A program made the position numbers and the translations under genes. From an uncultured Terriglobales bacterium (GTDB taxonomy: Bacteria; Acidobacteriota; Terriglobia; Terriglobales; Acidobacteriaceae), in the NCBI GenBank assembly GCA_955652395.1, contig CATPBJ010000087.1, positions 1 to 64,000 of the forward strand: DNA of 64,000 bases. Direction: 5' to 3'. Numbering within the stretch: the stretch's first letter is position 1; each line of letters opens with the position of its first letter. Positions 1 through 64,000 of the stretch are shown here, piece after piece. The notes below the pieces were generated by a model. The model was not told where the DNA came from and did not search any database. It was given only the letters and a program-made list of their open reading frames with translations.

Positions 1-252
1 CGGTCGCGGCATCACTCGTAGAATGTCAGACTTCGAGTGGGGCTATATGCAAGGGAAATTCTCGGCATTACGCTGGGTACTCGGCACAGAGTGGGATTTC
101 CTAGATACGTAAACAGGTGCCTGAGTCAGGTTGCCAAGGCGTCCTCGACGGTTCGAGCCTACGAAGCTATAGAACCTGTATCGAGAGAATCATTACGCAG
201 GTCGCGTTCGCCCTGAACTGGCTTTCTCGCGCATGAACTCGTTACGTGGTAG

Positions 253-853
253 TCATAACATTGCCCACAGACTGTCGCACTCCATCTGGGTGGCCACGGC
301 GAGTTTCCCACAGGGCGTTACGTCTGCATCACCTGAACTGTATTCGATTTGGCAAGCATTCGTATTCATCTCCTCGATGAGCAGGGGAATGACAAGTCTC
401 AGCGCAGCTATTTCTTTGCGTAGCCTTACAGCCTCAATCTCCTTTTGTCGTATCTGCGCCTCAGCTAAGAGACGCTCGTGATCAAAGAAGGCTGCGGCGC
501 ACCTGGTGAACTTGTTGACGGCCTCGGTGTACGTGGCCATCGTGGTCGACAGCGTAACCATGTCGTCCTTTTGCCACAACCTGAACACGTATTGGCCGAA
601 ACATTCGGACAGCATAGCGAAGAATGCGAGGAATGGGATCAAAAACCAAGGACCGTCTGACTCCCCGAGACAAACGGTCCCAAGTTCCCAGTCGCGCAGT
701 GGGGAGGAGCGTTGCAGCTGCACGTAGGTAGCTCTGCAAGGCCTCATATACCACAAAAGGATCGGCTAATTCAAGTTTGTTAGGGCTGTAACAGGATGTG
801 CCTGTCGTACGGTAGGAAGTAGTAGTACTGAGCTTAGATCGCCCTAGTGGCAA
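253..853 (-). pseudogene. small conserved-type ORF, possibly frameshifted; coiled-coil C-terminus (EIEAVRLRKEIAALRLVIPLLIEE)
   Basis: Two overlapping minus-strand ORFs (482..853 and 253..756) look coding in complementary portions (ADPFVVYEALQSYLRAAATLLPTARLGTW, then CFGQYVFRLWQKDDMVTLSTTMATYTEAVNKF); frame continuity cannot be proven by eye. Confidence 0.35.
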
Positions 854-1037
854 TTGCGTGCCTTAGTCTGTCCTTCCCCTCATTGTTCAGAAGCCAAGCG
901 TGGTCACCGTGCGCTGAGCTGTGCATCACTTTAATCTCCAAATCATTGGCCAGTGCACCTTTCAGTTCACCGTCGCCCAACATGACATAAACCTCAACGT
1001 CAGCATTGCATTCGTTACAGTGTGCTCGGAAAGTCAT
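834..1037 (-). CDS. small hypothetical protein (67 aa) with CxxC (HCNECNADVEVYV)
   Basis: ORF track; Cys-pair motif; collinear with neighbouring minus-strand small ORFs. Confidence 0.4.
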   Translation of the reverse strand: MTFRAHCNECNADVEVYVMLGDGELKGALANDLEIKVMHSSAHGDHAWLLNNEGKDRLRHAIATRAI

Positions 1038-1066
1038 GATTTCCCGGAGAGGTTGAGCTTACGCCG

Positions 1067-1480
1067 TTATTTGGGAGTGACGATGACTCCTACGATTCTT
1101 TCGTTCATCGCATCCACAATTGTTCGTGCCTGCGCCAACGTCGCACCTCGTAACATTTCAAATCCAATCGATAGCGAGGTGAGACTTGGCGCGTCATCAA
1201 GTAGCTCTAATTTGATCTCGGGGCCGTGATCCGTTTCCACGACGAGAAATCGACAACCGCTCCGCTCAACTCTAGGCGTCATCTTGAACGGCTTCTTTAT
1301 CAGACGTACCGTTTCCGTACCTGGTGCAGCACTCGGGGTCTCCCTCGATGGCAACCGACATTCAAACTGTTCTAACTCCGCCTGAGCCTCAAAAACACTT
1401 GCATTGTCTGAGGTTCGTCCACATCGCTTGCAGAACCATTCCCGCGTAGCGGCATTCCATGTGAGATTTTCGTGTTTCAT
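1067..1480 (-). CDS. hypothetical protein with N-terminal CxxC zinc-binding-like motif (WFCKRCGRTSD)
   Basis: 137 aa ORF, ATG start, plausible composition, CxxC. Confidence 0.5.
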   Translation of the reverse strand: MKHENLTWNAATREWFCKRCGRTSDNASVFEAQAELEQFECRLPSRETPSAAPGTETVRLIKKPFKMTPRVERSGCRFLVVETDHGPEIKLELLDDAPSLTSLSIGFEMLRGATLAQARTIVDAMNERIVGVIVTPK

Positions 1481-1524
1481 CGAGAACCCTCTGCATATCA
1501 GAGGTTAAGCACTGCGGAGACTAC

Positions 1525-1624
1525 ACTAATTTGGTGATGATTTTCATCACTATCAGGTGGAGACCTGATATTTAGCAGGAATAATTTTGTAGCGGGGTTG
1601 ACGTTGGTATTCTGTGGATTCTTC
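1525..1624. repeat. copy A of a diverged ~100 bp repeat (other copy 4019-4124)
   Basis: Direct comparison: ..ctaat..tcatcactatcag.gtggagacctgatatttagcaggaataattttgtag.. versus ..ctaat..ttatcactatcaaaggtggaaacctgagatttggcggggacgattatgtag.. Confidence 0.55.
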
Positions 1625-2107
1625 TGCCGCGCGGGCGATTCCCACCGGACTATGCTGGTGGACGATTGCTCCTCCCAAACGCCTCGGGAATTGTCTCAAA
1701 GGCGATGGCCCGCAGGTAGCGAATGTGGTCTCGGATGGCTGCTTGAAGTTGAGGCAGGATGACGTTTGAATCAGCTTCGCTCTTGGCCGCAATAGCCTGG
1801 GCGGTAGCGGATTTGGTGTTGCAGGCTGGACGATGACATGCTTGGCATAATGCGATGACATTCGAGATTGGATCAATACAATTGTTGCTGTAGCGCGGGT
1901 GGCGATTACCCGACTTTCACAAAGAAGTCAGACCAAGCATCTAGACAAGAAGAACGGGACGACGCCCTCTCGGGTGCCATCCTTTTCGTTCATGGCACAC
2001 AAAATACGAAGTGGCGCGTTAAGATAAACGTCTTTGGGCGTTGCTGAACATCGGCTAAAGACCCGAGATTCTCGGTAGTTATAATGTAGGCCTCCCAGCC
2101 CAGCTGA

Positions 2108-2374
2108 TTAGCTTGCCTTGTCAAACTTGAGCCTAGATGCCTCTGGACTCGCAGCAGAGTTGGATTCTTGCGGCGTGCCAGAGATTTCCCATCCGCTATG
2201 GTCGGGCTCCGGCGTAACATTTCTCGCAACCGAGTGGACACTCGAATCGTTATCGTTGTCCGATTCCTCATTTTCCGAGAGAAGAGGGGCTGCTACACGT
2301 AACGCCTCCACTTGTTCTTCCACCCGTGACAACTCAAGTGCCTTCTGTCCCAAAACCTCCCAAACGTCCTTCAT
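2108..2374 (-). CDS. small hypothetical coiled-coil protein (88 aa)
   Basis: ORF MKDVWEVLGQKALELSRVEEQVEALRVAAPLLSENEE..., heptad-like N-terminus. Confidence 0.45.
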   Translation of the reverse strand: MKDVWEVLGQKALELSRVEEQVEALRVAAPLLSENEESDNDNDSSVHSVARNVTPEPDHSGWEISGTPQESNSAASPEASRLKFDKAS

Positions 2375-2509
2375 GTAAGCACCTCAGGATTATCTAGAAA
2401 TATGCGCAAGCAAATCGCATGTTGGATTCCCGCGCCACACCCAGGTTCTTCCGTTCGACCGCTAGACAATAGCTTGCTCCAATTCCGCACTTGCTAGCTC
2501 ACAACAATG

Positions 2510-3109
2510 TCAGCCAGGAGCGGGCTCGGTGTGGCGTTCTCGCTGGAACAATTCTTCGCGTCCCGCCATCTGGGAATATTTAGAATTTCGGATCTTGAAC
2601 CACGTCACTTGCTGCGGCTCGGTGACGTATGGGCCGTGCGAAAGCTTCGCCACGATGCCCTCCACGTCCAACTTGCAGATACGTTCGAACAGCGCTGTTC
2701 CCTGGCGCTCGACATGGTCCGCATATCGCAACCGAGATGATGGATGACCAAACAGTAGGCGTCTTAATTCCTGTTTACGATCTACGAGCCTTTCTGCGCG
2801 CAAGTCCATCGAAGGCGAAGAAGCAGGGCTCTCCGCGATGAAACAATAGATCACGGAATTGTGGTCGGCCACGTCTATCGAGACAGACCATTTCGCCGTC
2901 GAGTACGGTTTTCCCTCCGAATGGTACGGAGATTTCTTTGCCGAGGTCTGAGTATGAATTGAACGCATGACCATTGCGCGAGATCCACTGAGTGCGCCCA
3001 TTCTCGATGACGGCGAGAGCCCGAAACCCGTCATACTTCAATTCATAATCCACTCGGGATGGTCGAAGGGCGCAGGACGGCGCGAGAGCGGCATGGGCTG
3101 GAATGCCAT
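2510..3109 (-). pseudogene. minimal ATP-dependent DNA ligase (adenylation domain), disrupted
   Basis: MAFQPMPLSRRPAPFDHPEWI (frame 1, ATG at 3109) / YELKYDGFRALAVIENGRTQWISRNGHAF...LDGEMVCLD (nucleotidyltransferase motif KYDGFR and downstream motifs, frame 2) / DLRAERLVDRKQELRRLLFG...DVEGIVAKLSHGPY...WFKIRN (frame 3). Frame changes near 3050 and 2805. Confidence 0.8.
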
Positions 3110-3242
3110 GCCGATAGCGTAGCAAGGGCGACGGCGAAAGGAGGGCGAATGGCGTTTTCGGATAAGGCGTCGAGAGACTTTTCCACGCATGGAGCAAAAC
3201 ACCAAGAGTGCGACGCATCTTAGTCAGTCCTGAGGCGACGCC

Positions 3243-3604
3243 GTGGATGTCCTCATTGTGGACGACAACCCGATGGTAAGACGTGCTGTACGAGATCTTT
3301 CGAGAGCGATCCTGCGTTTCAGGTCTGTGGGGAAGCGCAGAATGGTCTGGAAGGTCTGGAGAAGGCGGTGGAGTTACGCCCTGGACTGATTGTCATGGAT
3401 TTGGCGATGCCCAGGATGAATGGACTCGATGCCGCCCGTGAGATAAATCGCGCTATGCCTACGATTGCGATCATTCTCTTCAGTGGTTACGCTCACCTAC
3501 AAAAACTAGATATGCTCCTCTCGGCTGGCATTTCTGCGGTGGTGGATAAGGAAGAGGCCTCGGAACTGATCGCCGTAGCGCATGATCTGAGGAACGCCGC
3601 CTAG
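3243..3604 (+). pseudogene. single-domain response regulator receiver, frameshifted
   Basis: VDVLIVDDNPMVRRAVRDL (GTG 3243, frame 0), then after ~3300 frame 2: FESDPAFQVCGEAQNGLEGLEKAVELRPGLIVMDLAMPRMNGLDAAREI; one missing base restores the reading frame. Confidence 0.75.
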
Positions 3605-3612
3605 ATCAGCTT

Positions 3613-3855
3613 ACTCGTGTCGATGACCGCCAAGCCTTCACTTCCTCACGCAGATTTGCCAATCTGTTCGCGACATCGATGATCGCCTGATTTTCTTCGG
3701 GAGTACCCCCCGTGATTCAAGGAGAACTCATGGAGTCGTCCTTTTATCGCGGCCTCGGCAGCCTCTATGCGCTCATCGATTTTCGCCGTTGTCCAATCGC
3801 TTTCGAGCACGGCTACGTTGTAAAGCTGTTCCCATTTCTGTCCCGTCATGGACAT
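3613..3855 (-). pseudogene. small conserved-type protein, frameshifted at a C/G homopolymer
   Basis: MSMTGQKWEQLYNVAVLESDWTTAKIDERIEAAEAAIKGRLHEFSLNHGG then, by removing one base in the CCCCCC run (~3706-3711), TPEENQAIIDVANRLANLREEVKAWRSSTRVS*. Confidence 0.55.
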
Positions 3856-3948
3856 CTCCTACGGCCAGACCCACCCCCAATTTATTTGAGATTAAAATCC
3901 ATGTCGGTACGCTAGCGTCCACTGGGTGCCGCCGTTCACCTCCAAGAC

Positions 3949-3982
3949 AAAAGGGACAGCACCCGAAGGTGTCATCCCTTTT
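3949..3982. repeat. hairpin AAAAGGGACAGCACCCGAAGGTGTCATCCCTTTT; related hairpin at 1951-1987
   Basis: Near-palindrome read directly; similar gacgggacgacgccctctcgggtgccatcctttt at ~1951-1987. Confidence 0.5.
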
Positions 3983-4018
3983 CCCAGTTTCGATTTGAGG
4001 TCAATCGTTGAGGTCGCC

Positions 4019-4124
4019 TCCAAACTAATCTGCTGACAACTTTATCACTATCAAAGGTGGAAACCTGAGATTTGGCGGGGACGATTATGTAGGACTTGAC
4101 ATCGTATTTCTCTGCATTCTTATG
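4019..4124. repeat. copy B of the diverged ~100 bp repeat; minus strand can encode NAEKYDVKSYIIVPAKSQVSTFDSD
   Basis: Aligns by eye to 1525-1624; minus translation resembles ...EYQRQPRYKIIPAKYQVST at copy A. Confidence 0.55.
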
Positions 4125-4339
4125 CCCGTGTTCCTTGACGCATGATGACTATCATGTCGGGCTTCCCTTACGGCTTCTTTAGCGTGGCATTTGAGTCTGC
4201 TTCGACGATGACATCGACGCGCGCTCCAGGTTTGAGGCGCGCGTGGAGGTTCCCGAGCTGGGTGAGTTTTTTCAACTGTGATCCCACAGCCGGTTTACTG
4301 CCCCACTTCTTTACGCGGATTGCCGTCCTAGTCCAATCC

Positions 4340-4465
4340 AGATGCAAGCCAAGCCTGTCGCTGTACGTCATCAAGACGCTGCATAGCTGCGGGAATCCAG
4401 TGCTCATATGTCTTGCGAATTTCGTTAGGCGACGTTCCTACCATCGTATAAGAAGTTTGGGACTA
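4340..4465 (-). pseudogene. probable C-terminal remnant of a tyrosine recombinase/integrase
   Basis: Minus-strand frame reads ...SYTMVGTSPNEIRKTYEHWIPAAMQRLDDVQRQAWLASGLD*. 'hydrophobic-GTS...I.K.Y.HW....' is typical of the end of phage-type integrases. No upstream domain is present, and the fragment is next to a tRNA fragment. Confidence 0.45.
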
Positions 4466-4544
4466 AGAATTGGGACTAACCAGAGTGGGTTTTGAAGTGG
4501 ATTTTCGATGCTAAGCGACGCCGAATCAATAAATTTCCACTGTG

Positions 4545-4583
4545 TCCCGAACCAGGTGCTCTACCAGGGTGAGCCACGCCCCG
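4545..4583 (-). tRNA. truncated tRNA-Pro(CGG): 5' half only (acceptor 5' strand, D arm, anticodon stem-loop)
   Basis: Minus strand CGGGGCGTGGCTCACCCTGGTAGAGCACCTGGTTCGGGA. GCTC/GAGC D stem and UU-CGG-GA anticodon loop are present; the following CACAGTGGAAATTT does not complete the CCAGG stem, T arm or acceptor. Confidence 0.75.
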
Positions 4584-4771
4584 ACTACACGAACTGAAGC
4601 GACGATCGGAACTGCGCGGTACGATGGCATGGGGCCCGCGCGTCTGATTCCATTAGAAGTATAGCATCCTGAGGTGGCCGGCTTCCCTCGGCATGAACCG
4701 TTGTGGTCCGCAACACCTGCGCGTGAGGGTGCATCGTCCTCTGCGGAAGGTTCTCTGGATTTTCCTATAGA

Positions 4772-5995
4772 ATGAGTGCTTCGCTCACAAGATTGTCATC
4801 CATGATCGCGCTTACCGCCACAACCTTGTTTACTCCACTGGAGCGGATCGAGCAGCCATTGCTGCTGGTGGAAGACGGCACCATCGTTGAACTGACGTCG
4901 CGGGTGCGCCGCGAAGTTCCGAGAAATTGCCGCACGGTGGATTTTGGCGACGGCATACTGGCGCCCGGATTTGTTGACATCCATATTCATGGCGGCGCCG
5001 GTCATGACGTGATGGAAGCTGGAGCCGACGCACTGCCGCCGCTTGAGCGGCTTCTGGCGTCGCACGGCGTCAGCAGCTATCTCCCCACGACCGTTACGGC
5101 GCCGATGGATGCCACACTCTCCGCGTTGGCGCGGCTGGCGGACGCAATCGAAGCCGCAGATCGAAATTCGCATTCCACTGATCGGCCGACCGGCGACCTG
5201 CGGGCGCGGCCGCTGGGAATTCATCTTGAAGGTCCGTTCATCAGCCACAGCCGGCGGGGAGTTCATCCTCCAGCGAACCTGTTGACTCCGTCTCTGGCTG
5301 CGTTTGATCGCTTTTGGCAGGCGGCGCGTGGGCACATTCGAGTAATAACGATTGCGCCCGAATTGCCCGGGGCGATTGAGGTCATGGCGGAAGCGGCCGC
5401 ACGCGGAGTTTGTGTGAGCATGGGCCACTCCGACGCTGACCTGAATGCAGCTCGCGCTGGTTTCGCCGCGGGCGGGCGACATGCGACTCATACGTTTAAC
5501 GCCATGCGGCCGCTGGATCATCGCGATCCCGGAATTCTTGGCGAAGTGCTGGCCGATTCGCGGCTCTCCGCCGACATCATCGCGGACGGAATTCATCTGG
5601 ATCCCTTGATCGTAGTGTTATTCCTGAGAGCCAAGGGAGCGGACGCCGCCGTCTTGATCACCGACGCTACCGCCGCCACCGGCATGCCCGACGGCCGCTA
5701 TCGCCTGGGTGCGTTGGAAGTGGAAGTGAAAGATGGCAGATGCCTGGCTGAAGGAAAACTGGCAGGCAGCGTCCTGACCATGGACCGGGCGGTCCGCAAC
5801 GTCATGCAGTTTGCTCAATGGGACTTGCAGCAGGCGGTGCGGCTCGCGACTGTGAATCCGGCGCGGGTCGTTAACTTGAATAACGGCGGCTTAAAGAAGG
5901 GTGGCTCGCTCGAGGCGAGCGCGACTGCCGATCTTGTGGTCTTGAGCGCGAGCGGCGAAGTAAGAAGTACGATAATCCGCGGAGCGGGAATCTGA
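4772..5995 (+). CDS. nagA: N-acetylglucosamine-6-phosphate deacetylase
   Basis: GFVDIHIHGGAGHDVMEA, LGIHLEGPFIS, SMGHSDA, ATHTFNAM motifs. Confidence 0.93.
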   Translation: MSASLTRLSSMIALTATTLFTPLERIEQPLLLVEDGTIVELTSRVRREVPRNCRTVDFGDGILAPGFVDIHIHGGAGHDVMEAGADALPPLERLLASHGVSSYLPTTVTAPMDATLSALARLADAIEAADRNSHSTDRPTGDLRARPLGIHLEGPFISHSRRGVHPPANLLTPSLAAFDRFWQAARGHIRVITIAPELPGAIEVMAEAAARGVCVSMGHSDADLNAARAGFAAGGRHATHTFNAMRPLDHRDPGILGEVLADSRLSADIIADGIHLDPLIVVLFLRAKGADAAVLITDATAATGMPDGRYRLGALEVEVKDGRCLAEGKLAGSVLTMDRAVRNVMQFAQWDLQQAVRLATVNPARVVNLNNGGLKKGGSLEASATADLVVLSASGEVRSTIIRGAGI

Positions 5996-6024
5996 GTGCG
6001 AGCACACTTCTTAGGGAGAATCGA

Positions 6025-7155
6025 ATGGCTGACAAAGGGGGATTCCCCCATTACATGCTGAAGGAAATCTTCGAGCAGCCGCAGGGCTTGCGGGATACGA
6101 TTGCGCCCCGCGTGTCGCTTGAGGAAGGCGTGGTGCGGCTCGATGAGGTCCGCATTAGCACGGATGAACTTCGGGCCCTGCGCCGGATCAACATCGTGGC
6201 CTCAGGCACCAGCCGGCATGCGGGCATGGCTGGCCAGTACATGATTCAGGACCTGGTCAACATTCCCGTGGACGTGGATTACGCCAGCGAGTTCGAGTAT
6301 CGCAATCCTCTGATCGGCCCCGGCGAACTTACCATTGTCATCACGCAGTCTGGTGAAACCGCCGATACGACTGCCGCCCAACGCGAAGCCAAAGCCAAAG
6401 GCTCACGCACCATTGCGATCTCGAACGTCGTTGATTCGACCATCGCGCGCGAGGCGGATGGCGTGCTCTACACCCATGCCGGACCGGAGATCAGCATCGC
6501 GTCCACCAAGGCCTTCACCGCCCAGATGGCAGTACTGTACCTGTTTGCGCTTTATCTGGGGCAGGTGCGCGGCAAGTTTGCCAAGGAGCAGCGTCGCCAA
6601 TACATTCGTGAACTGCTCGATTTGCCGGGCAAGATGGAAGCACTGCTAAAGTCTGCACCGCCCGTTTGCGAGAAGTTGGCTGAAAAATACTACAAGGTGC
6701 AGGACTTTCTCTTCATGGGCCGCGCCATTCATTATCCGGTGGCCATGGACGGCGCGCTCAAACTCAAAGAGGTTTCCTACATCCACGCCGAGGGCTATCC
6801 CACCGGGGAAACCAAGCACGGTCCCAATGCGATGATCGACGAGAACCTGCCGGTAGTGATCATCGCAACTTCCGACCACGAAGATTCAGGATCGATGCTT
6901 CGCTATGAGAAGAACCTGGCCAACATCCGGGGATTCAAGCAGCAGTCGGCGCGAGTGATCGCAATCGCGTCCGAAGACGATGAAGAGCTTGCCCGCCTGG
7001 CGGACCATACCGTCTTTGTTCCACAGGCCACGGAACTGCTGCTGCCACTTCTGGAAATTGTGCCTCTGCAGTTGTTCGCGTACTACATGACGGTGAAAAA
7101 AGGCCTGGACGTCGATCGCCCGCGAAATCTGGTGAAGTCGGTCACACTGGAGTAA
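6025..7155 (+). CDS. SIS-domain sugar isomerase/deaminase, GlmS C-terminal half without the glutamine amidotransferase domain
   Basis: KGGFPHYMLKEIFEQP linker, VASGTSRHAGM, ITQSGETADT, GETKHGPNAMID, DRPRNLVKSVTLE; the 376-aa ORF starts at the GlmS interdomain linker and nagA lies directly upstream. Confidence 0.9.
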   Translation: MADKGGFPHYMLKEIFEQPQGLRDTIAPRVSLEEGVVRLDEVRISTDELRALRRINIVASGTSRHAGMAGQYMIQDLVNIPVDVDYASEFEYRNPLIGPGELTIVITQSGETADTTAAQREAKAKGSRTIAISNVVDSTIAREADGVLYTHAGPEISIASTKAFTAQMAVLYLFALYLGQVRGKFAKEQRRQYIRELLDLPGKMEALLKSAPPVCEKLAEKYYKVQDFLFMGRAIHYPVAMDGALKLKEVSYIHAEGYPTGETKHGPNAMIDENLPVVIIATSDHEDSGSMLRYEKNLANIRGFKQQSARVIAIASEDDEELARLADHTVFVPQATELLLPLLEIVPLQLFAYYMTVKKGLDVDRPRNLVKSVTLE

Positions 7156-7189
7156 GGGGATTGGCGGAGGTCTGAAGTCCGACGCGGGA

Positions 7190-7582
7190 TTAGTTCGGCT
7201 TCCTGTGTTTTCCGTCGGAAAGATAGCGTAGCAGCGCGGTGTCCGACGCAGTCTTGAATTTTTCCAGAAATGAAGCTTCCGGACTGACCACCGCATCCGC
7301 AGAAACCTTCTGCCGTATACTCTGCCGCAATCTTTCGCCCGACTCGGATTCGTTGGTCATCACCTGCATGTAGAACCAAAGGAAGTGGCGCATCTGATCA
7401 AGGGATGATTTCAGCATCTGGAGCGCATCCATCTCCGGCAACTGGCTGAGCGCTTCCATGAGTTCCGGATCGCTGGGCGCTTCCATGGCGGCACAGTTGA
7501 GTTGTCGTTGAATCGCGCGCAGGTCTTCGGTCACACGCAGGATCCGGACGTGGATCTCTTCGAGGTAATCTTCTCTTCCCAT
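7190..7582 (-). CDS. hypothetical protein
   Basis: ORF MGREDYLEEIHVRILRVTEDLRAIQRQL..., opposite strand to flanking genes. Confidence 0.6.
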   Translation of the reverse strand: MGREDYLEEIHVRILRVTEDLRAIQRQLNCAAMEAPSDPELMEALSQLPEMDALQMLKSSLDQMRHFLWFYMQVMTNESESGERLRQSIRQKVSADAVVSPEASFLEKFKTASDTALLRYLSDGKHRKPN

Positions 7583-7799
7583 GGGCTCCCGGCTTCTTTC
7601 GACGTCAAGACACCATCTCATTCGCCCTTGTCAGCGAACAGATGTCCCATGTGCATGCGCTTTCGTAATTCATGCCGTTACTTTGGTCTCGGGGTACTTG
7701 TCGAACGCCCAAACGTGGTATTCCGAGCGCGGTCGCGATGCGCGCTGCGCGGGGGGAGGAAGTCGTTTCGTTAACGAAACACTTGAGACGTTGGGAGTG

Positions 7800-7910
7800 A
7801 GTAGCGCCGGCATCTTGCCGTCTGTCCCGAGGGCGTCCCGTCATCGGTGGTGCGGGCGAGACGCCCCCACGACAGCCGCCGGGACGGCGGCGCTACGTGG
7901 CTTTTGATCG
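7800..7910. repeat. intergenic GC-rich REP-like palindromic repeat
   Basis: ...gggcgtcccgtcatcggtggtgcgggcgagacgcccccacgacagccgccgggacggcggcgctac; gggcgagacgcc recurs at 61.5 kb. Confidence 0.45.
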
Positions 7911-8551
7911 GATTTGCGGGACCTCTACAATGCGAACTCCCTGAGCAGGAGTTTCGACAGCATGGACCAGGGCCCGCACCATCTGCTTCAACGTAACCAG
8001 TCCCAGCCGCGTGCACCTTCGCGGGTCGACGGTAACAGTTCCATCAGTTTGTACATCGGTAGCAAGAGGTACGGCCATTGGTGCCCCGGCCCAAGGACGT
8101 ACCAGGGACGCAGAATGGTGGCATTCATACCGCTTTCGCGGATCATGGCTTCACATTGCGACCTGACTTCGATATAGGCCTTCATGACAGGCGCGGGGTG
8201 GGCCACGCTGACATAAACAAAATGCTGCACGCCAGCGTTCTTGGCCGCCTCGATCGCACTCCGGCCCGAGGCCAGATCAACGCTGCGGAACTCCGCTGAC
8301 TTCGACGGATTGGGATGCGAGACGCCAACCAGCTGCAGGAAGGTGCCGGCCGGGCTGATCGTTGAGGCGTAGGATTTGCGGTCTAGAGCGTCGCCGAGGA
8401 TTGCCTGGCAGCCTGCCGGAAGCTTGCGCTCCGAGCCCGGGCGAACCAGCGCCTGGACCTCGTGGCCACGCTCCAGTAACTGCGTGATCAGCGGGCGACC
8501 GACGTATCCGGTGCCGCCCGTGACAAAGACGCGATGGGTTTGCGCATTCAT
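7893..8551 (-). pseudogene. NAD(P)-binding NmrA/epimerase-like protein, frameshifted near its C-terminus
   Basis: MNAQTHRVFVTGGTGYVGRPLITQLLERGHEVQALVRPGSER (Rossmann GxxGxxG). After ~8010-8025 the homologous-looking tail LGLVTLKQMVRALVHAVETPAQGVRIVEVPQI continues in another frame. Confidence 0.75.
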
Positions 8552-8724
8552 GAGGCCCTGCCTTGAAGTAATACGCGGATGACCGACCGGTGGATTGTCC
8601 CCGAACCGGCATGTCGAGGCAAGTACGCGACCGTATCTGTTACACTGTCGCGTTCTGCAGCCTCCGAAATCCAAAGGACTGCGGAGCTTCCCCGGGCCCT
8701 GTAGCCCATCGAGGCGGAAGCGCT

Positions 8725-9975
8725 ATGAAAGACACGCTGGGAGTCTTACTAGCTGGCGGCGCGGGGGAGCGGCTTTATCCACTCACTCGCGACCGCGCCA
8801 AGCCTGCCGTCACCTTTGGCGGAATCTACCGCATCATTGACGTCACTCTTTCCAACTGCGTTAATTCCAACCTGCGCCGTGTTTATATCCTCACCCAGTA
8901 CAAGGCGCTGTCGCTGAACCGCCACGTCCGTGAAGGCTGGAACATCATGGGCAGCGAGATGGGCGAGTTCATCGAGGTTCTGCCCCCGATGAAACGGGTC
9001 AGCGATCAGTGGTACCAGGGGACCGCCGATGCGGTGTATCAGAATATTTACTCGATCGGCTCGGAGCAGCCCAAGCACGTGCTCATTCTCTCCGGTGATC
9101 ACATCTACAAGATGAATTACGGCTTGATGCTGGAGCGGCACAACGACTCGGGCGCGGACGTGACCCTGGCGACGATCCAGATCGATCCCGGGGAGGTAGC
9201 CCGGTTCGGAGTTGTGGACGTCGACCGCGACCACCGGGTGCTGGGTTTCGAGGAGAAGCCGAAGATCACCAAGCTGCGCTCGCCCTCGAACCCCGATAAA
9301 GTTTGCGCTTCGATGGGCATTTATCTGTTCAACACCGATGTACTCATACCGGTGCTTTTAAAGGACGCGGAAGACCCCGCTTCAAGCCATGATTTCGGCA
9401 AAGACATCCTGCCCAAGATGGCAGACGAATACCGGGTTTACACCTACGACTTCGTCGACGAAAACAAGAAGGAAGCGCTGTACTGGCGGGATGTGGGGAC
9501 GCTGGAAGCGTATTACGAAGCCAACATGGACATCGTTGCCGTGTCGCCGGTGTTCAACCTGTACGACTCGGACTGGCCCATTCGGACTCACCAGCGCCAG
9601 TACCCACCGGCGAAGTTCGTCTTCGCTGAAACCGGCCGCACCGGCACAGCGGTCGATTCCATTGTCTCGGCAGGCTGCATCGTTTCCGGCAGCGTGGTTA
9701 AGGGCAGCGTAGTCTCGCCCGATGTGCGAGTGAACTCCTACAGCGAAGTAGAGAGCAGCATTCTTTTCTCCCATGTGAACGTAGGACGGCATTGCCGCAT
9801 TCGAAAGGCGATCATCGATCGCGATGTACACATCCCGGAAGGCACCACCATCGGATATGACACCGAGGCCGATCGGCAGCGCTACTTTGTTACGGAAAGC
9901 GGAATCACGGTCGTGACTCGCGACTATTCCCTGTTCGAGAATCCCGTGACCGTGGATTACTTCACCAGCGAGTAA
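8725..9975 (+). CDS. glgC: glucose-1-phosphate adenylyltransferase
   Basis: MKDTLGVLLAGGAGERLYPLTRDRAKPAVTFGGIYRIIDVTLSNCVNS, GTADAVYQN, SGDHIYKMNY; ATG 8725 is preferred over the longer ORF. Confidence 0.95.
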   Translation: MKDTLGVLLAGGAGERLYPLTRDRAKPAVTFGGIYRIIDVTLSNCVNSNLRRVYILTQYKALSLNRHVREGWNIMGSEMGEFIEVLPPMKRVSDQWYQGTADAVYQNIYSIGSEQPKHVLILSGDHIYKMNYGLMLERHNDSGADVTLATIQIDPGEVARFGVVDVDRDHRVLGFEEKPKITKLRSPSNPDKVCASMGIYLFNTDVLIPVLLKDAEDPASSHDFGKDILPKMADEYRVYTYDFVDENKKEALYWRDVGTLEAYYEANMDIVAVSPVFNLYDSDWPIRTHQRQYPPAKFVFAETGRTGTAVDSIVSAGCIVSGSVVKGSVVSPDVRVNSYSEVESSILFSHVNVGRHCRIRKAIIDRDVHIPEGTTIGYDTEADRQRYFVTESGITVVTRDYSLFENPVTVDYFTSE

Positions 9976-10311
9976 TGGCGAGAGATTTCTTCACTCTTCA
10001 CCGCTTTCAAATCTTTCGTTCTTATTCCCTCCGGCACGTTTGTGTCGTCGTCCCATCGCGCGTTTCTGGATCGAAAAAACACGGTGCGCGGCCATGGCAG
10101 TGTACGTTGAGTTGGCGACAGTTCGTTGCCTGAAGGTCTGGCCCACTGGTGGTTGGCCCCTGATCCGGGCTCGGGGTTCTTGACTCATTCGGTTCCTGGT
10201 TTTTAGTTCTCGGTTCTCAGTTTCGGGCTTCTTCGTTCGAGGTGGTTATTCGCCTTTTATTCGTCTAGCATTTGCCTCCCCTGCTACAATGCCTTGCCTT
10301 ATAGAAGTGCA

Positions 10312-10337
10312 GAACTTTTGGGGCCACAAAAACGTAT
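10312..10337 (+). promoter_or_regulatory. candidate ECF-type promoter GAAC-N17-CGTAT upstream of the sigma operon
   Basis: agaacttttggggccacaaaaacgtatctc; spacing compatible with ECF -35 GAAC / -10 CGT. Confidence 0.35.
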
Positions 10338-10403
10338 CTCTATTGTGGTGTTAAAAGCCCGGGGTGTGCCGGGCGAAGGACCAGGAGTTCCGGGGAGTGC
10401 GGG

Positions 10404-11003
10404 TTGGAAGACGCCCAGGTCGTTGCCAGGCTGGTCCGTCGCTGCGTTGCCGGCGACGTAGTGGCCTGGGAGGAGATTGTGCAACGTTACAACCGGCGAA
10501 TCTACAACATTTGCTACCGCTTCGCCGGGTCGGGCGAGAACGCCCAGGACCTCACCCAGGAGGTCTTCATCAAGATGTTCCGCACCCTGAGTTCTTACGA
10601 TGTCGAGCGGGGGGCGTTCATGACCTGGGTCACGACCATCACGCGCAATCTGCTGGTGGACCACTTCCGCAAGAGCAAGCAGGACAGGGTGACGGAGTCG
10701 CTGGATACGACGCCCTCGGAACACGAAGACGCGATGCCGTTGAGCGAGAAGATTGAGGATAAGGCGCCGGCAGCAGATATGAGCGTGCAGAGCCGCGAGA
10801 CTGGGGAATTGGTACACACTGCCCTGCAGAAACTTTCGCCCGAGCTGCGCGAAGCGGTCATCCTGCGCGACCTGCAGGACATGGATTACAAGGACATTGC
10901 CAAGGTATTGAAGGTTCCGGAGGGCACTGTGAAATCGAGGATAAATCGTGGGCGGGCGGAACTTGCCCGGCTGCTACAACGTACCTATAGGCAGGTGATG
11001 TGA
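10404..11003 (+). CDS. ECF RNA polymerase sigma factor, sigma-70 family (TTG start likely)
   Basis: NICYRFAGSGENAQDLTQEVFIKMFRTLSSYD (region 2), LREAVILRDLQDMDYKDIAKVLKVPEGTVKSRINRGRAELARLL (region 4). Confidence 0.92.
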   Translation: MEDAQVVARLVRRCVAGDVVAWEEIVQRYNRRIYNICYRFAGSGENAQDLTQEVFIKMFRTLSSYDVERGAFMTWVTTITRNLLVDHFRKSKQDRVTESLDTTPSEHEDAMPLSEKIEDKAPAADMSVQSRETGELVHTALQKLSPELREAVILRDLQDMDYKDIAKVLKVPEGTVKSRINRGRAELARLLQRTYRQVM

Positions 11004-11752
11004 TGGCAGGCGAACCCAAGAACGGCTTGCAGTGCGCAGAGTTTGATGCCCTGCTGAATGAAGCCCTGGACGCGACGCTAACCGGACCAAAGCTGGAAAG
11101 CTTTAAGGCCCATGCCCGGGTATGCGCAGTGTGCGGTCCGCTATTCGCGGAGGCCGATGCGGGGCGGCGCTGGCTGAAGTCTCTGGCCGAGGTGGAACCG
11201 CCTGTCACTCTGATGCACAACATCCTGGTGGCCACGACCGGCTACGAGAGCCAGCGCGTTGCCGTCCGGGCCAAAGGGGAGGCTTCATGGGCAGACCCGA
11301 TCACCGGGTGGCTGCGGCCGGTGTTTGCTCCGGTGCTTTCCATGAGCCGCCAGCCACGTTTCGCCATGTCATTCGGAATGGCGTTCTTCTCTTTATCCAT
11401 TTCGCTTAGCCTGGCGGGAGTGAAAGTAAGCGACGTGCGGCATGTGGACCTGCGGCCCAGTGCCATCAAGCGCACCTACTACGAGACCACAGGCCGGGTC
11501 GTCAAGTATTACGAAAACATTCGCTTCGTGTACGAAATCGAATCGCGGGTGCGGGAATTCAAAAAAGTGACCGCGCCGGCGGTACCAACCCCGAAAGAAC
11601 AGAACAAGGAAAAGAAAGACAACAATACCAGTGGACAACCTGAACCAAGGCAGGAACGCAACTACAGCCAGGGAGAGAACCAGCCCGTGCTGGCCTCCCT
11701 CCCGAATGATCCGCCTGTAGGGACCGTGACCACTTACAGGAGGCTTTCATGA
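11000..11752 (+). CDS. putative anti-sigma factor (zinc-finger N-terminus, single TM segment)
   Basis: ATGA overlap with the sigma gene; HARVCAVC; hydrophobic FAMSFGMAFFSLSISLSLAGV. Confidence 0.75.
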   Translation: MMAGEPKNGLQCAEFDALLNEALDATLTGPKLESFKAHARVCAVCGPLFAEADAGRRWLKSLAEVEPPVTLMHNILVATTGYESQRVAVRAKGEASWADPITGWLRPVFAPVLSMSRQPRFAMSFGMAFFSLSISLSLAGVKVSDVRHVDLRPSAIKRTYYETTGRVVKYYENIRFVYEIESRVREFKKVTAPAVPTPKEQNKEKKDNNTSGQPEPRQERNYSQGENQPVLASLPNDPPVGTVTTYRRLS

Positions 11753-12723
11753 ACTGTGCCAACCATCCGGATATTGAGAAGGTGGCATTTTGCCGTACCT
11801 GCGGAAAACCGTTATGTGCCAACTGCACCCGTGCGGTGCATGGAGTGATTTATTGCGAGAGCTGCCTGGCGGCGCGACTGGAAGGCGTGCAGCCGAACGT
11901 GCCACCGCCGGTCGCGGGTTTCGTTCCGGCCAGCCCCATGGCCGCGCCGGTGGCGGGCGCGGGTCCGAATCCCGCGCTGGCCGGCGTTCTTGCCGGGTTC
12001 TTTCCCTTCGGCGTGGGCGCAGTCTACACCGCGCAATACGCCAAAGGCCTGGCGCACCTGGTCATCTTCACCCTGCTGGTGCTGGGGGCGAGCAGCGGAA
12101 GCGAAGCCATGGGCACGGTTTTCGGACTGGCCATCGCGGGTTTCTACTTCTACCAGATTATCGATTCGGTGCGTACCGCCCGCGCCCTACAACTAGGACA
12201 GCCCCCGCCCGACCCCTTTGGACTGGGAACAACTTTTAGCGCTGGCGAGCGAGTGGACGTCAGCAAGGCTCCGGTGGGAGCGCTGGTCCTCATCGGTCTT
12301 GGTGTGGTCTTTCTACTGCATACCTTGGACATCTGGGATTTCAGCGCTCACCGAATCTGGCCGCTAGTGCTGATTGGCATCGGGGGCTGGCTCCTGGTTC
12401 GTCGATTAGGCCTGGTGGGCGAAGTCCCGCCCGGATTTGATCGCATCCGCAGTTGCAAACGCGGCCTGATGGGACCGGCAGTCCTGTTGACCCTGGGTTT
12501 TCAGTTCCTGCTCGACAGCATGGGAATAATCAGGTTCGGCCGCACCCTGCCCTTGTTGCTGGTGGTGATTGGATTGGTCAAGATTTTCCAGAGTACGGCT
12601 GGCCCCGGCCCGCTCGCGGGACCGCCACCGTCAATTCCGGGTGGAACGCCGCCATCCGGATTTGCGCCTGGCGAGGTGCAGCCGTCGTACCCCGAAGTGA
12701 AGCCGGAGGTGAAGAATGGCTAG
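11749..12723 (+). CDS. B-box-type zinc finger multi-TM protein with LiaI/LiaF-like TM region
   Basis: CANHPDIEKVAFCRTCGKPLCANCTRAVHGVIYCESC; several hydrophobic segments; ATGA overlap with the preceding gene. Confidence 0.75.
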   Translation: MNCANHPDIEKVAFCRTCGKPLCANCTRAVHGVIYCESCLAARLEGVQPNVPPPVAGFVPASPMAAPVAGAGPNPALAGVLAGFFPFGVGAVYTAQYAKGLAHLVIFTLLVLGASSGSEAMGTVFGLAIAGFYFYQIIDSVRTARALQLGQPPPDPFGLGTTFSAGERVDVSKAPVGALVLIGLGVVFLLHTLDIWDFSAHRIWPLVLIGIGGWLLVRRLGLVGEVPPGFDRIRSCKRGLMGPAVLLTLGFQFLLDSMGIIRFGRTLPLLLVVIGLVKIFQSTAGPGPLAGPPPSIPGGTPPSGFAPGEVQPSYPEVKPEVKNG

Positions 12724-14188
12724 CCCAACACAACCTCTCCCAATTCAGCCACAACCACAGCGGCAAAGACAGCGGCGTTCCATAGCCGGTCCGGTGGTGA
12801 TGATCCTGCTGGGAATCGTTCTGCTCCTGACCACCATGCGAGTACTGCAGCCGCAACCGCTTGTGCACTGGTTCGGGACCTACTGGCCCGCCCTGATCAT
12901 TCTCTGGGGAGTGATCAAGTTGGTCGAGTATCAGCAAGCCCAGAGAGAAGGCACGCGTCCGGCGGGGATCGGCGCGGGCGGAGTCTTGCTGCTGGTTTTT
13001 CTGATCCTGTTTGGTTTGTCGGCAACTCAGGCTTCACGCTTCAATTGGGACGAGATCCGCAACCACATCGACATGGGCGACGACGATTTCACCCTGTTCG
13101 GGCACAACTACAGTTATGATGATCAACTCCATCAGGATTTTCCGGCGGGCAGCAGCCTGCGAATCGTGAATGATCGGGGCGCGGTGAACCTGACGGTTTC
13201 GGACGACAACCAGATCCACGTAGCCGCGCACAAGAAGATCAATGCGGACAGCCAGGCAGAAGCAGACAAGTTCAATCCTGTCACCAAGCCGCAGATCACT
13301 GCCAGCGACAATACCATTACTTTGAATGCCAATACCCAGGGCGCCGGCGATCGCTCGGTCACCACCGATCTGGATGTCAGCCTCCCCCGCAAAGCGCCAG
13401 TGGTAATTTCGTCGCGACGTGGCGATGTCAGTGTGCTGGGCCGCGATAGCGACGTTGAAATTGCCAGCCAGCATGGCGATGTCACCACATCCGATATCGA
13501 CGGCAAACTCAGCCTCAACCTGACCCACGGTACGGCACGGGCTTCGAATATCTCGGGCGATGTTTCGGTCCAGGGGCGAGGGGATGACATTTCCCTGGCA
13601 GATGTGAAGGGCGCGGCGCGCCTGAGCGGCGAGTTCGACACCATCAAGCTGGCCAAAATCGCGGGCGCGGTGGGCTTCAAATCGGCCCGCACCGACATGG
13701 AATTCTCCAGGCTGAACGGCAATCTCGATATGGATTCGGGCGATATGCGGGCCAGCGACCTGGTGGGCCCGTTCCGACTGCTGACCCGGTCGAAGGATAT
13801 CCGGCTGGAAGGGGTCAAGGGAGACGTGCGGCTGCAGAACGAAAATGGGGCGGTCGAAATCCACATGAGCAAGCTGGGAAACGTGCAGCTCAGCAACCGC
13901 AACAGCGATGTCCAGATTTATGTTCCCGACAAGGCGGGTTTCCAGCTGGAGGCGCACTCACGCGGCGGCGAAATCCAATCGGATTTTGACGCCCTGAAGA
14001 TCGTCAATGGCGATAACCAGGCGTCCGCCAGCGGCACCATTGGTGAAGGAGGCCCGCACCTGGTAATCAACAATGAGCATGGCGGGATCGAACTCCGCAA
14101 AGGATCGACGGTGGCGGAAGCGCCGGCACCGCCCAAACCACCCCGAACCCCCGCCACGCCCAAGGTGCCAGTACCGACGGAAAACTAG
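12716..14188 (+). CDS. DUF4097-type adhesin beta-repeat protein with N-terminal TM segments
   Basis: Two N-terminal TM segments, then repeated SRRGDVSVLGRDSDVEIASQHGDVTTSDIDGKLSLNLTHG-like strands; overlaps the upstream gene by 8 bp. Confidence 0.75.
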   Translation: MASPTQPLPIQPQPQRQRQRRSIAGPVVMILLGIVLLLTTMRVLQPQPLVHWFGTYWPALIILWGVIKLVEYQQAQREGTRPAGIGAGGVLLLVFLILFGLSATQASRFNWDEIRNHIDMGDDDFTLFGHNYSYDDQLHQDFPAGSSLRIVNDRGAVNLTVSDDNQIHVAAHKKINADSQAEADKFNPVTKPQITASDNTITLNANTQGAGDRSVTTDLDVSLPRKAPVVISSRRGDVSVLGRDSDVEIASQHGDVTTSDIDGKLSLNLTHGTARASNISGDVSVQGRGDDISLADVKGAARLSGEFDTIKLAKIAGAVGFKSARTDMEFSRLNGNLDMDSGDMRASDLVGPFRLLTRSKDIRLEGVKGDVRLQNENGAVEIHMSKLGNVQLSNRNSDVQIYVPDKAGFQLEAHSRGGEIQSDFDALKIVNGDNQASASGTIGEGGPHLVINNEHGGIELRKGSTVAEAPAPPKPPRTPATPKVPVPTEN

Positions 14189-14305
14189 AATAATTCTAGA
14201 AGTCAGATTGCAGATTGCAGAACGACCGCGGCAAAAGAGGCGCGCTTTTTTGGGATTCAGATACTACTCCTTCGATCCAGCGAAGAGCTTCTCTACAATT
14301 GGCCC

Positions 14306-14806
14306 ATGGATCGACCGATAGCAATCGAGCCCCTCGTCGCCGATCATTGGGATGCGGTGCGCTTGGTCTACTTGCAGGGGATAGCAACCGGAAATGCCAC
14401 CTTCCAGCAGACCGCACCGGGGTGGAAGGAATGGAATGCTGGTCACCTGCGCGCCTGCCGGATGGTCGCGCGGTCGGGGCAAGAGGTCGTCGGATGGGCC
14501 GCGCTCAGCCCGGCATCCAGTCGGCTTGTGTATCGCGGAGTGGCGGAAGTCAGTATTTATGTGGCGGAGGCAGCGCGAGGTTGCGGCGTTGGAGCAGAGC
14601 TGATGGCGAGACTGATCATCGCGTCCGAAGCCGAGGGAATCTGGACTCTGCAAGCCGGCATCTTCCCGGAAAACGCGGCCAGCATCAAACTGCACATCAA
14701 CGCAGGATTCCGGATCGTCGGCACTCGTTCGCGACTCGGATGCATGAATGGGCGCTGGCGTGATGTGGTGCTGCTCGAACGTCGAAGTCTCACAACCGGC
14801 ACATAG
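14306..14806 (+). CDS. GNAT family N-acetyltransferase (phosphinothricin acetyltransferase-like)
   Basis: EVSIYVAEAARGCGVGAELMARLI, GIFPENAASIKLHINAGFRIVG. Confidence 0.88.
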   Translation: MDRPIAIEPLVADHWDAVRLVYLQGIATGNATFQQTAPGWKEWNAGHLRACRMVARSGQEVVGWAALSPASSRLVYRGVAEVSIYVAEAARGCGVGAELMARLIIASEAEGIWTLQAGIFPENAASIKLHINAGFRIVGTRSRLGCMNGRWRDVVLLERRSLTTGT

Positions 14807-14885
14807 TCTTCAACTCCGAGCAGTGCCAAGGCTCTTACCTCCCAAGCGATGCCCGTGTTATGTTCAATTTCTTCGTCGCCCCAAT

Positions 14886-15401
14886 ATGATTCGTTCTTAC
14901 AAAGGGACAACACCCACGATTCCTGAATCCTGTTACGTGGACGATTCGGCACAGATCATCGGAGATGTGATTCTCGGCGAGCACGCCAGCGTTTGGATGA
15001 ACGCGGTGCTGCGTGGTGACGTCCACTCCATTCGTGTGGGCGCGTATTCGAATGTGCAGGATGGCAGCGTACTGCATGGCATGAAGGAGCAGTACGGAGT
15101 GTTCCTGGGGGGGTACGTAACGGTGGGACACTCGGTCACGCTGCATGGCTGCACCATTGAAGACCGCTGCCTGGTTGGCATGGGATCGATCATCCTGAAT
15201 GGAGCCTGCATTGGCGCCGGATCGATCATCGCGGCCGGCACACTGATCCCGGAGAAAGCGATTGTCGAGCCGGGTTCGCTGTGGATGGGATCTCCGGGCA
15301 AGTTCCGCCGTAAGCTGGAACCGAAGGATCAGGAAACGATTATGCGTTATGCCAGGAATTATCTGGAGTACAAGGAGTCGTACCTGCGAGAGATGAAGTA
15401 G
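14886..15401 (+). CDS. gamma carbonic anhydrase family protein (left-handed beta-helix)
   Basis: GDVILGEHASVWMNAVLRGDVHSIRVGAYSNVQDGSVLHG, YVTVGHSVTLHGCTIEDRCLVGMGSIILNGA. Confidence 0.9.
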   Translation: MIRSYKGTTPTIPESCYVDDSAQIIGDVILGEHASVWMNAVLRGDVHSIRVGAYSNVQDGSVLHGMKEQYGVFLGGYVTVGHSVTLHGCTIEDRCLVGMGSIILNGACIGAGSIIAAGTLIPEKAIVEPGSLWMGSPGKFRRKLEPKDQETIMRYARNYLEYKESYLREMK

Positions 15402-15431
15402 CAACCAGTATCAGGACCGCATGTGAAAAAA

Positions 15432-15451
15432 CCGGGGCACTTGCGCCCCGG
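15432..15451. terminator. hairpin CCGGGGCACTTGCGCCCCGG between convergent genes
   Basis: Inverted repeat read directly at the 3' end of a + gene and a - gene. Confidence 0.5.
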
Positions 15452-15492
15452 CTTCAGTTGGTGGTTGCCCGGATAAAACCCTTGGATTCGAT

Positions 15493-15552
15493 GTGGGCGC
15501 GAGCGTCCTCGCTCGTGCTGGCAGCGGCACGAGCGCGAGCGTCGGCGCCCAC
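15493..15552. repeat. ~60 bp imperfect palindrome GTGGGCGCGAGCG...CGGCGCCCAC
   Basis: Long inverted repeat read directly. Confidence 0.55.
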
Positions 15553-15560
15553 ATTCATGG

Positions 15561-16100
15561 CTAGGCGCTGCGGCGCGGACGCAGGGTCAGATCACGAACC
15601 TGCGCCAGAACAATCGACAACTGCATCCCGTTCAGCTGCGACACGAACGGCATCAGTTCCGCGATAAGCTGATCTTTCATCAGTTCACCGATTTCTTCCT
15701 GGCGGTTGCGTTCGCCGCCCGAAAGCAGATCGGGGACGGTGACTTCGAGCGCGCGGGCCAGCCGTTCCAGTGAGGAAAGGGTCGGGGTCGCTTTTTCATT
15801 TTCGATCTTCGACACGTAGGTCCGAGGGACCGACATGCGCGCCGCCAGTTGCCGCTGGCTGAGTCCGCTGCGCAACCGGAGCGACCGAATCGAAGTCGCC
15901 AGATTCAGGTGTCCCCGGCCGTTGCCATTCGCCGGCATCATCTGCGGCGGTGGCGGGGCGATGACAACTTCCGGCTCTTCCTCGTCTAATGAGGCATGGC
16001 AGCGGCGGCAAAGATCGTTCGTGGTACGGAATTGGACCAGCAGGCAATGATCGCAACGAACTACTTCCCTTGAATCTACAGGTGCAAGGGTAGTGGCCAT
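15561..16100 (-). CDS. XRE-family transcriptional regulator with N-terminal zinc ribbon
   Basis: RCDHC...CRRCH; SIRSLRLRSGLSQRQLAARMSVPRTYVSKIENEKATPTLSSLERLARALEV. Confidence 0.88.
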   Translation of the reverse strand: MATTLAPVDSREVVRCDHCLLVQFRTTNDLCRRCHASLDEEEPEVVIAPPPPQMMPANGNGRGHLNLATSIRSLRLRSGLSQRQLAARMSVPRTYVSKIENEKATPTLSSLERLARALEVTVPDLLSGGERNRQEEIGELMKDQLIAELMPFVSQLNGMQLSIVLAQVRDLTLRPRRSA

Positions 16101-16284
16101 CTAGGTGTGGGAGTGGCCAGAGCGGGGCTTCTCCTGGAAACGAAATAATCTTCGTTCCAACCTGCAGCGTAATCTGAGGTACGACACCTGTGGATGTCAA
16201 GAACATTCCGGGGTCAAACACAAAACGCGTCGTGCGAAAAGCAAAGTTAGCTGGAGAAAAACCGGAGAAAACAGGTAAGAAACC

Positions 16285-16875
16285 ATGAATGATCGAGAGC
16301 AGGCATGGGGTTTACTAACTGAGTTCACGCAGTCGGAGAGTCTGCGCAAGCATGGATTGGCAGTCGAGGCATGCATGCGCGCTTATGCCCGCAAGTTTCA
16401 CGCTGGCTCTGCCCCTGACGAAGAGTTGTGGGGCGTGGTCGGCCTGCTGCATGATTTCGATTACGAGAAGTATCCCAGCCTCAACGACCATCCCTACAAG
16501 GGCAACGAAATATTGAAAGAGCGCGGCTATTCGGATGAAATTCGCCGCGCCATCATGTCGCACGCCGAATATTCCGGCGTCACGCGAGACACGCCCATGG
16601 AAAAAGCTCTCTTTGCCTGCGACGAACTGGCAGGATTCATCACCGCATGCGCGCTGGTGAAGCCGGGAAAGTCTCTGGCGGAAGTGGACGCGAATTCGGT
16701 CCGAAGAAAGATGAAGGACAAAGCCTTCGCCCGCGGCGTGAAACGCGAGGACATAGTCAATGGAGCCGCTGACTTAGGAGTGGATTTGGATGAGCACATC
16801 GCATTCTGTGTCGAAGCGCTGAAGGGAATCGCGGGCAAGCTGGGGCTGGATGGCAGCGCCGAGACGGCAAGTTGA
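16285..16875 (+). CDS. HD-domain phosphohydrolase
   Basis: RKHGLAVEACMRAYARKF...WGVVGLLHDFDYEKYP...AIMSHAEYSG. Confidence 0.82.
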   Translation: MNDREQAWGLLTEFTQSESLRKHGLAVEACMRAYARKFHAGSAPDEELWGVVGLLHDFDYEKYPSLNDHPYKGNEILKERGYSDEIRRAIMSHAEYSGVTRDTPMEKALFACDELAGFITACALVKPGKSLAEVDANSVRRKMKDKAFARGVKREDIVNGAADLGVDLDEHIAFCVEALKGIAGKLGLDGSAETAS

Positions 16876-16894
16876 GGTCGCGACCGGCAAGACA

Positions 16895-17034
16895 CGTGTG
16901 GGACGGGTCTTCGACCCGTGCGGGCCGGACTGCGCCCGGCCTGAAGCTTCTGGAAACCCGCAGAATGCCGCTCCAATCAAGATTCCTGCCGAGCTACGCT
17001 CGGCCTGGCCGGGTCTAAGACCCGGCCCCACACG
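16895..17034. mobile_element. non-coding MITE/REP-like element with inverted GTGTGGG+hairpin termini
   Basis: Left CGTGTGGGACGGGTCTTCGACCCG; right reverse complement CCGTGTGGGGCCGGGTCTTAGACCCGG. Confidence 0.5.
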
Positions 17035-17048
17035 GACATTTACGCTCC

Positions 17049-18590
17049 TTACCGCAGCGCTTCCGCCACCTTCCCGCTGGCAATCAGGTCCGCAATCCTG
17101 GCGAAATCCTGATACATCACTCGGTCTTTCTCCATGGTCGCCGAGACTGACCGAATTGCCGCATGCGCCGCTTGTCCCCGCTTCGAAGTCTTGAGCGGCG
17201 CCAGAAAGTCCAGTGCCTGGGTTGCGGCCATGGCTTCAATCGCCATCGCGTTGCGTGTATTTTCCACAATGCGCTTAAGCTTCAGGGCCGCTGTCATTCC
17301 CATGGACACGTAGTCTTCCTTGTTGCCGGAAGTCGTAATCGAATCCACCGAGGCGGGATGCGCCAGCACTTTGTTTTCGCTGACCAGCGATGCGGCGCCC
17401 ACTTGCGCCATCATGAATCCTGAATTCAGCCCCGCGCCCGAAGCCAGAAATGGCGGCAGACCTTCACTCAGAGCCGGGTTTACCATGCGCTCCAACCTTC
17501 GTTCCGAGATGCCCGCCAGGGCGCTGAGGGCAATGCCCAAGAAGTCCAGGACAAAGGCCAGGGGCTGGCCGTGAAAATTTCCGCCGGAGATGACATCAGC
17601 CTCGCCATCTTTTGAGTTCTTGAGAAACACGAGAGGGTTGTCCACCGCCGAATTGACCTCAATCTCCATGACCTCGCGGCAATGGACCAAAGTGTCGCGC
17701 ACTGCGCCATGCACTTGTGGCATGCAGCGCAGAGAGTAGGCGTCCTGCACCCGGTCGCAGTCGAGATGCGATTCGCGTAGCCGGCTGCCTTCGAGCATCT
17801 TGCGCAGGTTCGCGGCGGTCCGGAGCTGACCAGGGTGCGGACGAGCCTGGTGAATGCGCTCGTCGAATGCCACATCTGTGCCCCGCAACGCGTCGAGCGA
17901 GAGCGCGCCGATCACGTCCGCGGTATCGGCCAGGATCTCGGCCGCGAGCAGCGCCAGGATTCCGACTCCCAGCATCGCCTGGGTGCCGTTGATCAGGGAG
18001 ACAGCTTCCTTGGCTTCGAGCACCAGCGGTTTGATTTGGGCACGCCGCATTGCATCCGCCGCGGGAATTCGCATGCCTTTCTCATCATCCTTAGAACCGA
18101 GGCACTCCCCTTCGCCAATCAGCGCTAGCGCCAGGTGCGCCAGTGGAGCGAGGTCGCCGCTGGCTCCAACGCTGCCTTGCGAGGGCACCATCGGGGTCAC
18201 GCCGCGATTCAGCATCTCGCAAATTGTGTCAATGACGGCCCCGCGCACACCGGAATGGCCCTTGGACAGTGAATTCACGCGCAGCAACATCATGGCTCGA
18301 GTTTCAGCGGCAGAGAGTGCCTCGCCCAATCCGCCGGCATGGGAGCGCACCAGGTTTACCTGAAGTTCTCGAATCTGGTCGCCGGCGATGCGGACGTCGG
18401 CCAGTTTGCCCACACCCGTGGTGATGGCGTAGGAAACTCGATTTTCCGCGACCAGAGTATCCACCACCGCACGGGCGCGGTCTACAGCCTCGCGAGCGTC
18501 GGGATCGAGCAGGACGGGCCGCCGCTCCACCGCCACTTCCCGGACCGCTTCGAGAGTGAGGTCGTTTCCGTTAATGTGCAAAGCTTTCAA
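17049..18590 (-). CDS. hutH: histidine ammonia-lyase
   Basis: GSVGASGDLAPLAHLAL (MIO ASG triad), GTQAMLG, VQDAYSLRCMPQVHG. Confidence 0.93.
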   Translation of the reverse strand: MKALHINGNDLTLEAVREVAVERRPVLLDPDAREAVDRARAVVDTLVAENRVSYAITTGVGKLADVRIAGDQIRELQVNLVRSHAGGLGEALSAAETRAMMLLRVNSLSKGHSGVRGAVIDTICEMLNRGVTPMVPSQGSVGASGDLAPLAHLALALIGEGECLGSKDDEKGMRIPAADAMRRAQIKPLVLEAKEAVSLINGTQAMLGVGILALLAAEILADTADVIGALSLDALRGTDVAFDERIHQARPHPGQLRTAANLRKMLEGSRLRESHLDCDRVQDAYSLRCMPQVHGAVRDTLVHCREVMEIEVNSAVDNPLVFLKNSKDGEADVISGGNFHGQPLAFVLDFLGIALSALAGISERRLERMVNPALSEGLPPFLASGAGLNSGFMMAQVGAASLVSENKVLAHPASVDSITTSGNKEDYVSMGMTAALKLKRIVENTRNAMAIEAMAATQALDFLAPLKTSKRGQAAHAAIRSVSATMEKDRVMYQDFARIADLIASGKVAEALR

Positions 18591-18630
18591 TGAATATTTC
18601 CGCTTTCCAGTTTCTGGTTTCTAAATGCGT

Positions 18631-19098
18631 TTACTTCCCTATCGCGCTCTTGAACGCCTTCAGATACTTTTCCGGCAGCGGCGCGGGCTTCATCTTTGAG
18701 TCGAGGATCATGTGCATGGTCTCGCCTTCTGCCAGCACTTCACTATCATTAGCGCGTAGCAACTCGTAGCCAAAATGAATCATGGACTCGCGGACGTTTC
18801 TCAGGTGCGTGCGGACAATGATCTCGTCGTCATAACGCGCGGGCGCCTTGTAGCGGCAGCGCGCATCCACCACCGGGATGAAGCATCCGTGGTCGCGCTC
18901 CAGGTCGCGATAAGAGAACCCGAGCTGCCGCATCAAGTCGACGCGACCGATTTCGAACCAGATGAAGTGATTGGCGTGATAGACCACTCCCATCTGATCG
19001 GTCTCAGCGTAGCGCACTCGCAGCCGGCTCTCCGACACCACGCCGTTGTGGTTGCTTCGTGGGCTCACTTGCTGGGCTTTCCCTCTCTGGGAGCTCAC
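18631..19098 (-). CDS. acyl-CoA thioesterase, 4HBT/YbgC-like
   Basis: RVRYAETDQMGVVYHANHFIWFEIGRVDLMRQLG. Confidence 0.88.
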   Translation of the reverse strand: MSSQRGKAQQVSPRSNHNGVVSESRLRVRYAETDQMGVVYHANHFIWFEIGRVDLMRQLGFSYRDLERDHGCFIPVVDARCRYKAPARYDDEIIVRTHLRNVRESMIHFGYELLRANDSEVLAEGETMHMILDSKMKPAPLPEKYLKAFKSAIGK

Positions 19099-19877
19099 TT
19101 GAGACTCCAGCGCGGTTTGCGTTTTTCGAGAAACGACGTGATGCCCTCGCGAAAGTCGGCGGTGGTGCGGATGCGGGCGTTATCCCCGACCGCCTCGGCG
19201 ATCTGACGGTCAAGCTGTCCCGCGATGAAGCCGTTGATCAGGCGTTTGGTCGCCCGCACCGACGATGGGCTACCCTCCATAAGCTGCAACGCCAGTTCAC
19301 GTGCTCGAGCTATCAGACGCGAGGGCTCGACAACTTCGTTGACCAGGCCAAAAGCATGAGCTTCGGCCGCATCAATCAACCGTCCGGTCAGCAGCAGGTC
19401 GCGGGCGATTTTGTGTCCCACCTGCCAGACCAGCATCGAGGAAACGATGGCGGGCACAAATCCGATCCGCACCTCGGTGTAGCCAAACTTGGCTTCCGGC
19501 ACAGCCAGAGTGAAATCGCACATGGTGGCAAATCCCGTGCCGCCGGCGATGGCAGCACCGTTCACGGCGGCAATGGTAGGCCGGGGAAAATCGTAGATGC
19601 GACGAAAGATGCGCGCCATGCGCGACGCGTCCTGCACATTCTCTGGGTGCGTCTTGCCCAGCAGTGCCTTCAACTCATCGAGGTCAATGCCCGCGCAAAA
19701 AGCTTTACCCGCGCCCGTCAATATGACGACCTGGGCCGGTGATCGCTCGATCTCATCAAAAGCGGTGAGCAGTTCTTCCACCAGCTGATGGCTGATCGCA
19801 TTGCGCTTCTCCGGCCGGTTGAGCGTAATGGTGGCGACGCCGGAATCGTACGCGAGGTGAATTGTCTTATATTCCAT
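19095..19877 (-). CDS. enoyl-CoA hydratase/isomerase
   Basis: MEYKTIHLAYDSGVATITLNRPEKRNAIS, GAGKAFCAGIDLDEL, AAVNGAAIAGGTGFATMCD. Confidence 0.92.
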   Translation of the reverse strand: MEYKTIHLAYDSGVATITLNRPEKRNAISHQLVEELLTAFDEIERSPAQVVILTGAGKAFCAGIDLDELKALLGKTHPENVQDASRMARIFRRIYDFPRPTIAAVNGAAIAGGTGFATMCDFTLAVPEAKFGYTEVRIGFVPAIVSSMLVWQVGHKIARDLLLTGRLIDAAEAHAFGLVNEVVEPSRLIARARELALQLMEGSPSSVRATKRLINGFIAGQLDRQIAEAVGDNARIRTTADFREGITSFLEKRKPRWSLK

Positions 19878-19888
19878 GTTGTCGCCAC

Positions 19889-20767
19889 TCAATCGGCAGC
19901 AGCAGACTCCGTGTATCGCGCGCCCAGCTCCCCTGTAATCCGCAGCAGCACATCCAGCGGCTTCAACGCAGGCAATTCCGCTTCTCGTTTTTGCAGGGCT
20001 TCCAGCACTTTTTCGGTCGCAATATTTCCCACTAAGGCGTCCTGCGCGAAGGGGCATCCGCCCAGTCCGCCTAACGCGGAGTCGAAGCGGCGGCAGCCCG
20101 CATCATACGCGGCCAGAATCTTCTCCGCAGCCTGGTCCGGACGGCTATGCAGATGCACACCAATCTCAAGATAGTCGTACTTCGAAGTCACCGCAGAAAA
20201 TAGTTCTCGAATCTGCGCCGGCCCGGCCAGTCCCACTGTGTCGGCCAGAGAAATAGTGCGCACGCCGAGGGATTCGAGGAGGTCCACAGCATCGATCACC
20301 TCGCCCACATTCCAGGGGTCGCCGTAAGGATTGCCAAACGCCATGGAGATGTAAACCGCGGTATCGAGGCCGGCGGGCTCGCCTTTGTTCTTGATCTTCT
20401 CCAGCTCGTCGATCGCTTCTTCCAGCGTCTGATGCTGGTTGTTACTCAGAAAAGTAGGCGAAACCGAATAGGGGAAACCCAGCGTCCGCACCGCCTCGGT
20501 GGCAATCGCCCGCTGAACCCCCTTTTCGTTCACCACGATCCCGATAATTTCAACATCATCGGGAGGATCAAGCTCCTTCAGCACTTCTTCGGAATCGGCC
20601 ATCTGCGGAACGGCTTTTGGCGAAACAAACGAAACCGCGTCGATGTGCTTGAATCCCACACTGATCAGCGCCTTCAAATAGTCGGTCTTGAGGTAGGACG
20701 GAATCTGCCCTTTCAGCCCCTGCCAGGCATCGCGCGGACACTCGACGAGTTTTACGGAAGCAGTCAT
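19889..20767 (-). CDS. hydroxymethylglutaryl-CoA lyase
   Basis: VECPRDAWQGLKGQIPSYLKTDYLKALISVGFKHIDAVSFVSPKAVPQMAD; GVHLHSRPDQAAEKILAAYDAGCRRFDSALGGLGGCPFA (HMGL signature). Confidence 0.88.
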   Translation of the reverse strand: MTASVKLVECPRDAWQGLKGQIPSYLKTDYLKALISVGFKHIDAVSFVSPKAVPQMADSEEVLKELDPPDDVEIIGIVVNEKGVQRAIATEAVRTLGFPYSVSPTFLSNNQHQTLEEAIDELEKIKNKGEPAGLDTAVYISMAFGNPYGDPWNVGEVIDAVDLLESLGVRTISLADTVGLAGPAQIRELFSAVTSKYDYLEIGVHLHSRPDQAAEKILAAYDAGCRRFDSALGGLGGCPFAQDALVGNIATEKVLEALQKREAELPALKPLDVLLRITGELGARYTESAAAD

Positions 20768-21090
20768 TCTCAACTTGTCGCCGAAAATCAAGGCGGATTG
20801 TTGCAAATCACTTGTGATGGCGAATGTCAATCATGAGCGAAATTACCGCAGCGATGAAGCAACCGAAACCAACAAACACGAAAAGGTACGATCAGGGGCC
20901 CGGGTCAACCCACGCCCCAAGATATCCGTTCTCTTTTGCCTCGCGAATCACGGCTGCCTCATGCAACCGCGTGATCACAATCGACGTGGGTGCCAGGCCG
21001 ACGAGTGCAATCAGAATCCTAGTTCGTCTACTCCGCAATGCTGGCCGCTCCAACCCCATCGTTGATCGGCGAGAATGAGTGTCAGCGTAA

Positions 21091-22791
21091 TCATGTTTGC
21101 AACACTCCGACTTTAAACTCGGGCACGTCCGGATTGAGCGCGGCGGCTTCGAGCGCTTGCGTGATCGCGTCCCGCGTCTCGACTGGGTCGATGATCTTGT
21201 CGATCCACAACCGGGCTGCGCCGTAACGGGGATCGGTCTGCTCGTCGTAGGTTTTCTTTACTGACTCGAACAGTTCCTTACGCTCTTCCTCGCTTAACTT
21301 CTTTCCGCTGCGTTCGAGTTGCTTGATCTTGATTTCGACCAGCGTTCCGGCCGCAGAGTCGCCGCTCATGACGGCGTAGCGCGCGGTGGGCCAGGAAAAC
21401 ACGAAACGCGGATCGTAGGCTTTGCCGCACATGGCATAGTGTCCGGCGCCGAACGAGCCTCCGACGATCACCGTAATCTTGGGGACGACTGAGTTGGACA
21501 CCGCATTCACCAGCTTGGCTCCCGCCTTGATGATGCCGCTCCACTCCGCATCGCGCCCCACCATGAATCCGTTTACGTCGTGAAAGAAGACCAGCGGAAT
21601 CAGGTTCTGGTTGCAGTCCATGATGAAGCGGGCGGTCTTTTCCGCTGACTCGGTATAGATCACGCCGCCGAATTCGATCCGCCTGCGGCCTTGGTGATCA
21701 GTCTGCTGTGCATGCAGCTTCTGGTTGGCCACAATCCCCACCGCAAAGCCGCCGATGCGGGCGTAGCCGCAGATGATGGTCTTGCCGTATTCAGCTTTGT
21801 ATTCGTCGAAACGGCTGCCGTCCACGATGCGGGCGAGGATTTCCTTCGTGTCATAGGGACGCGCCGGCGAAGAATCGTAGATGCCGTAGATTTCCTCCGC
21901 CGCCAGCGCGGGCGGTTGCGGCTTCCGGCGGTCCCAGGGAGACTGCCGGCGGTATCCCCACTTCTCGATAATGGCGCGGATGCGCGTGAGGCAAGCTTCG
22001 TCGTTGGGCTCGCGAAAATCCACGGTGCCGCTGATGGCCGAATGCATGGCGGCGCCACCCAATTCGTCGGCGGAAATCTTCTGGCCGATGGCGGCCTGCA
22101 CCAGCGCGGGTCCGGCAAGAAAGAGTCCGCTGCCGTCGGTCATGAGCACGTGATCGCACATCACCGGCAGGTAACCGCCACCCGCGACGCACATGCCCAT
22201 GATGGCAGCGATCTGCGAGATTCCCATGGCGGACATCACTGCGTTGTTGCGGAACACACGGCCGAAATCGTCGGTGTCCGGGAAGACGTCTTCTTGCAGC
22301 GGCAGGAAGACTCCTGCGGAATCCACCAGATAAATCGTGGGCACACGGTTTTCAATCGACATGTTCTGGGCGCGAATCACCTTCTTCGCGGTCATGGGAA
22401 AGAACGCTCCCGCCTTGACTGTAGCGTCGTTGGCGATGATCATCACTAGCCGGGTTTGAATGCGGGCGAGTCCCGTGATGACCCCAGCCGCTGCTGCGCC
22501 ACCCCACTCTTCATACATGCCGTGGGCCGCGTAGGCGCCCAATTCGAAAAATGTTCCGGGATCGACCAGCAGATTGATGCGCTCGCGCGCCGTGAGCCGT
22601 CCCTTGTTGTGCTGGCTTTCAATCGCTTTGGGCCCGCCGCCCTCGCGGATTCTCTCCTCTTCGTTGCGCATCTGCGAAACCAGGTCGGCCAGAAAACGCA
22701 TGTTGGCTTCAAATCGTGCCGAAGTGGGATCGATGTGCGACTCGAGAACGGCGGAGTTCGAGGGCGTTCCGAGATCAATGCGTTCGTTCAT
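21091..22791 (-). CDS. acyl-CoA carboxylase beta (carboxyltransferase) subunit
   Basis: KGRLTARERINLLVDPGTFFELGAYAAHG, GMCVAGGGYLPVMCDHVLM, GGSFGAGHYAMCGKAYDPRF. Confidence 0.93.
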   Translation of the reverse strand: MNERIDLGTPSNSAVLESHIDPTSARFEANMRFLADLVSQMRNEEERIREGGGPKAIESQHNKGRLTARERINLLVDPGTFFELGAYAAHGMYEEWGGAAAAGVITGLARIQTRLVMIIANDATVKAGAFFPMTAKKVIRAQNMSIENRVPTIYLVDSAGVFLPLQEDVFPDTDDFGRVFRNNAVMSAMGISQIAAIMGMCVAGGGYLPVMCDHVLMTDGSGLFLAGPALVQAAIGQKISADELGGAAMHSAISGTVDFREPNDEACLTRIRAIIEKWGYRRQSPWDRRKPQPPALAAEEIYGIYDSSPARPYDTKEILARIVDGSRFDEYKAEYGKTIICGYARIGGFAVGIVANQKLHAQQTDHQGRRRIEFGGVIYTESAEKTARFIMDCNQNLIPLVFFHDVNGFMVGRDAEWSGIIKAGAKLVNAVSNSVVPKITVIVGGSFGAGHYAMCGKAYDPRFVFSWPTARYAVMSGDSAAGTLVEIKIKQLERSGKKLSEEERKELFESVKKTYDEQTDPRYGAARLWIDKIIDPVETRDAITQALEAAALNPDVPEFKVGVLQT

Positions 22792-22945
22792 GAGTGGAGA
22801 AGATGGAAACAAGTTACGGTATAACAGCGGAGCAGGACGGCGCAAACGGCGATTTTCGCCCCTGAGGGGCGTAGCCACGAAATTTCAGATTGAAGATTCT
22901 CGATTTCAGATTTGAGAACCACAGCGTAGCATTACGCAACTCTGC

Positions 22946-23682
22946 CTAACTGCTCTTCTCCAACCATCGTTCAAGACGGCATCCGTCTTCTTCCAGCAGG
23001 AAGCTGCCGGTTCCAAAACATTCGCCAAAAATGCGATGCGACTCGGGATCGCGTGCGGCTCGAGGAATCCATTTCTTCCCCACTTGGTATTGGCTGGCGG
23101 TGAACCATTTCTGCGGCAGGATCTCGACTAGCCCGGCGTTCGGGTAGACGACGTAGAGCGCGAAGGCAGGGTCGTCCGGGCCTTTGGCGGGATAGCTGGT
23201 TGGGATAATCAGTTCGTCCACCATCTGCAATTCGGGCGGCACTTCAATCTTGTGCATCCCCGCTGCGAGGCCGAGTGATACTTCAAATTCGGCCAGAGGC
23301 TCCGTAGCTGAGTAAATGCGCTCGGCCGACGGTTTGAACCAGCCTGCAATTTCGGCCAGATCGAAAGCTTTAAGTTGGTCGGGATCGAAACAGGTGATGC
23401 GAATACTGCGGCCTTCCGGGCACCAGATTCCCAGGTGAGCTGGCGAAACGAAAAACGGACGGCAATACGTATTCAGCGCGAGGCGCGGCTTCTCTGGTTC
23501 CTGCTCTAGGCCCATCGAGACCAGATAGCCGAGCGGCCCCTCGCTGCCGTGATGGATCCAGGTGAAACGCTGTCCGGAAACGGAATTGAACGCAGGAAAA
23601 GTCTTCCAGTACCAGGGCGTCGGGCCGACCGTGTGCCGCAGAATATCTTTCAAACGGGGAGTGCTGATCTGGGCCATCAATC

Positions 23683-23686
<4 letters not shown>
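22946..23686 (-). CDS. hypothetical protein in the acyl-CoA catabolism block
   Basis: 246 aa ORF, 4-bp overlap with the upstream mutase gene. Confidence 0.7.
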
Positions 23687-24102
<416 letters not shown>

Positions 24103-24242
24103 CGACCTCCATTTAACCACAGCGGGCGCGGAGGCGCACCGTTCCAGGGAATTGCAGATTCTAGATTGCAGACTTTAGATTGCAGATCTCAGTTTTCAAG
24201 CCTCAGATCTCAGTTTTGGCACGGCGTCGGAAAATGCCATCT

Positions 24243-24842
24243 TTACATCGTCTTTATATCCAGGCTCCTCCACAGATACCAGCAGGCCACCGACCGATAC
24301 GGTTCCCATGACTTTGCAATCTTCGCCATCACCTCGGGTTTGGGCATCTTGCGCTTCGCGTAGTGTTTCTTGATGGCCATCTGGATGCCGTAGTCCCCGG
24401 TGGGCAGCACATTGGGACGGCGCAGGGTGAACATCAGAAACATGTGTGCCGTCCACACGCCCACACCTTTGACTTGGGTCAGATGCTTGATAACTTCATT
24501 ATCGGTCATCTCGGGCAGACGCGTGAAGTCCAGTTCCCCCCGCGCCGCGCGCCCGGCCATGTCTTTCAAATAGGACGATTTCTGCTTGGATAGTCCCACC
24601 GAACGCAACTGGGCGTCGGTCAGTCTGAGGATGCCTTCTGGCGTTAGGGGTTCTCCGGCCAGTGCGGCGAAACGCTTGAAGATGGTCACAGCAGCTTTGC
24701 CATTTAATTGCTGATAGACAATAGCCTCCGCCAGGCTGTGAAATTCCGGCGGGCCGAACTCCATGCGGCAAGGGCCGACGCTCTCGATAATGGCGGAGAG
24801 TATAGGATCGGATTTCTTCAGGTAATTGATCGCTTTGCGCAT
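24243..24842 (-). CDS. DNA-3-methyladenine glycosylase II family (HhH-GPD)
   Basis: SLAEAIVYQQLNGKAA, LTQVKGVGVWTAHMFLMFTLRRPNVLPTGDYGIQ. Confidence 0.88.
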   Translation of the reverse strand: MRKAINYLKKSDPILSAIIESVGPCRMEFGPPEFHSLAEAIVYQQLNGKAAVTIFKRFAALAGEPLTPEGILRLTDAQLRSVGLSKQKSSYLKDMAGRAARGELDFTRLPEMTDNEVIKHLTQVKGVGVWTAHMFLMFTLRRPNVLPTGDYGIQMAIKKHYAKRKMPKPEVMAKIAKSWEPYRSVACWYLWRSLDIKTM

Positions 24843-25005
24843 GCCAATATTTGGACGCCGATCGGGTTTGAAGGATAGCCGGCCAGGGCGAATCTTTGTA
24901 TTCCGTCGGGAAAGCTTTGCGGCCTTCGTGATCAAAAGATCTTAACCGCAAGGCTCGCCAACAATTTCGCAAAGGACGCAAAGTTTTACAGGCCGTTGGC
25001 GAGAA

Positions 25006-25945
25006 CTACGAAAGATACTGCACGGTTTGCCGGATCAAGTCTGCTGTCCCCCGGTAGGGATCGCCGGCATCGTCCCACTCCATGGAACAGTAGCCTCTGT
25101 AGTCGTGCTGCTTCATGAGACCGAAGGTCTTGGCCATATCCACCTGCACTGTGACTCCCCTACTGTTGGTTTCGGAAGACTTCACGTGTGCAATGCAGTA
25201 TGCCTTGCCGAACATGGCGTCGATGCCACGGTAGGCATAATCCGGATCTTTGGCGGCGAGGGTATTGCCGAAATCAGGCAACGTATGAAGCCACGGACTG
25301 TTCACTTTTTCGACCAATCCAACCAGAAAAAACGGGTCCTCGCTGAGTGAGTTGTCGTTTTCCAGGGTGACGACAATCCCCTTCGTCGAGGCATACTCAG
25401 CAATTTGCGCCAGGCTCTTGGCCGCGCGATCTAGGTCCGGCTTGGAGTCCTTCGCCGGAGGAAGACTGGTGCGAATACTCGGCGAGCCGAGGGTTACGGC
25501 GTGATCCACCCACTGCTTGCTGAAGGCGATAGCCTGCTCGCGCTCGGAACTATGCGCCGCGTAGGGGCTGTACTCGCCATCCACCGCAATGTTCACGACC
25601 GAGGCTTTCGCCTTTTCCACGGCCCCGCGAAACTGCTTGAGATATTTCGGATCCGTGGAAGGAAAATGTCCGGTCCAGGGTTCGATATTGTTGATCTGGA
25701 ATTTCTCGATGACATGGGCTGCGAAGTCTTTCAGGTCCATGGGCTTCGCAGCTTTGCTGTCCTCGCCAGCGATAAATTCCCGGAAAGAGTACGAGGCGAT
25801 AGCAATTCGTTCCCGCGGCGGCGAAGGAAACTTTAGATTGGGCGCAGAACTGGCATGGGCCGAAGCCGGGTCCAGCCACACTGCGACTGCTGTGGCCGCA
25901 CACTGCTGCAGAAAGCGTCTTCGAGAAGTTGTCAAGCACAACAGT
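25006..25945 (-). CDS. sugar phosphate isomerase/epimerase family protein with twin-Arg-like signal
   Basis: TTSRRRFLQQCAATAVAVW signal; TIM-barrel-like sequence; start codon uncertain (ORF open to 26052). Confidence 0.75.
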
Positions 25946-26054
25946 GTAACAGAGCGGATGGCGGGCCTGGATTCTCCGCCAACGTTTGTGTTTAACTCGA
26001 TAAGCTTCAAGAACGCAGAGGAGCATCCACTCTTCCAGTTCCCAAAAGGCACTG

Positions 26055-26618
26055 ATGATCACCGTAGTTTCCGGCCTGCCCCGTTCGGGCACTTCGCTCA
26101 TGATGCAGATGCTGGGCGCGGGCGGCATGCCCATTCTCTCCGACGGCGAACGCCGGGCTGACGTGGACAACCCGCGAGGCTATCTGGAGTGGGAGCGCAT
26201 CAAGCAACTGCCCAAAGATCCTGCCTCCATTGCCGAAGCGGAGGGCAAGGCGGTGAAAGTGATCTCCCAGCTTCTGCTCTCGCTTCCTCCGCAGCATGAA
26301 TACCGTGTCATCTTCATGCAGCGGCCTTTGCCCGAAGTGATGGCGTCACAGGACGAGATGCTGAGGCGGCGCGGGAATTTTGATCCGGGCGAAGACCATT
26401 CCGTGGTGGCGAGGGCGTTTCAGGACCACCTGTCCGACGTCTACGCCTGGCTCCATGGCAAAGCCCATGTGCGGGTGAGTCGAGTGCAGTACCATGCCGT
26501 CTTGCGCGCGCCTAAAGAGACGGCAGAGACAGTTGCGAGGTTCTTGGAAGTCCCGCTGGACGTGGAAGCCATGGTGCGGCAGGTGGACGGGAGCTTGTAC
26601 CGGCAGCGCCGCAAGTAG
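26055..26618 (+). CDS. sulfotransferase-like P-loop protein
   Basis: MITVVSGLPRSGTSLMMQMLGAGGMPILSDGERRAD. Confidence 0.75.
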   Translation: MITVVSGLPRSGTSLMMQMLGAGGMPILSDGERRADVDNPRGYLEWERIKQLPKDPASIAEAEGKAVKVISQLLLSLPPQHEYRVIFMQRPLPEVMASQDEMLRRRGNFDPGEDHSVVARAFQDHLSDVYAWLHGKAHVRVSRVQYHAVLRAPKETAETVARFLEVPLDVEAMVRQVDGSLYRQRRK

Positions 26619-26621
26619 GCT

Positions 26622-26645
26622 TGTGTGGCTGCGGGCGACCCGCCC
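26622..26645 (+). repeat. left terminal inverted repeat of the ORF6N cassette
   Basis: TGTGTGGCTGCGGGCGACCCGCCC, inverted partner at 27338-27360. Confidence 0.5.
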
Positions 26646-26660
26646 ACGATCGGCCAGGAA

Positions 26661-27201
26661 TCAGCCTTTACCAGGTGGCAACTGAAAGCCGATCTTACGC
26701 TTCGAGGGTCCCTCGGGAACCATCAGTTCTTTGATGGCTTCCATGATGTCCTGAATCGCGGAGTCGTGGGTTTCCAGACGGCGATCCAGCTCGTTTATCT
26801 TGGCCGCGAGCTGGCGGTTCTTCGCCAGCATCTCGCGCATGCGCACGAAGGCGCGGACGACGAATACACTCATCTCGATCGCCCGCTTGGAGTTGAGCAC
26901 AGTCGCAGCCATAATCGCGCCGTGCTCAGTGAAGGCGTAGGGTGGGTAGCGGCGCCCGCCGCGTCCTTTCTTTGAGATCACAATTTGTGATCTCAAAGCT
27001 TCGTCCTCCTTGACCGTAAGATGGAACATGAAATCTACCGGAAACCGTTCTTGGTTGCGCTTAACCTGCTGATTCACTCAACTGTCTGACGGGGACGCCA
27101 TAGAGCTCGGCGAGGTCGCGATCCAGGATGACCCTCTGGTGGCGGAGGATCAAGATCCGTGATTCAACGGGCACGGCGAGCGGTACCGGGCTCTTTGGCA
27201 T
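26661..27201 (-). pseudogene. ORF6N-domain protein (Bro/KilA-N-type family) with 4-nt insertion frameshift
   Basis: MPKSPVPLAVPVESRILILRHQRVILDRDLAELYGVPVRQL / (extra GTGA at ~27074-27081) / NQQVKRNQERFPVDFMFHLTVKEDEALRSQIVISKKGRGGRRYPPYAFTEHGAIMAATVLNS. Confidence 0.85.
26970..26998. repeat. palindrome 1 (inside ORF6N CDS): CTTTGAGATCACA-ATT-TGTGATCTCAAAG
   Basis: 13-bp perfect arms, 3-nt centre, read directly. Confidence 0.9.
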
Positions 27202-27229
27202 GAAGCGCGGAAAGAGTTCGATCCTCTCT

Positions 27230-27254
27230 TTGAGGTTGCAATTTGCAACCTCAA
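27230..27254. promoter_or_regulatory. palindrome 2 upstream of ORF6N: TTGAGGTTGCA-ATT-TGCAACCTCAA
   Basis: 11-bp perfect arms, 3-nt centre; 29 bp upstream of the ATG on the minus strand. Confidence 0.8.
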
Positions 27255-27270
27255 GATTTGGATGCTGTAC

Positions 27271-27301
27271 GGTTTGAGGTCACAATTTGTGATCTCAAAC
27301 C
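27271..27301. promoter_or_regulatory. palindrome 3 upstream of ORF6N: GGTTTGAGGTCACA-ATT-TGTGATCTCAAACC
   Basis: 14-bp arms with one mismatch, same core as palindrome 1. Confidence 0.8.
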
Positions 27302-27337
27302 ATCATCCGTTCCGCAAGCTGCCGAGTCGGCGCAACC

Positions 27338-27360
27338 GGGGCGAGGGCCCGCCCCACACA
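27338..27360 (-). repeat. right terminal inverted repeat of the ORF6N cassette
   Basis: GGGCGAGGGCCCGCCCCACACA (reverse complement TGTGTGGGGCGGGCCCTCGCCC). Confidence 0.5.
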
Positions 27361-27382
27361 GTTAAATTACCCACAGAACCAA

Positions 27383-29182
27383 CTATGTGATGCTGACTTC
27401 AGTGTAGGTTCCGAACACTTCGCGCAGCGCTTCGCAGACTTCGCCCACGGTAGCATAGGCTCGCACCGCGTCCACGATGTAGGGCATGGTGTTCGCAGGC
27501 GAAATCTCTCCGTTCGCGGACGACCGCGGCTCCTGGGCCGCGACCTTTTTCAATGCTTCCAGCCGCCGTTGCACTTCTTCGTTCGAGCGTCGTGCGCGCA
27601 AAGCTTTCAGCTTCGCCGATTGCTGCCGGGCCACGCTTTCGTCGATGTACAGAGTGTGTGGCGGCTCTTCCTCGATGACAAATTCGTTGGCGCCCACGAT
27701 GATCTTTTCCTTAGCTTCGGCGGCGCGCTGGTATTGGTATGACGCTTCCGCGACTTCTTTCTGGGGATAGCCGCGCTCGATGGCTTTGACCATGCCGCCC
27801 ATCGCGTCCAGCTTTCCGAAGTAGTCGAAAGCGCCTTTTTCCATTCGGAGCGTCAAGGTTTCGAGAAAATATGACCCTCCGAGAGGATCGGCCGTCTGCG
27901 TCACTCCTGATTCGTAGGCGATGATCTGCTGGGTGCGTAGCGCGATGCGCGCCGCTTCTTCAGTGGGCAGGGCAAAAGCTTCGTCGTAGGAGTCCGTGTG
28001 CAGCGACTGGGTTCCACCCAGCACCGCAGCCAGGGCCTGCAGGGCCACGCGGGCGACGTTGGTCATGGGTTGCTGCGCGGTAAGCGAGACACCCGCCGTC
28101 TGGGTGTGGAAGCGAAGCAACCAGCTGCGCTGGTTCTTGGCCTGGAAACGGTCTTTCATCACCTGATACCAGATCTTGCGGGCCGCTCGATATTTCGCGA
28201 TTTCTTCAAAGAAGTCGCTGTGGGCATTGAAGAAAAAGCTGAGCCGTGGGCCAAAGTCGTCCACATCCAGCCCGCGCCTCTGCGCCCACTCCACGTACTC
28301 GACGCCGTCATACAGAGTGAAAGCCAGTTCCTGCAAAGCGGTCGAGCCCGCCTCGCGAATGTGGTATCCGCTGATGGAAATGGTGTTGAACTTCGGGGTA
28401 AACCTGGAACCGAACTCGAAGGTGTCCACCACCAGGCGCATCGAAGGCGCCGGGGGATAGATGTATTCCTTTTGCGCGATGTATTCCTTCAGGATGTCGT
28501 TCTGCAGCGTGCCGGAAATCTTCTTCCAGTCTGCGCCCTGTTTTTCGGCAACCACCAGGTACATCGCCCACAGCACCGACGCGGGCGAGTTGATGGTCAT
28601 CGAGACCGTGGTCTTTTCCAGATCGATGCCGCCGAAGAGAATCTCCATGTCCTCGAGGGAATCGATGGCGACGCCGCACTTGCCCACCTCGCCTTCGCTC
28701 GCGGGATGATCGGAGTCGTAACCCATGAGCGTGGGGAGATCGAAGGCCACCGACAGTCCACTGCCGCCGCTCTCCAGCAAGTACTGGTAACGCTGGTTGG
28801 TTTCTTCCGGCGAGGCGAAGCCGGAGAATTGCCGCATGGTGAAAAGCTTGCCGCGGTATCCGCTGGCGTGAATGCCGCGTGTGAACGGTGGCTGTCCGGT
28901 ATAGCCCAGATATTTTTCCGCGCTCCAGTCTTCGGGCAGATCGGCAGGGGTATAGAGACGGCGTACCGGAGTGCCGGAAATGGTGGTGAAGCGGGCATGG
29001 CCGTGCTCGTCGCGATTGATTCCGGTGGGCGCGCCAATCGGTTTCTCGGGCGCTTTCTCCAGAGTAGGCAGGAGGGTTTTTTCCGCCCACTCTTTTTCGC
29101 CCTCAGGGGGATGTCGCCCGTCGAACACGTCGGCGATCGGGTTTTCCGCGAATTGCGGCTTGGAAGGCTTCTTCTCGGGCAT
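27383..29182 (-). CDS. methylmalonyl-CoA mutase large (catalytic) subunit
   Basis: [15 protein letters not shown]...; [66 protein letters not shown]. Confidence 0.95.
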
Positions 29183-29330
29183 AGCACCCCGCCTGCTTCC
29201 GATCATAGAAGAGGCTAGTGCGGGCGGCAAGGCACCGACGTGCATGAAGTAAACGGACCACGGGAGCCGCCCCCGGTTGCCCGGTCGAGTGACGACCAGT
29301 CTTGGGAAGGAAGCGCCTACCTTGAACTGG

Positions 29331-31745
29331 CTACGGTCCGACTACGGGAGGAGTGGCTGGACCTACGTCGTCGCTTTCGGTCTCGGGCTTCGGCACGCCG
29401 GGAGGCAGTACGTTTGCCTTTGTACGTCCGCTGCCGTCGTCGCCCAAGGGCCGAGTCCTTACCGTCACTCCTGATTGTTTTCGCAATTCCTTCAAAATAT
29501 CCTGCCGGTCGTGGCCGGCATACTCGCGGGCAAAACGGGTGAGTGCCTCGGTCAGGATATCGTGGTGATGCAGCGTCTCCAGACCTGGCTCGCGAGTGAT
29601 GTTCAGCCACAAGCGGTGCACTAGGTGAACGTCTTCGGTTTTCAGCGAAGGCGTATGCGGACCGATGTGGAAGGTGTCCACCTTGAGATCAGGGTAGACC
29701 ACCTGGAAAATGAATTGCCGCCTGGGCTCGGGCATCGCTTCCCAGGCATGGCCGAGATAGAACGCCTGTTCCTGTGCGGTCATTTTGCTCGAGAGTCCTG
29801 AGACCACGGCCGAAGCTTCCAGATTGTTGGCGGTTTGCACAATCGCGGACCAGGGGTCGCGGGCGGGCACCACAAGCAGAGAAACGTGTTTGCCAAAGCC
29901 TTCGGCCACTGATACGGCACGCGTAAACAGCTGCTGCTCGTAGTCGCTGAAAATTTGCTCAGTGGAGAGATCGTAGGCGGCTGTGCCGAACTGGCTCACT
30001 CGAGCCGACATGACTACGATGTCCTGCTCCTTGGTGTCGATTCGCTCCAGCGCCCACTTCAGGTGGTTCAAGGTGTTGTAATCCCGGACCGTCACCATCA
30101 CATTTCCGGGACGGATCCCCAGCCCTGAGCGCTCCACCGTGTCGCTTTGCAGTAGCTGGAAGTGTTCCTTCATGTGCTGCTCGGCCAGGGCGTGTTTGCT
30201 CCGGTTGACGCGCTCGGAAACGGTGAAGATCAGGAAGAACGCACCTGCAAAACCGAGGCCGGCAACCGTGGCAATCGACTTGGTAAACAGATTCAGGATA
30301 GCGGTGCACAGCAGCACCAGGAAGACCGAGAAAAGTCCAACCGGCAGCTCATGGCCCGCGATCGTGATGTTCGGCGGGACCTTCCAGCCCCGCTCGCCCT
30401 TGTACTTGATGCGCAGCACCAGCATGGCCAGGCTGTTGAAGGTGAAGCTCCAGATCACTCCAAATGCGTACGCCTCGCCCAGCAGATAGACGTTGCCGCG
30501 GCTCACCAGAATGGTGAACATCTGGAGGATTACAACCAGATTGACAATCCGGTAGGTGGTGCCGAATCGCGGATGCGGCTGCCGGAACCAGTCGGTGAGA
30601 ACGCCATCTTCCGAAATGCGGTTGAGCACGCCGTTGGAACCGATGATGGCTGTATTGACCGCGCCCGACAGGATCAGGAAACCCACCACCACCACGAAGG
30701 CGCGGAAAGCCAGCCGCAGTAGCAGCGGGCCCCACTGATACATGGCGAGCCCGGCAATCAGGTTGTCTTTGTAAACCGGAACCCGCACCGAGTCCGGAAT
30801 AATCATCACGAACAACAGCGCCGTGAGCCCGGTAAAGACGAAACTGTAAACCGCGATGATGATGGCCGCCCGCTTCAGGTTCTTCAGCTTGGGGTGCGCC
30901 AGCTCGCGGTTGACCTGGGCCAGTGATTCCTCGCCGCTCATGGCCAGCACGCAATGGCCAAAGGCAATCAGGATGCCGAGAATGGCGAACTTGGAGGCGA
31001 GACCGTGCGCTAGGTCGGTGTGCTTCAAAAAGCCCAGGGCTTCCTCGCTGAACTTCAGGCTATCGGCGGTGGGCAGGGGAACCGACTGGTATCCCTGCTT
31101 CAGAAGGGTGAGGGCGGACCAGCCGAGCAGGATGACCACCATGACCGTGGTGATCTGCATGACCCGTAGCGCCTTCTCGCTGGATTCCTGAATCCCTTTG
31201 GTGTTCTGCCACCAGAAGTAGATAGTCACGATCAGAGCAAATACCACGGACGTCCAGTTAACATCTACGTGGGGCGTCCCCTGAAAGATGTTGTGCATGG
31301 CTCGCGGGATCCAGCCATGGGAGTCGGCGGTGGCAAAGGTGTCATTGATCAGTCCGGCGATGTATTGCCCCGCGGAAACACCCGAAATCGGGCCGGTCAA
31401 GATGTAATCGAACATCAGCGCCGACACGCTGATCTTGGCTAGGGTCCCGCCCAGCGCCTCTTTGACTACGCGGTAGACGCCGCCGCGGACGAACATGGAA
31501 CAACTTTCCACGTAAACCGCCCGTACCGCGAACGAGAACAGCATTACTCCCACGATGAACCAGGGGGCGGATTTCCCGATGGCCTGCTCGGCGATACCGG
31601 CAGCATAAAACGCGGACGACCCCAAATCGTTCAACACAATGGCAGCCGCACGCCAGTAGGAGATGAAGGTCAGCATCACCGACGTCGCGACTACGATGCG
31701 AACGCGGCTACTGGTTGAGCCTCCGGGTTGTAAAGGAGATGCCAT
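29331..31745 (-). CDS. APC-family amino acid permease with long C-terminal cytosolic region
   Basis: ~12 hydrophobic segments; [26 protein letters not shown]-terminal ~330 aa soluble. Confidence 0.85.
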
Positions 31746-32035
31746 TGCGAGGCGGGCTAGCCGATACGCGCACCGGAATTGCCACGGTCTAGCGGCGACT
31801 CGATAACTCTATCGTCGGCGTCGCCCTGGACCGGCACAATCGCCGGGCTGAGCGCTCCCGTGGTGCATAAGAACTTTAGCAGAAGAATTCTATTCCTGAG
31901 GAGAGGCCCCATGGGCGCCACACATGTTAGCCCATAGTAGGAATGACGGACAGATCGAAAAATCGAATATGCCGGATCGGCGCCTTCGCGAAATTGATAT
32001 CTGCGGCATTTTGTTATGCTTGCCGAGTGTTGCGC

Positions 32036-33688
32036 ATGCACAAGAGCGCGTGGCTGCTGGTTCTGCTCTCGGCCGGCCTGCAGATTGTAATCTTCCCTCT
32101 GCCCGATCTGTATTTTCTGGGCTGGGCTGCTGTGGCTCCGTTGCTGGTTGCCCTGCTGCGGGCGCGAGAACCAGATACCTTGCAGCTCCTGGCAGGCGTC
32201 AAGCTGCTGCCGGCAAACCCGGGTCAAGCCTTCCTTCTGGCCTACACCTGCGGCATTCTCTGGTATGCGGGAACCTGCTACTGGATCTACAACACCATGC
32301 GGCAGTATGGGGGCGTGGGTACGCTCGCCGCCCTCGGACTGCTGATTCTTTTCTGCCTGTATCTTGCCCTCTATCATGGCATCTTCGGCTTGCTGATCAG
32401 CCTGCTGGCAAGCCGAACCGACGGCGTGGGGAGAAATCCCTTCAGCCGCCGGGCTCTTCTTCTGGCCCCGTTTGCCTGGGTCGCGGTGGAACTAGCCCGC
32501 ACTCGCATAACCGGATTTCCCTGGAACCTGTTAGGCATCAGCCAGGTGGACAACCTCCCTCTTACCCACATTGCCACCGTGACCGGCGTGTACGGGCTGT
32601 CTTTCGAACTTATGATCGTGAATACGGGGCTGGCTGCCGCTTTCGTAATTCGCGCGGAGAGGGGTCAGCGCAGCAAACGCAAGCCGCTCCTGCTGGCGAC
32701 AAGCGCCGCAGTCATCGTGCTGCAAGCCGGAAGATTGATCAGTCCGCCCGCTCTGCCCACGGACCACATCGCCCGTCTGGTGCAGCAGAACATTCCAGTT
32801 CTGCAGGGAAGCGACTGGACCAAGGAATATTTCGAGGGCACGCTGCGGGATTTGAGCTCGGTCAGTCTGCATACTTCCAGCTTGAACGGCTCCTGGCAAG
32901 ATCAAGCGAATCCGGGTTCGCCTCGGTCGGTGCGCCCTGATCTGATTGTCTGGCCGGAGTCTCCAGCGCCGTTCTACACCACCGATCCCGCATTTCGAGA
33001 GACCGTCAGCAACATCGCTCGCGAATCCCAAACCTGGATGCTGGTGGGAAGCCTTGGCATTCGCAATGCCGGCGAAACGCCAGGTCGCGCCACTCAACTC
33101 TACAACTCCGGAACTCTGGTCAGCCCAGCCGGTGAGTGGGTCGGACGGTACGACAAGATGCACCTGGTTCCGTTCGGCGAGTATGTCCCTTTCAAGCGGG
33201 TGTTCGGCTTCGCCGGCGGCCTGACCCAGGAAGTTGGCGATTTCTCGCCGGGCACCTCGCGGGCGCCGCTTCAGGCCGGGAGCAAGCTTGGCGTCTTCAT
33301 CTGTTACGAATCTATCTTCCCCGATGAGATCCGTCAGCTCGCGGCCAATGGTGCCCAGGTCTTTGTGAATATTTCGAATGACGGCTGGTACGGAGACAGC
33401 GGAGCCTACGCCCAGCACCTGAAACAGGCCCGCATGCGCGCCGTGGAAAATGACCGTTGGCTGCTGCGTGATACCAACACTGGAGTGACCGCATCGATCG
33501 ATCCTTACGGGCGAGTTGTGTCCATCATTCCCCGCAAGGTACGGGCTGCTCTCGAGGCCCCCTACGCCCTCACCAACGTAACCACGTTCTACACCCGTCA
33601 CGGCGACTGGTTCGCTTACCTGTGTGCGATAATTTCTGCTGCGGGCCTGTTGCTCAATTTCCGGTTCCGCGCAAGGGCAGAACCTTAA
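32036..33688 (+). CDS. lnt: apolipoprotein N-acyltransferase
   Basis: Multi-TM N-terminus; VWPESPAPFYT, YDKMHLVPFGEYVPF, GVFICYESIFPDEIRQLAANGAQVFVNISNDGWYG. Confidence 0.93.
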   Translation: MHKSAWLLVLLSAGLQIVIFPLPDLYFLGWAAVAPLLVALLRAREPDTLQLLAGVKLLPANPGQAFLLAYTCGILWYAGTCYWIYNTMRQYGGVGTLAALGLLILFCLYLALYHGIFGLLISLLASRTDGVGRNPFSRRALLLAPFAWVAVELARTRITGFPWNLLGISQVDNLPLTHIATVTGVYGLSFELMIVNTGLAAAFVIRAERGQRSKRKPLLLATSAAVIVLQAGRLISPPALPTDHIARLVQQNIPVLQGSDWTKEYFEGTLRDLSSVSLHTSSLNGSWQDQANPGSPRSVRPDLIVWPESPAPFYTTDPAFRETVSNIARESQTWMLVGSLGIRNAGETPGRATQLYNSGTLVSPAGEWVGRYDKMHLVPFGEYVPFKRVFGFAGGLTQEVGDFSPGTSRAPLQAGSKLGVFICYESIFPDEIRQLAANGAQVFVNISNDGWYGDSGAYAQHLKQARMRAVENDRWLLRDTNTGVTASIDPYGRVVSIIPRKVRAALEAPYALTNVTTFYTRHGDWFAYLCAIISAAGLLLNFRFRARAEP

Positions 33689-33690
33689 TC

Positions 33691-34816
33691 ATGAATGAAG
33701 AGCTTGAACACGAATACGCGGGTCTGAAGGACCAAGTCCGTGATCTCCGGGAGTACCTTTGACGCCGGCAAGCTTCGTGCACAGCTAGCGGAAATCGAGA
33801 AGCAGGCTGCTGACCCAGGTCTTTGGTCGAATCCACAAAAGTCTCAGCAGGTCATGCGGCAGAAAAAACGCCTGGAAAACGTGCTGGCGACCGAGGTTGA
33901 CCTGGTGCGACGCGGTGACGACATATCCGCCTATTTCGATCTGGGCCGCGAAGGGGAAAGCGTCGAAGCCGATCTGCGGCGCGAGATTGACTCGCTGCGG
34001 AACCTGGTCGACCGGCTCGAGACCGAGAGCCTGCTGTCCGGCGAAAACGATGCCCGGAATGCCATCGTGACCATCCATCCCGGGGCGGGAGGAACGGAAT
34101 CGCAGGACTGGGCCGACATGCTGCTGCGCATGTATCTTCGCTGGGCGGAACGACGCGGCTTCCAGACCGTTCTGTACGATTACCAGCCGGGTGAGGAAGC
34201 GGGACTGAAATCCGCGACTTTCGCTGTCAATGGCGAATACGGTTTTGGACTGCTGACCAGCGAAATCGGCGTCCACCGCCTGGTGCGCATTTCGCCCTTC
34301 GATCAGGCCAAGCGCCGACATACGTCGTTTGCCAGCGTTTTTGTTTCCCCTGAAATCGATGACAGCATTGAAATCGTGATCAAGCCGGAAGAGTTGCGCG
34401 TGGACACCTACCGTTCCAGCGGCAAGGGTGGACAGCACGTGAACACCACCGACTCGGCCGTGCGCATTACGCATCTTCCCACGGGCCTAGTGGCCAGCTG
34501 CCAGAACGAGCGTTCGCAGCACAAGAACCGGGAACGGGCCATGAGCATGCTGAAATCCAAGCTCTATGAATACGAGCTGGAGAAGAAACGCGAAGTCACT
34601 CGCAAGATTGAAGACTCCAAGCTCGACATCGACTTCGGTTCGCAGATTCGTTCGTACGTCTTGCAGCCTTACCGCATGATCAAAGATCACCGCACGAAAA
34701 TGGAAGTGGGCGACGTGGATCGGGTGCTCGATGGCGACATTGATCCCTTTATCCGCGCCTACCTGCGCATGCGGCGAGGGGAGAAGCAAGACGGAAATAA
34801 GCAGAACGGAAATTAG
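33691..34816 (+). CDS. prfB: peptide chain release factor 2, programmed +1 frameshift at CTT TGA C (33757-33763)
   Basis: ATG 33691 MNEELEHEYAGLKDQVRDLREYL-TGA(33760-33762); +1 frame continues DAGKLRAQLAEIEKQ...HPGAGGTESQDWADMLLRMYLRWAE...RSSGKGGQHVNTTDSAVRITHLPTG. SD-like GGGAG precedes CTT TGA. Confidence 0.96.
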
Positions 34817-34855
34817 TGTGAGGGGAATCAGCAAAAGCAGGAGGAGTTCGGCATT

Positions 34856-36103
34856 ATGGCCCGCATGATCGATCTCATCCGCGCGTCGGCGGTGCCGTCG
34901 AACCTGATGCAGTCCGCCGCCAAAGGGTCGCTCTCCGTCCCTCCCCGGGAGATGATTGAGATATTGGTGTACCTCGCCGTCCACAGCAAAGTCTTCGGCG
35001 AGCAGGCTCAGCTCACGCTCGCCGGCTGGGACGAAGCGGCATCGCGGGCCGCTGCCGGTGATTCGACGACATCGAAAGAAGTTCTGGACTATCTGGTTTC
35101 TCCGAAGAACCTGCGGCCGGCGCTGCTGTCGGCGCTGCTGGCAAATCCATCGGTATCGGAAGAATCGCTGCTCGAAATGGCGCTCGGCGCCGGGCGTGAC
35201 CTGGTCGATCTGATGTTGAAAAGCGACCGGGTCAGTCGGTCTTCCGCTCTTCGGAATGCTCTGCTCTCGAATCCCAATCTGCGCGGGATTCAATCAGAGA
35301 CCTTCCGCAATAAGCTTGAGCCCGCGGCTCCCGTTAGCGCTCCCGCAGTCGAAGCCCCCGCGGCAGACGCTGCGCCGGAGGCGGTGACGACTGGGCTGGA
35401 GGAGGTTTTTCAGGCGGCATCTGCGAACGAGGTCCACGAAGCAGAAGATGTGCTCGATGAAGGCGTTTTGGCCTATTTCGCCGAGCACGCGAACGAAATC
35501 GCCGCCAAGGCCGAACATCCCTATCAGCCCATCGGTGGCATTCACGAAGAATTCTCTGAGGCGGACAAGCCGCCGGCCGGGCAGGCAGCTACAACTACAG
35601 CATCCGGCAGCAGCATGGCGGGAGCAGCCGCCAAGAAAGCCCCCGTCAAGAAGGCTCAGTTGTCCCCCAAGGAAGAACGGGGCAGCGCCTTGCAGAAAAT
35701 TGCCAAGCTGGACATCAAAGGCCGCATTCAGTTGGCCATGAAAGGTTCGAAGGAAGAACGATCGCTGCTCATCCGCGATGGCACCAAGATCGTGGCTTTG
35801 GCGGTTCTGGAATCTCCCAAGATCAGCGACGGCGAAGTAGAGCGATTTGCCACGCAGAAGAATGTCCTCGAAGCCGTGCTTCGCGGCATACCGATGAAGC
35901 GCCGGTTCGCCAAGAATTATGCGGTCGTGCGCAATCTGGTCTTTAACCCGCGCACGCCCCTCGATCTTTCACTCTCTCTCATGAAGAACTTGCTGGTAGG
36001 CGATCTTCGTAACCTCTCAAACAACAAAGAGATTTCGGACACGGTCCGCAAGCTGGCCACAAAGATGTTCAAGCAAAAGATGGAAAGCAATGCCAAGCGC
36101 TGA
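34856..36103 (+). CDS. hypothetical protein with repeat-type (HEAT-like) helical segments
   Basis: 415 aa ORF with repeated LL.NP-type helices (LRPALLSALLANPSVSEESL, NALLSNPNL). Confidence 0.7.
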   Translation: MARMIDLIRASAVPSNLMQSAAKGSLSVPPREMIEILVYLAVHSKVFGEQAQLTLAGWDEAASRAAAGDSTTSKEVLDYLVSPKNLRPALLSALLANPSVSEESLLEMALGAGRDLVDLMLKSDRVSRSSALRNALLSNPNLRGIQSETFRNKLEPAAPVSAPAVEAPAADAAPEAVTTGLEEVFQAASANEVHEAEDVLDEGVLAYFAEHANEIAAKAEHPYQPIGGIHEEFSEADKPPAGQAATTTASGSSMAGAAAKKAPVKKAQLSPKEERGSALQKIAKLDIKGRIQLAMKGSKEERSLLIRDGTKIVALAVLESPKISDGEVERFATQKNVLEAVLRGIPMKRRFAKNYAVVRNLVFNPRTPLDLSLSLMKNLLVGDLRNLSNNKEISDTVRKLATKMFKQKMESNAKR

Positions 36104-36104
36104 C

Positions 36105-36162
36105 CTCGGCAGGAACCACGCGGGGACAGCCGCCCTCGACTGTCCTCGTGGTTCTTGCCGAG
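36105..36162. terminator. long hairpin CTCGGCAGGAACCACG...CGTGGTTCTTGCCGAG
   Basis: Strong inverted repeat immediately after the upstream stop codon. Confidence 0.55.
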
Positions 36163-36200
36163 ACTGGCTTTCCCTGCGACCGGCGCACTACAATCCCTGC

Positions 36201-36614
36201 ATGGTTTCCTTGCCGGAGTCTGATCCCATCACGGACTTGCTCAAGCGTTCCCGGACCATCGCGGTGGTGGGACTGTCCAACAGCCCGCTGCGCCCCAGTC
36301 ACGGCGTGTCCGCGTACATGCAGACGCACGGCTATCGCATCCTTCCGGTCAATCCGAAGATCCACGGCTCTCTGGGAGAGAAAGCGTTCGCGTCATTGCT
36401 CGAGGTCCCGGGAACAATTGATATAGTCAACATTTTTCGCCGGCCTGAATTTGTGGAAGAGGTTGTCGACCAGGCACTCCGCCTGAAGGTGCCTGTGATC
36501 TGGATGCAAGAAGGAGTCGTTCACGAGAAAGCGGCGCAGAAAGCCCGCCAGGCAGGCATCTTCGTCATCATGGACCGCTGCATTCTGAAAGAGCACCGCG
36601 CCCGCTTCGGGTAG
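36201..36614 (+). CDS. CoA-binding domain protein (YccU-like)
   Basis: SRTIAVVGLSNSPLRPSHGVSAYMQTHGYRILPVNP, VWMQEGVV. Confidence 0.88.
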   Translation: MVSLPESDPITDLLKRSRTIAVVGLSNSPLRPSHGVSAYMQTHGYRILPVNPKIHGSLGEKAFASLLEVPGTIDIVNIFRRPEFVEEVVDQALRLKVPVIWMQEGVVHEKAAQKARQAGIFVIMDRCILKEHRARFG

Positions 36615-36711
36615 GGTTCACCTCACAAAGGCACTGCATGAACCACCAAAGCAGCGCCCACGAAATCCAACTCTGGATGGGATTCCCAGCGTGTCCTTCG
36701 TGGCTTATGCT

Positions 36712-37980
36712 CTACGCCTTCACGAAAATGACGGTCGCGTCATCATGCAAGCCTTCGCCATTGGCGAAGCTCCGAACGTCGGCCAAGATAGTTTCGGCCG
36801 AGGCCCGCGGCTGCAGCACATGGTCCCGCATCCGGTCCGCGCCGTACTCTTCGTCGGACAGGCCGGTGGCCTCGGTAATCCCGTCACTGTAGAAGACCAG
36901 ACGCGAACCTTTGGAGAGCTGCACTCGGCTCTCGGAGAATTCCCCGGTGCCCAGCCCCAGCGGCATTCCGCGTTCACTGTCCAGAAAGCGCGCACCGTGT
37001 TCATCGACCAGCAGCGGCCGCAGATGACCGGCGCTGGAAAAGGTCAATTCCCGGGTCGATGGATTGAGCACTGCCAGTAGCATGGTGACAAACTTACCGG
37101 AGGGAAAATCTTCGACCAGCAAGCGATTCAGACGAGTCAGAACTTCTCCCGGGCCGCTGCAGGTCTGCGCCAGGGAGCGCAGCATGCCGCGAGTAGCAGA
37201 CATCAGCAGGGCAGCCGCCGTGCCTTTTCCCGAAACATCCGCCAGCACCAGGCCCCAGCATCCGTCGTCGAAAGCAATAAAATCGTACCAGTCTCCTCCC
37301 ACCGCGCCCGCCGGAATTGACAGGCCGGAAACCGCGAAGCCGGGAATATAGGGGGAACTCTTGGGCAATAACGCCTCTTGGATGGCGCGCGCTTCGCTTG
37401 CCTCCTGGGTCATCCTCTGCCGTTCATGCCGTTCGTGCTGAAAGCGGCGCGCATTATGCACGGCGACTGCGACATGTTCGCACAGTCCCTGCAACCAGCG
37501 CAGATGCTCACGCGTGAAGGCGTCCAGTTCGTGATGGGAAGCCGCGAACACTCCCACCAGCCGACCATCCACGAGCAGAGGGATGGCCACTTCAGAGAGT
37601 GTGGTTGCCTCGCAGGCGATGTAGTAGGGATCCTGGCGAACGTCGGGTGCGTAGCGTATCTGCCCGGTGGACGCAACGTAACCCACCAGACCTTCTTTCC
37701 CCACTTTCAACCGCGCGCCCTTGCCGTGAAGGGTGCAGCCATGGACGCCGGCCATCTCCAGCTCCCCCCGCTCTTCGTCATGCAAGTACACAGTTGTTTC
37801 CACACAGCAGAACGCTGCAGCCACGTCGTCCACAATCTTGTTTATGAGTTCATCCAGGTCGAGGATGGAGGTAATCTTCTGCGACCATTTCTGCAGTTTG
37901 AGCAGATGTTCGACCTGATCGAGCTGCACTGGACGAATAGCGCCCGTGTCGGAAACAAGAGATCTTGGGCTTGCGGCCAT
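36712..37980 (-). CDS. GAF domain - PP2C/SpoIIE serine phosphatase
   Basis: GAF region then GGDWYDFIAFDDGCWGLVLADVSGKGTAAALLMS ... LVFYSDGITEATG. Confidence 0.92.
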   Translation of the reverse strand: MAASPRSLVSDTGAIRPVQLDQVEHLLKLQKWSQKITSILDLDELINKIVDDVAAAFCCVETTVYLHDEERGELEMAGVHGCTLHGKGARLKVGKEGLVGYVASTGQIRYAPDVRQDPYYIACEATTLSEVAIPLLVDGRLVGVFAASHHELDAFTREHLRWLQGLCEHVAVAVHNARRFQHERHERQRMTQEASEARAIQEALLPKSSPYIPGFAVSGLSIPAGAVGGDWYDFIAFDDGCWGLVLADVSGKGTAAALLMSATRGMLRSLAQTCSGPGEVLTRLNRLLVEDFPSGKFVTMLLAVLNPSTRELTFSSAGHLRPLLVDEHGARFLDSERGMPLGLGTGEFSESRVQLSKGSRLVFYSDGITEATGLSDEEYGADRMRDHVLQPRASAETILADVRSFANGEGLHDDATVIFVKA

Positions 37981-38048
37981 GGGGATCCAGCCTCCTTGTG
38001 GGACTAAAGGAAAAGGAAAGAACCTTACATGTGAGTAGATGCCAGGGT

Positions 38049-39443
38049 CTAGGCGCCGGATTCTGTTTTCTGGTTTCGGGAGGAGCCCTTCATGGCTTGG
38101 GAGCGCCGTCGTTTGATCTCTTCCAGCCGCTCCCGAATGCGTTTTTCCACACCTTCGTCGGTGGGCCGGTAATAGACGCGGTCGGTCAGGTTGTCGGGTA
38201 GACACTGCATGTCAGCCACTTTGTCTTCGAGATCGTGGGCGTATTGGTAACCCTGGCCATATCCCAAGACCTTCATCAATCCCGTGGGCGCGTTGCGCAG
38301 GTGGAGTGGAACCGGTTCGGCAGCGGTCCGTTCTACATCCCCCAGGATTGCACCGTAGGCAGTGTAAAGCGCATTGGACTTGGACGCCACGGACAAATAG
38401 ACTACGGCTTGTGCCAGCGCCAGGTTCCCTTCCGGCATGCCGAGAAAATCCACGGCGTCGCGAGCGGCCATGCATTGCGAAAGCGCGTTGGGATCAGCCA
38501 GGCCGATGTCCTCCACTGCCATTCGCACCACGCGGCGTGCGATGTAAAGCGGATCTTCGCCGGCTTCAAGCATTCGCCCCAGCCAGTAAAGCGCGGCGTC
38601 AGGATCGCTGTTGCGCACCGATTTGTGCAGTGCGGAAATGAGATTGTAGTGTTCTTCTCCGGCTTTGTCGTAACGCAGCACCCGCTTTTGCAGGGCGTCC
38701 TGGACGAGTTCGTCGGAAATTTCAGCGCCCGCTTCGTTGCCGTCTTTGTTGTCAACTCGGCCGAGGGCGAGCGAGGCGGCGACTTCCAGCACGTTGTAGG
38801 CGCTGCGGGCGTCGCCGCTGGAATAGGCGGCAATTTTCTTCAGGACATCGTCAGAGGCCCGCAGCTTCATCGCGCCCAGACCTCGTTCTCCATCAGTTAG
38901 CGCGCGCTTCAGCAGCTCGACGATCTGGTCCTCGATCAGAGGCTTGAGTACGTACACCCGGCTGCGCGAGAGCAACGCAGAAATGATTTCGAACGAAGGA
39001 TTCTCCGTCGTGGCGCCAATCAGACGGATGTTGCCTTTCTCGACATGCGGCAGGAAGGCATCCTGCTGGGCCTTGTTGAAGCGATGGATCTCATCAATGA
39101 AGACAATCGTCCGCGTGCCGTATTGCCTGGCGCGTTCGGCGTCGGCCATGACCTGTTTGATCTCCTTGATGCCGGTGAGCACGGCGGAGAACTCAACGAA
39201 CTCGGCCTTGGTGAGACGCGCGATGATCTGCGCCAGGGTAGTCTTGCCGGTTCCGGGCGGCCCCCAGAAGATAAGAGAACCGATGTCGTCCCGCTCAATC
39301 TGGGTCCGCAGCGGCTTGCCCGGGCCCACCAAATGCTCCTGGCCGACGAATTCATCCAGCGTCCGCGGACGCATGCGGTCGGCGAGGGGGCGAGTGCGGT
39401 CGCCGGGGTTATCGCCGCTCGGAATCGTTGGGAACAGGCTCAT
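38049..39443 (-). CDS. rarA: replication-associated recombination protein A (AAA ATPase)
   Basis: RPRTLDEFVGQEHLVGPGKPLR, FWGPPGTGKTTLAQII, FIDEIHRFNKAQQDAFLPHVEKG, LYWLGRMLEAGEDPLYIARRVVRMAVEDIGLADP. Confidence 0.95.
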   Translation of the reverse strand: MSLFPTIPSGDNPGDRTRPLADRMRPRTLDEFVGQEHLVGPGKPLRTQIERDDIGSLIFWGPPGTGKTTLAQIIARLTKAEFVEFSAVLTGIKEIKQVMADAERARQYGTRTIVFIDEIHRFNKAQQDAFLPHVEKGNIRLIGATTENPSFEIISALLSRSRVYVLKPLIEDQIVELLKRALTDGERGLGAMKLRASDDVLKKIAAYSSGDARSAYNVLEVAASLALGRVDNKDGNEAGAEISDELVQDALQKRVLRYDKAGEEHYNLISALHKSVRNSDPDAALYWLGRMLEAGEDPLYIARRVVRMAVEDIGLADPNALSQCMAARDAVDFLGMPEGNLALAQAVVYLSVASKSNALYTAYGAILGDVERTAAEPVPLHLRNAPTGLMKVLGYGQGYQYAHDLEDKVADMQCLPDNLTDRVYYRPTDEGVEKRIRERLEEIKRRRSQAMKGSSRNQKTESGA

Positions 39444-39457
39444 CTAAAACTCTTTCA

Positions 39458-39542
39458 CCACGGAGTCACGGAGGCACAGAGAGAACCTAAGGAATTTCCT
39501 AAGAACTCTCGCGTTCTCCGTGCCTCTGTGCCTCCGTGGTGA
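39458..39542. repeat. dispersed-type inverted repeat CACCACGGAGtCACGGAGGCACAGAGA...CTCCGTGCCTCTGTGCCTCCGTGGTG
   Basis: Inverted arms read directly in the intergenic space. Confidence 0.6.
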
Positions 39543-39548
39543 TGACGG

Positions 39549-40382
39549 TCACTTCCGTTGCCTCATCACTTCATACAGTACGATGCTCGCGGCCACCCCG
39601 GCATTGAGCGACTCCACCTGCGGCGCCTGCGGGATGGCCACGACCTCGTCCATTTCTTTGATCAGGTCCCGCGACAATCCTGCTCCTTCGCTGCCGATAA
39701 AGATAGCCAGCGGCCCCGACAGTTTGGCCTGATCAAGCGGAGTACCCTTGTGCGACGCCGTGGCCACCATCCGCAAGCCCTGTTCTTTCATCAGGGCAAG
39801 CGCATCGGACAGTTTTGCCCGTGCCACCGGTAGCCGGAATACCGAACCCGCCGAGGCCCGCACGACTTTGGGATTGAACGGGCTCACGGTGCCCTCTCCC
39901 AGCACGACGCCACCGGCTCCAAAGGCTTCGGCCGAACGCAGAATTGTTCCCAGATTTCCCGGGTCCTGCACTCCGGCGACGACCAGCAGCGGCCCGGCTT
40001 TAGATTTGGCCAGCGCCTCTTCGAGCGGGAGTTCCTTCCAGCGCGCCAGTGCCGCCACTCCCTGCGGTGCATAGCTGGGGACAGCTCCGGAAAATAGCTT
40101 GTCGGGCAGCAGCAGTGTTTCGACCTGAGCGCCGAGTTGCGATAGCAGTCGCTCAGCTCGGGTGGCCGTCGACTCGCTGAAGAAGACCGCCCGAAGCCGC
40201 AGGCCGCTGCGAATGGCCTCTTCCAGAATGCGGAAGCCTTCAATGGCGCAATAGCCGTCGGAGGTAAGCTCGCCGCGGGAAAAGGCCCGGCGCAGCTCTT
40301 TGACCAGGGCATTGTGCCGTCCCTCGACGCGGCGCAAACGGGTATTCGGATCCCGTTCGCGGGTTGCTGTGGCTTTCTTCAT
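39549..40382 (-). CDS. TrmH-family (SPOUT) RNA methyltransferase
   Basis: VAGVQDPGNLGTILRSAEAFGAGGVVLGEGTVSPFNPKVVRASAGSVFRLP; FIGSEGAGLS. Confidence 0.92.
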   Translation of the reverse strand: MKKATATRERDPNTRLRRVEGRHNALVKELRRAFSRGELTSDGYCAIEGFRILEEAIRSGLRLRAVFFSESTATRAERLLSQLGAQVETLLLPDKLFSGAVPSYAPQGVAALARWKELPLEEALAKSKAGPLLVVAGVQDPGNLGTILRSAEAFGAGGVVLGEGTVSPFNPKVVRASAGSVFRLPVARAKLSDALALMKEQGLRMVATASHKGTPLDQAKLSGPLAIFIGSEGAGLSRDLIKEMDEVVAIPQAPQVESLNAGVAASIVLYEVMRQRK

Positions 40383-40500
40383 GTTCCCGTGAGTTCGCCC
40401 AAATCATACCTGTTCCTCTCGGCTTTCTGCGCTCTCCCATGTTATGTTAGCTTTCGCGATTTCAACACTTGGGGCGGGAAGGGACGACCTGGAGTGCGTG

Positions 40501-41141
40501 TAGAAATTGTCAAGATCAATTGCGATAACCCGGAGGCGTCACTCATACGCTATGCGGCGGACCAGATTCGTGCCGGCGAAGTGCTGGGCATGCCGACGGA
40601 CACGTTTTACGGATTGGCGGCCGATCCCTTCAACTTGCGCGCGGTGGACCGGGTGTACGACATCAAGTCGCGCTCCCGGCACAAGCCACTGTCGCTGCTG
40701 ATCGCCGACGTGGACCAGGCCGAACAGCTGGCGCAACCCTTGCCCGAAGAGTTCTATACTTTGGCGCGGCGCTTCTGGCCGGGACCGCTCACTGTGATCG
40801 TGAAAGCCTCGTCGCGGCTTCCTCTCAAAGTGACCGCTAACACCGGCAATGTGGCTCTGCGGATTCCCAAGGCTCCGATTCCTCTGGCCGTGGTGCAGGC
40901 GGCGCAGATTCCGATTACTGCCACTTCCGCCAACCTGAGCGGCGAATCTGAGTGCACCACCGCGGTGGCGGTCCGCGATCAGCTCCAGAACCGCATCGCG
41001 ATCATCATCGATGGCGGCCCTTCGCCTCGTGAAGTGGCTTCGACGATCGTTGACCTCACCGACGAAGAAGCACGCTGGCGCATCATGCGAGAAGGCGCCA
41101 TCCCGGCCCAGGAGATTTCCGAGTTTTTCGCGCAAGGATGA
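40501..41141 (+). CDS. Sua5/YciO/YrdC threonylcarbamoyl-AMP synthase-type protein
   Basis: GEVLGMPTDTFYGLAADPFNLRAVDRVYDIKSRSRHKPLSLLIAD, TATSANLSGE; start codon approximate. Confidence 0.9.
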
Positions 41142-41752
41142 ACCCGGCAGCCGAGCGGCGGCCTAACCCCTGGCCCTTGTGGGTTGTGGCGCTGGTTGCG
41201 ACCGCGGGCGCGGCCTTTCTCGCGATCACCAGCGTCCGCATCGTGCACGAAGCCGGCTTCCAGGAAGTGCATCCCGCCGACGCCATCATCGTCTTCGGCG
41301 CAGCTGAATATGCGGGACGCCCGTCTCCCGTCTTCCGCGCCCGGTTGGATCACGCCTACGACCTGTTCGAACGCGGTGTCGCCCCTGTGGTCATCACGAC
41401 TGGTGGATCAGGCGCCGACCCCACTTTCAGCGAAGGCGGAGTGGGCCACGACTACCTGATGCACCGTGGCATTCCCGAGTCCAAAATGATCGCTGAGACC
41501 CAGGGCTCCGACACCGCATCGTCCTCCGAACGCGTTGCCGTAATTATGAGGACCAACCGGATGCGCAGTTGTGTGGCAGTCAGCGACGCCTACCATGTGT
41601 TCCGCATCCGCAAATTGCTGGAGCATGAAGGAGTGCAGGTGTACGTGGCGCCTCGACCAGACTCTCGTCCGCGGTCGGCATGGCAACGAGCATTAGCGGT
41701 GCTGCGCGAAGCTGCCAGTTATATGCTGTGGAAGCTGAATATTCCGGCATAG
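41138..41752 (+). CDS. YdcF/DUF218 family membrane-anchored protein
   Basis: N-terminal TM; ADAIIVFGAAEYAGRPSPVFRARLDHAYDLFERG...VITTGG. Confidence 0.85.
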   Translation: MNPAAERRPNPWPLWVVALVATAGAAFLAITSVRIVHEAGFQEVHPADAIIVFGAAEYAGRPSPVFRARLDHAYDLFERGVAPVVITTGGSGADPTFSEGGVGHDYLMHRGIPESKMIAETQGSDTASSSERVAVIMRTNRMRSCVAVSDAYHVFRIRKLLEHEGVQVYVAPRPDSRPRSAWQRALAVLREAASYMLWKLNIPA

Positions 41753-41756
41753 CTGC

Positions 41757-41957
41757 ATGTCATCCTGAGTGGAGTGGAAAGTTCGCAAAGCGAACCTTCC
41801 GTGGAGTCGAAGGCGGAATTGAAAATCTTAGGAATTCAGGTTCTGAGGGTCGACGGAGCAAGCAGGACGCGCACCCGCGCGATCAATATGCTCCGAGGGG
41901 TCCTTCGACTCCGAGACTGCTTCGCGAAGCGAAGCAGCTTCTCCGCTCAAGATGACA
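41757..41957. mobile_element. ~200 bp MITE-like repeat with inverted ends (TGTCATCCTGAG..GGAGTCGAAGG / CCTTCGACTCC..CTCAAGATGACA)
   Basis: Inverted ends read directly; related CATGTCCTGAGCGAAGTCGAAAG occurs at ~61.54 kb. Confidence 0.55.
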
Positions 41958-42480
41958 ACCATCCCATCTTCTTCCTCAGCTCGGTGATGTGGGCCACGTG
42001 GTGCCGTCCGTGCCAGGAATACAACGCCAGGTTCTTTTCCAGCGGCACGATTCCCAGCTCGGGATGATTGAACGCGCGCTTCCACTCCTGCGCTTGGAGC
42101 GAGCGCAAGAGGCGCACCCATCGGTTGTGCAGAGAGTCGAGCAGCGACAGCGAAACTTCCAACGGCGTGGACTCGACATCCGGCAGGTTCGCCCAGCGAT
42201 CCTCCATATACGGCTTGATCGTCGGCGCATCCTCCGTCAGCGCCAGTTTGAAGCGGATGTAGGCGTTCATGTGGCTCTCCGGCACATGGTGGACGACTTG
42301 CCGCACCGTCCATCCGCCATCGCGGTAGGGAGTTTCGATCTGCTGTGGCGAAAGCCCGTGCACCGCCGCCCGCAAAGCAGCCGGAGTCTGCTCGATATCA
42401 TTGATGAATTTCTGACGCTGTTCTTCGTCCGGCACACCGTCAAAGATAAATTTTCCGATGGGATAACGGGGATCGCTCAT
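41947..42480 (-). CDS. DinB/YfiT-like putative metal-dependent hydrolase
   Basis: YRDGGWTVRQVVHHVPESHMNAYIRFKLALTED..., WHGRHHVAHI. Confidence 0.88.
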   Translation of the reverse strand: MSDPRYPIGKFIFDGVPDEEQRQKFINDIEQTPAALRAAVHGLSPQQIETPYRDGGWTVRQVVHHVPESHMNAYIRFKLALTEDAPTIKPYMEDRWANLPDVESTPLEVSLSLLDSLHNRWVRLLRSLQAQEWKRAFNHPELGIVPLEKNLALYSWHGRHHVAHITELRKKMGWLSS

Positions 42481-42653
42481 TTTTCTCTCCATCACCATAC
42501 GCTCATCACAACATGGCGAGAACAGGAAACGCGAAAAGCTGCGGAAAAGCCATGAATAACGACCGGCAGAGCTAAATTTCTGAGACAGATGTTGTTTAAG
42601 GGTGTGTTGGTTGGCTCACAACCTATAAACGCGGCGCTTAGAAATTCAGTTTG

Positions 42654-43421
42654 CTATCTCACCAGCGCGAGAATCCGCACTGGAGCCGTTGAGCCTCCCG
42701 CCACTTTCACGGGAGCCACCATGGCGACGGCACCGTTGGCGGGCATGCGGTCAAGGTTGGCCACATTGGTCAGAAGATAAAGCCCGTGCTCGAGCGCATA
42801 TTGATCCACGGCGGATTTTCTGGCCGAGCCGCGATCCAGATTGGCAGTATCGATGCCCAGCCCGAGAGCATTGCGCCCTTCGGCGAGGAAGCGGGCTGCG
42901 TCCTCGGAGTATCCGGGAAAGTGCGTGCTGCCTTTGGCATCGGCATTGCGGTAGTTTCTGATGGAGTTCCAGCGCGAGCCCCATCCCGTACGCGCCATTA
43001 CGACCGCCCCCAGCGGGATCTGCCCGTTGGTTTGCTCCCAGCGTGCGATGTCCTGCACAGAAATCTCATAGTCGGGGTTGCTCTTTGCGCTGGCGCTGAC
43101 ATCGAGCACTACCAGCGGCCCAATTAGACGGCCAGCTGGAATCTGATCGACTGTCCACATGCCAGAACGCAAACGGGCAGGAGCATCGATGCGGGTAGCA
43201 AATTGTTCGGACGCCTCTGACGTCGTCTTTTCTGACCACGCCACGGTTTCGAGCCGATAGCCGGTTGTCTGCACCTTTTCTAAACTGCTCGCCGGCAACG
43301 AATGCGTAAGGTCCATAACCTCGCGGAAGCCACCCGGCTGGGTCGTCTCCGGACGCTGTTGGGCGAAAAGGAACAGTGCCAGCGCCAGCACAGAACCGAT
43401 AACAAACGTCTGAATCTTCAT
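42654..43421 (-). CDS. cyclase family protein (kynurenine formamidase-like)
   Basis: EVMDLTHSLPAS, VVMARTGWGSRW, HFPGYSEDAARFLAE, GLGIDTANLD. Confidence 0.82.
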   Translation of the reverse strand: MKIQTFVIGSVLALALFLFAQQRPETTQPGGFREVMDLTHSLPASSLEKVQTTGYRLETVAWSEKTTSEASEQFATRIDAPARLRSGMWTVDQIPAGRLIGPLVVLDVSASAKSNPDYEISVQDIARWEQTNGQIPLGAVVMARTGWGSRWNSIRNYRNADAKGSTHFPGYSEDAARFLAEGRNALGLGIDTANLDRGSARKSAVDQYALEHGLYLLTNVANLDRMPANGAVAMVAPVKVAGGSTAPVRILALVR

Positions 43422-43607
43422 TAACTGCTAAACGTCTTTCGTTGCTTTTCGGGCTTCGTCGGGAAACTCTGGAAACCCAGATAAAGCAGTAGATGCGAGC
43501 ACCATCGGGCGAAGATGCTCTTTAAGATTCTCGCCCCGACGGTCACCTCCAGCAAGGCCCATAAGTACATGACCTGCCGGGGTAAATCGCGGAATATGCG
43601 GGCGAAC

Positions 43608-44366
43608 TCACAGCCAGAACGCAGCCAGCGCTGCAACCAGGGTACCCAGGAAGTTTACCGAGTCGTTATTAACCATATTGCGCCTCTCCAGCCAGGCGCC
43701 CAGAAAACTATCCACCACCATGCCCAGGATAGCGGCGCCCGCCGAGACCACCAGCCACTGTCGGGGTAACAATCCACCGAGAACACAGATGGAACTCACG
43801 ATTCCGGCAGCGCCGACTCCAGCCAGGGTTCCGACCAGGCTCACCGCGCCATCGGTCCCCGGCGGGACGGAACGCCAAGTGGTAATCAGACGAGCTTTTT
43901 CGCCGAAAGCCTCGCCCAGTTCGCTGGAAACCGTGTCGGCTGCGGCCTCGGAAAGTGCCGCCGCCATGGCAAGCAGGAAGAGTGTGCGGTTAGGGCTGAG
44001 GACGGAAAATACGGCACAGGCCGTGGCTACGCCAAGATTGGCCAGAACCTGGGATGCCTTCCGTCCGTCCTGGCGTTCCGCGACCCCTAACTTCTGTTTT
44101 CGCTGATAGCCCAGGCGGGTTGTGATCCAGGCCAGCGCGAAAACAGTGATCAGCGCCGCAAAAGCCCCCGGACCTCCGCACAAATAGAGTATGAGACAGC
44201 TGACGGCTCCCGTTAGAGCGCCTGAGTTCGTGACTCCACGCATCTGGCGGGCGAGCAAGGTGAAGGCAAGAGTTAGTAGACTTGCGACGGCCCATCGTCC
44301 CTGGAGGACGGTCAAATCGCTGAGTTGAAAGAGGTCATACACATCGGTCACGATAAATGGTGCCAT
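43608..44366 (-). CDS. DUF92 family integral membrane protein
   Basis: RQMRGVTNSGALTGAV, AAALSEAAADTVSSELGEAFG, DGAVSLVGTLAG. Confidence 0.85.
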   Translation of the reverse strand: MAPFIVTDVYDLFQLSDLTVLQGRWAVASLLTLAFTLLARQMRGVTNSGALTGAVSCLILYLCGGPGAFAALITVFALAWITTRLGYQRKQKLGVAERQDGRKASQVLANLGVATACAVFSVLSPNRTLFLLAMAAALSEAAADTVSSELGEAFGEKARLITTWRSVPPGTDGAVSLVGTLAGVGAAGIVSSICVLGGLLPRQWLVVSAGAAILGMVVDSFLGAWLERRNMVNNDSVNFLGTLVAALAAFWL

Positions 44367-44535
44367 TCTCCAACCAAGACTCGGGTTCTCCTCCACAAGG
44401 AATAGTGTAGCTCTCTTGGCCGTACTACAGATAGGGCTTGGTCTTCGGATTACCAGCATCTTCGATCTGCATCAAAGTCACCTGAGTAGTCTAAACTGCA
44501 CTACGCTTGCGGCTTTTCCGGTTCGGGGTGAACTT

Positions 44536-45369
44536 ATGGCTGCCTCTGTTTGGTCGGGATATCTTACTTTCGGCTTGATCTCCATGCCGGTGCGTCTTTT
44601 CTCCGGCGCACGCAGCAGCGGCATCTCCTTCAACATGTTGCATCGCGACGACCTGCAGAGGGTCAAGCAGCAATATTACTGTCCCGCCGACAATCGGGTG
44701 GTAGAGCGCAGTGAAATCGTAAAGGGCTACGAATTCCGCAAAGACGAATATGTAGTGATCGAGCCCGAAGAGATCAAGAAAATCGAGCCGCAAACCGCCA
44801 AGACCATGGAGATCTTGGAGTTCGTGAAATCCAACGAAGTCGATCCGGTGTTTTTCGAATCGTCGTACTACATGTTGCCGGAAGAGGCGGGGCGCAGGCC
44901 TTACGGGCTGCTGACCAAGGCCCTGGAAGAGAGCGAGTACGTCGCCATCGCCAAGTTGACGATGCACAATCGCGAGTACACCGTGTTTTTGCGTCCGCAC
45001 GAAGGCGGACTCATGCTCCACACCATGTACTACGCCGAGGAAGTTCGCCAGGTGGAAGGCTTCGGCGCACCCGATGTCGAACTGAAAGAAGCAGAAGTCA
45101 AAGTCGCTCACCAGCTGATCGAGGCACTGGCCGCCGAGTGGGACCCCGAGAAATATCACGACACTTTTCAGGAGAATGTGAAAAAGCTCATCGAGACCAA
45201 ACTGGAGGGCGGCAAGATCACTGAAGTGGAGAAGCCAAAGAAACTCGCCCCGGTCGTCGACCTGATGGCCGCCCTCAAACAAAGCCTCGCCGAGATGGAA
45301 GGGAAAAAGAAGCCGGCTGCGCCCGCGCGGGAAGCGACTTCGGGGAAACGGTCAAGAGGCAAGGCGTAG
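44536..45369 (+). CDS. ku: Ku protein (non-homologous end joining)
   Basis: WSGYLTFGLISMPVRLFSGARSSGISFNMLHRDD, RKDEYVVIEPEEIKKI, SSYYMLPEEAGRRPYGLLTKAL. Confidence 0.95.
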   Translation: MAASVWSGYLTFGLISMPVRLFSGARSSGISFNMLHRDDLQRVKQQYYCPADNRVVERSEIVKGYEFRKDEYVVIEPEEIKKIEPQTAKTMEILEFVKSNEVDPVFFESSYYMLPEEAGRRPYGLLTKALEESEYVAIAKLTMHNREYTVFLRPHEGGLMLHTMYYAEEVRQVEGFGAPDVELKEAEVKVAHQLIEALAAEWDPEKYHDTFQENVKKLIETKLEGGKITEVEKPKKLAPVVDLMAALKQSLAEMEGKKKPAAPAREATSGKRSRGKA

Positions 45370-45654
45370 AAGCAATCAGCACTCAGCACTCGGCAGTTAG
45401 CACTCGGCAGTTAGAGGCCCATACTTTCCACTCACTCTCGCCACTTTTGCGGCTGAATTGCTGGAAAAATAATTTCGGGTCAATTCCTGAGAGCAGCCTT
45501 TCTCCAACTGGTGGGCATCAGATTGGAAGGGCCAAAAGCCCAGCGCTAACTGCTCATTGCTTGCGCGCCTCGCTGGCGCATCTCCCAACCAACCATTAAA
45601 ATGGAAACTCTTTCCGGAACATTGTGAGTGCATGGACGGTTCTGTAGGGGTGCG

Positions 45655-47229
45655 ATGAAATTTTGGCGTGTGGCCCGCGTACTGGGCATTCTGACTCTTG
45701 GACTGATTGGCATCAGCTGCGGAGACCAATACCGTCCTGTTGCCATTCCCATTGTCCCGCCTCCGCCCAATCCCCAGGCCGTTCACTTCGTCCTGGTGTT
45801 TAGCGTCAACGGTGCGAATGACCCGGGCGCCAGCAGCCGTCTGGATGTTTCCGGCGACACCAATATCGGCGTTGCTCAACTCGGGCTGGGCCCGGCCCAC
45901 GCCACGCTGACCTCGAACGGCGCCCGGGTGTTCGCCGTGAACACCCGCGAAGACTCGGTTTCGTCTTATTCCCCGACACCCGGATCGACGGCCACATCGG
46001 TGGCAACGACATCTCTTCCCGCAGGTTCGAGCCCGGTATTTGCCCATACCACGGAAAGCGGCACGGTTTACGTCGCGAATTTCGGGAACAAGACGGTCGC
46101 AGCGATCTCGACCACCACCAACGTTGTGTTAAACCCGCTGATTACAGTGGGCACTAATCCGGTCGCCCTGGCGGAGACTCCGGACCAGAGGAAACTCTAC
46201 GCAGTCAATCAGGGCGATGGTACCGTGACCGCCATCAGCGTGGTGGACCGGACCGTAACCCAGACCATCGCCACCGGGACCACCGGGACCACCCCGGTTT
46301 GGGCCGTGGCACGCTCCGACAGTGCAAGGATTTACGTGCTCAACAACGGGAGTGGCACCGTATCCGCGATTGACACCGTGGCCGACACGTTATTGAGCTC
46401 GGTACCCGTGGGCGCAGGCGCGAATTACATGGTGTATGACAACAAGCTGAATCGCCTCTACGTCACCAATCCGACTGCCAACACCGTTACCGCTCTGAAT
46501 GTTTCGTCGGACCCGCCGACTGTCCTGTTTGCAACGCCTGTTGCTTCCGGCCCGGTGACCGTGGCCGTGCTGCCTGATGGCAGTCGGGCTTACGCGGTGA
46601 GTTCTACAAAGATCCCACCCTGCACTTCTAATCCCGGGGATACGCAGCTTTGCATCAACTCCTCGGTCACCGTCATCAACGCCAGCGACGGAAGCATCCG
46701 GAAGGCGATTCCTCTCGAGCCCACGATTAGCATTTCGGCGGCGTTGCAAACCGGCTCCAGTACCACCTACACCTACACTCTGACTTCTGGTCCCGCCCTA
46801 CGGCCGGGAATGGAAATGGTAGTCTCGGGCATGGCAGACCCCGGGAACAACGGAACATTTACTATTGCAGCGGCAAACGCGGGAATATTCACGGTCGTCA
46901 ATGGCCCTGGAACCACGGCGAGCAGTCAGAGCGGGACTGGGGCCGTCGTGGTCGAGATTTCTACGGCCAGCCCGACCGGTTGCGACATCAGTGGCCTGGG
47001 CGTCCCGGCGGGCGTACTGGGCGGAGTGCGCTTCCGCTTTTCTGCTGCTGCTTCGGCCGATAGTACGAAAGTGTTTGCAGGGAAGTGCGATTCGGGGAGT
47101 ACCGCAGTCATTCGCACTTCCGATGACACTCCGGTGCTCGACATGCCCGCACCTTTGGGCGCGGTGACCCCACCCAACGGCGGAAATGCCTTGCCGCAAA
47201 ACCCCGTGTTCCTCCTGGCAGGACCCTAA
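45655..47229 (+). CDS. YncE-like beta-propeller lipoprotein
   Basis: LTLGLIGISCGD lipobox; repeated TVYVANFGNKTVAAISTTTNVV, KLYAVNQGDGTVTAISVVDRTV, RIYVLNNGSGTVSAIDTVADTL blades. Confidence 0.85.
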   Translation: MKFWRVARVLGILTLGLIGISCGDQYRPVAIPIVPPPPNPQAVHFVLVFSVNGANDPGASSRLDVSGDTNIGVAQLGLGPAHATLTSNGARVFAVNTREDSVSSYSPTPGSTATSVATTSLPAGSSPVFAHTTESGTVYVANFGNKTVAAISTTTNVVLNPLITVGTNPVALAETPDQRKLYAVNQGDGTVTAISVVDRTVTQTIATGTTGTTPVWAVARSDSARIYVLNNGSGTVSAIDTVADTLLSSVPVGAGANYMVYDNKLNRLYVTNPTANTVTALNVSSDPPTVLFATPVASGPVTVAVLPDGSRAYAVSSTKIPPCTSNPGDTQLCINSSVTVINASDGSIRKAIPLEPTISISAALQTGSSTTYTYTLTSGPALRPGMEMVVSGMADPGNNGTFTIAAANAGIFTVVNGPGTTASSQSGTGAVVVEISTASPTGCDISGLGVPAGVLGGVRFRFSAAASADSTKVFAGKCDSGSTAVIRTSDDTPVLDMPAPLGAVTPPNGGNALPQNPVFLLAGP

Positions 47230-47333
47230 AGCGGACCTCGGCAAAAACAAATGCTGTGAGCTTGAGGTCTGAGATTGACTTCTGGCGCGTCCGGTCTGAA
47301 GTCTGAAGTCCGAGGTCTGAAGTCCGGGGTCCG

Positions 47334-47834
47334 TTACTCGCCGGCAGCGGCCGCCAGGTCGCCGGACAACGGGACGTTGTAGCGCAGGGCGATGTTCATG
47401 AACACGCTGCCTCTGTCGGTTTCGCAGCAAATCACCAGGGCTTCAGTGTCTTCAGTGCTGATGGGACCGTGTTCGGAGGTGTGCAGAACCGGGGGATGCA
47501 CGCGGAAATGGAAACCCTGGTCGTTCAGGGTGGTGACGGCATTTCCCGTCACTTGATTGGCCAACTCACAGACCGTTTCCCGCACCAGGTCGTCGGACTC
47601 GGGCAGATCGGCGCCGGCAAAATGGCTGGCTACCCGCAGGGCGGTCTCCGGATCGAGGTCGAACACAATTCGGCCCTCAATGTCGCCGGTGATCGCAACC
47701 AGTGCGGCCACGCCTTTGCGCCGGTACGCCTCCTGCTCCATGCTCAGGTTCCCAATGGACATGGGAGACTGTAGGCCCTGGGCCAGGACGGCATCCGCCG
47801 CGTTGATAAACGGCTGGATCAACTTCATCTTCAT
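47334..47834 (-). CDS. CheX-like chemotaxis phosphatase
   Basis: FINAADAVLAQ...GDIEGRIVFDLDPETALRVASHFAG...VCELANQVTGNAVTTLNDQG. Confidence 0.85.
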   Translation of the reverse strand: MKMKLIQPFINAADAVLAQGLQSPMSIGNLSMEQEAYRRKGVAALVAITGDIEGRIVFDLDPETALRVASHFAGADLPESDDLVRETVCELANQVTGNAVTTLNDQGFHFRVHPPVLHTSEHGPISTEDTEALVICCETDRGSVFMNIALRYNVPLSGDLAAAAGE

Positions 47835-47837
47835 AAA

Positions 47838-48278
47838 TCAGGCTCCCGCGCCTGCGGCATGGGCCACGGCCCCATCCTCGCCCAGCACGTACTTGATCAC
47901 TTCATACAGAACTTCCGGTTTGACCGGCTTCTGCACAAAGTGACGAGCTCCGCGCTGCAGCGCCGCCACGATGTTTTCCTGATAACCGACGGAAGACACC
48001 ATGACGATCCGCGCCTCTGGATGCTGGGCCACGATCTTTTCGGCCGCCTCGATCCCTTCCATCTGCGGCATGGTGATGTCCATGAGCACGATGTCGGGAT
48101 TGGTGCGATCGTATTCGGTAATGGCGGTCATGCCATCGCCGGCCTCACCCGCCACCTGGCCGCCAAAGGTCTCTACGATGCGAGCCAGGTTCTTGCGGGC
48201 GAAGACGGAATCGTCTACCATCAGGTAGCGGACCGGTTGACCGTCCTTGCTGCGTTTTAGCGATGCAAACTGCTCCAT
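47838..48278 (-). CDS. cheY: chemotaxis response regulator
   Basis: RYLMVDDSVFARKNL, PDIVLMDITMPQMEGIEAAE, HFVQKPVKPE. Confidence 0.92.
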   Translation of the reverse strand: MEQFASLKRSKDGQPVRYLMVDDSVFARKNLARIVETFGGQVAGEAGDGMTAITEYDRTNPDIVLMDITMPQMEGIEAAEKIVAQHPEARIVMVSSVGYQENIVAALQRGARHFVQKPVKPEVLYEVIKYVLGEDGAVAHAAGAGA

Positions 48279-48329
48279 AAATCCTCCTACCTTATCTGCA
48301 AAAATCAAACCTAAACCGTCAGTCCAAAA

Positions 48330-49439
48330 CTAAACCCGTCCCGCGCCTGCGGCTTTGCCGCCTTCGCCGGGTTCACCACCCAATCCATTTCTACGATCGG
48401 CCATGGACTGGACCTGCAGGGTATTGGCCAGAACGTCCAGGCCGACCACTCGGACGGCGAAGCCGCGATCAATGGCCGCTTTGGGCATGCCATACACCAC
48501 GCAGGACTCCTCGTTCTGAGCGATCGTCATTCCTCCCGCGGCTTTGACCGCGCCCATCCCTTGCGCCCCGTCGTCTCCCATTCCGGTCATCAGGACGGCA
48601 ACGCCTTTGGGCCCGAATTCGTCGGCCAGGCTTTTGAACAACACGTCGGCCGAGGGACGGTGACCATTGACTCGTGGCTCATCGCTCAGAACTGCGACGT
48701 CTCCGAGCGGCAGCCGTTTTACCTTGAGGTGCCGGCTGCCGGGACAAATAAGCACACGTCCCGCCAGCAGGACATCTCCCGATTGTGCCTCCTTGACTCC
48801 AACGGCGCAGATTTCATCCAGACGCCGAGCAAACATTTCGGTGAAGCCTTCCGGCATGTGTTGCACCACAACAATGCTGCCGGGAAAATCCGCCGGCAAT
48901 TGCGAGAAGACATACTGCAACGCCTGCGGTCCGCCGGTAGAAACGCCGATAGCAATCACTTTGGACGGAGTTTTCTTGGCATCCAGAGGAGGTTTCTTCC
49001 CCGAACGCGGGGTTACACCCACCGGCCGGACGGTTACGCCCCGGCTCTGAGCCGCCGCTTTGATCTTGCCGATCAATTCCGCTGCGATCTGTGGCATGCG
49101 GGCGGAGACGTCATTCGGCTTGGCGACAAAATCAAACGCTCCCAGTGACAAGGCCTGCAGCGTCACCGATGCTCCCTCCGTGCTATGAGAACTGACGACA
49201 ATGACGGGAAGGCGGTGGCGGCGCATGATTTCCTTGAGCATGTCAATGCCGCCCATGCCGGGCATCTCCAGATCAAGGGTCACGACCTGGGGCTTCAGCT
49301 CTTCGATTTTCCTCAGGCCGAAATTCCCGTCCATGGCGGTGCCCACCACCTCGATCGAACTGTCGTTCTGCAAAATCTGCGGAATCAACTTCCGCATGAG
49401 TGCGGAATCGTCCACCACCAGTACGCGCACCGGGGTCAT
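48330..49439 (-). CDS. cheB: chemotaxis protein-glutamate methylesterase
   Basis: Receiver domain plus IGVSTGGPQALQYVFSQLPADFPGSIVVVQHMPEGFTEMFARRLD. Confidence 0.95.
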   Translation of the reverse strand: MTPVRVLVVDDSALMRKLIPQILQNDSSIEVVGTAMDGNFGLRKIEELKPQVVTLDLEMPGMGGIDMLKEIMRRHRLPVIVVSSHSTEGASVTLQALSLGAFDFVAKPNDVSARMPQIAAELIGKIKAAAQSRGVTVRPVGVTPRSGKKPPLDAKKTPSKVIAIGVSTGGPQALQYVFSQLPADFPGSIVVVQHMPEGFTEMFARRLDEICAVGVKEAQSGDVLLAGRVLICPGSRHLKVKRLPLGDVAVLSDEPRVNGHRPSADVLFKSLADEFGPKGVAVLMTGMGDDGAQGMGAVKAAGGMTIAQNEESCVVYGMPKAAIDRGFAVRVVGLDVLANTLQVQSMADRRNGLGGEPGEGGKAAGAGRV

Positions 49440-51592
49440 AAACGCGCCTCCGCCGGAGCTTCGCGCAGATTCTTGCGGTCGGCGTGCGATAGAAGAATTC
49501 CGGAGACCATGCTGTCTCCCTGTTCCGGGCGAAACTTGCTGTGACGGTCCACAATCGCTGGAAGATTGACGATGAGCACCACCCGGCCGTCGCCCAGGAT
49601 GGAAGCCCCGCTGATCAGGTCCGTCGCCACGGTCTGGTCATCGAGCGCCTTGATTACCAGTTCTTCTTCGCCTTCGAGGCGGTCCACAATCAGCCCAAGC
49701 TTGCGTTCGCCCATCGAAATTACGAGCACAAAGATTTTTCCGGAACCGGCCTTCTCGTCAGAACCAGGGGCGCACCCCAGACGGACCAGAGGCAGTACGC
49801 GATCGCGCAACTGCAAGACTTCGTAGTTCTGCACCTGGTGCACATCAGATTCCCGGGCGCGCGCAATTTCCGCCACAGCGTTCAAGGGGACGGCGTACAG
49901 CCGCCGCTCGACCCGGAACAACAGGGCCTTGATAATGGCCAGTGTGAGGGGCAACTTGAGGCGGAAAGTCGTACTCTGGCCCACCCGGGTCTCAATGTCG
50001 ACCGAGCCCTTCAGCCGGTGCAACACGGTCTGCACCACGTCCAGGCCCACCCCGCGACCCGAGATCTCGGTAATCTCTTCTGCGGTGCTGAACCCGGGCC
50101 GGAACACCAGTGCGAGAATCTCAGTTTCCCCCAACCTGTCCGCCTCTTCCGAGGTCAGGAGGCCCTTCTCCAGGGCCTTGGCTTTGACTTTTTGAACATC
50201 AATGCCGGCGCCGTCGTCGGTAATTTCCACGATAACCTGATTGCCGTGGTGATACGAAGTGAGATGGATGGTTCCACGCGCCGGCTTTCCGTTTCGCACT
50301 CGCTCCTCGGCGCTCTCGATGCCATGACTGACGGCGTTGCGGACCAGGTGGGTCATCGGTTCGGCGATTACATCGAGAAGACTCTTGTCCAGATCGGTTT
50401 CCTGGCCGCTCATCACCAGTCCCACTTCCTTGCCAACCTGTTTGGCCACGTCACGCACCATCCGGGGAAAGCGCCGGAACAACTGTTCGACCGGTACCAT
50501 GCGGATTTTCATAACCGAACGTTGCAGGTCACTGAGCACTCGAGACTGAAAAGCCATGGCATCGCTGAAGCGGCCGCGCAAGATCTCCTTGGGAACGTGA
50601 CGGGCAAATTCAGTAAATGCCTGCTGCAGCATGGACCTGCCGATAATTAATTCCCCGACCAGGTTGAGCACGTTGTCGATCCGCTCGGCGTCCACCCGGA
50701 GAATGTTTTCCGCGAGCATCGGGGTGTGGCTGGGCCTGGCGACTCCTGCGAGTTCTTCGCCGGATTCCGGTGACGGCGCGTGCTGAGATGGCGCCGGAGA
50801 TGCCGCGTTTCCTGCCGGTTCGGGGGTCGCGGCTTTTTTTGCCTTAGGCTCCGCGGCTCCCACTGGTTCCACCACGACGCTCGAGATCACGGTGGGAATA
50901 CGGCACAACGCGGTCAACTGGTCAGCCGATCTCTCGCTTGCCACCAGCAATTCCAGGCGCTGGGTGCTGGCCGGCGAGCCCGCCTCGGGGCGCGCACCCA
51001 AAACCTCGGCGGATGGCGCCAGCCCATTCAGGACCAGTTGCCGGGCCGCGATCGGCATCGCGCAGTGGGGATCGATTCCAGTCGTGATGTGGTACACATT
51101 CTTGCCCCTGGACACTGCATTCTGGATTGCCAGCTTCTCGTACTCGGTCCAGGCGGCAGGGGCGACGGGGGCTCGGGTCGCCTTCTTGGAGCGTTTCTTG
51201 CCTTTGGGTTGCTGCGCCAGTTCGCGAATCATCTTTGCCAAAGGCGCGGACGAGGGCAGCTTTCCTTTTCGACGGTAGGCGGCCAGCATGGCGCCGAAGG
51301 TGTCGGCGGCGGTAAAGGCGACCTCCGCCTGGCTGCCGTGAGAGGATGCGGATTCCAGGGTCAGGGCATCTTCCAGTTCGTGGGCTGCATTGCTCAGCTC
51401 GCGAAAGCCGCAAGCCGCGGCGTCGCCCTTGATGGTGTGGACGATGCGACGAATGCTGCGCACCAGTTCCGCATCGGCCGGGTTCCGTTCCAGCTTCAGC
51501 GCCTCCTCGTTCAGCGACTGCAGCAGTTCCTGCGCGGTCTCGAAGAAGAGTTCCCGCATTTCCGCGCCGCGCTCATCAGAGAACTGGGTCAC
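49436..51592 (-). CDS. cheA: chemotaxis histidine kinase
   Basis: RIVHTIKGDAAACGF (P1), LIRNAVSHGIE-type N box, GRGVGLDVVQTVLHRLKGSVDIETRVGQSTTFRLKLPLTLAI. Confidence 0.96.
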   Translation of the reverse strand: MTQFSDERGAEMRELFFETAQELLQSLNEEALKLERNPADAELVRSIRRIVHTIKGDAAACGFRELSNAAHELEDALTLESASSHGSQAEVAFTAADTFGAMLAAYRRKGKLPSSAPLAKMIRELAQQPKGKKRSKKATRAPVAPAAWTEYEKLAIQNAVSRGKNVYHITTGIDPHCAMPIAARQLVLNGLAPSAEVLGARPEAGSPASTQRLELLVASERSADQLTALCRIPTVISSVVVEPVGAAEPKAKKAATPEPAGNAASPAPSQHAPSPESGEELAGVARPSHTPMLAENILRVDAERIDNVLNLVGELIIGRSMLQQAFTEFARHVPKEILRGRFSDAMAFQSRVLSDLQRSVMKIRMVPVEQLFRRFPRMVRDVAKQVGKEVGLVMSGQETDLDKSLLDVIAEPMTHLVRNAVSHGIESAEERVRNGKPARGTIHLTSYHHGNQVIVEITDDGAGIDVQKVKAKALEKGLLTSEEADRLGETEILALVFRPGFSTAEEITEISGRGVGLDVVQTVLHRLKGSVDIETRVGQSTTFRLKLPLTLAIIKALLFRVERRLYAVPLNAVAEIARARESDVHQVQNYEVLQLRDRVLPLVRLGCAPGSDEKAGSGKIFVLVISMGERKLGLIVDRLEGEEELVIKALDDQTVATDLISGASILGDGRVVLIVNLPAIVDRHSKFRPEQGDSMVSGILLSHADRKNLREAPAEARL

Positions 51593-52494
51593 GCCGTCAC
51601 CTCAACCTTCTGGTAGGCAGTCCCGCTGTTGCGATGGACCATGGCGAACTTGTCGGTCAGGGCCAGGAGGCTTTCGGCGTGGCCCACGAAAAGGTAGCCC
51701 CGGAGATTGAGACAGCGCGCGAATTTTTCCAACAAACGCTTCTGTTCCGGTTCGTCGAAATACATCATTACGTTGCGGCAGAAAATCACGTCATTACGCT
51801 GTGGCAGGTATTCGGTCTTCAAATTGTGGAAGTCGAAGTGGACGACTTCTTTCAGGGCCTTCTTAATGGCGTAACGGTCACCGGTTTTGTCGAAGTAGCG
51901 CAACCGGTAGCTGTAATCCACGCTCGCCATTTGAGTTTCGGAATAAATGCCTTCCTGGGCCGCCCGCAGGACGGAGTAGCTGATGTCGCTGGCGATGATC
52001 TCGACCTTCCAGGGTGGAGGAATCAAAGGCTTGGGTGAAGGCGTGGCTGCGGACTGCGGATGGCGCAGATAGTAATAAGCCAGGCTGTCAGCGATGAGCA
52101 TGGCCAGCGTGTAAGGCTCCTGGCCGGTGGAGCAACCCGCGCTCCAGATGCGCAACGAGTAATCCCGCTGCGCCTGTTTACGGCGAATCAGGTCGTCGAG
52201 GATATGCTTGTGGAACAAATCCAATTGGGCCTTATTGCGGAAGAAGCTGGTCTCGTTGACGGTCAGATTTTCCAGCAGCCGGGTCAGCTCGTGCTTGCCT
52301 TCCTTGGAAATCAGAAGGCGGTAGTAACTGTAGAAAGAATCGAGTTGACATTCCTTAAGACGGCGCTGCAGGCGATCCTGAAGGAAGTGGGTGCGCCGCT
52401 CGTCGAAGTGCATGCCGCACTCCTGGTAGACGAGCACCTGCAGAAGCTTCAGTTCAGCCTCGGTAAACTGCGCAGGTATGCTGGATGTGCCCAT
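51589..52494 (-). CDS. cheR: chemotaxis protein methyltransferase
   Basis: LTVNETSFFRNKAQLDLF, RIWSAGCSTGQEPYTLAMLIADS, DVIFCRNVMMYFDE. Confidence 0.95.
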   Translation of the reverse strand: MGTSSIPAQFTEAELKLLQVLVYQECGMHFDERRTHFLQDRLQRRLKECQLDSFYSYYRLLISKEGKHELTRLLENLTVNETSFFRNKAQLDLFHKHILDDLIRRKQAQRDYSLRIWSAGCSTGQEPYTLAMLIADSLAYYYLRHPQSAATPSPKPLIPPPWKVEIIASDISYSVLRAAQEGIYSETQMASVDYSYRLRYFDKTGDRYAIKKALKEVVHFDFHNLKTEYLPQRNDVIFCRNVMMYFDEPEQKRLLEKFARCLNLRGYLFVGHAESLLALTDKFAMVHRNSGTAYQKVEVTA

Positions 52495-52531
52495 GAGTCC
52501 CGGTTCGTCCCTTATGCCATGTCGGAGACCG

Positions 52532-53035
52532 CTACTTGCCTGCGGCAGCGCTGCGTGCCTCAGCGTTTGCCAGCTCTGCTTGTTCTCTTCGGGCCGCGCC
52601 GCTCTCCAGCAACTTGGCCATGTCCAGCAACACGATCAGGCGGCCCTTGTACTTACCGAGACCGGTCACGCAGTTGAGTCTGCCGTCCTGCAAAGTTGCC
52701 GGAGAGGGCTCGATCTCCGCCGCGGGAATTTTGATGACCTCCGAAGCGGAATCCACAATCAATCCGCAGAGCCGCCCGCCATGTTCCACCACTAGAATGC
52801 GGTTGCGGCGGTTCAGCACCGTCTTCGGCTCGCCAAAACGTTTGCGCAGATCAATGACCGAAACAATCTTGCCCCGGAGATTGATCACGCCTTCCATGTA
52901 GTCAGGAGCGTCAGGCACAGCCGTGATCTCGGGTACGCGCACGATCTCGTGCAATGAGGTGATAGGCACGCCGTAGGTCTCACGCCCCACCTGGAATCCG
53001 ACAATGTGCAATTCAGGGTTCATGGTGGACATCAA
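52532..53035 (-). CDS. cheW: chemotaxis coupling protein
   Basis: GFQVGRETYGVPITSLHEIVRVPEITAVPDAPDYMEGVINLRGKIVSVIDLRKRFG. Confidence 0.94.
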   Translation of the reverse strand: MMSTMNPELHIVGFQVGRETYGVPITSLHEIVRVPEITAVPDAPDYMEGVINLRGKIVSVIDLRKRFGEPKTVLNRRNRILVVEHGGRLCGLIVDSASEVIKIPAAEIEPSPATLQDGRLNCVTGLGKYKGRLIVLLDMAKLLESGAARREQAELANAEARSAAAGK

Positions 53036-55020
53036 GCCCGGGCGCCGGCCGCGGCGCGCCGGGCATTGACCGCCGCCGCTTGTCCTTCGTGGCGCGAGGG
53101 AACACGTTCGGTTTGCTCGAGAGCGAAACGGTGCATGGCATCCAGCAACTCGCGGGACATCTTCGACATTTGCTCGGCTGAGGCCGCCAGCTCGGTCGAA
53201 CCCGAGGTCGTCTGCTGCACCAGTTCGCGCATACGCTCCATGGCCTTAACCACAGCCTGGGCGCCGGAAGCCTGTTCCTCAACCGCGGAGTTGATCTCGT
53301 GCGTGATTTCGTTCAGGCGAGTCGTGGCGCGTGCGATCTGCGAAGAGCCGTGCGACTGCTCGTTGGTGGCAGCGCCGATCTCCTGGGCGAACTTGTAGAC
53401 TTCGGTCACCACGTTGGAGATCTTGCGCAGCGCCGCGTTGAGCTCCTGGCCCAGACCGAGACCGTCGTTCACAATGCCGGTGCTCCGATCCATGTTCTCC
53501 ACGGCTTTGCGCGCTTCTTTCTGGATGCTCTGAATGAGTTCGGAAATTTCCTTGGTGGACTGGGCCGACTTTTCTGCCAGCTTGCGGACTTCGTCGGCGA
53601 CCACGGCGAATCCCAGACCATGCTCGCCGGCGCGCGCAGCTTCGATGGCGGCGTTCAGGGCCAGCAGGTTGGTCTGCTCCGCGAGATCGTCAATGACCTC
53701 GATGATTTTGCCGATGTCGTCGGCTCGTTGCCCGAGCACATCGATAATTTCGCCGGAAGAACGGATGGTGACGTTGATCTTGTTCAGTCCGTCCGTAGCC
53801 TTCTCCATGGTGTTGATGCCGCTATGGACCTCTTCGCGCGACCGGTTCGAGATGTCGAGCAGGACCTTGGCGGTATCCGCCACGCGTTGAATCGAGGCCA
53901 CCATCTGGTCGATGGATGCGGAAGTCTCGCTTACGCTCGAAGCCTGGGTCTGAGTGTTCTTCACCATGTTCTGCACGTTGACGCTCATTTCGTGCATGGT
54001 GCTGGTCACTTCGTCGATAGCAGAAGCGGTTTGCAGGCTGACTTTGGCTGAATCATCCGAGGCGCCGGCCACCTGGCTGGAAGCGCTGGCCACCTGGGAT
54101 GCGGCGTCGCGCACGTTGCGCACCAGGTTTCTCAAACCATCGACCATGCGCACAAAAGCATTGCCCAGGGTGTCATCCTTGGAGCGGGGTTTGACGTCAA
54201 CCGAAAGATTTCCGCCTGCGATGGCCTCGGAGACCGATGCCATCTCCCTGAGGTAGCCGACCATGCTGTTGAAGGTTCGACCCAGCTCGCCGATCTCGTC
54301 TTCTCGCTTGATATCGATTTCGTGATCCAGGTCTCCCGCAGTGCCAATCTGCTTGGTGACCTTCATCAGGTCGCCAAGCGGTTCGGTAATGGATCTGGCG
54401 GTACGGAAGGCAATGACGCTGCCGAGAATCAGCGCGGCCAGCGTGCCCAGGAGCGCGATTCCGACGGTCCAATTGCTGGCCGAATCATCACTCTGGCGCC
54501 GCTCTTCGAGCACGCGCTTGCTTTCCTGGTCCGCCAGGTCAAGATATTCGGTGGAGTTCTTCACCCACGAACTGGCATCTTTCTGCAGATAGAAGATCTG
54601 CAGTTCGGCCACGGTGGAGTTTCCCTGATCCACCTCTTTCCGCTTTTGCATGAGCGGTTCAGCGAAGTCCCGGGCCCAGTTCTGTTCCGTCTGTTGTACT
54701 TTCGCCAGCGCAGTTCGCTGTTGCTCGGATGTGGCCAGAGCCGTCGTGCTCTGCATCCGGTCAACCAGGAGGTGGACGCCCTCATTTACATGGTCGGATT
54801 CGCGGCTGTCTCCGCTGAGCAGATAGTTGGTCAGATAGAGCCGATTCTGCATCATCTGAAATCTGATCCGGTCCGTGGCCTCCGCGAGTTGCAGGGCCTG
54901 GGAGGCCGCGGCCTTAGCACTGTGTTCGCGGTAGACGGCGGCCAGGTTTACGGCAAACAGCACCACGACCATGGCGAGCACCGCTCCGAAGCTCACATAA
55001 AGTTTTCTGCCGATCGTCAT
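53032..55020 (-). CDS. methyl-accepting chemotaxis protein
   Basis: N-terminal TM, HAMP region, IIEVIDDLAEQTNLLALNAAIEAARAGEHGLGFAVVADEVRKLAEKSAQSTKEI hairpin tip. Confidence 0.96.
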   Translation of the reverse strand: MTIGRKLYVSFGAVLAMVVVLFAVNLAAVYREHSAKAAASQALQLAEATDRIRFQMMQNRLYLTNYLLSGDSRESDHVNEGVHLLVDRMQSTTALATSEQQRTALAKVQQTEQNWARDFAEPLMQKRKEVDQGNSTVAELQIFYLQKDASSWVKNSTEYLDLADQESKRVLEERRQSDDSASNWTVGIALLGTLAALILGSVIAFRTARSITEPLGDLMKVTKQIGTAGDLDHEIDIKREDEIGELGRTFNSMVGYLREMASVSEAIAGGNLSVDVKPRSKDDTLGNAFVRMVDGLRNLVRNVRDAASQVASASSQVAGASDDSAKVSLQTASAIDEVTSTMHEMSVNVQNMVKNTQTQASSVSETSASIDQMVASIQRVADTAKVLLDISNRSREEVHSGINTMEKATDGLNKINVTIRSSGEIIDVLGQRADDIGKIIEVIDDLAEQTNLLALNAAIEAARAGEHGLGFAVVADEVRKLAEKSAQSTKEISELIQSIQKEARKAVENMDRSTGIVNDGLGLGQELNAALRKISNVVTEVYKFAQEIGAATNEQSHGSSQIARATTRLNEITHEINSAVEEQASGAQAVVKAMERMRELVQQTTSGSTELAASAEQMSKMSRELLDAMHRFALEQTERVPSRHEGQAAAVNARRAAAGARA

Positions 55021-55083
55021 GCTCTTCCTCCGCTCTCTGCTGCCGCGCTTTTTGACCTGGGGCGAACCACCTCGGTTTGGAAC

Positions 55084-55482
55084 TTAGTTTTGCGGCTGAA
55101 ACTTGAATTCCACGATTCCGCTACTCTCCGTCGGGCCAGTTTCGAATTTCCAGCGCTTCATAGCGTCCATGGCAGCATCCACCAAAACCGGGTGCCCGCC
55201 CACTGGCTTCGAACTCTTCACCGTCCCGTTGGGTGCCACGATGACGGCTAGCCTCACGGTACCGGCAATGCTCATGCGGCGCGCAATGTCGGGATAAACG
55301 GGCGCAACCTTGACCTTGGCTTTGCGTGGTAATTCCTCTGTCTTGGCTTGCTCCTGGGCCAGGACCGGCGAGGAACCAAACAGCGCTGCTCCCGCGATCG
55401 CCAACCAAACTCCCAGAACTGCTCTGGTTACCCACTGTCGCAGCGCCGCTAAACGCACAAGATTCTCCTGTCTCCTAGGCAA
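55084..55482 (-). CDS. TonB C-terminal-domain energy-transducer-like protein
   Basis: YPDIARRMSIAGTVRLAVIVAPNGTVKSSKPVGGHPVLVDAAMDAMKRWKFETGP. Confidence 0.85.
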   Translation of the reverse strand: MPRRQENLVRLAALRQWVTRAVLGVWLAIAGAALFGSSPVLAQEQAKTEELPRKAKVKVAPVYPDIARRMSIAGTVRLAVIVAPNGTVKSSKPVGGHPVLVDAAMDAMKRWKFETGPTESSGIVEFKFQPQN

Positions 55483-55780
55483 ACGGGAAATTCCCTATGC
55501 GCTCAAGTGCAATGCCGATGCCAGCCCGAAGGGGGCTGCCTCCAGAGGCAACGATCAGACGTAAGTTGTTTTATTTAAATCGTTTAGTTATTACCAATCG
55601 CAAACGGCAAACCTGTCGATGAAGGTTAAGAATCGTCTCATCAACCGGTTGTGCTCTCAGTTTGAGACACACTGGCATTGAGCCAGTAGGGATTGTCACC
55701 ATCTCGGCACCCGACCCCCTTATTCGCTTGACTCAAATTGAGAATGCAGGCTAATTTGCTATATATCAACTACTTGTAGA

Positions 55781-58700
55781 TTGAGTGTGGGTGACGGTGA
55801 CCCCTTGACCATCTCGGCTGAAGACGCGGCGGCGCAGCGCAACAATCCGCGCTCGGACGACGCTTTTCAACGCCTTCTACTCAAGTTCTCGGAAGCCGCA
55901 GCTCAAGGCACCGCGGCTCAGGCTTTGATCCGCCTGTTCTGTCAAGCGACTCGCGAATTCTTTCAAGTGGATGGCGCCTATTTCTGGCAGAGGGTTTCCG
56001 CCGACGAGTTGCTGGGGGCAGAGGCCGATGGTGTGATGGCCGATCGCTTCCGGGGGACGACGGTGAAGGCCAGCCAAAGTTCGGTGGCAATCGCGGCCGA
56101 AGCCATCCGGCAAGAGAAAACCGTCTACGAAAATCAGTTGGATCCCGCCCGCTATCTTATGGCCGCCGAATACCGCGCTCGTTCGATCATGGCGGCGCCT
56201 CTGGTGGTAAGCCATGAATCGATCGGAGCGGCGGTCTTTCTGCATTGTTCGGATCCCGACTTTTTTAACCCCGACCTGGCGGCCAAGGCCACAATCCTGG
56301 CCGGACAGCTAGGCAGTCTGCTCGAGGCGAGTCGCCTCACCCAGGTTTCGCGTGAGGAACACCGGCGAACCAAGATTCTGGTTGAAGTCGCGCAAGCTCT
56401 CCACTCCGCGCCCCAGTCCACAGCAGTCGTTGAAGCGGTCGCTGACCGGCTTCGGGTTCTGTTGCGCACCCGCCTAGTCTGCATGATGCTGCGGGAGGGG
56501 ACCGGGTTCAGCCTGCGGGCGGTCGCGGCCGAGTCTTCCCAGCTGGCGGCTTCGGTACGGGCCCGGCATGATCGCCGCGGACTGCAGTTTGCCGCAGACC
56601 TGGCCGGCCGCGCAGTGTCGGCGGGCGAGCCCATTAGTGTGGCCATTGATCCCGCTACCCACGCTTTGGGCGAACTGGTTCCACCCGGGATGTTGATTGC
56701 CGCGCCCTTTCGCACTTCCCTTACCCAGGGCGCAGTTTTGATCTATCCGCGCCAGGAGGGCGTCTTCAGTGCGGAGGAGAAATCGCTGATTTCCGTGGTC
56801 ACCGGTTTTGCGGCGGTGGCCATCGCCAACGCGGAACTCTACAGCACGGCCCGGGCGCGGGCTTATGAGCTCCACCAATTACTGGACATCTCGGCGGAGC
56901 TCGGCTCGATCGGCCAGTTGGATAAGTTCCTGCAGCAGTTTGCCCTGCGTGCCGCGGATTTCCTCGGCTTTGGACGCGGCTTCATCGGGTTGCTGGAGAA
57001 TGGTGCCTTCCACGTGCGCTGGGCGGCCGAAAGTGGCCAACCCAAACGAGTAGATTTTCTGCTCCCGGCCGGACCCGCCAGCCGGGCGCTCCTCAACAAG
57101 GAGGTTTTCTGGTCAGACGAGCCCGGCAAGGTCCCCGGCATAAACCTGGAAATCTTGACCCAGTTCGATGTACGGCAGTTGTTGACCGTCCCTCTTCTCG
57201 ATACCGAGGGCGAAGTCCTGGGAATGTTCGGCGTGATGGACCGGATCGATCAGGCCGGCATCTCGGAAGAGGAGATTCGTCGTGCCCGCGCTTTGGCGGC
57301 GCAGGTTGCGGTGGCGTTGGAGGTGACTCGCAATCTACATCAATCCGAACAGCACCGCCGCCGGGCCGAGTCACTGATGGGATTGGCCCTCGAACTCAAC
57401 GGCCATCTGAGGCTTCCTGACTTTGCCCGGCGCTTCGTCGCCCGTGCCGCCGACGTTCTGGGTGCACGTCAGGCTGCGCTGGTGGTCAAACAAGGGACCG
57501 GCATGGAAACCCTGGTCATCCGGGGTGCTGACGGAGGTGAGATTCAGGAACGTTCGTTGCTGCGACGGTTCAGCCATGCCATCGAAGAAGCCCTGGCGCG
57601 ACATCAGGGTACGATTGTCTCTTGCAGCGCGACGGAATTGTTCGGTGCAGCGCTCACCTCCGAACTGGGTGCAAGCCACGCCACCCTGGTGCGGCTACTG
57701 GGTGCGTCGGGAGAATTGGTTGGTGTGCTGTGCCTGGGAGACCGCGAACAGCCCTTAGCCGACGAGGACGACCAGGTTCTGCAAGCCATCGCGGGACACG
57801 CCGCCGTGGCATTGGAAAATGCCCGCCTGTTTACCCGCATGGATCAGGCGAATCGGCACTGGGTTGAGATTTTCGACGCCATTAGCGATTTCATCGTGGC
57901 CCATGATGAGGCCGGGAACGTTTTGCGCGTAAACCGATCGCTGGCTGAGTTCATCGGAGTGCAGCCACAGGCGCTCATCGGGGTCAACATGTCTGCCCTG
58001 CTGGCCATGGGCGACGCCCCGCCACCGCGCTCCTGTCCGTTCTGCCGCAGCACCACGGAGGGGGATGACGAGTATGTCCATCCCGTGCTGGAACGTACCT
58101 ACCTGGTTTCTACGTCGAGGGTACACGGCGCCAGCAGCGAGGGCATGCAGACCATCCATGTGCTGAAGGACATCAGCGATCGCCTGGAAGTGGAGCAGCG
58201 ATACCGGGAACTGTTCGACAACATTCAGGAGGGACTGTTCTTTTCCACGCCCGACGGCCGCTTCATCGAGGTCAACGACGCACTGGTTCGCATGCTTGGC
58301 TACGGCAGCCGGGAAGAGTTGCTGCAGGCCGACGTAAGCACCCAGGTTTATTTCTCCGCTGAGGGCCATCAGGAACTTGCCCGGGAGATGGAGCAACAAG
58401 GCGTTGTGCGCAACCACGAGGAGACGCTCCGCCGTCGCGACGGATCTACGGTTTATGTCCTCATCAATGCTTTCGCAGTACGCGACACCCAGGGGCGGGT
58501 CACGCAGTTCCGCGGCCTGATGCTGGACATCAGCGGGTTAAAGAACTTCCAGGCAGAGTTGCAGCGGGAGCGGGACTTCTCGGGCAAGATTCTGAACAAC
58601 ACCCAAAGCCTGATCCTGGTGGCGGATACCGCGGGACTGATCAGTTACGCCAACCGGCGCTGGCACGATATGGGCTACGAACAGAAGCAATTGCTGGGAC

Positions 58701-59659
58701 GGCCCCTGGAACACCTGGTGGCGCCAGCCCGGCGCAGTATTCTCACCGAGGCCCTGAGCGCTACGCTCGCCGGACGCCAGGTGGATAATCTGGAACTGCA
58801 GATCCTGCGTGGGGACAGCAGAATCGGCCACTTTTCCGTCAACCTCAGTCCCATGCGCGACGAGCAGTCGCATGTAATTAGCCTGGTTGTGGTGATGACC
58901 GACGTCACTGATGCCGCCAGCCTGCAGTCGAAACTGATGCACGCCGAAAAAATGGCGGCGGTGGGCCAGCTGGTTTCCGGTGTGGCGCACGAAGTCAATA
59001 ATCCGCTTACCGCCATTCTCGGTTTTGCCGATCTGCTGATGGAAAATTCTGAACTGCCAGAAAGCGCCCGCAAAGATATGCGGGTCATCCTGCAGGAGGC
59101 CCAGCGCACCAAGCAGATTGTCCAGAACCTGCTCAGCTTTGCCCGCCAGATGCCGCCACAAAGAAAGGCTTTGCAGCTGAACCCAATTTTGCGGCGGACG
59201 GTGCAACTGCGCTCTTACGATTTCCAAAGCCACGGAGTGGAAGTCATCGAGCAGCTGGATCAGGGACTGCCGAGCGTGATCGGGGACTCGCACCAGTTGC
59301 AGCAGGTGTTCCTGAATATTCTGAACAACGCATACGACGCCGTAGGCGAAACCGGCCGCCCGGCACGGATTGAGATTGCGACCACACACAAGGGCACCTC
59401 GGTTGAGATTTCCTTTCGCGACAACGGGCCTGGAATCTCGCACCCGGATCGCATTTTCGATCCGTTCTTTACCACCAAGGAGGTGGGCAAAGGAACCGGC
59501 CTGGGCTTGAGCATCTGCTACGGCATTGTGCACGAGCACGGCGGCGAGATTCTCTGCCAAAACAACACTGGCGCGCCAGGCGCGACTTTCGTCGTCCGTC
59601 TGCCCGCGACCCCAGAAACGGCCTCAGTCGGGGCCGCCGCCGGAGTCATACAACGATGA
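55781..59659 (+). CDS. large multi-GAF/multi-PAS sensor histidine kinase
   Basis: Several GAF-like segments, PAS segments (FDNIQEGLFFSTPDGRFIEVNDALVRMLGYGSREELL), MAAVGQLVSGVAHEVNNPLTAILGFADLL H-box, DNGPGISHPDRIFDPFFTTKEVGKGTGLGLSICYGIV. Confidence 0.93.
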   Translation: MSVGDGDPLTISAEDAAAQRNNPRSDDAFQRLLLKFSEAAAQGTAAQALIRLFCQATREFFQVDGAYFWQRVSADELLGAEADGVMADRFRGTTVKASQSSVAIAAEAIRQEKTVYENQLDPARYLMAAEYRARSIMAAPLVVSHESIGAAVFLHCSDPDFFNPDLAAKATILAGQLGSLLEASRLTQVSREEHRRTKILVEVAQALHSAPQSTAVVEAVADRLRVLLRTRLVCMMLREGTGFSLRAVAAESSQLAASVRARHDRRGLQFAADLAGRAVSAGEPISVAIDPATHALGELVPPGMLIAAPFRTSLTQGAVLIYPRQEGVFSAEEKSLISVVTGFAAVAIANAELYSTARARAYELHQLLDISAELGSIGQLDKFLQQFALRAADFLGFGRGFIGLLENGAFHVRWAAESGQPKRVDFLLPAGPASRALLNKEVFWSDEPGKVPGINLEILTQFDVRQLLTVPLLDTEGEVLGMFGVMDRIDQAGISEEEIRRARALAAQVAVALEVTRNLHQSEQHRRRAESLMGLALELNGHLRLPDFARRFVARAADVLGARQAALVVKQGTGMETLVIRGADGGEIQERSLLRRFSHAIEEALARHQGTIVSCSATELFGAALTSELGASHATLVRLLGASGELVGVLCLGDREQPLADEDDQVLQAIAGHAAVALENARLFTRMDQANRHWVEIFDAISDFIVAHDEAGNVLRVNRSLAEFIGVQPQALIGVNMSALLAMGDAPPPRSCPFCRSTTEGDDEYVHPVLERTYLVSTSRVHGASSEGMQTIHVLKDISDRLEVEQRYRELFDNIQEGLFFSTPDGRFIEVNDALVRMLGYGSREELLQADVSTQVYFSAEGHQELAREMEQQGVVRNHEETLRRRDGSTVYVLINAFAVRDTQGRVTQFRGLMLDISGLKNFQAELQRERDFSGKILNNTQSLILVADTAGLISYANRRWHDMGYEQKQLLGRPLEHLVAPARRSILTEALSATLAGRQVDNLELQILRGDSRIGHFSVNLSPMRDEQSHVISLVVVMTDVTDAASLQSKLMHAEKMAAVGQLVSGVAHEVNNPLTAILGFADLLMENSELPESARKDMRVILQEAQRTKQIVQNLLSFARQMPPQRKALQLNPILRRTVQLRSYDFQSHGVEVIEQLDQGLPSVIGDSHQLQQVFLNILNNAYDAVGETGRPARIEIATTHKGTSVEISFRDNGPGISHPDRIFDPFFTTKEVGKGTGLGLSICYGIVHEHGGEILCQNNTGAPGATFVVRLPATPETASVGAAAGVIQR

Positions 59660-60060
59660 CCGCAGAGCCTGTCACTAAACCTGCAACTCTGCCGGTGTTG
59701 CTCATCGAGGATGAGCCCGCCGTGATGGCATACGTCCGAGCTACGCTCGAGCGCAATGGCTACTCCGTGGTGTGCAGCGAGTCCGGCGCCGATGGCTTGC
59801 GACTGCTGGAGTTGGGGGAATTTCTGGGCGTAGTCTCCGACATGCGCACGCCCGGAGGCGTGAACGGAGCCGATGTCCACGCCTGGGTCGCGCAGAACCG
59901 CCCCGAACTGGCCGCCCGCATCGTCTTCATCACTGGCGATATTGCCAACGAAGAAACCGTGGCCACGCTGCGCGAGACCGGTGCTCCCTGCGTGGAGAAG
60001 CCGTTTCGGGTACAGCAGTTCATATCCGTAGTCGAAAAAACCATGGGGAAGGCACTGTGA
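59656..60060 (+). CDS. response regulator receiver protein
   Basis: PVLLIEDEPAVMAYVRATLERNGYSV, ARIVFITGD, PCVEKPF; 4-bp overlap with the kinase. Confidence 0.9.
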   Translation: MTAEPVTKPATLPVLLIEDEPAVMAYVRATLERNGYSVVCSESGADGLRLLELGEFLGVVSDMRTPGGVNGADVHAWVAQNRPELAARIVFITGDIANEETVATLRETGAPCVEKPFRVQQFISVVEKTMGKAL

Positions 60061-61460
60061 ATGAAGATCTGCGAATCCGCCTGCTGATTGTTGACGACGA
60101 GCAGAGCATCCGCCAGCTGTGTATGACCGTGGGCGAAGCCCTGGGGTTTATCTGCATGGAGGCCGACGGTGGAGAGTCGGCTCTGGCGCTGCTCGAAGAG
60201 CAACCCGCGCACATCATCCTTACCGACATGGTCATGCCCCACATGTCCGGCCTCACCTTTCTCGAAAAGGTGAAGAAGATGCTGCCCCGCACCGAAGTCG
60301 CGGTCATGACCGGTCATGGATCGGTGGAAACCGCAGTCCAGGCCATGAAGCTGGGGGCCTACGACTACATCAGCAAACCGTTCTCCCCGCTGGAGGAACT
60401 GCGTCTCTTCCTCCGCCGCATGGCGGAAAAAGTCCGACTAGTGGAAGAGAACGAGTTCTTGCGCGAGCGCGTGGATACGGAGACCGAGCTGCATGGAATT
60501 GTGGGCGCGTCGGCCAAAATCCAGGACGTGCTGCGCATGATCTCGCGCCTGAAGGACACCCATACGCCGGTCCTGATCACCGGAGAAAGCGGTACCGGCA
60601 AGGAACTGGTGGCTCGTGCCATCCACTTCCGCGGCTCGTTCGCCAAACGTCCCTTCGTCGCTGTGGATTGCGGGTCGCTGGTCCCCACATTGATCGAGAG
60701 CGAACTGTTCGGCTATGAAAGAGGCGCATTCACCGGTGCGGTAAAAGCGAGGACAGGGCTGTTTCAATCGGCCAACGGCGGAACCATTTTTCTGGATGAA
60801 ATCGGCGAACTGCCGCAGGAAATGCAGGCTAAGCTGCTGCGCGTCCTGCAGGAGAAAGAAGTGCGTCCGGTAGGCAGCAACCAGAAGATAAAGGTGGACG
60901 TGCGGGTGATTGCCGCCACCAATCGCGACCTCGAGGCCGAATATCGCAACGGAACCTTCCGCAAGGATCTCTACTTTCGCCTCAACGTGGTTACTGTGCG
61001 GCTGCCCTCGCTGCGCGAACGCCGCTCCGACATTCCCATGCTCGCGCACTGGTTCCTGGAACGGTATGCTCGCGGCGGATCGATTCAGATCACCACCGCA
61101 GCCATGAAGTCATTGCTGCAGTATGACTGGCCGGGGAATGTGCGCGAACTGGAGAATTGCATCGAGCGCGCCGTCGCCCTGGGCGACCGGCGGACCATCG
61201 ATTTCAGCGACTTGCCACCGTCGATCACCTCCGCCATCCCTGGAGATCAAGGCGCCGACTCTCGGTCATCCGGACTTACAACGACTGACCTGGAGGACAT
61301 TGAGCGCGCGACCATCGAGCGGGTCTTCGAGCAGGTAAAGGGTGATAAGGCGCTTGCCGGAAAGATGCTAGGCGTCAGCCGGGCCACCCTCTATCGCAAG
61401 CTGAAGCGCTACAACATCGGAGCTCGGGAAGCACCTGCGCAGGTCCAGGCGCTGCAGTAG
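60057..61460 (+). CDS. sigma-54-dependent NtrC-family response regulator (GTG start)
   Basis: RLLIVDDEQSIRQL; VLITGESGTGKELVARAIHFRG, GAFTGAVKARTGLF, FLDEIGELP; C-terminal HTH LAGKMLGVSRATLYRKLKRY. Confidence 0.95.
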   Translation: MNEDLRIRLLIVDDEQSIRQLCMTVGEALGFICMEADGGESALALLEEQPAHIILTDMVMPHMSGLTFLEKVKKMLPRTEVAVMTGHGSVETAVQAMKLGAYDYISKPFSPLEELRLFLRRMAEKVRLVEENEFLRERVDTETELHGIVGASAKIQDVLRMISRLKDTHTPVLITGESGTGKELVARAIHFRGSFAKRPFVAVDCGSLVPTLIESELFGYERGAFTGAVKARTGLFQSANGGTIFLDEIGELPQEMQAKLLRVLQEKEVRPVGSNQKIKVDVRVIAATNRDLEAEYRNGTFRKDLYFRLNVVTVRLPSLRERRSDIPMLAHWFLERYARGGSIQITTAAMKSLLQYDWPGNVRELENCIERAVALGDRRTIDFSDLPPSITSAIPGDQGADSRSSGLTTTDLEDIERATIERVFEQVKGDKALAGKMLGVSRATLYRKLKRYNIGAREAPAQVQALQ

Positions 61461-61469
61461 CAGTTGGTT

Positions 61470-61565
61470 GCGGGGCCGCGGGCCCTCCGCCGACCCGATG
61501 GACGGGCGAGACGCCTGCCAGACCGCCGGCGGGCATGTCCTGAGCGAAGTCGAAAGAACGCCGGC
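61470..61565. repeat. intergenic REP-like repeat
   Basis: ggcgagacgcctgccagaccgccggcgggcatgtcctgagcgaagtcgaaaga, shared words with 7.8 kb and 41.8 kb repeats. Confidence 0.45.
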
Positions 61566-61714
61566 GCCAGTGAGACGATGTTTCATTGTGAGACAAAAAC
61601 CACAATCTAGGCTCGCCGCTCTGGCCAATCTCTGACTTTATCTAACTGTTAATCAACAACTTAGTCCAAGCCTCCGGTCGGCGCGACTTTGGTTGCGAGA
61701 GTGCATTCTTAGTT

Positions 61715-62152
61715 GTGATGCGGTCCGGGTGCCCTTGCCATGCTAACCGGCAGGCCCGGGGACCCAGGCCGCGTCGACCCTGGAAAACCGAGGTATTCGC
61801 AGTGTCCACACAGGCCACGGGCCGAGCGCGCGTTCGGCAGGAAAGCTGCACCGCCAAGCTGGCGAAGTTCTTTCCGGAGGCTAGCCCGGTACGCATTCCG
61901 GTGCGCTTGACTCGGGTGGTGGGGGAAGGAAATGTCTGTACCGAAAGCACGGTGATTGAATTCGGCACGCCCCGTGAAGTGTTGTTCTCTTCCACGCTGC
62001 CGCTGGAGTTTGCCGACCGGCTGCGGCTGGAGAATTCGGACGGCACGCTGGACGCTGAAGCCTCCGTGGTGGCGCTGCAGTATACCAGCGGACGCACCGC
62101 AGTAGCTGCCCGTTTTACTCAGGAAGTTTCCAACTGGATCGTGAAACCATGA
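61715..62152 (+). CDS. PilZ-like small protein (start uncertain)
   Basis: PVRIPVRLTRVVGEGNVCTESTVIEFGTPREVLFSSTLPLEFADRLRLEN, beta-barrel-like composition. Confidence 0.5.
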   Translation: MMRSGCPCHANRQARGPRPRRPWKTEVFAVSTQATGRARVRQESCTAKLAKFFPEASPVRIPVRLTRVVGEGNVCTESTVIEFGTPREVLFSSTLPLEFADRLRLENSDGTLDAEASVVALQYTSGRTAVAARFTQEVSNWIVKP

Positions 62153-63207
62153 CTCTGAAACCGAAGACGCAGGACCTGGCCGCGGAGTGGCGCGAAGCGC
62201 GTCTGCTCCATCCTTTGTACAGCGCGCTGGGGCGTGAGTTTGTGATCGAGCTGCCCTCTTGCCCCGACCTGGAATCCGGCCTGGAAGATCCACCGAAAGA
62301 GTCGGTGGAGCAAGCCCGCCAGTGGCTTCTCGAAATGGACCAGAAGATCCAGGTCCACCAACTGCGCCAATTCCTTCAGACCACCAGTCTGACCAGCGAG
62401 GAAGGCCTGCAAACCCTGCTGGAACACCATTTAAACCGTACGACCCGGATTGACTCGGACCGCGACAAAATCGATTTCCTGCTGGTCCAGCTCTTTTCCC
62501 ATTGCGCTCCTTCACGCCTGGAAGACGCGGACGTCGACCTGGGCTACGTGGCCCAGACATTGGAGCCGGTTCTGGGCAGCGTTGACCTGCACGTTCCTTC
62601 ATGGCTCGAACCTATCGATGATTTCATTCAGTCGGCCAACGGATGTCGCAGTTTGAATGAGTTGCTGACCAGCGGCATTCTGGAAAAAGGCAGAAAGCTC
62701 AAGATATCGGCGGGAGAAGACTACTTCGAGCCCATCGCCATGGTCGCGTTTACTCGCTTCAGCTTTCTGATGAGGCGAGTCTTCTTCCGCCTGATGCACC
62801 ATGATCTGAATACGATTTTGGATGGATTGCGCGAACTGGAAGCACGCGGCGTCAGCACCTTGGATTGCCGCTCCGCCCAATTTTCGGCCGACGAGCCCGT
62901 GACCCGCCTGCGCATGATCTGTCAGTCCTGGAAGGTGATGTTCCACGCCGAGTACTCTTCCGGCAGCCCGTTGCGCATGCTCGTGGATCTGCGCAATGTG
63001 GTGGATGCGGCCCTGTCCCGCACCAGCAAGAAGGCAGCCAAGCAGCCGTCTCAGCCGGCAACCGGTCGCGCCAAAGCAGCAGCAGCGAGCGCCCAGTTTG
63101 CTCCTTCCAACTCAGACGTACCGGAGTTCGGGGTCACCGCCGCGGCCGACTGGGACCAGGAATCGTCTGCTGCTCACGATGAACCGGGAGACGACGATAA
63201 AGTTTAG
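62149..63207 (+). CDS. hypothetical protein
   Basis: 352 aa ORF, ATG overlapping the preceding stop codon. Confidence 0.7.
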   Translation: MTLKPKTQDLAAEWREARLLHPLYSALGREFVIELPSCPDLESGLEDPPKESVEQARQWLLEMDQKIQVHQLRQFLQTTSLTSEEGLQTLLEHHLNRTTRIDSDRDKIDFLLVQLFSHCAPSRLEDADVDLGYVAQTLEPVLGSVDLHVPSWLEPIDDFIQSANGCRSLNELLTSGILEKGRKLKISAGEDYFEPIAMVAFTRFSFLMRRVFFRLMHHDLNTILDGLRELEARGVSTLDCRSAQFSADEPVTRLRMICQSWKVMFHAEYSSGSPLRMLVDLRNVVDAALSRTSKKAAKQPSQPATGRAKAAAASAQFAPSNSDVPEFGVTAAADWDQESSAAHDEPGDDDKV

Positions 63208-63305
63208 GAGGGATCGTCCAGTTTCGGGATCGTAGATCATGACCGCGCATGGTCATCGTTTCGCAGGATCATCGCTTCACAGGGTCAGGGAACGGAGAGC
63301 AGAAC

Positions 63306-63989
63306 TTGGATCAGTCCACGGTGCTAATAATTTCAGACGACGTTGATTTCTCGCGCGTCGTGATGGACCGTTGGCAAGGCGAACGGAACGCTCCGGCATT
63401 TACCCTGATGAGCGGCGACATCTGCCGCGATCTCGATGCCGACGGTTTCGATATGGCCGTCGTGGGTGCGGTACGACCCGACGTTCTTCCCGCCGTCTTC
63501 AAAGCCCTTGATCCGGCCGGCAACCCCGTACTGTTTGTCGGTGACGGAAAGCAATTCGCGCAGAAGGCACGCCGGATGCAGCCCGGCGTCAGTGTCCTGC
63601 CGCAGCAGGAAGGCTGGCTGGATGTGCTGGTGCTGGTATCCACCGAAATCTTGCGGCATGGACAGACGATGGCCCGTGCGCGCCGTTCCGAGCAGGCCGT
63701 TCAATCACTGGAGCGGCAGGCCGCGCTGGGCCGTTACATGCTGGACGTTCGGCACACGCTAAACAATGCACTCACGTCGGTCCTGGGAAACTCCGAGTTG
63801 CTCTTGCTGGAACCGGGATCGCTCTCGGTACCATCGCGCTCCCAGATTGAAACCATCCGCAACATGGCCGTGCGCATGCACGAAATACTGCAGCGCTTCT
63901 CGTCGATCGAAAAGGAACTGAACGCGGTGGAACAGCAGGCGGAAAACGAAGCCAGAACCCGGGTTCGGGTTGCCAGTGCGAGTTCCTGA
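63306..63989 (+). CDS. degenerate receiver + histidine-kinase DHp-like domain without a catalytic ATPase domain
   Basis: STVLIISDDVDFSRVVMD...; RYMLDVRHTLNNALTSVLGNSELLLLEPG H-box-like; start uncertain (ORF from 63249). Confidence 0.65.
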   Translation: MDQSTVLIISDDVDFSRVVMDRWQGERNAPAFTLMSGDICRDLDADGFDMAVVGAVRPDVLPAVFKALDPAGNPVLFVGDGKQFAQKARRMQPGVSVLPQQEGWLDVLVLVSTEILRHGQTMARARRSEQAVQSLERQAALGRYMLDVRHTLNNALTSVLGNSELLLLEPGSLSVPSRSQIETIRNMAVRMHEILQRFSSIEKELNAVEQQAENEARTRVRVASASS

Positions 63990-64000
63990 GCGGTCCTAAA

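Follow-up and report, generated by a model that had tools for sequence, protein, structure and literature searches.

How a tRNA gene came to be represented by its 5' half alone, and whether the gene was thereby lost, is the question raised by a locus near the left end of the window, the 64,000-nucleotide stretch of acidobacterial DNA analyzed here. The minus strand from 4583 to 4544 corresponds to nucleotides 1-40 of tRNA-Pro(CGG) and reads CGGGGCGTGGCTCACCCTGGTAGAGCACCTGGTTCGGGAC. It is identical at 39 of 40 positions to the intact tRNA-Pro(CGG) of the nearest relative, a genome of the same genus (G001), and a search of the whole source genome with the G001 tRNA region returned it with E = 4e-11, a match far beyond chance. 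The D loop holds the single mismatch (CTCAC for CTCAG), and identity ends at position 40. The initial annotation had described a tRNA-Pro(CGG) 5' half that diverges right after the anticodon loop; both statements hold, with the match one base longer than first given and stopping one base beyond the loop. As expected for a fragment, ARAGORN and Rfam called no tRNA gene or Rfam family in the window. A group I intron or other structured RNA in the anticodon was considered and rejected, as there was no Rfam match in 4300-4800 (E up to 10) and no tRNA 3' half scoring above shuffled sequences in 1-4560.

The location of the half was established from its neighbors. The adjacent gene (4772..5995, plus strand) is nagA-like and, from its sequence and neighbors, would encode N-acetylglucosamine-6-phosphate deacetylase. 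It marks the native locus: seven family members, G001 among them, have an intact tRNA-Pro(CGG) at most 1.5 kb from nagA and divergent from it, and in G011 the distance is about 5 kb. The G001 alignment is unbroken from window position 4544, across the native flank between the tRNA start and nagA (4584..4771), and through nagA itself; the half (4544..4583, minus strand) is therefore a 5' tRNA fragment at its ancestral, orthologous place, in gene orientation. Its upstream flank is native, and the foreign DNA is on its 3' side. In an island of the usual kind the native 5' half runs on into an intact tRNA, and this is not the case here, where identity stops at position 40.

The DNA on the element side of the junction (1..4543) has no counterpart at the orthologous locus of G001 and is decayed island DNA. 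Its GC content is 52.4% versus 59.2% in 4584-64000, and stop-to-stop frames of 200 aa or longer cover 13.5% of its bases versus 87.8%; the boundary between sparse and dense DNA that had been placed at the fragment is real, as both measures change there. The region contains a broken ATP-dependent DNA ligase gene (2510..3218, minus strand), for which one of two overlapping frames scores above the PF01068 cut-off and whose DNA is about 69% identical to contig C28 of the same genome, and a response-regulator receiver fragment (3368..3604, plus strand; PF00072; 73% DNA identity to C146). A small frame at 2108-2374 on the minus strand (MKDVWEVLGQKALELSRVEEQVEALR...) matched no Pfam family and overlaps a stretch with several similar places in the source genome and G001, at 69-76% DNA identity. 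About 100 nt from the tRNA break lies the relic of a tyrosine integrase (4298..4444, minus strand; PF00589). What remains are its final 49 codons, which include the RKTYEHW tyrosine region and are interrupted by one stop; they match the C-terminal end of a 341-aa integrase, encoded on contig C30 of the same assembly, at 96% identity. The integrase of the element may survive as this relic.

Between the relic and the half lies a segment (4446..4543, minus strand) with the position of the P' arm of an att site. Six acidobacterial genomes, namely the source genome (G000), G005, G083, G036, G405, and G268, have this 40-nt half with a homologous arm after it, and all six loci break at the anticodon loop TTCGGGA; nagA adjoins the broken half at four of them, including the one in the window. 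The proposal that integration at the tRNA-Pro(CGG) anticodon loop left this scar was borne out. In the window the arm carries GTCCCAA at 4470..4476, at the same offset as in G005, and a repeat search located a second copy 13 bp further on, at 4457..4463 (both minus strand). The arms of four of the six genomes contain GTCCCA(A) repeats in pairs with a 13-bp spacing, with GTCCCAA present twice in the source genome and in G005, against a background of 0.03 copies per 250 bp and none in the native flanks. The loop itself (4545..4551, minus strand), a known sublocation for crossovers, recurs in the broken 5' halves and in most of the 3' halves displaced in relatives, and TTCGGGA would be a typical 7-bp tyrosine-integrase overlap within which the crossover took place.

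The recurrence of this junction bears on two explanations that involve no such crossover. The contig belongs to a fragmented metagenome assembly (234 contigs, 88% complete), and the left edge of the window is the left edge of contig C87, 4.5 kb from the break, so that a misassembled or chimeric contig might be suspected; the same junction is found again in independent assemblies, and the half is at its native locus with its native flank, making this explanation highly improbable. Nearly as improbable is a deletion or rearrangement without site-specific recombination, in which an island of the usual polarity restored the gene and the 3' half was later lost by decay. The region is indeed decayed, and usual-polarity islands occur at tRNA-Pro(CGG) in G007 and G028, but a random deletion would not repeat a break at the same base next to a homologous arm in six genomes. 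No relative has the fragment without foreign DNA after it, so that neither of the refuting outcomes named in the initial annotation, a misassembly or the fragment in relatives without an island, was observed.

Family searches used samples of 200 to 398 genomes from one family. A wider scan for the junction pattern, with one genome per species from 84,980 species, gave six records, all acidobacterial; one of these (L199:11507-11580, corresponding to G226) has the homologous arm without a tRNA 5' half before it. The same arrangement was observed separately in G169 (L192:4813-4884), and these half-less arms represent either decayed junctions or another target. Viral contigs gave no match to the arm pattern. 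Pattern matches in G148, G168, and G076 that resembled broken halves were discarded, being tRNAs with CTAGG for CCAGG that continue into the 3' half.

The far ends of the homologous elements show what became of the gene in relatives. Three of the five relatives with the junction (G268, G036, and G083) have an intact tRNA-Pro(CGG) there, on the same contig as the half in G036 and G083 and across a contig gap in G268. G268 has the nagA-side half at C25:10507 and the intact tRNA at C18:3838-3914. A membrane-fusion gene ends C18, and pump and outer-membrane genes end C25; the two contigs were joined because the split genes appear to form a single efflux operon interrupted by the gap, and the join would give an element of about 14.3 kb. 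The cargo of this island (L210 and L235) includes an RND efflux operon (HlyD, AcrB-type, and OEP components) and a TonB-receptor-like gene. The intact tRNA of G036 is 4.4 kb past the broken half, and the same integrase end and promoter precede both. In G083, nagA and the broken half are followed after 7.9 kb by another degraded half, which has a short arm, and then by the intact tRNA; given that second half, the array is not one clean element.

In G268 an integrase frame, shorter than usual, ends 36 bases before the intact tRNA. The 38 bases preceding the intact tRNA are the same in G268 and G036, are near-identical before the other, broken half of G036, and are unlike the nagA-side flank; therefore the element carries a promoter and a tRNA 5' half, and it is the native 5' half that is displaced. 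A putative element promoter is located upstream of the rebuilt tRNA, around GTGTAGTAGAATG. PF00589 frames are present inside the G268 and G083 islands, and the window holds only the 49-codon relic, which belongs to a different integrase group from the G268/G036 enzyme. A G268-type integrase was absent from the source genome at E up to 1e-10, and no G007-type or C228-type integrase was found in window positions 1-4545.

These comparisons support a reading, to which we assign a probability of about 0.8, in which a tyrosine-integrase element that carried its own promoter and 5' half displaced the native 5' half of tRNA-Pro(CGG), the half now seen in the window. An integrative element would have recombined at the anticodon loop through its tyrosine integrase; the incoming DNA would have supplied a promoter and a tRNA 5' half and pushed the native 5' half aside. 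By analogy with the homologues, the element in the source genome would also have rebuilt tRNA-Pro(CGG) at the far end, past the edge of the contig, with the rebuilt gene transcribed from the element promoter, and would later have decayed. The window shows the native-side scar (attL). Since the far end here is unassembled and the assembly yielded no intact tRNA-Pro(CGG), the argument for regeneration at this locus is taken from the homologues. The initial annotation was correct in placing a scar at the border of native DNA and a decayed island. Its description of a broken gene needs amendment, as homologous elements carry an intact tRNA-Pro(CGG) at the far end, and its expectation of a displaced 3' half to the left of the break was reversed by G268, G036, and G083, which show that the half in the window is itself the displaced native part.

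A much less probable explanation, although one to be taken more seriously than misassembly or deletion, is that an element inserted at the anticodon loop and never restored the gene, so that a dispensable tRNA-Pro(CGG) was lost. No intact tRNA-Pro(CGG) was found in the source assembly, in G005 (99% complete), or in G405, and the source genome does contain a decayed tRNA-Pro(CGG) 3' half, from position 29 on, at C76:3148-3198 (L092), which would be the displaced partner. The missing genes, however, coincide with contig ends; the homologous elements of G268, G036, and G083 have intact far-end tRNAs; and the arm preceding the C76 half resembles, by eye, those of usual-polarity elements in G014, G148, and G168. 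Synteny of the downstream flank is not conserved among relatives, and C76 could not be placed from it. Its resemblance to usual-polarity elements makes tRNA-Pro(CGG) a hotspot for elements of both polarities. Clean usual-polarity cases are provided by G007 and G028, with 37 and 16.5 kb, respectively, between the intact tRNA and the 3' half.

Displacement of a native 5' half was also examined at a second proline tRNA of the source genome. Contig C228 (L093) has only the 5' half of tRNA-Pro(TGG) (845-803, 43 nt, 100% identity), followed by a tyrosine integrase frame at C228:738-4. The contig was assigned to the native tRNA-Pro(TGG) locus because its LigT-like and UDP-glucose dehydrogenase-like genes, named from their sequences, flank an intact tRNA-Pro(TGG) in five relatives. 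The only intact copy found in the assembly, at C184:156-232 (L094), has an upstream flank that differs from the native one. The two contigs, which are unlinked by sequence, likely represent a second case of the same polarity. We lean slightly toward the view that such elements repeatedly take over the transcription of proline tRNAs: the CGG and TGG genes would both have lost their native 5' halves here, and the sole intact tRNA-Pro(TGG) found, on C184, would be expressed from a mobile-element promoter.

The polarity itself is already known, and the element in the window is a further case of a known kind. The initial annotation was right that a residual 5' half is less common than a 3' one. The Islander survey recorded 5' fragments in 159 of 3,919 islands, about 4% (PMC4383910), and a review states that recombination with the 5' region of a tRNA is less frequent (PMC6563490); as cited in that review, the reversed orientation was first described by Zhao and Williams in 2002. 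Islander 5' tDNA islands (PMC4383910) share the displaced 5' half on the native side, the anticodon-centered crossover, and, as seen in the relatives, the intact tRNA at the far end and the internal integrase; they differ in that the element here is decayed, its far end is unassembled, and the host group is soil Acidobacteriota. After recombination in the 5' region, the rebuilt tRNA depends on a new promoter for its expression, and archaeal pTN3 is an example (PMC8371274; PMC5495485). In pTN3-type integration in Thermococcus (PMC5495485; PMC8371274), attP and attB likewise have in common about 40 bp from the 5' half of the tRNA, and the rebuilt tRNA is parted from its original promoter. In contrast, the pTN3 target is an archaeal tRNA-Leu and integration splits the pTN3 integrase gene itself, whereas the integrase frames in G268 and G036 stop immediately before the element promoter and the tRNA. 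Usual 3'-fragment islands, such as those of G007 and G028, use the same tRNA gene and anticodon loop but donate a 3' half and leave the native promoter in place.

What looked like an odd fragment can thus be mapped as an att junction of an island family that recurs in uncultured soil Acidobacteriota and donates promoters. With the 5'-fragment polarity, control of a host tRNA passes to an element promoter, and the occurrence of both polarities at one anticodon loop within one bacterial family makes the causes and costs of polarity directly comparable. On contig C43 of G005 (L129), three displaced 3' halves follow one another, at 7022, 9240, and 10886, suggesting serial integrations of the usual polarity.
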